DNA of 54,655 nt from Discostella pseudostelligera (Eukaryota; Bacillariophyta; Thalassiosirophyceae; Thalassiosirales; Thalassiosiraceae). A program made the position numbers and the translations under genes. The stretch lies in assembly GCA_036940085.1 (NCBI GenBank), contig JALLBK010000092.1, positions 1-54,655 on the forward strand, in the 5' to 3' direction. Positions 1-54,655 of the stretch are shown here, one piece after another (position 1 is the first letter of the stretch; the number at the start of each line of letters is the position of its first letter). The notes under the pieces were generated by a model. The model had not been told where the DNA came from, made no database searches, and was given only the letters and a program-made list of their open reading frames with translations.

Positions 1-565
1 GAATTACTCACTATGTACTCATCCTCCTCATCCTCACCAGCATCATCTTGTGTAACCATGAGTCTTCTTCCTCAGCAGCCTTGTTTTAAATTTGACCTCA
101 TGATGCTCATGATTTTGATGATCATGTCTGATGCTTCATGCTTCTCATCAGCCTTCTTATCAGTCAGCTGCTCCTCATCAACATGCTCTATCACCCATAT
201 GCTCTTCAATCATTGTTCTCATCCTCAATCCTCAGCCCCAATCTCGCATAGCAGTTCTCATCCAGCACAGCAGCAGTCCCCATCCTCATCCTCATCCTCA
301 TCCCCAACAGCAGTTCAGCAGCACAGATTCATCAGCAGCACCACAGTTCAGTGGTTCAGGTAGATGTAGCAGTGAGCTGTCGCTGTGTTGGTTGCTGTAG
401 TTGTACTCTAGTAGCATTAGCTGTAGCAGTACTAGCTGTAGCTGTACTAGAATTGCATAAACCTGAATTGCAGTCACCAATGAGTGCAAGAAGTGCCCTA
501 AAATGTGCAATTATTACCTGCATTTAAAATTACATCAATTTGTGCCCACCCATGAATCTTCGCAT
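1..565. repeat. Low-complexity left edge, no supported gene
   Basis: The stretch is rich in CATCCT and CAGCAG units (clear around 270-330) and then in GTAGC/GTACT units (about 360-450). Frames stay open here only because of this composition; the peptides would be poly-Ser or His-Pro runs with no recognisable domain. It lies downstream of the methyltransferase on the minus strand and may hold its 3' UTR or the edge of a gene outside the window. Confidence 0.5.
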
Positions 566-2276
566 TTAACCTTTCATGCAATTATTGTGAATAAGGCAGC
601 CCGGAGGCAGCGATACTGGACTGGAACGCAATGCAGCACACGCCAATTCCACCGCCACTCCATGACCACATTCTGACCAATTCGGAGTATTTGACACCAT
701 GACTACCGCCAAAACCCTACCAGCCAATGCTGCCACCAATGGAGGACAGACAGCATTTCCAATCATTCGGTACAACTCTTTTCGATATGCCATTTCACCC
801 TGATCGGAACGAATGTCACAAAATTGATACGTGTTCGGAAACCCCATGATTCTTGCACATTCACGTACCGAGAATCGACGCGGAGGGTACGGTGCACAAG
901 ATGGAACTAATTGAGAATCACTTCTACCCACGGCATTTCCGTAATGAGTTGTTAGTGTGTCACAATGTCGATTCGGCCATGCTAATTGATGCGGCTTCCA
1001 TCGTTTGTTTTGTAATAGTTGATTCCATGTAGACGGAGAGAGACGCAATACTTCTAATTCAGTGGGAGGTAGAGTGTCGTAGTCCAACACATCGTGGGAG
1101 CACAGTTTCAGATCGGGAATGTATGGAAATTGAAAGAAGGAGGAGCTATCAAAGTCACTCCGTAACCCGACGAAGAATAATCGTTTCCGACTAGTTGCCG
1201 TCAATCCCCTTGCCGAGCATATCNAAGTCACTCCGTAACCCGACGAAGAATAATCGTTTCCGACTAGTTGCCGTCAATCCCCTTGCCGAGCATATCTCAG
1301 CAGTAACCCTATATCCCGCCCCACGGAATGCATTTACTATTATGTGTAGCGTGTCTTTCATCGTCAGCAATCCGGGAACATTTTCTAGTAGAAATGATTT
1401 TGGCTGTGATATCTCCAACAAGCGCACAATTTGTAGGTATAATTGACCTCGGCCTTTGTTGCATTCAAATCCAGGTTGTTCCCCGAGAGAGGAGAATGGT
1501 TGGCATGGAAATCCAGCAACTAATATGTCGAGATGTTTCGGGAAGGCTTCATCTGGGACAGTGTGTATGTCACCATGTATGCAACTGGACGGTGTATCGA
1601 AATTCAATGCGTATGTTTCTCTGCATCTCTCATCGATCTCCGAGTAAAACACGCACTTGCCTCCGAGTCTATCCAACGCAACTCCAAAGCCACCAATTCC
1701 ACCAAACATTTCCGCATATGTGAAAGAACCATGACTCTTAGGATGATTTCTATCTAAACATTTTGGAGTAATGCATGGATGGACAAAGCCACTTGGCTCT
1801 AATTCGGGGTGAATTCTCGCATCTACCTCAGGAGCATCGGGTGTTGTTCGGTGATTATGTACAAATTCTTTCTTTACGACCGACACACCCTCCGTTCCCA
1901 ATAAATCATTTAATTCTGGTGTTGATTGCAGATCGTGTAATATTGGTATACCATTGACAGATTTGCTTACGGGATGTGTGCGGCTTCCAAATCGACCTTC
2001 TAGATGCCATTGCCGTGGAACTGCATCACATGCTAGCAATGTTTGATATGCAGATTTCGTCAAGCGAGGCGGTAGATGGAGGACAAGCTCGGCGGGGATG
2101 CAGCCGTAGGGCATCCGACCTTTGGTGCATGTAACTAACGGTAACGGAGGTGGCGGCGAGCCAACCAGGTCGCTGGGAAGATTAGATACTCGCCGTCTTT
2201 TTGATCCGCATGCTGATTCCTCACCGGCCTCGCCCACACCTACAGCTGAAAAATACGACAGTTGATCGTGTTCCAT
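566..2276 (-). CDS. Cytosine-5 DNA methyltransferase, bacterial type, split by an assembly join
   Basis: The protein transfers a methyl group from SAM to C5 of cytosine in DNA. It appears as two frames, 1191-2276 and 566-1231, which share a 23-residue peptide because 72 bp are duplicated around a single N at 1224. Collapsing one copy plus the N gives one frame of about 545 residues. Family motifs occur in order: motif I FGGIGGF near residue 191, motif IV GFPCQPFS with the catalytic Cys near 258, motif VI ENV near 300, a motif VIII-like TSRKRLFFVG, motif IX RRFSVRECARIMGFP and motif X GNAVCPPLV. A short target-recognition region precedes motif IX. The first 185 residues match no domain I know and contain a basic SKRRR stretch that may be a nuclear signal. 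The compact layout without accessory domains resembles prokaryotic Dcm/HhaI-like enzymes, so a bacterial origin is likely but inferred. Confidence 0.9.
1152..1296. repeat. 72-bp exact direct duplication around a single N (assembly artefact)
   Basis: Positions 1152-1223 and 1225-1296 are identical and only the N at 1224 lies between them. The extra 73 bp shift the methyltransferase frame. Two contig ends that overlapped but were not merged explain this better than a biological repeat, since removing one copy restores the conserved motif order. Confidence 0.93.
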
Positions 2277-3005
2277 TAGATTATAAAGAGAATGAGGGAG
2301 GCGTAATGATGGAGTGGCCTGGTGGCGAAGCGATAATAGTGGCAGTGGTGGCGGCAGCGGAGGCCATGGCCATGGTTTTTTGTAGGCAGGTATGCATGGT
2401 CTGATCTGGTATGATGTTGTGGTCGAGGCTTTTCCGCCAAATTTTGATTATTGGCGAACATAGCCATTTGACTCTCGTGGGAAACGTCGCCAAATAAACG
2501 ACGACAGAAGACGGTAAGATTCTCTCCCCCGGACAAAAGAAGACAAGTTATTAGAGAAGAGAAGAAGATGATGGATGATGGCGACGAAACGATGCGGGTG
2601 ATGGATGAAGGAACGAATACCTACATGATGTTGCAAATAGCTACAGCTATTTGTGTCCACACTTTTGCCTGCGTTCTGATCCCAATAGATTGCGACAAGA
2701 TTACGACAAAGCGACAGACAATACCTCATTGTTTTCCACGCAGACTTGGCATAAGTAAATAGAATCAAAGCACAGTACTTTACTCCATCTAACAATCTAC
2801 GATGTTGCGAAAGGAAGCGCGGAAGTCTGCCAAAAAGTTCTCCAGAACCTTTCTAGAGAGAGGTATCGCTCAACACCGAGATAGCTCCCCCCTCTCGTCC
2901 GTCGTACACTACAAATTTTTACACATTGTCGACCCCCCCCCTCCCCCTCGATAAATTGTTATCGACACGCAGTCCTCCCCCCTCCCCACCTATCTAAATG
3001 ATGTT
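2277..3005. other. Intergenic, no supported gene
   Basis: This is the 5' side of the methyltransferase. It contains two adjacent CCATGG sites near 2363-2374, purine-rich ATG/GAT stretches near 2560-2600, and C-runs near 2930-2990. Open frames on both strands overlap each other and show no family motif. Confidence 0.4.
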
Positions 3006-3218
3006 TTACCCGTTCTTGGCAATATCCGTCAAAATTTCATCTCGCCTTTTGGCAAATCCCTCCTGATAATAATTCAATGCACTATATGATCCGGCATTCC
3101 CCGCCTCTGATCCAGCATATGACGAAATAGCCGAACGATGACGGAAGTTAGTTCTAGTTCGCATTTCAGCGTGGTAGTGATCATGGACTTTAAATGGACC
3201 GTGGCGTTCGTCGGACAT
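3006..3218 (-). CDS. Small protein of 70 aa, function unknown
   Basis: A short continuous frame begins at an ATG preceded by a run of A and ends at a TAA. The protein is hydrophilic and mixed in composition, rich in His, Arg and Tyr, with a basic patch AKRRDEILTDIAKNG at the C-terminus and no signal peptide or membrane segment. Its composition is less repetitive than the frames around it, which is why I list it. I do not recognise the family. It could be a small organellar or ribosome-associated subunit or a chance frame. The next upstream gene on this strand is absent, so it would have its own promoter. Confidence 0.4.
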   Translation of the reverse strand: MSDERHGPFKVHDHYHAEMRTRTNFRHRSAISSYAGSEAGNAGSYSALNYYQEGFAKRRDEILTDIAKNG

Positions 3219-4141
3219 TTTTTGGGAGTTGATGGAGCCTCTGACGAATTAAAACGAACGTCGATGTTGATGGGTTGTTGAGTGCATTCGAAAGATCGAG
3301 GAAGAATTATAAACAAATAGGAATGATGATGAGTATGTGGGTGTTTTCAGAGTGCTGAAAAGAGATCACCGTTCCCATGCCCGGAATTGATAGTAGATTC
3401 GAATAATTCCACACTGAAGACTACCCCGTCGAGATGAAGACACTTTCTTCTCGATTAGGTAGATGATGATGTCAAACACCATGCCCCCCTGCCATAAAAG
3501 ACACCCCCCTACAAACAACAAATAAAAACAACCGTAATCAACATAGCGATGCGGGTATTGCCCCTCCCCCTCCCCCTCCACCAGGCCGACAAAGAAACAT
3601 TACATATGCAATATTGACTCACTCAGAAATTCGCTCGACCATCCAATCCTCCCGATCCTTGTACGTTTCCATGGATTTCTTAATCCATGTTGTAATTGGG
3701 TTGGACATGGTTGTTGTTGATGCTGTTCTCGGAGGTGAGGAAGGCGGAGGCACTAATACTCAATGGCAATGGCCGGCGGAAATCATGGTGCCTTGCCTTT
3801 TTTGTGTGCCCGCCGCTGCATGCAGCCGTCGCCTGCCGTCGCCGTCGCCGTCGCTGCGACGCGACCGACGACGGACAGACGGTGGCAATATTTGTTGGCG
3901 CGCCGTTCCACATCATGGCCGTCGAGTCGAGTCGAGTCGATTTTGAATCGAGAGGAGGAGGACAGGCGAAACCATGACGTCATCGCCGACGCCGATCGCC
4001 CATCACCCATCACCAACCGACGACCGACGGACCACCACCATAGAGTAGTCGACGACGATCGACGATGGCGATGGCCGCATTCTGCTTCTGCCGCATGCAT
4101 GATACTACGAAGCTTCATCAATGCAATAGGCAAAAGGCACC
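3219..4141. other. Intergenic, simple-sequence rich
   Basis: There are C-rich runs at 3555-3585, a GTCGCC/GTCGCTGCGACG segment around 3825-3870, and tandem GTCGA units around 3919-3940. These create long overlapping Arg/Ser-rich frames on both strands, none of which I accept as a gene. The right part is the promoter region of the RsmB-like gene. Confidence 0.4.
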
Positions 4142-5974
4142 ATGATATTGCCAATCGCTTCTGCAATACTGGTGTTCAACACCAAGACAGCGTTCTCGTT
4201 TAATACTGCAGCTAACCACAGAACGAGTGTAATAGCTCCATCACTGCCACTGCGTGGCAAGAATGTGGTGGCATTATTCGATTCGTCACCAAACAGGAGG
4301 ATCAGCAACCGACCCGGAGGTGGGAGGACATCGACCAACACCCTACGCCGGGATGAAATGCCACCGTCAGCAGCAACAGCAAAGAAGATTATTCGCCCAA
4401 CTGCTCGATTCGTTGCAATATCTGCACTTGCTACCGCCGCCGCGTCCACTCATTACCCAACATTCTCTTCAGCTGCGGAGGAAACAGAAGCAGAAGGGGC
4501 AGTAGACGACGATGCACAGTCTGTTGCGACACCATCCTACACCTCGTTCGCAACACGAGAATTAGAACAATCCTCCCACTACCAATCTCTCGATGCAAGA
4601 GATCGAGCATTTGCTCGATTGCTAGTTGCCACCGTCGAACGACGTCATGGCCAAATCGACAAAGTAATACAATCATGTGTCACGAAACCAGTCAGAGGGA
4701 AGCATTCACACATTCTACAAGCGACATTGCGCGTGGGTGTAGCCCAACTTCTATTTTTACAAACACCGCCATTTGCGGCTATTAAAGAAACTGTGGAGGT
4801 GTTGAGGATGAGAATCCATCCCAACACCATTCCCGAACCTATGATAAAATTCGCAAATGGAGTGCTACGAAATCTATCTCGACCATCGTCATCCTCCTCC
4901 TACGCAGCCGACTACGGAAGAAGTGATAGTGACAATAGTACTGACGGAGAGATGTGCGCACTTAAGTTTCTCAAAGAGAATACATCTCCACAAGACAATA
5001 TTGCACCTTGGCTCTTACAACGATGGAAACGAGATTGGGGAGAGGAGACTACAGAGTTGATATCTAACGAAATGATGCCGGACGAAGATTTGTCAACGTC
5101 TCGTATTGATCTTAGTACAATCTATTCCTTAAGCGCTGCGATGTACAAAAACGACAATTCCATGACAGAGTTACAATCACTATTGACAAATCTAGGCGAT
5201 GATTCGATTCTTTTACCCCAATGCTCTATCCGGATAGGATCGTCCCGAAAAGGAGATGTTAAGTTATGGCCAGGTTATGAAGATGGTATATGGTGGGTAC
5301 AGGATGCATCGTCTACGCTCCCAGCCTTGGTGTTGACACAAGCATTGCTCAATAGAAATACTGACTCACAATCCTCGGACTTACATGTGGTAGACATGTG
5401 CAGTGCACCTGGGGGCAAGACTATGCAACTATTGTCAGCGGGATTTGGTCACGTTACTGCTATTGAGGCCAGCCCTCGACGTAGCTTGCGACTGGTAGAA
5501 AACTTGAAAAGATTGAATATGCTTGATAGATGTCAGATTGTGGTGGAGGAGGGGCAAAATTGGACACCAGCAAGTGGAAAGCAACACGTGCATGGGATAT
5601 TACTGGACGTGCCTTGCAGTGCCACCGGAACGGGAGCAAGGCGTCCAGATGTACTGAGAAAGAGCGTCGATTCATTGACGGAGTTGATAAGAATGCAAGA
5701 GGTATTAGCCAATCACTGCGGGGAAAATGTATTGGACGTTGGTGGAGTAATGGTGTATGCAACGTGTTCCATATTGAAGGAAGAGAGTGAAGACCAGGTA
5801 CAAAAACTCATCGATCGAGGAAATGTAGAAACATTGCCGATACGACCGCACGAAGTTCCAGGATTTGAAGATGCTATTGATAATCATGGATGGCTGCGAG
5901 TCTTACCAGGAGTTTTGGGAGGACATTTACGATCTACAGATGGATTCTTTGTGGCGAGATTGGTTAAAAAGTAA
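4142..5974 (+). CDS. RsmB/Sun-type rRNA (cytosine-5) methyltransferase, probably plastid-targeted
   Basis: The enzyme is expected to methylate a cytosine in small-subunit rRNA, using SAM. The 610-aa protein is one exon. A hydrophobic N-terminus ends in TKTAFSF, an ASAFAP-like site, which suggests import into the plastid. Residues about 140-240 resemble the NusB-like RNA-binding domain that bacterial RsmB carries (ARDRAFARLL, HSHILQATLRVGVAQLLF). The Rossmann domain has the SAM motif DMCSAPGGKT near residue 417, the motif IV PCSATGTG with a cysteine near 491, and the catalytic YATCS near 540. This is the complete RsmB arrangement plus an extension of about 130 residues. The eukaryotic NSUN proteins lack the NusB domain, so a cyanobacterial or bacterial origin is likely. 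Substrate and plastid location are inferred. Confidence 0.9.
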   Translation: MILPIASAILVFNTKTAFSFNTAANHRTSVIAPSLPLRGKNVVALFDSSPNRRISNRPGGGRTSTNTLRRDEMPPSAATAKKIIRPTARFVAISALATAAASTHYPTFSSAAEETEAEGAVDDDAQSVATPSYTSFATRELEQSSHYQSLDARDRAFARLLVATVERRHGQIDKVIQSCVTKPVRGKHSHILQATLRVGVAQLLFLQTPPFAAIKETVEVLRMRIHPNTIPEPMIKFANGVLRNLSRPSSSSSYAADYGRSDSDNSTDGEMCALKFLKENTSPQDNIAPWLLQRWKRDWGEETTELISNEMMPDEDLSTSRIDLSTIYSLSAAMYKNDNSMTELQSLLTNLGDDSILLPQCSIRIGSSRKGDVKLWPGYEDGIWWVQDASSTLPALVLTQALLNRNTDSQSSDLHVVDMCSAPGGKTMQLLSAGFGHVTAIEASPRRSLRLVENLKRLNMLDRCQIVVEEGQNWTPASGKQHVHGILLDVPCSATGTGARRPDVLRKSVDSLTELIRMQEVLANHCGENVLDVGGVMVYATCSILKEESEDQVQKLIDRGNVETLPIRPHEVPGFEDAIDNHGWLRVLPGVLGGHLRSTDGFFVARLVKK

Positions 5975-6134
5975 GAATACTATTGTTTCAAGAATTACAA
6001 AAACGAAATAGGGGTCCATAGATCAAATCACCATGCTGTTCTAGGTGTATGGTGTTGTTTTGCCATGTGAGCATGGCTGGTTTGATCGATGAAAGCCGCC
6101 AACTCACACGTGTATCGTATCGTAAGTCATTTTA

Positions 6135-6158
6135 TCCCGACAAATGTCTGCCACGTGT
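6135..6158 (+). promoter_or_regulatory. Composite element, variant copy (CCCGACA-N7-GCCACGTG)
   Basis: TCCCGACA is followed after 7 bases by GCCACGTGT. It differs from the other copies by one base in the E2F-like half. It lies about 310 bp upstream of the 6466 gene. Confidence 0.55.
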
Positions 6159-6195
6159 AAGATGGCATGTAGTCGAGTCGTCTCATGGTCATGTT

Positions 6196-6218
6196 TCCCG
6201 CCATTCGTTGCCACGTGT
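6196..6218 (+). promoter_or_regulatory. Composite element (CCCGCCA-N6-GCCACGTG)
   Basis: TCCCGCCA is followed after 6 bases by GCCACGTGTAAG. The half-sites look like an E2F/DP site and a G-box. It lies about 250 bp upstream of the 6466 start. Confidence 0.6.
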
Positions 6219-6465
6219 AAGTGTGAGCAATCGAGTCAATAGTCTCCGGCCAAATCTTTGCCCATGGTGAGCGCGCGAAGCAACGACAACAAGCAACAAA
6301 GCAAAACAACCAAGCTAATAGCAGCAACAAGCTGCCAACAAAACAGAGACAACAAAGATAATATTTGATCGACACCGACGACCACCTACCGACACCGACA
6401 TCCTACACAGCCGTAACCCGTAACAAGCCTCCCGCACCACCGACCACCGCCACTCTTCTTAAGTC

Positions 6466-7617
6466 ATGTCCATGACATCATTTGTGGGTCGTTTTGTAAT
6501 TTTGGCATTCAGCGGCAATGCTGTCGGCCTTGGAGGCGCGATGCATGTTGTGCGTCTGCCGAATATCGCCACCACCACACGACGAATAGGAAGTAGAAGT
6601 AGATTGCCATCGCGAAATATTTGCCTTGGCGCAGCCTGGTGGGATAAAGGAAATAATGATAACGATATGGTCTCGAATTTCTTTGGGACAAATGAAAGTA
6701 ATACAAAACCACGTGGCGAGCAAAAGTATTCACCGTCGCTGATAACACAAGAGATGGAAGATGAAGTCATGGCATCGGCGCGTGCAACGATGGACACAAA
6801 TACTGTATCGCGTGCGATATCATCTCTCATACAAGATGAAAGCGATGTAAATTTCAACAAAAAGAAAACCACATTCAATATATCTACGAAGAAAGGCAGA
6901 AATAGGCTGAGGGATCTCGCAACAAGCAATGATGATCTGCTGATAGGAAGTACTAGCAGTGTTGGTAACTCCAATCGAGATGGTTTCAACAGTGAAAGCA
7001 CATCATGGGACACCCAACAAATAGCAATTGCATCTGGAGCTACCACGTTTCTACTGTCACCCCTAGTTATACCCATCATACACTCCATCCTCCCGCCGAT
7101 CATTCCGTTTCCCTCCTCCATCTCATTGACCGGTGCTGCATTGCTTGGCACAATTGCATACATTGTTGCATTGGGAGATACGACGGAACAATCAAATCCA
7201 ATTTCAGGGACGACAGGAGGTGTATTGGGTGACGGTGTAGAAGTGGGTGGAGCAGTATCGCGAATATTAGGACGAACAGCATTGCAATCAGTACAAACAT
7301 CGGCACCTCGATTAAAGGCTGCGGCACGGGCTTTAGTTGATTACGACAGTACTACTGTATCACTTGAGGAGTTGAGGCGAGTGCAAGATCAACTTTTGCA
7401 ATCTGTGACAGAATTGGAAATGGAGAATGATACTCTCAGAAGAGAACTGGCATTGTGGCAAGGAGTTGAAGATGTATCGAATATGTATAAGCTCGAGGAA
7501 TTGAAGGAAATTGCAAGATATCATGGACTGAAGGGATATAGCACCGATGGAAAGAATTCATTGTTGAGAAGATTAGCGAAAGAAGGAATCCTGAAGTTAG
7601 ACCTGAGCTCCAATTAG
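6466..7617 (+). CDS. Membrane protein with C-terminal SAP-like motif, function unknown
   Basis: This single-exon protein has 383 residues. The first 30 residues are hydrophobic and could be a targeting sequence, but no clean ASAFAP site is visible. Residues about 50-180 are polar. Two hydrophobic segments follow near 186-210 (TFLLSPLVIPIIHSILPPII) and 218-238 (SISLTGAALLGTIAYIVAL), so it should sit in a membrane as a hairpin. Residues about 300-330 form a short coiled coil (LEELRRVQDQLLQSVTELE). The C-terminal 35 residues (KLEELKEIARYHGLKGYS, then KNSLLRRLAKEG) resemble a SAP or HeH helix-extended-loop-helix fold, which often binds nucleic acid. I do not recognise the family. A membrane-anchored nucleic-acid contact, for instance with plastid nucleoids, is only a guess. 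The promoter carries two composite elements. Confidence 0.8.
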   Translation: MSMTSFVGRFVILAFSGNAVGLGGAMHVVRLPNIATTTRRIGSRSRLPSRNICLGAAWWDKGNNDNDMVSNFFGTNESNTKPRGEQKYSPSLITQEMEDEVMASARATMDTNTVSRAISSLIQDESDVNFNKKKTTFNISTKKGRNRLRDLATSNDDLLIGSTSSVGNSNRDGFNSESTSWDTQQIAIASGATTFLLSPLVIPIIHSILPPIIPFPSSISLTGAALLGTIAYIVALGDTTEQSNPISGTTGGVLGDGVEVGGAVSRILGRTALQSVQTSAPRLKAAARALVDYDSTTVSLEELRRVQDQLLQSVTELEMENDTLRRELALWQGVEDVSNMYKLEELKEIARYHGLKGYSTDGKNSLLRRLAKEGILKLDLSSN

Positions 7618-7814
7618 AAGTAGTTGACAGATGGGCACACTCATACCAAAGGAACAAACTGATTACACATAATAAATTCCTAATCTAAACAATAAACCGT
7701 GAACCCACTCAACTAATCCCTCTTTTGCCAAATGCTCCATTGAGCTGAAACTGCTGTACAATATCGATGAGGACGATCGCCCTAGAGAGAGGAGAGATTC
7801 CAATCGGATTTCAA

Positions 7815-9578
<1,764 letters not shown>

Positions 9579-10088
9579 CTTGGCAACTGGGAAGTGGGAA
9601 GATGCAAACTATTGATGGAATTATGAGATCGTTGTCAGAGAAGTCAATATGAAGATGGGATCATGATCGCATTTGATCACACTTGAATATTTAATTGAGA
9701 TTTAAGATTTGTTTTTGCTTTTGGATTTCTATTTCGTGATCTCCATTTACCGCACATAATCATTTTCTTCCGATGTGACCTCAGGAGTACCTCAGAACAC
9801 TCTCTTGTGCTCATGTGGCAACACCAAGTAGGACTATCATTCACGAGACAGCACAAGTCATTTGAATTTGTCATTTTTGGCAGAATTATGCGTTAACAGG
9901 TTCGAACGTGGTGGAATTTGAATTCGAGAAACGAGAAGGCATCTCCGTTCGGATCACGACAGACAGACGAGTTTTGCTGTCGTCTGTCGGTCGTCGCGCC
10001 TTCTCCATCGTCATCTTCAAAACTTTCCACCTCTTTCCACTATCTACTGCTACTGTTCTCCACCCGCCACCCACACCAACCACCAACC
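9579..10088. promoter_or_regulatory. Divergent promoter between protease and Cwc15
   Basis: This 510-bp gap must serve both flanking genes, which start at 9578 (minus) and 10089 (plus). I see AT-rich sequence near 9680-9760 and pyrimidine-rich sequence just before the Cwc15 start. No composite element is present. Confidence 0.45.
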
Positions 10089-10913
10089 ATGACGACCGCC
10101 CACCGCCCCACCTGGAAGGCAGCCGTTGGCCGTGCCCAAGAAGGCGCCTGGTCCTCGGGAGGCAAGGCCTCGACCCAATCCTCCGCCCGTGATCTTGCCT
10201 CTCATACCAAACTTAAATTTCGTCAAGGTCCACAATTGGTCACCGGCGACGACGGCGGCCGGCGCGATGCGGCATTACGAGAATCATTGCGTAAGATGGA
10301 AGAGGCCGAACGTCGTGCCGAATCGAATGTTCGAATGGTGGTGAAGATGGGGAGAGATAAATTGTTGTTAGAGAATGGAGAGAAGGCCGAGGAGGAAGGA
10401 CGAATGAAGCTGTTGAAGCAAACTGCCGACGTCGACGAGGAGGAAATCCGAGCGAAATACGATGATGAAGACGAAGACGGCGATGATGATGGCGGGGGGA
10501 GATGGAGTGATTTAGACGACAACAATCAGGGCAACAATTTAAATAGTGACGAGAGCGATTTAGATGCTTCGGATGATGACTCAGACTTGGATAGCGATGA
10601 TGAAGATGAAGAGGCAGCCCTGCAGGCTGAACTTGCCAAAATCAAGGCAGAGAGGGCTGCTGCCAAAGCAAACGAAGAAGCCGAACTGGCGGCAGAGGAG
10701 CAGGCGCAAATGGAAGAGGCGGCATTGACGGGCAATCCTTTGTTGAATTCTGCGAGTGCCTCATTATCGGGCAAGCTTAAAAGACGGTGGAATGATGACG
10801 TTGTGTTTAGGAACCAGGCACGTGGGGAACCCGATCAGAACAAGAAGCGATTTATCAATGATACAGTACGAAATGACTTCCACAAGCGGTTTTTGAACAA
10901 ATTCATCAAATAG
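10089..10913 (+). CDS. CWC15: Pre-mRNA-splicing factor Cwc15
   Basis: Cwc15 is a component of the Prp19-associated complex in the catalytic spliceosome. I start the protein at MTTAHRPTWKAAVGRA, 57 codons inside a longer frame, because this matches the conserved Cwc15 N-terminus and sits in a good CACCAACCATGAC context. The 274-aa protein has SARDLASHTKLKFRQ near residue 40, an acidic middle (EEDGDDD and SDLDSDDEDEE), an Ala/Glu helix, and the diagnostic C-terminus VVFRNQARG then KRFINDTVRNDF and HKRFLNKFIK. Length and layout fit the family. Its stop lies only 6 bp from the stop of the convergent coiled-coil gene, so the two 3' UTRs must overlap. Confidence 0.95.
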   Translation: MTTAHRPTWKAAVGRAQEGAWSSGGKASTQSSARDLASHTKLKFRQGPQLVTGDDGGRRDAALRESLRKMEEAERRAESNVRMVVKMGRDKLLLENGEKAEEEGRMKLLKQTADVDEEEIRAKYDDEDEDGDDDGGGRWSDLDDNNQGNNLNSDESDLDASDDDSDLDSDDEDEEAALQAELAKIKAERAAAKANEEAELAAEEQAQMEEAALTGNPLLNSASASLSGKLKRRWNDDVVFRNQARGEPDQNKKRFINDTVRNDFHKRFLNKFIK

Positions 10914-10919
10914 AGTCAG

Positions 10920-12082
10920 TCAAACGGAGGGGTGTCTATTTTTGAATGCAAGCTTATGAATGCTCTTCTTCTCCGCCATCCGAGCACCGTTATCATCCGT
11001 GACAGTACTAACAACCGGGGGCAATATTGCATCCTCCCCCTCTTCTTCAATCGTGGCCATCACCATCATTCGACCCCTAGCTTTGGATATTAGCTCTGTT
11101 AGCGACTTTTTGCTGTGTATTGATTTGATGGAAGACTCGCTCATCACACTATTTGCTTTTGACTTGGTATCATCGGCGGCGTCGCCGTCGTCTTCATCAA
11201 CTTTTTCAACTTCGGTGGGCACAAAATCGACGACAGAATCTCCCAATGCCTCTGATCTTTGTGCTGCATCCTCACTCTGAAAGCAGATTGCGATAAACTT
11301 GAGGAAATGAGAATGCACGTCATTACCAAAGATATTAATTACACCTGTACTCACATCCAAACATGTCTTCAACTTAGTTTCATCCTTCTTCTTTTCGAGT
11401 TCAAGCATCTTAATTCTTTTCCTCAGTTGGTCCATCAGCGTCTGTAGTTCGAGATCGTGCGTGTACTGTTCAAAGTCGAGGCCATTTACAAATGACAGCA
11501 AATTTGCCTCATTATCTATTTCAGCAGCCTCGTGAGCTGTTTCAGATTGGCACCATGCTGGTTTCTTCTTCTCATTCTCCAATTCTTTTGACGCGATCGC
11601 TCTCGATGAAGCTGCCGGTCCGTCGTCTGAGTCCTTTTCGTCTGTGGATGATTCGATGCTTTCAAGCTTACCGACTGCCCGCTTCTTTGCCTCGCGCTCC
11701 ATAAACGCACGCTTTCGTGTCAGTATCTCCAATTCCTCAGCTTCCTTCATGTCTTCCATCCGTCGCCTTTCGTCTTGCAGATCTTTTAGCCATTTCACGT
11801 GCTGGACCAAAGAATAAAAACATTAATGATGATCAGACGCTGACAATTTGAGATCCAAATGAATGTGTAGCATACCTTATGCAATGCAGAATCATTCTTC
11901 GTAATTCGCTTCAAGACTCTAGACTTGATCTTAGCAACTCTGCTTCCAATCGGTGTCTTTACTGTTCCACACACCAACGATCCCCTCTTTTGCTCTGGTG
12001 GCATTTTCTCTTTCGGGGTTCTGACGTTCCTAAGTTTACGTTTGCGCTCCTGCGATGAGACATACTCGAGAAAATTCACCAT
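10920..12082 (-). CDS. Coiled-coil protein of 336 aa, function unknown
   Basis: The model is complement(join(10920..11276, 11355..11801, 11876..12082)). The intron at 11277-11354 is 78 bp, in frame and without a stop, but has a GTGAGT donor and a TTTCAG acceptor, so I remove it. The protein starts with a basic segment (SSQERKRKLRNVRTPKEK), continues with long charged helices (ERRRMEDMKEAEELEILTRK), has a less repetitive block SFVNGLDFEQYTHDLELQTLM near residue 155, and ends in a Ser-rich basic tail. The block around FVNGLDFEQY looks conserved and could mark a ciliary or centrosomal coiled-coil family; I cannot name it. Centric diatoms make flagellated sperm, so a flagellar role is possible but unproven. 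Confidence 0.7.
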
Positions 12083-12778
12083 TGTGATGATGGACGGCTC
12101 ATTCCACTTAGGTAGTTGATGGCCGCCGATGACGCTGGAGTGAAGCCAAAACGGCAGACGCCGACGTTCAGGTCAAGAAGAAGTTTTTATTTTTGAATGC
12201 GCGTGATGTTTCCAGTTTGTATTTAATGCAGCAACGTTCACGTTGACAAATAAGTGACGCATTTCCAGGGAATGAGGAGGGACCGACATGTCAGTAGCAT
12301 CATTCTTAATCTCCGAAAGGTCGCCCATGTCGCGTGAATAATTTAAATCAGAAGAATATGAATACAACGTAGAGTGTGTGGATGGACGGAGATAATTAGC
12401 AGCAACGAGTGGCTCAAGTGGATTGTCGAATAGTACTATTCGTGTACGAAGAGATCCAGCTCTCATACCGGTCTACAGCGGTATAAGTATAAGAGTGAAG
12501 GCACATCATCACCGTCGTCAGTTTGTAGTCCTCACAAGCAATGTTATTTTGCGCCACATCGTTTCATCTGCCATGACACCAAAACCGGAGCATTGGTAAT
12601 CTATCACCCGTTGCCCGTTGCCATTCCATCTTCAATTATTATCACATCATCAGTTCATCAGGACGTCGTGGTAGATCGAGAAGACAACGACACTATGATA
12701 TCTATGGAGTCGACTCATCATAGTCTCAGGGTTTTACCGGCCAAAGCCGCCATGGCCGCAGACGACGACGACCGGCCG

Positions 12779-12817
12779 CCATGGTCCATGGTCCATGGCC
12801 CATGGCCATGGCCATGG
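12779..12817. repeat. Array of six CCATGG palindromes
   Basis: CCATGG occurs at 12779, 12786, 12793, 12800, 12806 and 12812. The strand and its complement are almost identical here, so a cruciform or a multimer protein-binding site is possible. Confidence 0.85.
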
Positions 12818-12928
12818 TGTCTTTTGTTTTTTGTCTTTGTTTGTCGAGCGAACGGACGGGACGGGACGACGAGACGCGAGACGGGACGACGAGACGACGA
12901 GACGACGAGACGGACGGCTTGCAACTCC

Positions 12929-12994
12929 TCCACGTGGACATCCCGACGCCAGACAGAAATCATCCACGTGGAATACATTCCAAATCCACGTGGA
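12929..12994. promoter_or_regulatory. Three palindromic G-boxes (TCCACGTGGA) upstream of UBC9
   Basis: Identical ten-base palindromes sit at 12929-12938, 12963-12972 and 12985-12994, about 150-215 bp before the UBC9 start. CACGTG cores bind bZIP or bHLH factors in plants and other eukaryotes. The GACGCCAGACAGA repeats at 12945-12957 and 13020-13032 are interleaved with them. Confidence 0.6.
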
Positions 12995-13141
12995 ATTCAT
13001 GTCCAAAATCCAAAATCCTGACGCCAGACAGACGAAAGTCCCTTTACAATGGCGCGCGAAGATAGAGTAATAATAATATTGCCGTCGTAGTAGTCGCTGC
13101 TGCCCCTGCACATTGCTCGGAAGACTATTAAAAGATCCAAT

Positions 13142-13832
13142 ATGTCGGGAGGTATTGCAAGAGGTCGTCTCATGGAGGTGAGTGTATCAACTTCAGATCA
13201 TTTCGCTGAATTCATTTGTGCCGTCATTTTTTTTCTCTTGGTGGTGCAACGTCGTCGGTCTTCGAACGTCGAGAGTGTGCCAATGCCAAGCATGTTGTTG
13301 TTGATGTTGTTGTTTGTCCCTCGGCATTTATTATTGCTTGCTCACGATACTATTTTCTCTCTCATTCTCTCAATCAATTTACCAGGAACGCAAGGCATGG
13401 CGTCGCGACCATCCCTTTGGCTTCCACGCCCGCCCCGTCTCCCGCGGCGACGGCTCCTCCAACATTATGACTTGGGAGACGGGCATTCCAGGCAAGGAGG
13501 GCACCGATTGGGAAGGCGGGCTCTACAAGGTCATGCTTGAATTTAGCGAGGAATACCCCTCCAAGCCACCCAAGTGTAAATTCGTCCCACCGCTCTTTCA
13601 TCCCAATGTCTACCCCAGTGGTACCATCTGTCTTTCTATTTTGAATGAAGAGGAGGGATGGCGTCCGGCAATTACTGTAAAGCAAATGTTGCTGGGGATT
13701 CAGGATTTGCTGGATACGCCAAATCCGAATAGTCCAGCGCAGTCGGAGGCCTATAATCTCTTTATTAATAATAAGGCGGAGTATAAGCGGAGGGTAAAGG
13801 CGGAGGCGCGAAAGAATACCCCGAGCTCGTAG
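13142..13832 (+). CDS. UBC9: SUMO-conjugating enzyme UBC9
   Basis: UBC9 is the single E2 enzyme that takes SUMO from the E1 and passes it to target lysines, mostly in the nucleus. The model is join(13142..13177, 13386..13832), 160 aa, against about 158 in the family. Exon 1 has only 36 bp and ends in a GTGAGT donor; the 208-bp intron ends in TTTACCAG. The family-specific N-terminus ([13 protein letters not shown]), the WEGGLYK strand, the HPN motif in [12 protein letters not shown] and the catalytic Cys near residue 94 (GTICLSIL) are all present, as are [12 protein letters not shown] and the C-terminal helix. The sequence is clearly UBC9 rather than a ubiquitin E2. Confidence 0.97.
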
Positions 13833-14453
13833 ACGCCGGGGTAAATAATTATCGGGTTTTAGATTTGCATTTTACACACGTTCTGGTGTCCTCTGTGGAG
13901 AATTATTCGTTGATACCACCAATATCTATGTCTTCCTTGAATATCGACAAATAATTCGAAATAAATGAACTTTTTCAAAGTTGGTGATGAGTGTGTGCAA
14001 CGATTCCAATTCTATCCGGATATGGCAGATCGACTGTAGCTTAATTTGCATTTTACTTTAGCATTACATTGTCCGGTGCAACACAATACCACAATATTGA
14101 TATTCTCTCTCTCTCTCCTGCTCTTTACACGGTTCGTACATTCTCTGTAACACTGCGCCATTGATTATTCGACGCCCAATATGAATTTCTCTTCACTCGT
14201 TTTATCCTCTCATCTTCTCTCTTTCCACTTTCTTCCTAATGCTATAAATTATTCTGTGCGATATCGATACACACCAATAATGAAACAAATCTCGCACTGT
14301 GTTACATCCAAAACATCAGACACTACTCCACAAGACTCTCTCATTCTCACTCACACAACTCTCTTCATTCTACATTATAAACTTCTTGCCGCCACACTCA
14401 TCACAGATCCCCTCTACATACCAAGGGGCAACAAATAAGGATTTCCACCGCCT
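13833..14453. other. 3' intergenic region between convergent UBC9 and Pumilio
   Basis: This 620-bp AT-rich stretch holds a short CT microsatellite near 14105-14120 and, at its right end, part of a 40-bp tandem duplication of the Pumilio 3' terminus. I see no gene; an 85-codon plus frame at 14181-14438 lacks any domain. Confidence 0.5.
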
Positions 14454-14491
14454 CTACATACCAAGGGGAAACAAATAAGGATTTCCACCGC
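14412..14491. repeat. 40-bp tandem duplication covering the Pumilio stop codon
   Basis: Units 14412-14451 and 14452-14491 differ by one base (C or A after CCAAGGGG). The inner unit encodes the last residues and the stop of Pumilio; the outer unit is a copy placed after the stop. Confidence 0.88.
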
Positions 14492-17400
14492 CTTGATGTT
14501 GATAAGTAGGCATTACATTCATTTCGGATTGCTGTACATTCACATGGTGCCCATCCAGCTGTAGCTGCTGCTGGTATTGAGGGGCATGCGGGTGTTGCAT
14601 GCGACCACGACTATTCCTACGTTGGTTATTAGTGGGGGAAGGACCCGGATGCTGGGGATGCATTCCAAATTGATTCTGACGACGACCCCCACCACCCTGT
14701 TGGTGGTGATGGGAGGATTCCCTTGCCAAGACTTGGTTAAGGTCATACTCGTCGAACGTTTCCCCCTCCATTACGAAGTTGGGAAATCGTCGACAAATCT
14801 TGCCAAGGATGCGCCGTCCTCCCGCGGTATTGCGTATGCCACCACCTCCATTCTGGGAGGAGAGGTGAGGCTTCATGGTCTCGACGAGACGAATGGCTTG
14901 TGCGTGCGTAGAGACTGATAACGCCCGCTGGACGACGTAGTTCCCAAAGGGATCCATCATTAACTCGCGGATACGGTCCGAATCATTCAATTCGTTGAGG
15001 TACTCCTCGCGGACGCGGTCAGTGCAGCGCTCAAGACACTTCTCCATCACGTTGGAGCTGAACTTTTGGACGGCAAGGAGGCACACCTTCCCGATTACAC
15101 TCTCGCAAACGGCATGTACTTCATCATCTCCACAAACGTCCAGAACGTACTGAACGACGTAGTTGCCATAGGCATCTTGCATCAACTCTAGAGACTTCTC
15201 GACAATCCGAGTCACAAGATGAGTCCGAGCGGCACTATGACGGGAGTCCAAGCAGCGTTGGATGACGCAACATCCGTGACGATGACGTGCCACATCCTCG
15301 ACGCTCGCGGCGACGGCATCGAATATGAACTGGGTGTACTGGTAGGGTAGTTTCAGTAGTATACGCTGAATGGCGTGATTGCCATGACTATCAATGCATA
15401 GCCTGGCAGCGGATGGTTTGAGCGCATCGGTCAAGATCTTAGAGGCCGTCTCCTTCGTCTTGCTGCCATTGTTGGTGCCATTCTTTCCTTCCTCCTCTCC
15501 CTTCGTTTCATGTTGATTCTGCCCCATATTCATTTCGTCCAAGGCGCATACCTCCACAATCTTTTGGACGGACCGCGTCCCATGTAAGTTCAAGCTAGCA
15601 TTTACAAGGCGAGTACTGACGCTGCTAACCAAAGTCACTCGTTCGTCGGGAGTGATGCGTTCCAAGATCTTCTGGAAGAGGTAGTTCCCAAAGGGGTCCA
15701 CCATGGCCTCGGCCCAGAAGCTTAACCCCTCGTTTAAGATGGCAGTGGCAGCGGTGGGACCATCCTCATCGAGGGCTTGTTGGAGCAAACGACATCCCAC
15801 CTGATCTCTCGACAAGCGACGTACATTTCCCAGTAAGGTACGGAGAGGAGGACGTTCCGGCGACGAGTAGAGCAGGGATAGTGAGCCGTTGAGACCTTGG
15901 TCGAGATTACCACCCTGATCATTCGAATATTGCCCGCCAGATCCTCCCCCGAGGTTGTCGACCGAAGAAATATTCTTGGAGTAACGATTGTCGTAGCCAC
16001 CACCCGAGGACGATTGCTGCTGTTGCATGGAATTGGAATATTGCGAATACTGATTACTCGAACCTCCATTGTTACTACTTCCACGATGGTCTTGTCCATA
16101 CATGCTGTTGTTCATGTCATTGTTCGCTTGGACGGGATGCATCAGCATCATGGGCTGACTAACTTGGGAGGAATTCGCGTCGACCACACTGGAGACTACC
16201 ACTGGTTGGTTCCCGTTGGTACCAGCCGCCGCCATGGGCATCATGAGTGTCCCCGCCTGTCCTGACATTTGCACCATCTGTACTGGCTGCAAGACTTGGC
16301 CTTTTCCGTCGGGGGCTGGCACGGCCATGTAGAATACCTGTGGCTGATGTTGGGACACTGGCATTGGGACGTACTGCGGTTGCTGTTGCTGCTGTAGTTG
16401 GAACTGAGGCTGTTGATCGCCATTATTATTCACATAGCTTGGAATGGTATTGCTCGAAGTGGCGAACTGATTCGATGGCCGCTGCTGGCGCAATTGAGCA
16501 TGTAGTTGACTATGCTGCTGTTGCTGAGGAGGCGAGTAGTTATTGCCAGAGGCATTGTTGGCAAACTGGGATGGAGGGTACATCATCTGCCTCGAATCAC
16601 TAGTAGTACTGCTGTAGGGAGAACCCCCATTTCCCACAGTCATACTAGTGGAGCGTATCGCCTGAGGACTCTCACTACGACTGCTAGGTGCAGTAGAAGC
16701 CAATGGCTTCAACCCATCATTACTGGACAGGTCATTAGTTTCACGAAGTCGCTGATTGGGGTAAAGGTTCACAAGGGATGGGTTCGATGCCGTACGGTGC
16801 ATCACGCGGAAGGCATCCTCCCCCAAGGTCTTGCTCGGGCTTTGGGAGAGGAAGATGTCAATGCTTGGCTTACGCTCACGGTCCGAGGTGACTACCGGTG
16901 GAGGGGACGACGATCGGGTGCCCCTGGAACGGCGGTTGGAAATTTCCTCCGACTCGTAAATGCCGCTATCGTATAGAATATTTTGGAGGGGGTCATGATG
17001 ATGATGATGTTCATTGTTGTTGTTGGAGGGCTGATTGTTGCCGGCGCTGCCGTTATTGTTTCCATAAAAGTTATAAGAAAGACTGCGGCGAAGAATGACA
17101 AGAGAAATAAGGATTTAGATGATGTGCTATTCACATGAACCATGTTGATGACATGTGGCATGAAATATTAACTCACCCCGCTGGAGCTGGAGCACCCCCC
17201 GCTGCCGCTCCCCATGACTCTGCCGGCGACGAGCCCATGGACGATCCTGGAGCTCCGTACCCTCCCTGTCCCTGACCTCCCCCGACACTGCCGCGTCGTT
17301 CGGCATCGCTCCCAGCAATGTTCACACTCGACAGTACATTGCCAAGTGAGACCATTACATCATCTTCTAATCCTCGACTATTATTCATCATGGTGATTCC

Positions 17401-17508
17401 CTCTCCTCCCTCTAAATTGTCTGTGGGAATATGTTTTGTCGGAATGATAGTATTATTAAGTTGTACGGAAGTATTTGATGACCACAGTGTTGTTGTCGAT
17501 GGTGGCAT
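14454..17508 (-). CDS. Pumilio-family (PUF) RNA-binding protein
   Basis: PUF proteins bind UGUA-type elements in mRNA 3' UTRs and repress or localise the mRNA in the cytoplasm. The model is complement(join(14454..17082, 17177..17508)), 986 aa, with one 94-bp phase-2 intron. The first 520 residues are disordered and rich in Gln, Asn, Ser and Gly. Eight PUF repeats occupy about 524-850. Their base-contact helices read, from repeat 1 to 8: GCRLLQ, GNYLFQ, GTRSVQ, GNHAIQ, GCCVIQ, GNYVVQ, SSNVME, GNYVVQ. Under the PUF code this fits a UGUANAUA target, with Ser-Asn-Glu in repeat 7 reading G. Repeat 5 has Cys where Arg is usual. An insertion of about 40 residues lies between repeats 3 and 4. The C-terminus is again Gln-, Gly- and His-rich. 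Confidence 0.95.
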
Positions 17509-18261
17509 TATCGAGACAGAGATGAATGCCGACGGCGCGCGCCGGAGTCTGACCTGCCTCTATATTTTACAAGTATTGATACACCCAATATATGCGACAC
17601 CGCCCACCCTATAATACCGGGGAGCTTGTTATCCCACCATCGTATCAATATAAATGATTATTATTGATTTGACGCTCTTTCTATTGGCTGCGATTGGCTG
17701 AGGCAGAGATGGTGCAAATGCAGATGCATCGCTGTTGCTGTTGTTTTGTTGGAGGTGCTGTGTGGTTTGTGGTTTGTTTTGTTGGTGGTGCCGGCCGGCT
17801 GGCCGCGCCGCCGGTGGCGGACGTGCCATTATAATTTTTTAATTTTTGTGGTGCTACATTTCCAGTACATTTCGTATGTAGAGGTAAGTAGCGTACGGAA
17901 TACTCCTACGTAGATACATATGTACCTAATTACGTACACTCAACTTAACGGAAGGCCCAACCCATCACCATGACGACAGCACAGCCGCACTACCTAGCGC
18001 CTGTCCGCCCTCCGTCGGCAGATTCGGAGTGGATCCTCCTCTCTTCCAGAGGGCGGCACGACGGGGGAGCCCGCTTTGCCCCCCTCTGCTTACGTCACTC
18101 ACTGAGGAAGCGGACAGACGTCACAAAAGATTTGAGGTTTGTGAGGTTCAACGAGCGACGACCGCCAACTGCAAGCAAGCAAAGTTAGGGCAAGCGAAGC
18201 AAGAGACAACCATGTTGAAAATCCACCATCCTGTGCACCAACCCTACACCATACACCAAAC
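17509..18261. promoter_or_regulatory. Divergent promoter between Pumilio and a plastid protein
   Basis: This 753-bp region separates starts at 17508 (minus) and 18262 (plus). The segment 17870-17940 is crowded with TACGTA, GTAC and CATATG palindromes. CGCCGGCGG-rich sequence lies near 17790-17820. A 72-codon plus frame at 17970-18188 has no family features and overlaps the likely 5' UTR. Confidence 0.5.
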
Positions 18262-19006
18262 ATGAAGGTTCTTCTCTTTGCCCTCTCTGCCTCCTCCGTA
18301 GCGGCTTTTGCCCCCAACGCTTTCGGTGTTAGATGTACGTTCCTAGTTCGGGTGTTGTTATTGGACCAAAGAAGCGACGTTCCGCTGGTGGGCGACGCTG
18401 CCGCCGGTAGAGATTCGTAGTTGCAGTTGATTACTGCTTGGTGGTGGAGGGCTTCTCGCTCCATCGCATTATGATTTCACTACTGGACATCCGTGGGTTT
18501 TAGTTCATACCAATTATCTCATTTCTATCGTCTTTTTATCCTTCATTTTTTGCACAGCGACCACTTCCCTAAATGTGGATCTCGATTATGGCATGAAGAA
18601 CTCATACGTGCCAGCCGAACTCGGTGACGGTGGCCAGGGACAGTTCGGTGCCCGCTCCCCAAATGACTGGAGAGTTCCCGGAACTTCTCCCGTCGGCGAG
18701 TCATCATACTCTGGTGCTCCCGATGGTGGTGAAGAGCCTTGGTTCTCCGAGGCTGTCTCTACCGTCAGCCTCGACTTGGCAAAGGCCGATGAGACTCTTA
18801 AGGCATTCACCCGTGACGCGGCCATGTTCAAGATTGAGGAATTCGCCGCCGCCAAACCATATGGATTCACTAGTACCGATGCTGCCATGGAAGAGCTTGT
18901 TGGCAAACTTGGTTACTCGAAATTCCTTGAGATGTCTACCAAGCAACTCATGAAGCAATGGGAGACCCTCCACCCCGATCCGGCTGCTGCCCAGGCTGAG
19001 AAGTAA
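18262..19006 (+). CDS. Plastid-targeted protein of 173 aa, possibly thylakoid-associated
   Basis: The model is join(18262..18334, 18558..19006). Exon 1 falls outside long frames but gives a textbook diatom presequence: hydrophobic MKVLLFALSASS, then VAAFAPN with the ASAFAP-like cleavage site before Phe, then a short transit region. The 223-bp intron has GTACGT and TTGCACAG borders and phase 1. The mature part is polar, with Gly/Pro-rich YVPAELGDGGQGQFGARSP near its start, SVSLDLAKADETLKAFTRDA in the middle, and a Lys-rich C-terminus without a membrane span. High use of C-ending codons suggests strong expression. I do not recognise a named family; a photosystem- or antenna-associated subunit is possible, but I cannot support it. 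Confidence 0.8.
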
Positions 19007-19419
19007 ATTACAACCTCCTTTTTTCATCACGATACAAACCACATCTTGAAATTCTCAGGATGTGACAATTTCACGATCATTCATGCCTCATCGGATCACG
19101 GACAGTAACTTTCACGCGACGAGAGGGGGAATAACGATTACGATGGGCGACAACTGTTTTCTAAACGTCGTCTGCTGAGGGGCTGTCGAAGTCGGCTACA
19201 CTTACCTGATAAGACTACGTTGTTGCAAATGGGTAGTATACTAATATATTAGAAGAATCTCCCAGACAATCCTTTGTTAAGATTGATTATAATTGTCTCT
19301 GCCAAGATCATAGATTTGATGAAGGGCCCAGACGATTTCCTGTGCCGTCGCGACGGCTGTCGTTCATCGAAATTACAACTGCAACGAAGCGGAGCTCCAA
19401 ACTTAACTGCAGATTCAGA
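19007..19419. other. 3' intergenic region, no gene seen
   Basis: This is a 413-bp gap between convergent genes. It is AT-rich near 19230-19320 and holds no recognisable motif beyond the probable 3' UTRs. Confidence 0.5.
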
Positions 19420-20163
19420 TCACCCAGCACCACGGATTTTATCCATTGCTTTCTTCGCGAGGTAAGACGCCATGTTCATCCATGGATTTTCCAATTCACT
19501 GGCTGCTTCCGTCCGCATTCTATCCCTGACATCGGCCAACAAACGAGGTTTCTCCGGTTCTGCTTTTGTGTCTATGCGGTTGTATGAATTAGAAGTGGCA
19601 ACTTCAGCGGCTTTGTCTCCATTGTTTGCTCTTTCTACAGTGTTTGCACTGTAAGGCGTAGAAGGCGTCTGCTTCAATTGTATGCCTAGCTCCACCAAAG
19701 TAGATTCCAAACCATCCGTCATGATCGAGTCACCATTTTCATAATCGATTGCAACCATTGTACCCATACCACATGCACCCTTTACGATGAGAAATTGGAT
19801 ATTAGAAACAACTCAACTGGTAAGTGGTAGTAGCACTCCGAAAACTGCTCTCACCATGCAGCCGACTTCATCTACGGGAAATGGCAGACCGATGTTCTGC
19901 AATTCTTCTATAACAGCAGATGCCGCTCCTCCTGAAAACTCGTATTGTTCTCCTTGACATTGGCATAGTTCACCGGTGCAGACTGATATGCGAGAGACTG
20001 GGATGGCAGTATTCACTACGACAACTTCGGAGTCGGTGGGCGACGCAGTGGCAAAGATGCTAACGTTCTTCTTCTCGCGACATCTGATCGCGGACGGTTG
20101 ACAAGGTGCCAACAGACCTTGCCGAGCAGATGTAGAAAACGCACATACCGTTAAGGAATTCAT
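19420..20163 (-). CDS. Thioredoxin-like [2Fe-2S] ferredoxin domain protein
   Basis: The model is complement(join(19420..19779, 19855..20163)), 222 aa, with one 75-bp phase-0 intron. The intron cuts the second cluster motif: exon 1 ends in VGCM and exon 2 begins GACGMG. Joined, the protein has the four ligands of a thioredoxin-fold 2Fe-2S domain, Cys-x4-Cys in VCTGELC and Cys-x3-Cys in GCMGAC, with the usual helix AVIEELQNIGLPF between them. The C-terminal 90 residues are charged and end in NPWMNMASYLAKKAMDKI. The N-terminus has a CAFST site that could be an ASAFAP variant, so plastid import is possible. The domain usually transfers electrons or senses redox state; the partner here is unknown. 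Confidence 0.85.
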
Positions 20164-20541
20164 GATATTTTATGAAGGCAGGGAGGATCGAAGAGTTTGC
20201 TTCATCGACGACGGGTTCGATGAATCGATGTCGATGAATCGATCGTCAACATTGTTCATGGTTTATTTTTGCTTTATGTCGATGTGAAAGCGATGACGAG
20301 GTGGTGATGTGGAAGGTGGAGCAAGAGATGGCGCGAAGAATTTGGCGAAAATGGCGGGAAGAATGTTTGGCGCCCGCCAGCCGGCCGCCCGCCCGCCACA
20401 CAAAAAAGCAAAGAAAAAGATGAGCCACTTCGCACTTCGTACCATATCTACATCATCGTCACCTCCACCACCACCACCACCACCACCACCACCACCGTCC
20501 ACCGTCGCCATCGATCCGTAATACTAATCCTACCACCAACA
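20164..20541. promoter_or_regulatory. Divergent promoter with E2F-like site and (CAC)n run
   Basis: The 378-bp gap holds repeated ATCGATG units (20205-20245), one TTCCCGCCA site on the minus strand (20352-20360), and a CCA trinucleotide run of about 38 bp (20461-20498) in the likely 5' UTR of the pICln-like gene. Confidence 0.55.
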
Positions 20542-21840
20542 ATGAATGCCGATACGCAAATCACGCTTGCAGCCCCTCACTGGGAGCGTCTTCTACGCTC
20601 ATCCTTTCCACCGTTAGATCCCAATGGTCAACCTTTATCTATGATCCTACGCGGCGCCTCGGCAGAGCTGGGAGATTTGAGGTTGACATTGTCGACGAAT
20701 CTTAAGTTGAGAGACCATCTGCCGGTGCTGACTCTGGTGGATCCGACGAACGACGAATATGATGCCGATGATGACTTCGGTGATGTTGGCACAGAGAGAA
20801 TATCACAAACAGTACAGAGTGGTGGGCTTGAGAGTGGACACGAAATGACATCGGATCATACCGGTGGCGAGAATAACGCCGCCGAAAACCAACCCAACAA
20901 ACGAACTCGAGACGGCGCAGAAGACGATAGTGACATTGACGATGTCGAAGAAGACGACAACGAAAAACTGCTACTTTATGTGCCATTTGTTAGGTGCACA
21001 TGCTCATCATGGAGTATGGAGGATGTAGCTGGTGAATTATTCATTACCTCACTTCGCGTCTTGTTCCTTGCCGAAAAAGTAAAGGAAGGAGAAGAACCAT
21101 CGAATGATATGGCTATTGCCGGCCGCTGCATTGTATTGCATGCTGTTGATTCATTACCTTCATCTGATGGTGATAACGAGGCTGGAATTTCACATCATAT
21201 CTATTGCCAGCTTGCAGAACATACGGAGGACGACGGTGAAGTCGGCTTTACACCTTCAACGAGCATGTTTGCCCCCTCAGCGATAGTGGACGAGGAAAAT
21301 GACACCCGCAATGGCAATGGCGACAATGAAGAGGTTGGAGATGATGACAATGGGAGTTCCGAAAATGCTGGTACAGTTGAATTATATTTTAAGCCCGCTA
21401 CCAACGACGGAGAAGATGAGAGGGAAAGCCAATCGAACGCATGCCAAATTATCTTTGATGCATTAACAAAACTCGTGAGTCTGAATCCGGAAGGAGAATC
21501 AGAAGATGGTTTTAACGGAGGTGGTGGAGGTCTTCTTAGTATGTTATCACTCATGGCTGGTATAGGTAATCAGAGCGACGGTGCTGATATCGGAATGGTA
21601 TTTGCCAATGACGAGGAAGATGATGACTGCGATGACATGGTTGTTCGATTGGGTGGCAGTAACAACATTGTTGCGAACGATGACGATAGTGTAGGAGCAT
21701 CCAATGAGGATCGACAAGCAATGTTGCGTCGCCTTGATGCAATGCTGTTTGTACCACCAGAATATGAAATCGCATCATCCGATGGGCAGTTTGATGATGC
21801 AGACGAGGACGAGGATGATGATGATGATGAGATCCTCTAA
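20542..21840 (+). CDS. pICln-like methylosome subunit
   Basis: pICln chaperones Sm proteins onto the PRMT5 methylosome during snRNP assembly. The 432-aa single-exon protein has a split PH-like core: ELFITSLRVLFLAEK (the G.L..T..RV strand pair) near residue 170, AIAGRCIVLHAVDSLP and HHIYCQLAE around 195-230, and TVELYFKP then CQIIFDALTKLVSLNP near 280-320. Acidic insertions (about 85-150 and 250-285) and an acidic tail (DADEDEDDDDDE) match the acidic loops and C-terminus that pICln uses to mimic RNA, although here they are longer than in animal pICln (about 237 aa). Similarity is by motif pattern only, so the assignment is likely but not certain. Confidence 0.75.
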   Translation: MNADTQITLAAPHWERLLRSSFPPLDPNGQPLSMILRGASAELGDLRLTLSTNLKLRDHLPVLTLVDPTNDEYDADDDFGDVGTERISQTVQSGGLESGHEMTSDHTGGENNAAENQPNKRTRDGAEDDSDIDDVEEDDNEKLLLYVPFVRCTCSSWSMEDVAGELFITSLRVLFLAEKVKEGEEPSNDMAIAGRCIVLHAVDSLPSSDGDNEAGISHHIYCQLAEHTEDDGEVGFTPSTSMFAPSAIVDEENDTRNGNGDNEEVGDDDNGSSENAGTVELYFKPATNDGEDERESQSNACQIIFDALTKLVSLNPEGESEDGFNGGGGGLLSMLSLMAGIGNQSDGADIGMVFANDEEDDDCDDMVVRLGGSNNIVANDDDSVGASNEDRQAMLRRLDAMLFVPPEYEIASSDGQFDDADEDEDDDDDEIL

Positions 21841-22192
21841 CACATCTGGGAATGTTCGCGCATTAATAACGATCATTATCATTTCACACTATTGTTCTCC
21901 GTGGATTTGTGAAGTATTGAGCATTGCGCCTCGGTATTAATTCTAAATTCTAGATAGAAACGTAAGAGAGGACGGATGCTTGAGACTTTGGCGATTGCTA
22001 CAACCGTACTTAGGGTAGGGAACACCACAAACAAACAAATCTACGAGAGGATGGCAACGGTGGCAATCGTTCACGTAAATAATATCGCCAAATTTACTTC
22101 AACAAGCACCTCACTTGATTCATTTATTTTCGACAGTTGACACCGAGAGATCCATCGGACCATCCCCTATCCATAATATCGTTGCCATCACC
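21841..22192. promoter_or_regulatory. Short intergenic/promoter region before the helicase
   Basis: A 352-bp gap between two plus-strand genes. I see no distinctive motif. An in-frame ATG at 22115 lies within it but encodes a segment unlike the helicase family N-terminus. Confidence 0.45.
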
Positions 22193-26175
<3,983 letters not shown>

Positions 26176-26212
26176 GATGTTTGATAGCGCCTGAAGGATC
26201 AGTGTGAATGAT

Positions 26213-28501
26213 CTACCCAATACTCTTTTTCGATTGAAGTTTCCGCCTGTCTGTAATCCACAGCTGATTCTTCATGGATTTTCCCGCCTTGGACTGATGA
26301 AATAGCGATTGTATCGATTTTGCCGCATTATGCTCCACCATATCAGTGTGAGCTTTACGTCTTGCCTCTGCATGTTTTCGTCTGACTTTGACTATCTCAA
26401 TATCTTGCATATTGTCAATTACCATTTTTCGAATATGTTTCTTATTGATGTCTTCCTCAAATATCTTTGTATCAGTGAGAATAACCATCGTCTTCATCAC
26501 TGGACAAACATACATCTTCCATCGTGTCCCTTCGTGACCGACGTATTTCTCCGCTAAATGTCTAAGCTCCATAAGATTTTGCTTTTCAATAGAGCCACTC
26601 TCGGCCATGCTACGAAACAGTTCTTCATATTCGGTTCTGTCCAAGTTTAATCCACATGTAACTAATGCGGATTGAAATGAATCCGATTTAATAGGAGATG
26701 TCGTCGGTCCAAGCCTGATAAACAAGTCATCTAGCAGTGCCCCTGCAACGTGAGCCAATTTAGCATCGAGTATGCTGTAGCTGGTCACCGCACGCGAAGC
26801 CATGGCCTTTTCTCTATCTGTATCTGTTGTCGACGCGAACTTTATTGACAAGAGCCGTTGCATTTCCTTCTGCATCTTCTGGCTCTGGTTTTTGAACTCA
26901 GTGCTGAGTACCCAAGTCATGTTGCGTTCATCGCAAGCAGCTTCAGCCTCTTTTTTGCTCGCATCCCAAATTGCTTGGAAGCCCAACTCCCGCTGCATGC
27001 GTAACTCAGCAACCCGCTGTCTCCTCTGGTCACGTTGATGTAAGAGTATGTTTGAATCTAGTTCCGTTTGAATTTGTCGTTGCCTCTGTTTAGCCTCCTC
27101 ATGTCGCCGTTCTTTCTCTCTCTTGGACAACAATTTTGTACCCGCAATACTCGATTCAGTTCTTGATGTCAACGCCGAATCATCATCCACAATATGTGGC
27201 AAGGCTATTGACTGCTGATATGTTGCGATTCTGACAGCATTCCTGTGTTCGATTTCATTCATTGCATATGATTTAAAGAGACGAACGACGCGCCTTCGTA
27301 GCACTGTCTCATGAAATCTCTGCGCTGCTTCGAAATTTCTATGCATCACGCTAAATTGCAGCCAGATCATAAATGCACCTCGTAATGAAGTTCGTTTCAG
27401 CCACACCCGAAGATGACCCGCCCCAGCACCTACAGTCTTGTCGCTGTCACTTGCGTAGCATCGTTTGATCTTCTTCATGTTGTTTTTATGCTGAATCAAC
27501 TTTCGGAGTGCCAGTTGACCGAGAGGCTTGGTGTTGCTTAGGCAAAAAACATACGGTGGATAATCTTGACAGTCTGACTCGCTTTGATTCTGAAAGCCAT
27601 CCCAGGAATGCGTGTTTCTTTATCCAATGCTTTGCACGCAAAGTTATCGTCAGAACCATCCTCCAGGCGGCAAACGTTCTGCGAAGATTTTTCGTTTGGT
27701 AAAGAATTCTTTGTTCCTCACCAAGCATTTTGTTTGACTGCAATAAAAAGGCAGACAGAGCTTTATCCTTTTTGACGAGCAGATATGGAAGAATGCAAAT
27801 GATGAGAGATTCATTTGGGAGGTGTATCGTACATGCTCAACCAGTCGACAGTGGCAAAACACAAAACTCACTTCTTCTCCCGCCAGCAGTTCCAGGCGCT
27901 TATCGTCGGAGATGTTATCCAAAAGCTGGGTTCTGAAGTTGCGTAAAGCAGCCAACTCAAGCGCTTCCCTCAATATTTTCATAGTAATAACAGTTGAAGT
28001 AGTCAAGCCTTGAATGCATTTCTTCACTTGTACCGTCGCAGACTGCACATCCTCGTCGCTAAGAGCAGCGATGGATGCAACCCGAACTACATCACTTAGT
28101 AATATGGAGCGTTCGCTGCTATCACCACATGAATCTATGCATTCTAGATGATAGTCTTGCACGAGCTTCAGAAACACCCCTCTAGGATCATGGAATGTAG
28201 CGGGAGCCAACACTGCCGCCCGAAATGTCGTGATAATCCATTTTGCATCCACTGTGGCAGCTGTCGAAGTAGCTTGTTTCAATGACGAATCATCTCGAAA
28301 GGCACAATGCAACCTTTTGCCAAATCGATTAGCCACATCACTTCCAAGCTCCAAAGACAAAGCACGATGAAGTGCCGAGATATCGACGTTGGTGACATCG
28401 AGGATATGTCGATTAATGTTCCCTAGTGATCCTGTATTCCTACTGCTTGGAAAGTCAATGATCGAGCAAACTGTTCGCCATCGTTCGAATCTATTATTCA
28501 T
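26213..28501 (-). CDS. Large coiled-coil protein with Trp-containing and IQ-like repeats, function unknown
   Basis: The model is complement(join(26213..27499, 27555..27737, 27872..28501)), 699 aa. Intron 1 is well bordered (GTGAGT, TTATTGCAG). Intron 2 would be only 55 bp (GTATGT, CGAAAG); I infer it because the frame must shift there, so this junction is less certain. Residues 1-210 are helical and mixed. The segment RRTFAAWRMVLTITLRAKHW and HAFLGWLSESKR, then LRGAFMIWLQFSVMH, recalls the spaced Trp repeats of Sfi1-like centrin-binding proteins. A long charged coiled coil follows (REKERRHEEAKQRQRQIQTE), then an EF-hand-like region (FQSALVTCGLNLDRTEYEELF) and IQ-like AAKSIQSLFHQSKAG. A centrosomal or ciliary role is plausible. 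The gene ends 37 bp from the convergent DHX16 gene. Confidence 0.65.
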
Positions 28502-28718
28502 TACTTATGCCTTCCTTTGTTCCACTTTCGAGTTGTTGAACATTCATGCAAACAGCATCTCAACTAGCGTGTGAATAATTGCTTTTTAGTTTCAAAAAAC
28601 GCCCACAACTCAATTTTTAAGTTTCCTTGTCCTCCGCTGGAAAAAAGAAGAGAATTGTATTAGGAAGATGATATCGTACGAATACAGTGTGGTAGGTAGC
28701 TCCCGCAAGTTGTTACAA

Positions 28719-29531
28719 TCATATGATCCCTCTCGAAACCAACAGCGGCCCAAATCTCGCATGCGGACTCATCTCCTTAAAACGATCCTCATCAAATTCC
28801 ACAATCAAAGATAATCCCTCATCTTCCAATCTATCCCTCTTCCCTCCTCCTCCCGCCCCCGGGGGGATATAAACAGCCGGGAACACTGTGCCTCGAAATC
28901 GATTGATTGTGCATTCCATTAACGGTTCCCCATTCAATAGAATTTGTATCATTGGGAGATCACTCTGCTGAACGGCCACACCAATGACATCACCATGGTA
29001 GAGTCTTGGCACTGGTCGCATTAATACTGTCCCATCATCTAACGACGATGCCTCATCACCTTCGGCCTCGGCATTTTCTAATGATTTGTAAAATGCTCGA
29101 TCTTTTCGAGTCGCGACACCAAATTTCAATGCATATGGATCTAATCCATCCTCGTTATCATTGTCATCATCACCTTCGCCATTCATTTCCACATCATGAA
29201 ATTCCTCTTCGCCGTCAGCATCCTCCCCATTCCCACCCTGTTTCAATGCACCATGTCGTCTCCTGGAAGTATTATTACCTGGCATCTGGACATGATATTC
29301 CCAATAGGCCGCATCTTGTTCAATAGGAATTTCACACAATGCTAATCCACATCCGGAGATTTTACACCCCGTGATTTGTATGGTGGGGGCCGACATGGCA
29401 CGGGAGATGCCATGCTTGCTTGCCGGAGGGACCTTGGACGACGATGATGACTCGGTCATTTCCATGGATGAAGATTCGGCAGCATGCTTCCCGCCGCGTA
29501 TCGCATCGAGGCAAGAACAGCAGCCGCCCAT
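28719..29531 (-). CDS. SPRY domain protein, SPRYD7-like, possibly myristoylated
   Basis: A longer frame begins at 29585, but I choose the second ATG at 29531, giving 270 aa, because the protein then starts MGGCCSCLDAI: Gly2 with nearby Cys is a typical N-myristoylation and palmitoylation signal, and animal SPRYD7 also has a Cys-rich N-terminus. The SPRY core is split by acidic insertions: GCKISGCGLALCEIPIEQD and AYWEYHVQ, then ALKFGVATRKD, YHGDVIGVAV, IQILLNGEPLME, RFRGTVFPAVYIP and LIVEFDEDRF. The ending PHARFGPLLVSRGII matches the family end. SPRY domains bind protein partners; SPRYD7 has no established reaction. The membrane anchor is inferred. Confidence 0.8.
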   Translation of the reverse strand: MGGCCSCLDAIRGGKHAAESSSMEMTESSSSSKVPPASKHGISRAMSAPTIQITGCKISGCGLALCEIPIEQDAAYWEYHVQMPGNNTSRRRHGALKQGGNGEDADGEEEFHDVEMNGEGDDDNDNEDGLDPYALKFGVATRKDRAFYKSLENAEAEGDEASSLDDGTVLMRPVPRLYHGDVIGVAVQQSDLPMIQILLNGEPLMECTINRFRGTVFPAVYIPPGAGGGGKRDRLEDEGLSLIVEFDEDRFKEMSPHARFGPLLVSRGII

Positions 29532-29828
29532 TGATACTGGTAGTTGATTTGATGGTTGATAGAGAGTGTTAGAGGTGGGTGGCACAGCGACGGCGGCGAT
29601 GACAATGGCTGGGTTGGGCGGAGGGCGGGGAGAGATGCTGCATTGAATTGAATGAAGGGAATTGGATCTTTGCGTTGCAGTCGAGTCAAAAATCCACCAC
29701 CACCACCTACCAACCCCAACCTATCACATCATTTCAGCACAAAAGAACACCAAGACCATGGCGTCCGCCAATTCCCAATTCGCCAGTAGGGTGGGGTCGC
29801 AATAGAAAATTCTTAATTCTTGTCGATC

Positions 29829-29852
29829 TCCCGCCACTTCATTGCCACGTGT
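29829..29852 (+). promoter_or_regulatory. Composite element (CCCGCCA-N7-GCCACGTG)
   Basis: TCCCGCCA, seven bases, then GCCACGTGTT. It is an exact match in both halves. Confidence 0.65.
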
Positions 29853-29864
29853 TGACTTGATGTC

Positions 29865-29888
29865 TCCCGCCAAATATATGCCACGTGG
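29865..29888 (+). promoter_or_regulatory. Composite element (CCCGCCA-N7-GCCACGTG)
   Basis: TCCCGCCA, AATATAT, then GCCACGTGG. It repeats the preceding element with identical spacing. Confidence 0.65.
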
Positions 29889-30071
29889 AAGGTTGAAGGC
29901 CACCACTCACACACACAGCCGAAACCGAACCACAGTCACCATCGCCATCCACCATAAGCAACAGCAAGGAGCATGCACCATAACGGCCGATCCCTGATGT
30001 CCGCTACCAGCTACCACCTCCTCAAACCCAGCCGGTGACACTAGAACACTCCAGTATCCGATGATAATAAT

Positions 30072-31190
30072 ATGGTTGCCACAAACACATTCCTTTCTGC
30101 GCTTGCGCTATTTTCAGTATCACCACTTAACATGCCTCCTCTGCTAAATGATGTATCCGCCGAGGATCATCGACGACACATCAAATCTTCCACCTCATTT
30201 TCGTCGTCGTCGAGTTATGGAGCTCGGTCAAATCATCCCACCACCTACGATGACAACCCATCCTTCAAGGGACCATTGATTCTACAACAACGAGACTCAC
30301 CAGATGCGCATCGAGTACGAATCCATCATTATTACCTTGAAAATGAGCAACTAAATGCTATTCTACAATCTGAGCCATCAATGCCGACAAAGATTGGTGC
30401 ATCAACTCCAACTACCACCATTCTCAAATCAATCGTAGACCATTTGGCACGAAAAGAAGCACCAGTGGACGTGAAAGAAGTTGCTGAATCGGTGGAATTC
30501 TACCTCCGGTGCGGGAAGCGACTTATTGGTGCGGCAAATCGAGTATCGCAAAACAATCATCATCGCAGGGGAGGAGACGACAATGATAATGATGATGTTA
30601 ACAATGACTACAATACAATTACAATCCAAGACCTATGTTCAGGGCATGGACTAACCGGACTACTGTTCATGGCATGCAACCCTCCTGGAAAACAATCGAA
30701 CCAAAAGACAAAACTCCGGACAGTACTAACGGATCAAACTGAGCCACAATCTCATTCCATGTTGAAAAAGATCATAGCCGAAATTTGCCCATGGGTAGCA
30801 GAAGAGGGTGCGGTATTATTTCGGGCAGCTCCACTCGAAGAATTTACTGCACATGCCGCACAGGATTTGAGCAACAATAGCGACAACAATATCAATAGAA
30901 ACCAAGCAACAATCATCATATCCACACACGCTTGTGGATCATTAACCGACCAGGTATTGCAATATGCAATGAATGTGCAAGCTGCCTCGCTTGCGGTGAT
31001 GCCATGCTGTTATACCGGCACCGATGCCGGAGTTCCCTACGGCGTACGACGAATGTTGGGCGTGGGCGTATCGGCCGATGTCCGTCGCTGCTTTGAACTG
31101 CAAGAGCTTGGGTATCATACCGACTTGGCGGCAATACCACGTGCAGTGACGGCAATGAATCGAATTATTGTTGCCGAACGACGAAGATAA
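30072..31190 (+). CDS. SAM-dependent methyltransferase-like protein (Methyltransf_32 type)
   Basis: This 372-aa single-exon protein has a hydrophobic N-terminus (TFLSALALFSVSPLN) that may be a targeting sequence. The core shows a SAM-site pattern: IQDLCSGHGLTGLLFMACNP near residue 190 (motif I with acidic and Gly residues), a following strand LRTVLTDQTE, IIISTHACGSLTDQVLQYAM near 280 and LAVMPCCYT near 310. The CG or LCG after the fourth strand and the double Cys occur in the METTL25/GSTCD-like group. The substrate is unknown. The promoter is shared with the SPRYD7-like gene and bears two composite elements. Confidence 0.7.
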   Translation: MVATNTFLSALALFSVSPLNMPPLLNDVSAEDHRRHIKSSTSFSSSSSYGARSNHPTTYDDNPSFKGPLILQQRDSPDAHRVRIHHYYLENEQLNAILQSEPSMPTKIGASTPTTTILKSIVDHLARKEAPVDVKEVAESVEFYLRCGKRLIGAANRVSQNNHHRRGGDDNDNDDVNNDYNTITIQDLCSGHGLTGLLFMACNPPGKQSNQKTKLRTVLTDQTEPQSHSMLKKIIAEICPWVAEEGAVLFRAAPLEEFTAHAAQDLSNNSDNNINRNQATIIISTHACGSLTDQVLQYAMNVQAASLAVMPCCYTGTDAGVPYGVRRMLGVGVSADVRRCFELQELGYHTDLAAIPRAVTAMNRIIVAERRR

Positions 31191-31252
31191 TAAGTGGAGA
31201 GGACGTGCAGTGTTGCAACAGCATCAGCTGCATGCTGGAGAAGAGTTGGCTA

Positions 31253-31276
31253 CACGTGGCCATTAATTGGCGGGAA
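31253..31276 (-). promoter_or_regulatory. Composite element in minus orientation, with a facing E2F-like site
   Basis: Read on the minus strand, TTCCCGCCA is followed after 7 bases by GCCACGTGTA. A second CTCCCGCCAA lies at about 31291-31300 on the plus strand, so the two E2F-like sites face each other around CCGCGCGG. It sits 134 bp before the E1 dehydrogenase start. Confidence 0.6.
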
Positions 31277-31409
31277 AGCTCCGCGCGGATCTCCCGCCAA
31301 ATCCAGCAATTCCGACACCGACGCCGTGGGCATCACCGACGATGACGATGACGATGAAGTTGTTCCGACGGCAGCTCTCCACCACTACCAAGAAGAGATT
31401 AGCTAAGAT

Positions 31410-34178
31410 ATGAATCGAGTACAGAGTAAGGCATTTAACGTGCAGAAGTGCTGCGAACGAATCTGGAATAAGTATCGAGCATCGTCTTTCACCTCGAGCA
31501 ATGGTCTCCTCGAACGCTTGCGTCTACAAAATGAAAATGAAATCGTCGCGCTGCCAGAATTCAAGGCTCGAGTGACATTGAGTGACTTCCTCGCGAGTGG
31601 TGGGGCGTCAACCTCTAACAACTCAATAGTGCCCATCATTCCTCCGTCCAATGGCTACAAGCACGTGCTAACACCTGCCCAGATGCGCCTCACCCTCGAT
31701 GCCGCCATTGCCACCTTTCACCTTCATGTAGAATCACGCATTGCCGCTCTCTGTGGTCAAGGCTTCTACACTATTGGTCCATGTGGAGAAGAAATGCTTG
31801 CTTCTATAGGGTGGGCGCTCGATCCATACTCGGACGCGGTTGCCTTACACTATAGACATTTGTCGGTTTCGATTCTCAGGCAGTTGCGTCTGGGGAGAAA
31901 TCTAGAGGATGTTATTTTGGATAGGGCGAGAGGACATGTAGTTTCAAAGTTGGATCCTGTTACCGGAGGGGTGAGACCCGCTATCTTTTTCAAGATATTG
32001 TCACTGCTACAATATTTGATAACAAATTTGACCCTCATGCTAATGTTTCCATCCATCTTTCATTAGGTGCATTGTGCAATCGGCTCAGCGAAGTTCACAA
32101 ATAATGACGAACAAGATCGTAAACATGTTATTATAGGAAGCGGAGACTACGTCGTTACGAGCACACTTGCATCACAGTGTCCTCCTGCTGTCGGGAGGGC
32201 ACTTGGATTTTCAATGGTAGAAGCCTTGCGATCGTGCGATGATGATGATGATAGTGATAGAAATACAACCAGGCCAATCTCCTTTGTCACCATTGGTGAT
32301 GGATCTGTGCACAATGCGCATTTTCTATCTGCGTTCAATCTAACGCGTCATGCTAGATTCCGAAGGAAGAAATGTCCAGTTGTGTTTGGTGTCAGTGATA
32401 ATGGACTGTCAATTAGCTATGCGACGGATGGGTATGCCGACTACTTGTTCTCCCAGTGTTCTGACCAACATGAAAATGGTGGATCATTCAATGATGTCCG
32501 AATCTTCAAAGCAAATGGCTGTGACATGATGGATGTATATGACAAGACTCTTCAAGCTAGTGCCTACTCAAGAAAGTACTCAGCACCCTCTCTCATTCTA
32601 TATCAGGAGCTAACACGGCGATTTGGTCATGCAGCAACCGATCGACAGCATGCATATTTGGATGCGGATGATATTGCAAGTATGGCCGAGAGTGACGTTG
32701 TTGCAAGTGGCATAGTTCAGGCAGTTAATTGGAATGGAATAACGTACGGTGAGGCACATGCACGGTTTGAAGAGATTGGAAATATGGTAAGCATTCAATT
32801 CTTGCTGGTCCCGACTGCTCACCTTGCGATTCTTTCAATCACATTCGAAATTGCTGGTTCGTCCGTTGGTACTAGGTTAAACATTCTTTCAATATTGCGG
32901 CAGAAGAGCCAAAGATTACTAGTCGCGATGAGATGCTTGATCGAGTATCACAACATATGGTATCGGTACCGCAGTTACCAAGTGAAAAGTTGCGACCAGC
33001 ATTGAACAACAACCATGGTGAGAAGAAAGAAGTAATGAGAAAACACATGACACGGGTGATATCCGAGGTAATGGAAGTCGACTCAAAAATTGTCTACATT
33101 GGCGAAGATGTTGAGCACGGTGGATATTATCTTGTTACCGATGGATTGGCCGATAAGTTTAAGGGACGAGTGATCGATTTTCCTCCTGATGAAACAACAT
33201 TGTTAGGTGCTGCTATGGGATTTTCACAAGTGGGGTTGCTTCCAATCGTCGAGATACCGTATGCAAAGTACTTGGATTGTGCGGCTGATATGTTCTATGA
33301 ACTCTCATTGAGTAACTGGCTCACCAATGGTCAGTGTCCGAATGGAATGATCATCCGTGTCCAAGGTTTCGATCGAGGAAGTAAGTCAATGTCTCTGCTT
33401 CAGAATCACTTGTATGTACCGACACTCATACTTATCATCTTATTAGTCTTCGGAGGAAATTTTCATACACACAACATGATATCGCACATTCCTCCTGGAG
33501 TAGATGTGGTTTGTTACAGCAATGGTGAAGACTATGTCAGAGGATTCAGGAATGCAATTGTCCAGGCAAGGCATGGGCGAGTGGTCGTCTTTATTGATAG
33601 CACAAATCTACTAAATCTTAGACATCTGCACGAAAAGGATCGAGGATGGGAAACTGCTTATCCTCCTGCGAATGAGTTAATGAGTTTCCATGATGTAAGA
33701 CAATTTGGAGATTCAGGGAAGGCATTAGTCGTTACATACGGCAACGGGTAGGTGATGTTCTTACACTTGCGTTACGTGCATGTTGCATTTTCTAACAACG
33801 ACTACTGCTTGGTCATGCAAATTCAGTGTAGTCACCGCGTTGCGTGCAAGACGAGCTCTTGCCGAACAAAAAGGCATTGATTCTGAAAGCGAATTGGATA
33901 TTATCGACTCACCATACTTGAGCAACGTTCCGAATGGACTTCGCGATGTCGTGGCAAGTGGGAGGCACGAGCATGTTTTTTTCTGCGATGTATGCAAGGA
34001 AGGTCCAGGGTCAAATGTATTGAGCAGTACCATCATGTCACTGAAAAAACAAGGCATCCTTCCAACCAGTTGGGACTTTGTGGCAGCTCCTCGAACCTAC
34101 AACACATTAGGCAATACCACCACTTTTCTGAACGAAGAAGACATTATCCGAGCCTACACGAATTTGATTTCGATGTAG
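31410..34178 (+). CDS. Fused E1 alpha-beta subunits of a branched-chain-type 2-oxo acid dehydrogenase
   Basis: E1 decarboxylates 2-oxo acids with thiamine diphosphate and passes the acyl group to lipoyl-E2. The model is join(31410..31970, 32067..32786, 32915..33380, 33447..33747, 33827..34178), about 799 aa. The alpha half carries GFYTIGPCGEE, HYRHLSVSILRQL, and the ThDP motif GDGSVHNAHFLS to VSDNGLS near residue 265-300. The beta half carries VYIGEDVEHGGYY, FPPDETTLLGAAMGF, VQGFDRGIFGGNFHTHN (restored by splicing) and a C-terminal half-transketolase domain. The junction after exon 2 is ambiguous: 32787..32914, or 32749..32903 giving TYEEPKITSRDEML; both keep frame, and neither allows a stop between halves. 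Eukaryotic E1 is normally two genes, so the fusion looks bacterial-like. Substrate (branched-chain) is inferred. No clear mitochondrial presequence is visible. Confidence 0.87.
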
Positions 34179-34356
34179 CACGTATTGTACTCTACCATGC
34201 GTATCATGAAACTATGCAATCATAATATTATCACAGATAATGCAGTTGGGAAATTACCTACAAACAAATTGGGCACTTAATCATTATCTGAAGTAAAAAT
34301 AAAAGCAAGTTAATGAAACGACTGCTGGTTACGAATTCAGAATCTCTGCATCTCTC

Positions 34357-35363
34357 TCATGCGGCATGACTCCAGGAGCCTTTTCTCGCAGGTGGTTTGT
34401 GTGCTGGAAAACGAACATTACAAGCAACTGGTCTTAGTTTCAAGTCCGCTGACATTATTTTCTGTTCTTCACCCTGTAACTGCCTGAAGGAATCGTGCAT
34501 TGGAGTGGCGTCTCCAATGGAGACTTGACCGGAGTCCAACATCAGGTTATCCTTTTCCGACTTGCGTTGCTCTTCGTGATAATGGCAAACAGCAGCCCAT
34601 TTATCTTTGTCACAGCTCTTCATAAGCTCCCATGCATGGGCGTGCTCGAGGTGGCGAACTTTTGCTTCAAGCCGAGTTTCTACATCGTGGTGGTGTTCAT
34701 GCACTACCATCAAACTCCCCCTTCGAACACAAGCACGAGATTGTTCTTGTGCCCACTCTCCTTCATTGTACTCTTCAATAGTCTCAACGGCACGTAGTAG
34801 TTCTGCATTGTGCATCAAAGCTTTTGCCTCGACAACTTCAGTCTGTACTTGAGTGTAGTCCTCGAACTTGCTTGGGTTCTGTTCCACTGCTACAATCAGC
34901 GCATACAGGTCGCAGACATCCGTCCACAAATCAACATCACACGATTTCATAAGCTCCCACGCAGCGGCCAACTTCTTGCGGCGGATAAATACCTCGACAG
35001 TATAATCATCGTCGTCCCCAGTGAAGGATTCGTCCGGGATAGGACGGGCGCGCACAGCCAGCACGGAGCCATGCCGCATTTGCGATCTCATCCAGTGATG
35101 TTGGGACGTAGGCATGCTCTTATGACGAGCTTGAGCTGAAGTCCAATAATCTTTCCTGAACGACACTATGTCATCAACTGTGAAAATGGATTCAGTGTGA
35201 GTGAGAAATAGCAACGATGAGTCATTTGCTATGTTTGAAGCGGTCGATGCCGATGCATGACAATCCCTGACCATAATGATACTTCAGGTACCATATACTC
35301 ACCCGCCAAGAGGAGATTGCCAAGGCGGAGATCTTGCGCATTCCAATTTTCGATATTATCCAT
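34357..35363 (-). CDS. Unknown protein with duplicated WELMKSCD motif
   Basis: The model is complement(join(34357..35177, 35303..35363)), 293 aa, with a 125-bp phase-1 intron (GTGAGT, TTCACAG). Exon 1 encodes MDNIENWNAQDLRLGNLLLA. Two related segments lie about 100 residues apart: AAAWELMKSCDVDLWTDVCDLY and AHAWELMKSCDKDKWAAVCHYH. Each couples Trp-Glu-Leu-Met-Lys-Ser-Cys-Asp with a second Trp and a Val-Cys, and each follows a basic helix. No signal peptide or membrane span is visible. I do not recognise the family. The repeats could be helical hairpins that bind a partner. Confidence 0.7.
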
Positions 35364-36075
35364 TTTTGTTTTCTATGCATATCGTTAGTCTTTGAACCTC
35401 AGCGCGCGGAGATAGGAATGGGTGCGGCGTCGAGAACCCTACCATACTGTCAGCCTACCGTACTTCCATGACCATGACGGCGGCGGCCATGGTGGTGATG
35501 GAGATGCGGATCGGGAGGTCGTGTGGTTTTTGGCGTTCGCTTCTTCTGCTTCTTCTGATTCTCTTGTTGCCGAGAGGTGACATACAAACTGACGTTGAGG
35601 GTGCTGCCATAAGTATCTTTTGAAGCCCTTACATAAGTTCTTGTGAAGGGAGTACTTTCCCCCCCACAACTACTTAAACCANGAAGCCCTTACATAAGTT
35701 CTTGTGAAGGGAGTACTTTCCCCCCCACAACTACTTAAACCACCGCATACATCATCACCACAGCCTGCAGACCACAATGATAGACCACAACCACAGCACA
35801 AGCAAACATCATCCTCTCCACTCCATCTCCTTCCACAACCGGAAGACGACGACGACTCCAACAAACGCATCCAAGAGAATGCTGGAGCGACCACTCGGAG
35901 CATCGCGGGTGTGAATTATCTCCTGATCTTCTGTCAGGAGATACCGCTGCATATTTCCATCGAGTAACCTTCTGGATGAAGACAGAGATACTGTGTCGGT
36001 GTCGGCGCAGACTGACGACAACTATCCAACATCTTTCTAGGAGCGCGGGGCATTTAATTAAATGATTTCTTCACG
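35364..36075. other. Gap region with assembly join and possible broken secreted gene
   Basis: An ATG at 35468 (plus) opens a 48-codon frame with a strong hydrophobic core (RSLLLLLLILLLPRG) that looks like a signal peptide and stops near 35614. A Pro/His/Gln-rich segment (about 35740-35910) and a segment starting after TTCTGTCAG near 35938 and ending at a TAG near 36038 (reading SNLLDEDRDTVSVSAQTDDN) could be further exons. The 60-bp duplication with an N at 35682 interrupts any model, so I make no CDS call. Confidence 0.3.
35622..35742. repeat. 60-bp exact direct duplication around a single N (assembly artefact)
   Basis: Positions 35622-35681 and 35683-35742 are identical, separated by the N at 35682. 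This is the same signature as at 1152-1296 and again indicates unmerged overlapping contig ends. Confidence 0.92.
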
Positions 36076-36723
36076 ATGAAGCTGATTCAACAATATGGTC
36101 AAAGAAATAGATACAGGCATGGGATGTGCTGCTTGTTGATGTTTATGCACATCACAACATATGCGAGCGCGCTCCTTGCATCCCACTGTCAGTGTCAGAG
36201 CCTCAAAGCAGTGAAGACAAAGGCGAGATCTCACTGGGCTAGTCAATCGATTAACAACGACGACAACGATACCGACGATGATGATTTCGACGAAGACGAC
36301 AACGATGATGTGCCCACCGTGAAGCCATATCGAAACAGATCACTTGCATGGACACTACGCTACCGAAAATTAAATCCCTACGAAAAGGCACGAGCTCGAG
36401 TCATTAGTTTTGGCCATCGATCGAAGGAGGATTGGGATGAGGCCGCATCGAGCGGACAACTCGGCCAATATGTCCCAACCTACCCCGACGAAATGTACGC
36501 ACCCGAGTGGGTCGGCTGGGACGAATGGCTAGGATTGATGAGAAGCTACAATGATACACAACAATTGGCTGCGAGTATCTTAGGCCTGAAAAGTCTCGAG
36601 GAATATTACTTCTTTGTCAAGAGTGATTCGAAACGAGCGGAGGGGCTGCGAATTCCTCTTCGTCCTGAGTTGTATTATGAAGATGAGTGGATAGATGAAA
36701 AGAGTTTCTTTCGACAGTCATAG
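36076..36723 (+). CDS. Protein with Trp-rich GW-x-x-W-LG repeat, probably secretory or organellar
   Basis: The 215-aa protein begins with a hydrophobic stretch (MCCLLMFMHITTYASALLA after a basic lead), likely a signal sequence; the in-frame Met at residue 17 is an alternative start. An acidic run (DDNDTDDDDFDEDDNDD) follows. The C-terminal half is well ordered: SLAWTLRYRKLNPYEKARA, FGHRSKEDWDEAASSG, then VPTYPDEMYAPEWVGWDEWLG and a weaker second unit IPLRPELYYEDEWIDEKSF. The Pro-x-Tyr then GW-x-x-W-x-x-WLG pattern resembles short Trp-rich repeats known from algal, phage and large-virus proteins, whose role is unclear. I assign no function. Confidence 0.72.
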   Translation: MKLIQQYGQRNRYRHGMCCLLMFMHITTYASALLASHCQCQSLKAVKTKARSHWASQSINNDDNDTDDDDFDEDDNDDVPTVKPYRNRSLAWTLRYRKLNPYEKARARVISFGHRSKEDWDEAASSGQLGQYVPTYPDEMYAPEWVGWDEWLGLMRSYNDTQQLAASILGLKSLEEYYFFVKSDSKRAEGLRIPLRPELYYEDEWIDEKSFFRQS

Positions 36724-37775
36724 TATTTAGTAGAGAGAAGAGGTTTTCCATGCAATATAATACGCTTCAGCGCAATTAGTTTAATACTCGAGAGAAATAG
36801 ATTTGAACTTTGCAATTTAAAGTTGAATACTGGTAGTGTCAAATAATATTACAATACTCCTTGCCAATAAATCTTCGAATCCGTGTCGTCTGACCTGTCC
36901 TGTAGATGAGATCAAGATGCGATTACCATAGAGAATGACCAACACAGCATCATCGATCATCGATCATCGCCTGCCTTCGTACGACGGCAACAACACCAAC
37001 CACCAACCATCCTCAACCCTCAACCAACAGATCATCATTCATCACGCACCACCACTTATCATGCAAGCAAAGGATTGGAGTTGATGTTGAGGACACAAAA
37101 TCTTTTGGATCTTTGCTAGGAGTATTTATTTAGATTCGTGACGTCCATGGGTGTCTTCAGCGAGAGGAGGTGGAGACGTGGTGTTATTTTTTGTGGTTGC
37201 TGTGAACGCCAAGCCACCTGTTCAGCGAGGCTTTGTGAAAGTTCCCGAGACACGTCAGACATATTGGCACCACGTCAAGCGTCTTTCTCAATAGTTGGAT
37301 TCTACATATGTCGGAACAAGTACGATCTTGCGGCAGAATCCTGCAGAACGCAACAAAAAGGCCACAGAACAAAATGGGGTGCCAAAAGAGAGGTTGACGT
37401 CGTGTCACTTCAAGAGGCTTGATGTTGTTTCGGTGCAATAAATACGACGTTGGATGTTGATGTGTCACCTCAACATAATCGGTCGTCGTCGTTGCCATAG
37501 CCATATCATAGTACCGACCATAAAACATCAAGCTATGAACTCAAGTTGGAACCACTTCTCTCTTGTTGCGAGGTGCCCCTTGACCCAATCCATCAGCCAT
37601 CAAACGATGCACTTTTATTCAATCTTCATCAAATATAGTCTCCCGAAGTCTTGATATCAAAGAAGCTCTTCAACTCCGTGTCATTGCTTGTCTTCATCTC
37701 ACGACGCCAGCCGATCCGGATCCCGACATCACACGGGTCCATATTAATATTACTTCATTTCTTCTACTCCTTTAA
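36724..37775. other. 1.05-kb intergenic region, no supported gene
   Basis: The stretch has ATCGATC repeats (36951-36968) and ACCAACCA/CTCAACC units (36988-37030). A 94-codon plus frame (37138-37422) and a 115-codon minus frame overlap each other without any domain. It is the longest clearly gene-free interval on the right side and could hold a non-coding transcript or a decayed element. Confidence 0.45.
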
Positions 37776-39626
37776 ATGGACATATCTGCCTCAACATCAA
37801 AGAAGATCTCGTTGTTGAGCAATCAATCCGCTGTCTCTTCAGCGAGATCCTATTTCTGGTTGGCACCGAAGCCTGCCACCGATCCGTCCTTCGCCTCCAC
37901 TACAAATGGTCCACCTAAACTTACCCTTTCCGCCTACTGCCGCCCGGAAAACGCTGTTCGTCTCACAGACGCAAGCCCTACGCACCTTATCCATACCAAG
38001 TATGAACTCCTTGATCCGTCCCGGTGCAGGACAATAGGACATGGGGCCTCGAGCATGGTCAGACTCGCTTACCGTCGTAGTGATGGCATGTCCGTGGCGG
38101 TGAAGACGATTGCCAAACACGATGCCCTTGGACTTTGGAGCAAGTCCAATCGATACAGAGCTCGTGATATTTCATCCCCAAGAGGTGACGAGGCAGTTCT
38201 GAGGCGGCAGCTGAAGCGAACGCCACGGCTTGATGAAGTGGATGTCTTAATGGCATTGAGGGGCATCTGTCCCGATGTCGTCCAGTTGCTTGATGTGTAC
38301 GAGACGCATCAGGAGGTGCAACTGGTTTTGGAATACTGTGAAGGTGGGGATCTATTTGAATGCATAAAAAGACGCAAGCAGATGGAAGTGGAGCCCGATC
38401 GGAACAGTACAGCGCCCGTAATACATGGCAGCTTTTCAGAGTTCGAAACGGCAACAGTTGCCAAGACATTGTTGAACGTGTTGGACATTCTTCATTCGAG
38501 AAGTATTGTACACCGAGATATTAAACCCGAAAATATTCTGCTTGTGGGTGAAGATGATTGCATGCATCAACTCGGGGGTGTTAAGTTGACAGACTTTGGC
38601 TTGGCGCGTTTGTTGCATGACGACACTGATACATCCTCCAATGTAAGCACGGAATCTGAGGAATTATCAGTAAAGCAACGCATTAGGGCATACAGCCGGG
38701 TTGGTTCCGACTACTATTCGGCCCCTGAAGTTCACATGGGTCTCGGATATGACACTCCGGTGGATATTTACTCCTTGGGAGTCACCTTGTTTGTGATGTT
38801 GTGTGGCTCTCCTCCGTCCTCAACTCCATTCTTCAAGTCGGACGATGTAGACATATCTGATGGAGATTTAAGCTGCGTTGCATCGGTGTCCGAAGAGAGC
38901 TCACAGTCGAGTCTCCATTCAAGTGTTTCGGAGTTGTTTCCTCCCGAGTTGAATATCTCACCGTTAGCTCAGGATCTCATCTCGAAGATGCTTGATCCCG
39001 ATCCTGAATCAAGAATTGTCGCATCAGATGCGCTGAATCATCAATGGATCATACAGCATTCCCTTCAGGAAGATACTCAGATTATGACGCATGTCACTTC
39101 CAAGCTTTCATTGTCTACCAGCAACGAAAATTTGAGGCCAAGGACTTTGTCTTGTGAAGAATTAGAGACATTCCTTCGTATCGGTCCTGCTCCTCCTGTG
39201 GTACCGCCGGGTAATTCTCCTTTGCCAAAGCGAAATGTTGTTCAAGTTGGGATCAATTCTGATTCCTCCAACACACCCGCGTTGCCTTTTCCCAACGTTG
39301 ATGATGTAGCCATCAGCCTGACACTCGCTGAAGTTTGCAACAAGCTTTCTCCCTATGTTGCCGATCAAGAGCTACATAAATTGAAGAAGCGCAGATATCG
39401 ATCCCAATCGTTTGGTGACAAGTATTGTATATTGTCATCCAGGAATCAATTTTCGCGAAGTCGTGAATCTGTCAGCTGTGGAGAGAAACAGTCGAAGAAG
39501 AAGCGGAATGTTAATAAGAGTAATGGCTCGGATCACATTGATTTGTCCCATGCTTCGGCAGTGTTTGCAGGCAATAGAATAGGACGAAGGTTTAATGCAC
39601 CCATCCCTATTGGATTTGGACCGTAG
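37776..39626 (+). CDS. CAMK-type serine/threonine protein kinase
   Basis: The 616-aa single-exon protein has a kinase domain from about residue 75 to 430. Seen motifs: Gly-rich loop GHGASSMVRLAY, VAIK lysine in VAVKTIAK, the hinge VLEYCEGGDLFE, catalytic loop HRDIKPENIL near 245, DFGLARLL near 272, and APEVHMGLGYDTPVDIYSLGVTLFVMLCG. The pattern GGDLF and YDTPVDIYSLGV points to the CAMK group. Insertions lie between the VAIK lysine and helix C (about 45 residues) and between helices F and G (acidic and Ser-rich). The C-terminal 180 residues are Ser-rich and basic, with no calmodulin site that I can identify. All catalytic residues are present, so it should be active. Confidence 0.88.
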   Translation: MDISASTSKKISLLSNQSAVSSARSYFWLAPKPATDPSFASTTNGPPKLTLSAYCRPENAVRLTDASPTHLIHTKYELLDPSRCRTIGHGASSMVRLAYRRSDGMSVAVKTIAKHDALGLWSKSNRYRARDISSPRGDEAVLRRQLKRTPRLDEVDVLMALRGICPDVVQLLDVYETHQEVQLVLEYCEGGDLFECIKRRKQMEVEPDRNSTAPVIHGSFSEFETATVAKTLLNVLDILHSRSIVHRDIKPENILLVGEDDCMHQLGGVKLTDFGLARLLHDDTDTSSNVSTESEELSVKQRIRAYSRVGSDYYSAPEVHMGLGYDTPVDIYSLGVTLFVMLCGSPPSSTPFFKSDDVDISDGDLSCVASVSEESSQSSLHSSVSELFPPELNISPLAQDLISKMLDPDPESRIVASDALNHQWIIQHSLQEDTQIMTHVTSKLSLSTSNENLRPRTLSCEELETFLRIGPAPPVVPPGNSPLPKRNVVQVGINSDSSNTPALPFPNVDDVAISLTLAEVCNKLSPYVADQELHKLKKRRYRSQSFGDKYCILSSRNQFSRSRESVSCGEKQSKKKRNVNKSNGSDHIDLSHASAVFAGNRIGRRFNAPIPIGFGP

Positions 39627-39728
39627 ATTTGGTGTTCTGTGTTTTGCAAAGGTACTCAGATGTGTGTAATATTACAGTTTGTACCATTAAAGTTAAAGTT
39701 CTCCTAAATCAAATAACTATTTTGCCAT

Positions 39729-40715
39729 TTATGCAAGCATTTCACCGGCGATGGCTTTGGCCTTTTCAGCACCGTAGAGTTGTTCCCCAAGCTTAAGCGC
39801 GAACTTTAATGCGGTACCTGGACCTTTCCCTACCGATGACGGCGATCAAAAGAAATTACACAGCAGTAAGCTTCATGGTGAAAAGGAGTCGACGATACAC
39901 ATTCATATATCACGCAACGCACCAGTAACTACATTCCCCTGTACGACGACATCATCATCGACTGGGGAGGACATCTTCTCCAACAATCCTGGGGCTGGAT
40001 AGCAAGTGGCGCCCTCTCCCACCAATCCATTTCCAGCAAGTACAATAGCCGGCGATGCGCAAATAGCAGCATACAGTTTCCCAGACGCATTTTGTTTTTT
40101 GAGAATGGAAATAAGAGTTGGCGAGTCACGAAGATGTGCTGCTCCTGGCATCCCTCCTGGCAATGCCTAAGAAAGTGACCAATGAATTGAGATGTCAATT
40201 TAATTCCCAACATATCGTAGCATTTCATCGAAGATTGTGTGTAAAAACGTACCACAAGATCCCAACTCTGTCCAGCAGCCTGATCAATTGAAATATCGGC
40301 CATGATCTTTCCAAACATGAATGCATAAAATGTGAGAAAAGTCGACTTTCAACGAGTATCAATCGATGCAGTGATGGTTTCTCTCCTACTCGCTTCGTAC
40401 CTTGACACCTCGGCTCATCTTGCACACAAGATCCCCATCTGGCTTCACAGACGCAACAACAACCTCGGCTCCGAATCGAGTGAGTGTGTCTGTGATGCAT
40501 GTTGTTTCAATTTCTTCGCTATCGTCGGCGATCGGAACGAGAACACGCTTCGCGGATGCTGCGGTCGACGACATGTTTAAGTAGGTAGATGAGGTTGGTG
40601 CGACGAAATAATTGATGCCGAGCGGCGAACTGCGTAGGGAGAACCGGGAGGAAGTAAAGGCGGAAGACAACGACAATCTACCAAGCAGTAGGGCAAGAGG
40701 CATCAGAGATTTCAT
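39729..40715 (-). CDS. DJ-1/PARK7-like protein, probably plastid-targeted
   Basis: DJ-1 proteins are cysteine-based stress proteins, with reported glyoxalase/deglycase and redox-sensing roles. The model is complement(join(39729..39829, 39923..40166, 40253..40306, 40401..40715)), 237 aa. The four exons restore the fold without gaps: ALVPIADDSEEIE-like start (here VLVPIADDSEEIE), EVVVASVKPDG, WDLVALPGGMPGA (joined across intron 2), AAICASPAIVL with the reactive Cys159, and GPGTALKFALKLGEQLYG (joined across intron 3). Glu in DSEEIE, which stabilises the Cys thiolate, is present. A signal-like N-terminus ending LSSAFTSSRFSLR before the core suggests plastid import, since SAFTS fits the ASAFAP pattern; an internal Met (MSSTAASAKRV) could give a cytosolic form. 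Exon 2 has just 54 bp. Confidence 0.93.
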
Positions 40716-41258
40716 GGAGCATGCGAACAGTGGCGTGGACGGGAGGAGTTATGAGAGCGAGAGTGGGAAAGTTGATGGACGGATAGATGAGGAGTTCGAT
40801 CATCGTCTTCGCGGCGGAGAGATGGGCGGCGGGGGAGAGAGGCCTGAATTTTCTGACGTCAACCAAAGATTTAACCCAATACTGATTCCGACGTGGTTTC
40901 TACTAAGAAATATCTTCTTCTGATTTCCCGCCATTTCGCGATATCTTTCGAGGAGAAGCAAAGGGAAGTCATTTTGTATGTAAGTATGGTAGGGCTGTGT
41001 GCTGCTGTGGCTGACATGAGGCGAGCGCGCGAGGTGGTGGCTTCAATGAACCCATCATGATGAAGATGTGTACTACTTTACGCTTATTATTTCCTATCAT
41101 TTCATCTCCTCTCCTAGAGCATCTCCATAAATCGACTTGGTTGGCTGACTCCATGGCCACTGCGTTCCCATCCGTAATCAATTAGAACAGGTTTATTACG
41201 ATCTGTCTTAGATGTCTACGGCCGTGTTTACCTCCACATCTACACCAACACCAAAGTA
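40716..41258. promoter_or_regulatory. Divergent promoter between DJ-1 and MAP kinase
   Basis: The 543-bp gap contains one TTTCCCGCCA site (40924-40933) followed by TTTCGCGA, a second CGCG palindrome. No open frame here has support. Confidence 0.5.
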
Positions 41259-44108
41259 ATGTCAAGCAAGGGAGTCAGGAGCAGCGCCGACGGAGTTGAG
41301 ACCGCCAATGGTTTTGCACGAGGAGACAACGATGAGGCAATAGTGCCTGGGGAACATGCGGAGAAAATAAGATTTGTGAATGATCCTTCTTTGGTGGACA
41401 CAGATCATGAACTTCACTCGGAACGAGAATCGAAATCTGAAAATTATGTCACCGATCAAAACGATGGTGGTGCGAAGTCAACTGCCAATGGGGTGGCAGA
41501 CCCCATCGCACCTCCCGCAACGGAAAATAAGCTGAATAGACTTTCGTCATCAGTAGAACAAGTGGATCTAGACTTTTCTCTTGGATCTTTAGAGTCGCCA
41601 CGATCCTTAAACAAGCGCCGGGGAATTTCACTGGAGCAGTCACCAGCTCCCTCGTCGTCGGCATCGGCGAAGAAAAGGAAGATCTCGTCGGTGCTACCCA
41701 TTCACTCGTTAGCAGAGGCGCTGCAGCCGGAGTTTTGGCAAGATTCAGCAGCTGTTAGTGAACACAATATAGCATCAGCTAGCTTTGATGTGGGCGGAGA
41801 GTCCGGGGGTTCATCACCATTTTCAGTAGAGCATGGTGTCGAGGGACCAGATGAAGTGGACGAAACTTTTATGCGTAAATTGAGTGATGAAGATAGAATC
41901 AGGATAATAGAAGCAGAGGAAGTGATGAGAGTGGCAAGTCTTGCTGCCGAAGCAGAATCGCCTCCCACCGCCACTGGTGCCGGTAAACTCATGTGCGATG
42001 CTACTATAGAGAGTGCGACGAAGGAAGGAAGTGGAAAGGATCATGTTGAATTTGATGGGCAAGAGCAAAATGTGATGCGGGATACGGATGATAGCGAGTT
42101 GGAATTTTTTTCTTCATCGGCTTCTCTGAGAGAAGAATCACATATGACACTGACAGATGAAGAATACAGCAGACCTCTTCCGCCTGCTCCACCCTCAACT
42201 CCAGCAATGTCTAGAGATATCTTCGCACCTCTTCCGTTCCAATCTCAGCTGGATGTTGGTGGCGGTAAGATCTCATTTAGTGACGAGATAAGACGCGATG
42301 AATTGAATGGTACAGTCCAGGACCCCTTCGATGCCGATGCAACTACTCCTCCACGAGAGAATGCAAAGCCAAACGCAAGATCTGACTTCGAGAAATGGGA
42401 AGTCGGTGATCGGTATCAGCTGAAACGATTATTAGGTCGGGGATCATACGGGGAGGTCGCCCAGGCAATCGATATGAACGTTGTCAATTCACTACCAAGT
42501 ACAGAGGACAATTCTTCACCCCATAATAGTCCGGCGTATGTCGCAGTGAAAAGGATTCGCAATGCCTTTGATCAGGAGACCGATGCGATACGCCTTTACC
42601 GAGAGCTCCATATTCTTAGGAGATTACGGGGCCATGCGTGTGTTATTCAGCTGTATGACGTTGTGCAGCCTAGCTGCGATATACAACACTTCAATAACCT
42701 CTACCTCGTGTTTGAATACGTCGACACGGACCTGTACAAGTTAATTATGTCTCCGCAATACCTCACAACAGAACACATCCAAACATTTCTCTACCAGATG
42801 CTGGTGGGAGTTAAATACATACATTCTTCTTCGGGTGAGTTCATTAGCAGTTGCAATTGAATGGTTTTTTACGAGTGTGTGCTAACAAGTTATTTCTCCA
42901 GTAATTCATCGGGACCTTAAACCTGCGTGAGTGCATCTACTATCTGTTGAACCAGTGCAACTGAGCTTAATCGAGCCATCACTGATTAATCTGTCTTTTT
43001 CTTTTACCGAACTTCGCTCTCCCTCTCTCTCTAGCAAGTGAGTACCCTCTTGTTTGATTCGTTTTGAGATGAGTGTCCTCATTGATGTCTCATCTTTTAT
43101 ATTATAAATTGCAGTATTCTTGTCAACGAAAATTGTACATTAAAGATCTGTGATTTTGGACTTGCTAGAATTGTTCAGAATGACAAAATATCACCATCGA
43201 CAGCATCACAATTGCGCAATGATAGTTTTGCTGCTGATACGTTTGATGTTAGTACAGGCGAACAAACGTCGGCAACTGCACATGACGTGTTAGATGAGGA
43301 AAGTCAACTCACGAGCATGTCTCGCCCTAACTTCTTATCTCGTCAGCTCACAAAACATGTTGTCACACGATGGTATCGGGCCCCTGAGTTAATCCTCATA
43401 CAACCCTATTCATCATCTGTTGACATCTGGTCGCTGGGCTGCATCTTTGGAGAGTTATTAAGCATGCAAGAAGGGAGTGTCCAAAACTACCAAAATCGCG
43501 TGCCTCTATTTCCCGGGGGATCTTGTTATCCATTATCAAGAGATCACATCTCAACCAATTCCAACGAAAGACGGGATCAATTAAATGTCATCTTTGGTGT
43601 AATAGGTTTGCCGTCAGAAGAAGATCTGAAGTCGGTGGGAAAGGTAAGTCATTTTGAACATTGGCTGTTGTTATCACTAGGCACACTCATTCTCCTTTTT
43701 TGTGTGAAATTACTACGAGCCAGGCTAATGAATATGTGAGCAGTCTCAAGACGAAGCCAGGTAGAAGTTTAGAATCCTTGTATCCAGCTGCGGATCCATT
43801 AGCAATTGATTTGCTGAAGAAAATGCTCATGTTCAACCCATCGAAGCGATGCACAGCCGCGGAAGCATTAAATCATGAATTCTTGAAACCCGTTCGAAGA
43901 AAAGAAATGGAGGTGAGTGCCCGAATCTGGACTTTTATACTTTTCGCTACAATATTATTAATCACTGTCTACCCTCGGATCCTTTCCATGCTAGAATTGC
44001 GCCACCCAACCTCTGGAAAGCCCTAAGTTTCTGGAGACAAGTCACATCGATGTTGCAAAATTGAAAGAAGAAACATACAAGGAGGTGTTGTGGTATTCTC
44101 GGTCATAA
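41259..44108 (+). CDS. Atypical MAP kinase with TKH activation lip and a 3-nt micro-exon
   Basis: The model is join(41259..42834, 42902..42926, 43035..43037, 43115..43643, 43724..43912, 43995..44108), 811 aa; every border is GT-AG and in phase. The first 380 residues are disordered, acidic and Ser-rich. The kinase domain has [53 protein letters not shown], the MAPK insert (LFPGG) and a C-lobe ending HEFLKPV. HRDLKP comes from a 25-nt exon. The next exon is CAA only: it completes the Ala534 codon and gives two bases of Asn535. The TEY site of ERK is T614-K615-H616, so the second phosphosite is missing. About 48 extra residues sit between DFG and the lip. Substrates are unknown. Confidence 0.93.
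43035..43037 (+). other. 3-nt micro-exon (CAA) of the MAP kinase
   Basis: The bases read CTCTCTAG, CAA, GTGAGT, so a pyrimidine-rich acceptor and a perfect donor flank three bases. Joining GC from the preceding exon, CAA and T from the next gives GCC AAT, that is Ala-Asn in KPANIL. Skipping it gives KPAIL, lacking the Mg-binding Asn, without a frame change. Confidence 0.85.
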
Positions 44109-44174
44109 CAAATGCCATTTGATATTGTTCTCGTTTTCGTATTTGGTAGTCCTTGTATGGACTGAAATTATCGT

Positions 44175-45636
44175 TCATTTAATTAAACTAGATGCACTTT
44201 TTGTTTCCCTTCTTGTGCATTCACTTTCAATAACCTCGGTTAATTCAGCTTCTACATGAAGATCATCCAACACTTTTGGATCAACCCGCAGAGCAGAAGT
44301 ACTCATGCACGGGTGGCGACCGAAAGTTCGAAAATAGGGAGTTTGTTCTGTAGAGTCGCAGGATTTGGTATTGATCCTCCACTGAACATCGTAGCAGCCA
44401 ATTGACCAGTGAGATGATTGTTGTTCCGACATCCAGGCAGCCAACTTCTCTTGCACTGTTCTAATAACTCTTTCAACTCCATCATTGAATTGGTAATGAC
44501 GTCCGCGAGCTAGTGCCACTTTAGGCCAGAATTGCATCAGCTCCTTGATGGTAGCGTCCATGTCCTGTCGAACGAAAATGATGAGTTATAAGCGAACAGG
44601 CACAATAATTTCTACCACTCTAAAACACAGCACGTACCTTATTAGTTAAGTTCACCAGACGACAATTATTGTCCATGGAACTTTTGGGGGTCTCACGTCC
44701 ATTTCTAGTTTGCAAAATATCCGGCGACCCTTGATCTGCGAAGATTTTGTACAGTGCAAATGCTACAGTTCTCGCACGCCTCGAAACCAATGGGACACAG
44801 GTCAACTTGTTTACCCCGTGATCAATGTACATGAGAAGAAATCTAAATTTGCCGTCTTTCTGTGATTGGAAGTCAATCAAATCAATCTGGCCTCGTGAAT
44901 TAAATCCTCCCTCAGGCACGACAATACTAGTTGTATTTGCTGCAGCTGGCTTCCGTGCTCTCGATCGTCCAATGCAATGTGGGCATGTTCTATAAAACAT
45001 GTTGGTAATCCATCTTGGAACATTAGGATGATATTCCTGTACTTTCTTATAGAACTTTACTGACTTGATGTGATCTTGACAGTGAACTTTTGATATATCA
45101 ATGAATAATCGTTCATAGTATGTCACCTCCTTCCAATCTGCGATGTCAATCTCATTTGACTCGTTGCCTTTAGGTTTCTCCACAAGGATATCAATGCCAT
45201 TGTCACGTGTGACCACACCATACCTATCATACCAACAGTATGCTTGAGAATACCCATCGAGTTTAAGTTGACGCTGGGACATGCCCTGTTGAACTTTCTT
45301 AACAAAATCAATGATCTTGAGGTACTTCTTCTTGTGGAAGAGACCAGCATTGCTACTTTGAGCACTTATATGGGGCAGCAAACCATTGTAGAATGCCTGG
45401 TGATGTTGACGGGCATCATCGTCAAGTTCGTCAAAACCTTCTAACACTCCCCAGGCTTCCTCAACATCAAGAGCATCAGCGATGTCATTACCATTGCTCT
45501 TTGCAGCAGTACCAGTGGCGGTTGTGTCGAATGATGGGAGAGCGGCACCACCGACGAAATTATTGTTATTGGACGAAGCTAAGGTGGATTCGTCGTTCGT
45601 GCCCACGGCACAAGAGTTATTGCTGGTAGACATCAT
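44175..45636 (-). CDS. Integrase-core (rve) protein, transposon-derived, KRBA2-like
   Basis: The model is complement(join(44175..44564, 44638..45636)), 462 aa, with a 73-bp intron. An N-terminal Ser/Asn-rich region and a helical KKKYLKIIDFVKKVQQG segment are followed by a zinc-binding region ending CPHC, then an integrase core. First Asp: RGQIDLIDFQ. The expected second Asp (in SDNGREF) is replaced: the sequence reads ILQTRNGRE. The Glu in the third motif is present (DGVERVIRTVQEKL), after LMQFWPKVALARGR, typical of KRBA2/SCAND3-like integrases. It should not be active as an integrase. I found no terminal repeats around it and it has an intron, so it may be domesticated or decaying. Confidence 0.8.
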
Positions 45637-45952
45637 GGTTGGAGGCTTGAATGAAGAATAAAGAGGTGATCAAGGTCGAGGAAAAGGAGTACGATGATGG
45701 AGGGGCGGAAGTGGAAGATAAGAACCAAAACTCATTCCTTCGTATCTTTTCCCGCCAAAACGTCTGTCCCTAATTATCTTTTCCCGCCATTTTCATAGGC
45801 CACTATTTTGCCTACACGTGGACGTGGCTTTCCAGCCACCGCCCCAGCCAACACCAACAACAACCAACACCAACAACAACACATCGCAAGAGGCATAGAC
45901 CGCATGCAGACTGCCTGCTGCACCCTGCATCTATGTACCATTACCATGCACC
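45637..45952. promoter_or_regulatory. Divergent promoter with two TTCCCGCCA sites and a G-box
   Basis: TTCCCGCCA occurs at 45749-45757 and 45781-45789. The second is followed by an incomplete GCCAC and then CACGTGG near 45816-45822, a degenerate arrangement of the composite element. ACCAACA-rich sequence lies before the plus start. Confidence 0.55.
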
Positions 45953-46959
45953 ATGGTAATATCCGGAAGTCGAATAGTTGTTGCAGCATACGCAACCTCT
46001 ACAACACTACGCATCGCTACCGCGTTTCCATCCCAAATATTCAGGCCCGTACTCTGCTCGCCACGATCTTCACTCACCGCTGTACCTTTGCATCCAGTAC
46101 TCCCCTCAAAAATGAGCATGACATTGTCAACATCGACGGATGCTGAACCTGAATTAGATATTGCATCCAATATTTCATCAGTGAAACAAAGAATCTCAGA
46201 TGCAATTTCATCGCATGATCGACCCGACGGGAGTGTTAGGCTTGTTGCCGTATCAAAGACGAAGCCATTGGAGTTTCTCAAAGTTGCATACGAGGTGAGA
46301 AACATATTTTGCATATCATCTATCGTCAAAACATACATTCGGACCAACAATTCTCATGTTCCTTGATGCTATGCCAGGCTGGGCAACGTTGTTTTGGTGA
46401 AAATTACGCCCAAGAATTAATTTCCAAATCGGCTGACATGCCCGACGATGTGTCCTGGCATTTTATTGGTCCACTTCAAACCAACAAGGCCACTCGTCTT
46501 GTAAGCGCTGTCGGTTTAAACAAACTTGCTTGCATTGAAACAGTAAGTAGTCTCAAATTAGCGGCAAAGTTGGACCGGACAGTGGAATCTTTGAACGAGG
46601 GCAGCGAGGAGAAAAAGAAATTGGGCATATTTATCCAAGTGAATACTAGCGGCGAAGACTCCAAAAGCGGCGTGTCGCCTGGTGAAGAATTGGTTGATCT
46701 AGTCAAACAAATATCAGAGGAATGCAAATGGCTCTCGATTAATGGACTCATGACTATTGGAGCACCAGGAGATGACTCTTGCTTCGATTTGTTGAGACGG
46801 TGTCGTGATGAGATTGCGATTGTATTGAACCGAGATTTGGAGTTGAGTATGGGCATGTCAGGAGACTTTGAGGTTGCCATTGCCAAGGGTGCTACAAGTG
46901 TGCGAGTTGGATCAACGATATTTGGAGAACGTGACTACAGCAGCACCAATAATGGATAG
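45953..46959 (+). CDS. Pyridoxal phosphate homeostasis protein (YggS/PLPBP)
   Basis: This family binds PLP and buffers vitamin B6; it has no proven enzyme activity. The model is join(45953..46294, 46378..46959), 307 aa. The N-terminal 50 residues (ATAFPSQIFRPVLCSPRSS) are basic and hydrophobic, fitting an organelle-targeting sequence; Met at residue 54 could start a cytosolic form. Key motifs: RLVAVSKTKP with PLP-binding Lys102, AGQRCFGENYAQEL (rebuilt by splicing), WHFIGPLQTNKA, IFIQVNTSGEDSKSG, GLMTIGAPGDD and the phosphate site MGMSGDFEVAIAKGATSVRVGSTIFG. The length without the presequence fits the family (about 240). The stop lies 10 bp from the convergent gene. Confidence 0.95.
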
Positions 46960-46969
46960 GAAACCAGTT

Positions 46970-48540
46970 TTATGATTTTTCATCCAAATTAGCAAGTAGC
47001 GATCTCCGTTCCTCCCTTTCTGACGGTCGACAGCGTCGTCCATTCTTTTCATCCAAGAAAAAGAGTGGAATGAAAAATGCACCACTCGCAACTAAGAGAG
47101 GGAACAATATCAATAAAAAGAAGTGCGACATGTTGAACCAAACATATCCTCGTTTGTCGATGAAACTGTCTGGTGCGGTTCCACAATTTTCCAAAGAACC
47201 ATCAAGGAGAAATGTTCTACCCGCAACTCCGTTCTTTGATACTTGTTCAAACCACTGCGGCATGACGTGATCATTTGACGACAATCGAGTTTCTCCGAAG
47301 CCAACATTATGCCACATCGATTCACTTTCCCAGTCACAATTGATGTAGCACCACATGGATACATCGTATTTGTTGATAATATCGATCACTTTCCCATACC
47401 ACCGTTCCCAATCATCATGCTCATATTCATTCTTTCCAATAAACCTGTTTACATCTTTGCTTGTTTGTTTTAGTTCGATTCCACCAAACGGGGTGGACTC
47501 GGCAATCATCGTTGGCTGGTGAACCGAATCAGCAATCAATATGATGTAAGCCATGCGCAAGGTAGTTCGTGTCATCATGAAACCAGACGCACCTTGTCAT
47601 GTCTCATTGCAAAATCGAGAACATTTTCCACATCTTCCATAGTCCCTCCCCAGGAGGGTGACCATGGAAACACCTGCTGAAAAATCGAAACGCCAATCCA
47701 ATCGACAAAATTGTTGCCCGGATAAAATCTTTTCAATGATAAGCCTTTATTCGCCATTGGCGCCCCCCAAGAATGCCACACGAACATCACTCGCTTTGCT
47801 GCGCCCTCGCTCAAATTATCCCTTATATCTGTAACAATTTTACGAAATGCAAGAATGTACAATGCTGGATCGTCGCTGTAACCAAATGCAGGATTGTCGA
47901 ATTCATACCCAATCCGTAGGAAAATTTTTGATGCCCGAGAATATTCGAGGTACGATGCTAGTAGGCTGATCTGATCATCCATCTCACCCTCACAGATTGA
48001 GAAACAACCTTGAGTTCCATTGAGCCAAAGGCCAATTTGCAATCCCGTGGATGTGTGGTTGACGTCGCGATGGTGGTGCGACGGAAATTGGTTTAGTATA
48101 CCGTCGGCGAATTCTACTCCCGATCCGTAGTCAGTGGGTTCCCAAAGTCCATTGAGCGTTGCTAGATCAGTGTAGACCATAAATGCTGCAGTGATGATTT
48201 TACGAGCATGTCAGTGAACGGTGAACGAGCAAAAGTACTGTGTACATCGCCCCAACTTACCTGATGGGACGAAACTCGATACACTCGGCACACCATCAGT
48301 CGAGTTTGGAAGATGATGTAGACTATAATTATATTGTGAATTGACGTATTCATTAATGGAGAATAAGTCTTGTCCGATTACAAGGTACGTGTTGTTGGGG
48401 GGTGGTCGACAAGCATGGACATTGGCATTGGCATTGGCATTGGACATCATGTGCGGCGAAATACGGCTTGGCAGAAAATGAAGCAAAGCGATAGCAGATG
48501 GGAGAATTTGACAGAGAGTGAGCAATATCAATTTCCTCAT
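46970..48540 (-). CDS. GH26-like glycosyl hydrolase with C-terminal membrane anchor
   Basis: The model is complement(join(46970..47515, 47593..48185, 48261..48540)), 472 aa. A signal peptide (LILLTLCQILPSAIALL) opens the protein. The barrel has the family pattern of beta-mannanase-like enzymes: FLRIGYEFDNP with candidate acid/base Glu188, RVMFVWHSWGAP, NNFVDWIGVSIFQQ, and PTMIAESTPFGG with candidate nucleophile Glu297, the latter restored by joining HDK to PTM. Several N-glycosylation sites are visible (NYS, NST, NGT). A C-terminal hydrophobic segment (FFLLILFPLLVASGAFFIPLFF) and a basic tail make it a type I membrane protein of the Golgi or cell surface. It could trim or remodel mannan or other polysaccharides of the diatom wall. 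Substrate is inferred. Confidence 0.78.
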
Positions 48541-48600
48541 CCTGGTGGCAATGGAAATTAATTATTTGTCGGTGATCACAGTCATAAAGAAGATGTAATC

Positions 48601-48624
48601 TCCCGCCAAAACAATTGCCACGTG
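48601..48624 (+). promoter_or_regulatory. Composite element (CCCGCCA-N8-GCCACGTG) in a 188-bp divergent promoter
   Basis: TCCCGCCA, eight bases, then GCCACGTGTATG. A reversed TGGCGGGAA site lies just after it (48637-48645). The region 48541-48728 must drive both the GH26-like gene and the transporter. Confidence 0.65.
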
Positions 48625-48728
48625 TATGTTTGAATTTGGCGGGAAGAAATCTCTAAAATATTCGCCCAGAGCTTTCCCGCGAAATCTACTACCGATGACA
48701 TAAAGCACCAAAGATAAAAGATTGAACC

Positions 48729-51417
48729 ATGGCATCCGCAACGGAATGGCGGTCGCCACTATCAATATTAATGGGCGCACGACGTAACGATGACATCGAT
48801 CTCGAGCTACGCGAAGACTACTTCCGACTACGTTCATATCCCGAAGCAGCAGTATCATCGACAGCGGAGGAGATTACTGCACAAGATATGGAGCCATCGG
48901 CATCCAGATCTCCCGCTCCGACTTCTTCCGGCATCACATCTTACATCCCATTTCGATATTTTGGGCTCAAATCACCCGCTCCATCTACATCACTGAAACC
49001 GCTACCTCCGCCACGAGGGGCATTCCCGCCCGTTATATCAGAGTCGTCAGTAGATCTGCACGAAGGATTGATAGATGGGAGCGACGAGGCCGAATTTCCA
49101 GACGAGCGAGTGCTGCATCTGCAGGAAGACGATCGACAATTCATCGCACGCAACAATTCTAATTTTAACCATTCATCTTCGCATAATTCAGAGGGTGCTT
49201 ACTGTACAAACCGACCGTCTTTTCAACCTGGATTTACAAACGACACAATTAATGATCATTGTACCAACACAACCAGTGTTTCGTGGACTGATCAGAAAGC
49301 AATACTTCAAACAACGTTCAATTTCACAAATTCAATAATAGGGACAGGCATAATAGGATTAGGAGGAGCCTTTGCTGCGAGTGGTGGTGGTGTCTCCATT
49401 ATACTGCTGGTAGGATTTGCGCTATTGACCAAATCATCTCTAGATCTTGTTGTTGATTTGAGCAATTGCCCCTCTGTGATCCAAAGGGCCAGATCAACAG
49501 AGAGGAATCATGATAGGCATAGTGCGGAGACTGATTCGCAAATTCTGAGTGATCCCAAAGAGAAACAATCTGATGAATCGGATGAAGAAGCATCGGATTC
49601 AAGGAATATGCTGAGTGAGAATAATGAGGGTGAATACACCAGTGATTCTCCCGACAATTTGATGAAGACACTCGATTCGTCTCCACTGATGGCTCAGGAA
49701 GAGCACCAAGATGACAATTATGACATTCGAGCTGCATTCCTAACCCCAAAGAAAGCCTATTCTGCAGCGGGTCTTGGCCGGTTCCATGGAGAAAAGCAAT
49801 TCAATGCATTGGCAGGGGATCATCTCGACAGCAAAGATGCTTCCAAAGCCGAGATAACGCCTTTTGAACGTAACAACTCTTTCTGTCGAACTTGTGGGTA
49901 TGAAGATATGGGATATGCTGCATTTGGATCCGTTGGTCGTATATCCGTCATGACATCTAAATTTCTTTACGCATTTGGATGCCTCGTTGCATGTGTCGGT
50001 GTCGTGAGGGGTAATTTCGGCTTAGCGTTACGAGGAATTCTAGTTGGTCCATCTTCAACAAGTTCTAACAATGATGGCCGTGGTTGGTTGTACGATGACA
50101 ATTACCTTGCGTTCTTGGTTAGCGCTATCATTATGCTACCGATTTCATGCCCGAGGACAATGAAGCGATTGGCCATCGTCTCATTTGCATCTATCCTTTC
50201 GATCTCATTTTTGATGATGACCGTTGCATACATGTTTTTCACGTGTACGAACCCAGCTGGACGCCAAGATGGATCCTTGCACGAGAATTGGATCGAAGTT
50301 ACTTCTTTGCCAGGTGTCATTCAGTCTCTTGGATGCTTTGCTTTTGCTTTCGTGGGTCATCATACAGTCAACCCTGCGTATGAATCGCTTCCTCCGCCAA
50401 TAAGGAATCCCACGACATGGCGAAGGATATCAACAAACTCGATGATATTTGCGTTCGAGGCAACCTTGGGTGTTGGCGTGTTCACATATCTTACTTTTGG
50501 TTCTCAAACACCAGAAGATGTCGTAAGTTGCTACAGTGTTTCGTGTTATAGTTTAATCAGGTATTCACCAATGGAAGTATCAAACTCACGCTCCTTTATT
50601 TACGAAGCTTTCTGGATATCCAGCGGATCTGGCCTTGGCACATATCGCACGGCTGCTCTTGTGCCTTACAATGGCATTAACATTTCCTCTTCCTTTCCTA
50701 ACTTGCCGAGAGATGTGCATCGTAATGTGTGTTGATGCACACAACTTCTATCACATGCACCTTAGTCGCTACCAGGTGAAATGCTCCATTTTGAAATACA
50801 GTGCTGCAATGTGGAAATATGCTACTTGTACCGGAAACAATAGACGACGGATTGTGCGTTTGCAACGGGAGCTCAATAATTCATTCAGCCGCCAGAATTG
50901 GATGTATGATTTGGGGACCGATGATGAAATCGGTGAAGAAATCAACGAGAACAATGCCAAGCTTGTTACCGAGCCTCTTCTTTCGGAAGACGAACACGAA
51001 ACAAATAATATCCCAAGCATTGGAGGTCAGAAAGGAAAAGTGATTGATCCGTCTCCGCTTTCTAGTAGGTCTGGCGACCCAACATCTTCGGAAAGTACAA
51101 TATCTAATGTTTTACCTGAGCCAAGCTGGATTCTTTCAAATGGGGACGACAAACAACTTACAAATTTGTGGCATGCAGTTGTAACGTTCACTCTCTGGTT
51201 TATTGCCACTGCTACTGCCATTAACGGTCCGCCCTTGATTGACGTTTTGACCATCACTGGAGCTTTCACTGGAACTATGATAGCGTTCATCTTACCATCG
51301 GTGTTTTCGTTCAAGTTGAAAGGTTACAATCATCTGTCTATGGCAATATTAGGCATCGGAGGTGCAGCTGGAATGCTTGGAACTATTCATTCCATAGTCA
51401 AGTCTGGTCGCGGATGA
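48729..51417 (+). CDS. Amino-acid transporter, SLC38/AAAP family
   Basis: The protein probably moves neutral amino acids with H+ or Na+ across the vacuolar or plasma membrane. The model is join(48729..50522, 50608..51417), 867 aa; the donor is GTAAGT and the acceptor TTACGAAG, in phase 0. The N-terminal 195 residues are polar. Transmembrane segment 1 has the family signature NSIIGTGIIGLGGAFAASGGG. A loop of about 130 acidic residues separates TM2 from TM3. Later segments include FLYAFGCLVACVGVVRG, YLAFLVSAIIMLPISCP, ISFLMMTVAYMFF, GCFAFAFVGHHTVNPAYESL (the conserved helix), TLGVGVFTYLTFGSQTPEDV and LALAHIARLLLCLTMALTFPLPFLTCRE. A second cytoplasmic loop precedes the last three spans. The large loops exceed animal SLC38 proteins (about 500 aa). 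Confidence 0.88.
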
Positions 51418-51541
51418 TGGGACGTCGTTACAATTTTAGAGTTCGGATCTCAGGCGGCAAAATGAGAACCCTATCTGCAATACTGCCCATACAACCTTTG
51501 CCTTGGTCAAAAGTCGAAGTGTTCAATAATATCAAGTCAGA

Positions 51542-52602
51542 ATGGAATATCTAATGATGTTGGCTGATGTGCTTCCATATTTATGTGCTTCAGCTTTGGC
51601 TTGGTTGATCTTCTACCCGACAATACGGCGCAAGGAAATCCAAAACTACAGAGTTAACCTGGCAGGTGAGAAAATTTCTCTGGGTTGCATCTGCACTCTG
51701 TTGAATTGCGCTTTGTTGCAGTGGTATGTTCTCTGCTTCGTACCTTGCTCTAACCACATTCCCGTTCAGGTCGCATTTGCCATCGCGATGAGGAAGATGA
51801 TAGTCTCATTATTGATGAAATGCAACGGCGTATCAAAGTGCTACCCCGAGTGGTGCAAAAATACTTTAATGCAGTGATTCATTGCGCAAAAGATGACAGT
51901 GGCGACAAAATTCCAATTCCTCGGTCGCTTAGCATTGAACAAGACGGAACATTTCTTCTCAACTGCAAATGGATCTCCTTCACCGCTACACAAGAATTCA
52001 GTACCCGATACAACCGTCCGGGCTTTGTATGGGATGCTGTCATGAACATTGAAATGTGCTCTTCTTGGATTACCATTCCAATCAATGTCTGTGATGCGTA
52101 CGTGGATGGTGTTGGAATTATGAAGGCAAGTCTACCTGGAGGTATCCCCATTGTTCGTCAGAGGTTGTCCCATGAGCTTGATGAAGGAGAATTATTGCGC
52201 TGGGTAACAGAAGCAGTATTATTTCCCTTGGCACTGCTGCCGTCAGCGAATGCCAACATTGATCATGAGGTTTCAAATAATGCAACACTCAGCTGGCTTC
52301 CATCTGGCGACGGAGATGAAAATAGTGCAATCCTTGAGTTGAATTACCATGGTGATACCGCGCGGGTGACATTTCATTTTGATTCGTTGACACATCTGAT
52401 ATCATCCGTCAAAACAAAACGTTCCCGAGCAGTTGGTAATAACTACGAAATGACAACATGGGAGGGGTTCTTCTCTCGCTACGAGATTCACGGTGGATTG
52501 AAAGTGCCGACAATGATGGAGGCGGGATGGCGCTTAGGAAGTGATGACCATCTGGAGATCTATTTCAGGGGCACGAACCGCGATTATTTGTATATCACAT
52601 AG
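51542..52602 (+). CDS. DUF6544-like protein with N-terminal membrane anchor
   Basis: The model is join(51542..51665, 51770..52602), 318 aa; the intron is 104 bp, phase 1. Residues about 5-27 (MLADVLPYLCASALAWLIFYP) form one membrane span. The body shows the conserved pattern of a bacterial-type uncharacterised family: KVLPRVVQKYFNAVI, ISFTATQEFS, PGFVWDAVM, DAYVDGVGIMKASL, GELLRWVTEAVLFPLALLPS, ARVTFHFDS, TTWEGFFSRYEIHGGLKVPTMMEAGW and a final strand. The family's activity is unknown. It has a lipid-binding-like all-beta appearance, but that is only an impression. Confidence 0.8.
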
Positions 52603-52677
52603 ACATATGATGAGAGGAATGAATTTTCGGGGAGAGTGATTTGGGGAAGGCTACGACCGTGTATGGGATAGATAATT

Positions 52678-53890
52678 TCATGAAGTTTGTCGGATAATTT
52701 CAATGTATTCTCGTAAAATTGCAATGAGATTCTTGTCACCAGGACGTGTCATATTGTTATTCTCTTGTGCCTTCTCGATTTCACTTGCAAATTGATTCAA
52801 CCCATCCACCATTGCGTCCTTTTGTTCAATTGTGAATTTTGGCACATACCAACCAACACGTTTCTTGTCGTCCTCTAGCGTTGGTGCCAAAATGTGCTTG
52901 TGCCAGAGACATTCCAAGTCGCTGCCAACATCAGATGCTTCGTCAGTATTGTTGTACAGTGTAGGGAACCCCTCTGATTCCAGAATTCGAGATAATTTCC
53001 TTACAAGTACTGGCCCTTTCGCTTCATCAATCCAATGCTCGTATGGCAGATAACCTCCCACGTGGTACGGCGTCATATCTCTCCATTCCATAATAAAATT
53101 CTTCCACTCATTGAACAGGTGGCTGTCAGTATCATTCCCCACGTACTGATCACGGAACTGGATCCATTCTCCCTCCTCTACCTGACCAATTTGACCATGA
53201 TACATCTCTGCCTTTGATTGATGATATGCCGGGAACGCCGTCAATGGATTACGCAGTGCCAAGAGTACCACATTGCCAAAATTATCCGCCTGAGATGAAG
53301 GATGTGGACGCAAGGCAGGAACAATCGCTGTTTTTGAAATGTAAGATTTGCTGAACTGATCTTCAAGTAACATCACACACTAAGGGTAATAACTTACGAT
53401 GAACAATTTCACATGTAACCGCTTGGACATTGCTATTACTCTTGGTGTTATGGCATCGTTTTAATGCTGGAGAGGATCTATAGTAATTTTTGGCCCCATT
53501 CTTAACCCCGGTTAAGGCAGTAATGAGATCCCCAAAAGAAATGGAAGGAAGAGAAGTTGGGTACGCTGGGAGCCAGAGTGGCTCCACTTTCGAGTCGACA
53601 TCAACGTACGATCTTGGCTTTGGTGGGGTGTCAATACAGTGGCTCCAATTCTTCGACTTTTCATCTCCTTCAATAGATCCAGCTTCATATAAAGTGGTAG
53701 ATGTAACTTGGACCAATGTTGATGCATATCCCCGCCAACACCTTGCAGCCAACGAAAATATTGCGATGAGCGCACCCACCGAGGTGACACGAGGAATTCC
53801 GCGGCCTTTCAAGCCGTGATATTTTATTGTCGATTCTACACTAGCACTTCCGTCCTCCTCGTTCCGCTTCACCCGCGCCCTATTTTGCAT
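52678..53890 (-). CDS. Sulfotransferase-like type II membrane protein with degenerate phosphosulfate loop
   Basis: The model is complement(join(52678..53327, 53398..53890)), 380 aa; the 70-bp phase-1 intron joins CEIVH to PIVPAL. A membrane span near residues 36-55 (SVGALIAIFSLAARC) after a basic N-terminus indicates a Golgi type II protein. PLWLPAYPTSLPSISFGDLI occupies the place where related proteins have a PGSG-type phosphate-binding loop, but that loop is altered. LALRNPLTAFPAYHQSKA matches the 3'-phosphate-binding motif (RNP.ta..) of sulfotransferases. W-rich segments (WKNFIMEWRDM, CLWHKHI) follow. The altered loop may reduce PAPS binding. The family is common in diatoms. Confidence 0.72.
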
Positions 53891-53965
53891 CGTCGCGATG
53901 GATGATCATTTGATCATAATTATTGCTCGTGTCGTATCGCTTCCACCTTCCACTGGTTTCTGTTT

Positions 53966-54042
53966 CCCGCCATTCTCCTTATTCCCGCCATATCTTGTGT
54001 ATCTTTTCCCGCCATATTTACTGATCTTTCTGTTTCCCGCCA
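53966..54042. promoter_or_regulatory. Four tandem TTCCCGCCA sites in a 224-bp divergent promoter
   Basis: CCCGCCA cores begin at 53966, 53984, 54008 and 54036, all in the same direction, each preceded by T and followed by T. Spacings are 18, 24 and 28 bp. They lie between the sulfotransferase-like gene and the ankyrin gene and resemble E2F/DP sites. Confidence 0.7.
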
Positions 54043-54114
54043 TATTTTTGGCTGCACCGTGCATGCAGAACAACAAACAACAGTCGGCCGTCGGCGACAA
54101 TGACAATAATTGAC

Positions 54115-54655
54115 ATGACCACGACGATGACGGCGCCATGCATCTCCGCCGAGGAGCTAGTCGACGCTCTCAATAAAGGCATCACCAACGCAATCCAAAC
54201 ATGTGGCAAATCGCTGCCTTCCTCTGCCATTCCCGTTGCCAAATCGTCGCCGTTTCAATGCGATTGGTCCGAGTACTGCTCCACGACGAACTGCTCTCCG
54301 GTCGTCGAAGATTTGCGGCAGTATTTCCCTCCCTTGAAAGGGAATGAAGTTGGATCGGATGGCCGACCACTTCTCTATGCAGCGTGTTTGGGCCTACTCC
54401 TCTCCGATCGCGACAAGAAAGATGGAATACACACTCCCCTAACGACATTCCTCTCGATTGCATCGTTTCTGTTGGACGAATTGCATGTCAATCCCAACCA
54501 ACCGACATTGACACAAGGTGCATGTCTCCGTCCTCCGTTGCATCTTCTCGCTCGTTCTTGTCATTCATCAGCAGTCCATATACTCCTTACTCGGAGAGCA
54601 AACCCATATCTGAAAGACAAGGAAGGATGGACATCTCTCATGGCATGCTGTATGC
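54115..54655 (+). CDS. Ankyrin-repeat protein, 3' end beyond the window
   Basis: The frame starts at ATG 54115 (MTTTMTAPCISAEELVDAL) with a second ATG at 54127, and stays open to the window end, giving at least 180 residues. Two ankyrin units are visible: GRPLLYAACLGLLL near residue 84 and RPPLHLLARSCHSSAVHILL then RRANPYLKDKEGWTSLMACC near the end. The N-terminal 75 residues have five Cys and could be a small separate domain. Ankyrin repeats bind proteins; no function can be named from this part. Confidence 0.75.
   Translation, partial: MTTTMTAPCISAEELVDALNKGITNAIQTCGKSLPSSAIPVAKSSPFQCDWSEYCSTTNCSPVVEDLRQYFPPLKGNEVGSDGRPLLYAACLGLLLSDRDKKDGIHTPLTTFLSIASFLLDELHVNPNQPTLTQGACLRPPLHLLARSCHSSAVHILLTRRANPYLKDKEGWTSLMACCM

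Follow-up and report, generated by a model that had tools for sequence, protein, structure and literature searches.

A putative three-base micro-exon at the catalytic-loop asparagine of a TxH-type MAP kinase gene in the diatom Discostella pseudostelligera

A kinase gene of the diatom Discostella pseudostelligera contains a micro-exon of three bases, CAA, with canonical splice sites; the arrangement exceeds chance expectation and restores a conserved protein. We regard it as highly probable that CAA is a normally included micro-exon, that the two short introns flanking it are removed in sequence, and that it is easily missed by annotation. Relatives appear to have it too, and its inclusion is most likely constitutive.

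Organization and identity of the kinase gene

The window, i.e. the whole 54,655-base stretch of D. pseudostelligera DNA that was analysed, carries a six-exon kinase gene with a product of 811 aa (Table 1), in which all five donors are of the form GTRAGT and all five acceptors are YAG. An earlier sequence-only reading of this DNA correctly gave the second exon as 25 nt, and placed three introns between HRD and DFG; there are two in that interval (108 and 77 nt), and the 67-nt intron lies just upstream (YIHSSS|VIHRD).

Table 1. Exons and introns of the kinase gene in the window
Feature	Position	Strand	Remarks
Exon 1 (N-terminal extension and N-lobe to ...YIHSSS)	41259..42834	+	phase 1 end, GTGAGT donor
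Intron 1	42835..42901	+	67 nt, gtgagt...ccag
Exon 2	42902..42926	+	25 nt, (V)IHRDLKP(A)
Intron 2	42927..43034	+	108 nt, gtgagt...ctag
Exon 3 (micro-exon CAA)	43035..43037	+	3 nt
Intron 3	43038..43114	+	77 nt, gtgagt...gcag
Exon 4	43115..43643	+	from (N) to SVGK
Exon 5 (C-lobe)	43724..43912	+	
Exon 6 (C-terminus)	43995..44108	+	TAA stop

The start Met is shared with the database protein P0232, which corresponds to the window reading frame except for one 57-residue insert. The insert site is at approximately 42371, after kinase residue 371, and the 57 in-frame residues (171 nt) are absent from exon 1; outside the insert the two agree at all 533 residues, and the 57 residues are also present in the relative P0235. 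Exon 1 without them is either an allele or an assembly collapse.

The sequence-only reading took the gene for a MAP kinase, and this is borne out. The spliced protein matches the Pfam Pkinase model with 190.1 bits (cut-off 31.7; the match in exon 1 spans 42414–42830), and the best relatives of solved structure are 3rp9 (E 1.8e-95), 3nie (named MAP2 kinase, 1.6e-94) and 3n9x (3.4e-93), with the next group starting from 2e-66. We take 3rp9 to be Toxoplasma MAPK2, and the closest solved MAPK2 structures to be apicomplexan. In the activation loop TKH (43350–43358) replaces TxY, and is aligned to TGH in 3rp9 and TSH in 3nie. The kinase thus resembles apicomplexan MAPK2/PfMAP-2 (3rp9, 3nie) in having TxH for TxY, HRDLKPAN and an N-terminal extension, although it differs in TKH as opposed to TSH or TGH and in its stramenopile host. 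Sequence comparison assigns it to the TxH-type MAP kinases, in a diatom near the Thalassiosirales; its nearest relatives of solved structure are of the MAPK2 type. A tree of exon 4 with 48 rows places the window row among Cyclostephanos, Thalassiosira and Skeletonema kin; Cyclostephanos belongs to the order Thalassiosirales, as presumably do its Thalassiosira and Skeletonema neighbours in the tree. TxH has been described as a mark of MAPK2, which is called alveolate-specific, and the same source also reports it outside the MAPK2 clade, elsewhere in red-algal-derived lineages (PMC9560070).

The CAA micro-exon

The string CTAG-CAA-GTGAGT is present at 43031–43043 exactly as the sequence-only reading had it, and provides CAA with a canonical acceptor and donor (TAG|CAA|GTGAGT). 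When exon 2, ending in CCTGC (42926), is joined through CAA to exon 4, starting with TATTCTT (43115), the product reads HRDLKPANIL, in which the C of CAA completes the Ala codon and its AA opens the codon for the catalytic-loop Asn (GC|C AA|T). With the Asn codon split AA|T and the preceding Ala codon GC|C, exon 3 consists of CAA alone. Omission of CAA keeps the frame and changes the motif to KPAIL (HRDLKPAILV), as had been proposed; the Pfam kinase model gives this skip product 177.5 bits, compared to 190.1 for the full form.

We enumerated the splice layouts leading from exon 2 to CDFGLA, with donors restricted to GT or GC, acceptors to AG, intron lengths to 30 nt or more, and internal exons to none or one. 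Twelve layouts are open, the direct join among them, and HRDLKPxN results from the CAA layout only, in agreement with the claim that CAA is needed between these exons. In dinucleotide shuffles of the window's 188-nt span (ends fixed, internal exon of at most 30 nt), an equally good exon with a YAG acceptor and a GTRAGT donor arises in 3 of 20,000, and one with a GTRNG donor in 2 of 5,000; accepting any GT as donor, 244 of 20,000 (1.2%) succeed. The sequence YAGNAAGTRAGT occurs once in the window with both strands scanned, and 100 shuffles of the window have a mean of 0.10 copies, at least one copy being present in 10 of them. The 20 nt before the acceptor triplet of CAA are 95% pyrimidine, compared to 45–75% for the other four acceptors of the kinase.

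Two further interpretations of this region were rejected. A recursive (zero-length) splice site does not apply because CAA separates the AG from the GT, and an origin as introners was discarded for introns 2 and 3, each of them matching only itself in its own genome and second copies not being found there.

Conservation of the catalytic Asn and of the micro-exon in relatives

For comparison we collected 278 proteins, these being the best 120 of each of three overlapping searches (7710, 1541 and 5836 matches). HRDxKP is present in 155 of them, and 152 of the 155 have Asn two residues further on, so that the position on which the sequence-only reading laid weight is nearly invariant. The three exceptions, all with KPAILL, are P0001 of Cyclostephanos tholiformis, P0114 of Cyclotella cryptica (CCRYP_014493-RC) and P0233 of Thalassiosira sp. 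AJA248-18. All three are genome-annotation models, and among the 155 HRDxKP relatives there is no transcript-like sequence without the Asn. These KPAILL models are probably annotation errors; models of this kind are the expected output of gene finders unable to place a 3-nt exon. Altogether there are six named Thalassiosirales models of the kinase, of which three have KPAIL, two carry the Asn (T. profunda, P0234, and Skeletonema menzelii, P0239) and one is missing the HRD exon. The last is the T. exigua model P0242, which has intron-like residues before NILLNE and is probably another annotation error at the micro-exon site.

A second view of the site comes from database proteins called on unspliced contigs, which show translated intron just before exon 4. 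We read the residue before IL by means of a motif with CTLK, setting aside sequences with KPA just upstream and excluding fragments that begin past the motif. In such sequences the acceptor AG and the first base of exon 4 form one codon, and an Asn codon AAY that is split before the Y is therefore read as AGY, or Ser. Ser is found in 21 of the 25 readable sequences (17 groups at 95% similarity), a residue that is compatible with TCN codons as well as AGY, and Asn in the remaining four. The AGY reading fits AA|Y of Asn; were exon 4 merely to complete an Ala codon, any base could stand in first position (25 of the 60 Ala codons of the window kinase end in a pyrimidine). Three of the four Asn cases are Skeletonema-like fragments and the fourth is the T. 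exigua model; all four look like AG|NAAT, with the micro-exon fused to exon 4 and intron 3 absent.

Several unspliced sequences have further signatures upstream of exon 4. One example is P0129, whose translated intron LLPFPNPQ-Q-VSSS fits a pyrimidine tract followed by CAG|CAA|GTNAGY at a distance of 86 nt from exon 4; the corresponding frame of the window reads SLSLSL-stop-Q-VST. In a second example, the reading frames of P0121 and P0038 start with 'MS' 80 nt and 77 nt before exon 4 respectively, as expected if the gene caller began at the GTG of the donor (GTG AGT), although ATG or TTG starts are also compatible. The translation of intron 3 before exon 4 matches between the window and P0121 at 16 of 25 residues. 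These translated relatives give indirect support for conservation of the micro-exon within the order, and for a fused form in the Skeletonema-like fragments and T. exigua. Scanning viral contigs for DNA of the relatives gave no relative, and a scan of genome contigs gave a lone, distant locus (37% identity) on a contig titled as a Legionellales MAG, which was left unused.

Three proteins, P0231, P0236 and P0238, have KPANIL in contigs of up to 2.8–3.4 kb, and we take them as transcripts because a single open reading frame crosses all five intron sites. In the 48-row tree they are placed among the Ser-type rows, with modest support for the joining of the two kinds (95/79 for P0126 and P0238) and several deeper forks open. 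A comparison aimed at finding a Ser-type fragment and a transcript from one species came no closer than P0126 and P0238, the nearest Ser-type and KPANIL pair, at 86% identity over 178 aa. P0134, an unspliced Ser-type protein, shares 99.4% identity with P0001 across 164 aa, so the KPAIL model P0001 belongs to a gene of the Ser type. P0248, which lies on a 16.9-kb contig, is intronless across the micro-exon site and pairs with the transcriptome protein P0245. These comparisons suggest a micro-exon that is old in the group and was followed by intron losses, though the tree does not decide between gain and loss.

Small exons at the catalytic Asn of other kinases in the same genome

A pattern search of the genome's own kinases for a donor directly before the Asn codon identified five kinases, against 28 uninterrupted matches. 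In four of the five the Asn opens the next exon, and in the fifth (L045/L083, on the minus strand of G000:C306 near 9347–9372) it is on an 8-nt exon, AATATACT, giving HRDLKPENILLCASGIAKISDFG. This exon is flanked by introns of 86 nt and 87 nt with GTAAGT and GTGAGT donors; an acceptor 12 nt further on offers an alternative open solution with the same 8-nt exon. The Asn is on an apparent 21-nt exon in L067 (G000:C598:6500-8000; donors GTGAGA and GTAAGT) and on an apparent 18-nt exon in L070 (G000:C242:5300-6700; donors GTGAGC and GTATGT), the donors in both being less perfect. In shuffle controls with GTRNG donors (5,000 each), success was seen once for the 8-nt exon and not at all for the 21-nt and 18-nt exons, next to the two for the window given above. 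Three further kinases seem to carry the Asn on exons of 8, 18 and 21 nt. A donor pattern placed inside HRD gave 8 matches and 6 in a reversed control, and was discarded.

Interrupted catalytic loops were also surveyed in 25 hand-picked regions (including the five pattern kinases) and the window, a set of 26 that does not represent a rate. Four have a small internal exon (L067, L070, L083 and the window), two are contiguous (L071, L077) and nine have one intron (L063, L064, L072, L074, L078, L080, L082, L084, L087). Eleven of the 26 fall into none of these classes under the main rules; stricter rules give L075 one intron, leaving ten, and miss the window's own exon because the requirement for an open upstream frame fails with a 25-nt exon. 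Since skipping of the 8-nt exon would shift the frame, and small exons recur at the Asn, tiny exons look routine here.

Splicing of the micro-exon and alternative explanations

The introns flanking exon 2 and the four small exons are 67–113 nt long, lengths that suit recognition across the intron. Introns 2 and 3, both with GTGAGT donors, would be recognised in this way and excised in succession, since three bases leave no room for two splice-site complexes simultaneously. The pyrimidine-rich stretch ahead of CAA is strong and would favour its acceptor over the joining of exon 2 to exon 4, and the strong splice sites probably prevent that direct joining. The catalytic-loop Asn binds Mg in protein kinases, and the in-frame product of skipping, having lost it, is probably a dead kinase; we therefore read skipping as error and not as signal.

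The sequence-only reading had proposed that splicing of the three bases could switch kinase activity, and this is not supported. According to this explanation CAA is included or skipped by condition, giving either an active TxH MAP kinase or an in-frame dead one, and the KPAIL models are real isoforms; if true, three bases would toggle the kinase between active and catalytically dead states as a conserved splicing switch. The preservation of frame on skipping is in its favour, as are the three annotated KPAIL models. That of C. cryptica is isoform -RC, and the second field of its quality string is 0.75, a field that we take to give the fraction of splice sites with transcript backing; this is only suggestive. 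MAKER was used for the C. cryptica annotation, drawing on transcript evidence and searching for alternative splicing (PMC7466962). Drosophila is reported to have an alternatively spliced 3-nt exon (PMC7392893). The diatom Phaeodactylum is reported to skip exons in a condition-linked manner (PMC5859163), and CAA may on occasion be skipped too, rarely or conditionally. However, among the HRDxKP relatives the Asn is missing only in annotated models, the splice sites of CAA are strong rather than weak, and the 8-nt exon at the same motif in this genome could not be skipped in frame. A regulated switch seems very unlikely.

A single 188-nt intron (42927–43114), with CAA never used and a kinase devoid of the catalytic Asn in this lineage, is very unlikely. 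Exon 2 joined directly to exon 4 does give an open, in-frame reading, and three annotated relatives have the same, but this would require loss of a residue kept in 152 of 155 relatives with the rest of the kinase intact. Moreover, the first base of exon 4 is read as a pyrimidine in 21 of 21 Ser-type fragments, which completion of an Ala codon would not require, P0129 has a matching CAA signature, and the transcript-like relatives carry the Asn. A third alternative, in which a different exon or site supplies the Asn and CAA and its flanks match by chance, would fit the success of 1.2% of shuffles with any GT as donor, but is extremely unlikely given that CAA is the sole source of the motif in all 12 open layouts, that the full donor consensus reduces success to 3 of 20,000, and that the signatures in relatives agree with CAA.

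Relationship to known micro-exons

A normally included CAA would have parallels in plants, where a study of ten species reports 2,398 small micro-exons (1–15 nt), mostly unannotated, the coding ones being mostly included (PMC8831610). These, for example the 1-nt exons of APC11 and VPS55, are ultra-small, coding, conserved, mostly present in the major isoform and often unannotated, as appears to be the case here; the VPS55 micro-exon has GTRAGT donors like those of the diatom kinase, the APC11 micro-exon is similarly lost with introns in some lineages, and Pkinase is among the top micro-exon motifs in Chlamydomonas (PMC8831610). The micro-exon described here differs in its diatom host, in being 3 nt long and providing two bases of a catalytic-residue codon, and in being recognised from sequence alone. 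Micro-exon 8 of Drosophila homothorax (hth) is, like CAA, 3 nt long and frame-keeping, and is conserved over a lineage, as CAA appears to be, but it has a 48-nt alternative and is positioned between domains, whereas CAA is in the active site and no alternative form was seen; the same source also cites 3-nt exons in fly troponin T and rodent NCAM (PMC7392893).

We found no paper on diatom micro-exons in the open literature using the terms diatom, Thalassiosira and stramenopile, as judged by titles and the start of abstracts, and the terms 'microexon' and 'micro-exon' are absent from the available text of the Phaeodactylum exon-skipping paper (PMC5859163). The exons of 3, 8, 18 and 21 nt at one motif in one genome suggest that diatoms, like plants, hide micro-exons missed by standard annotation. 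Gene models that drop a 3-nt exon make a working kinase look dead.

Flanking genes

There is no close second copy of the kinase gene in its own genome, where the next match is 44% identical. A second protein kinase is encoded approximately 2 kb upstream of the micro-exon gene (38226–39050, plus strand), with an uninterrupted HRDIKPEN, and downstream is an open reading frame (46240–46956, plus strand) with an alanine-racemase N-terminal domain (Pfam PF01168).
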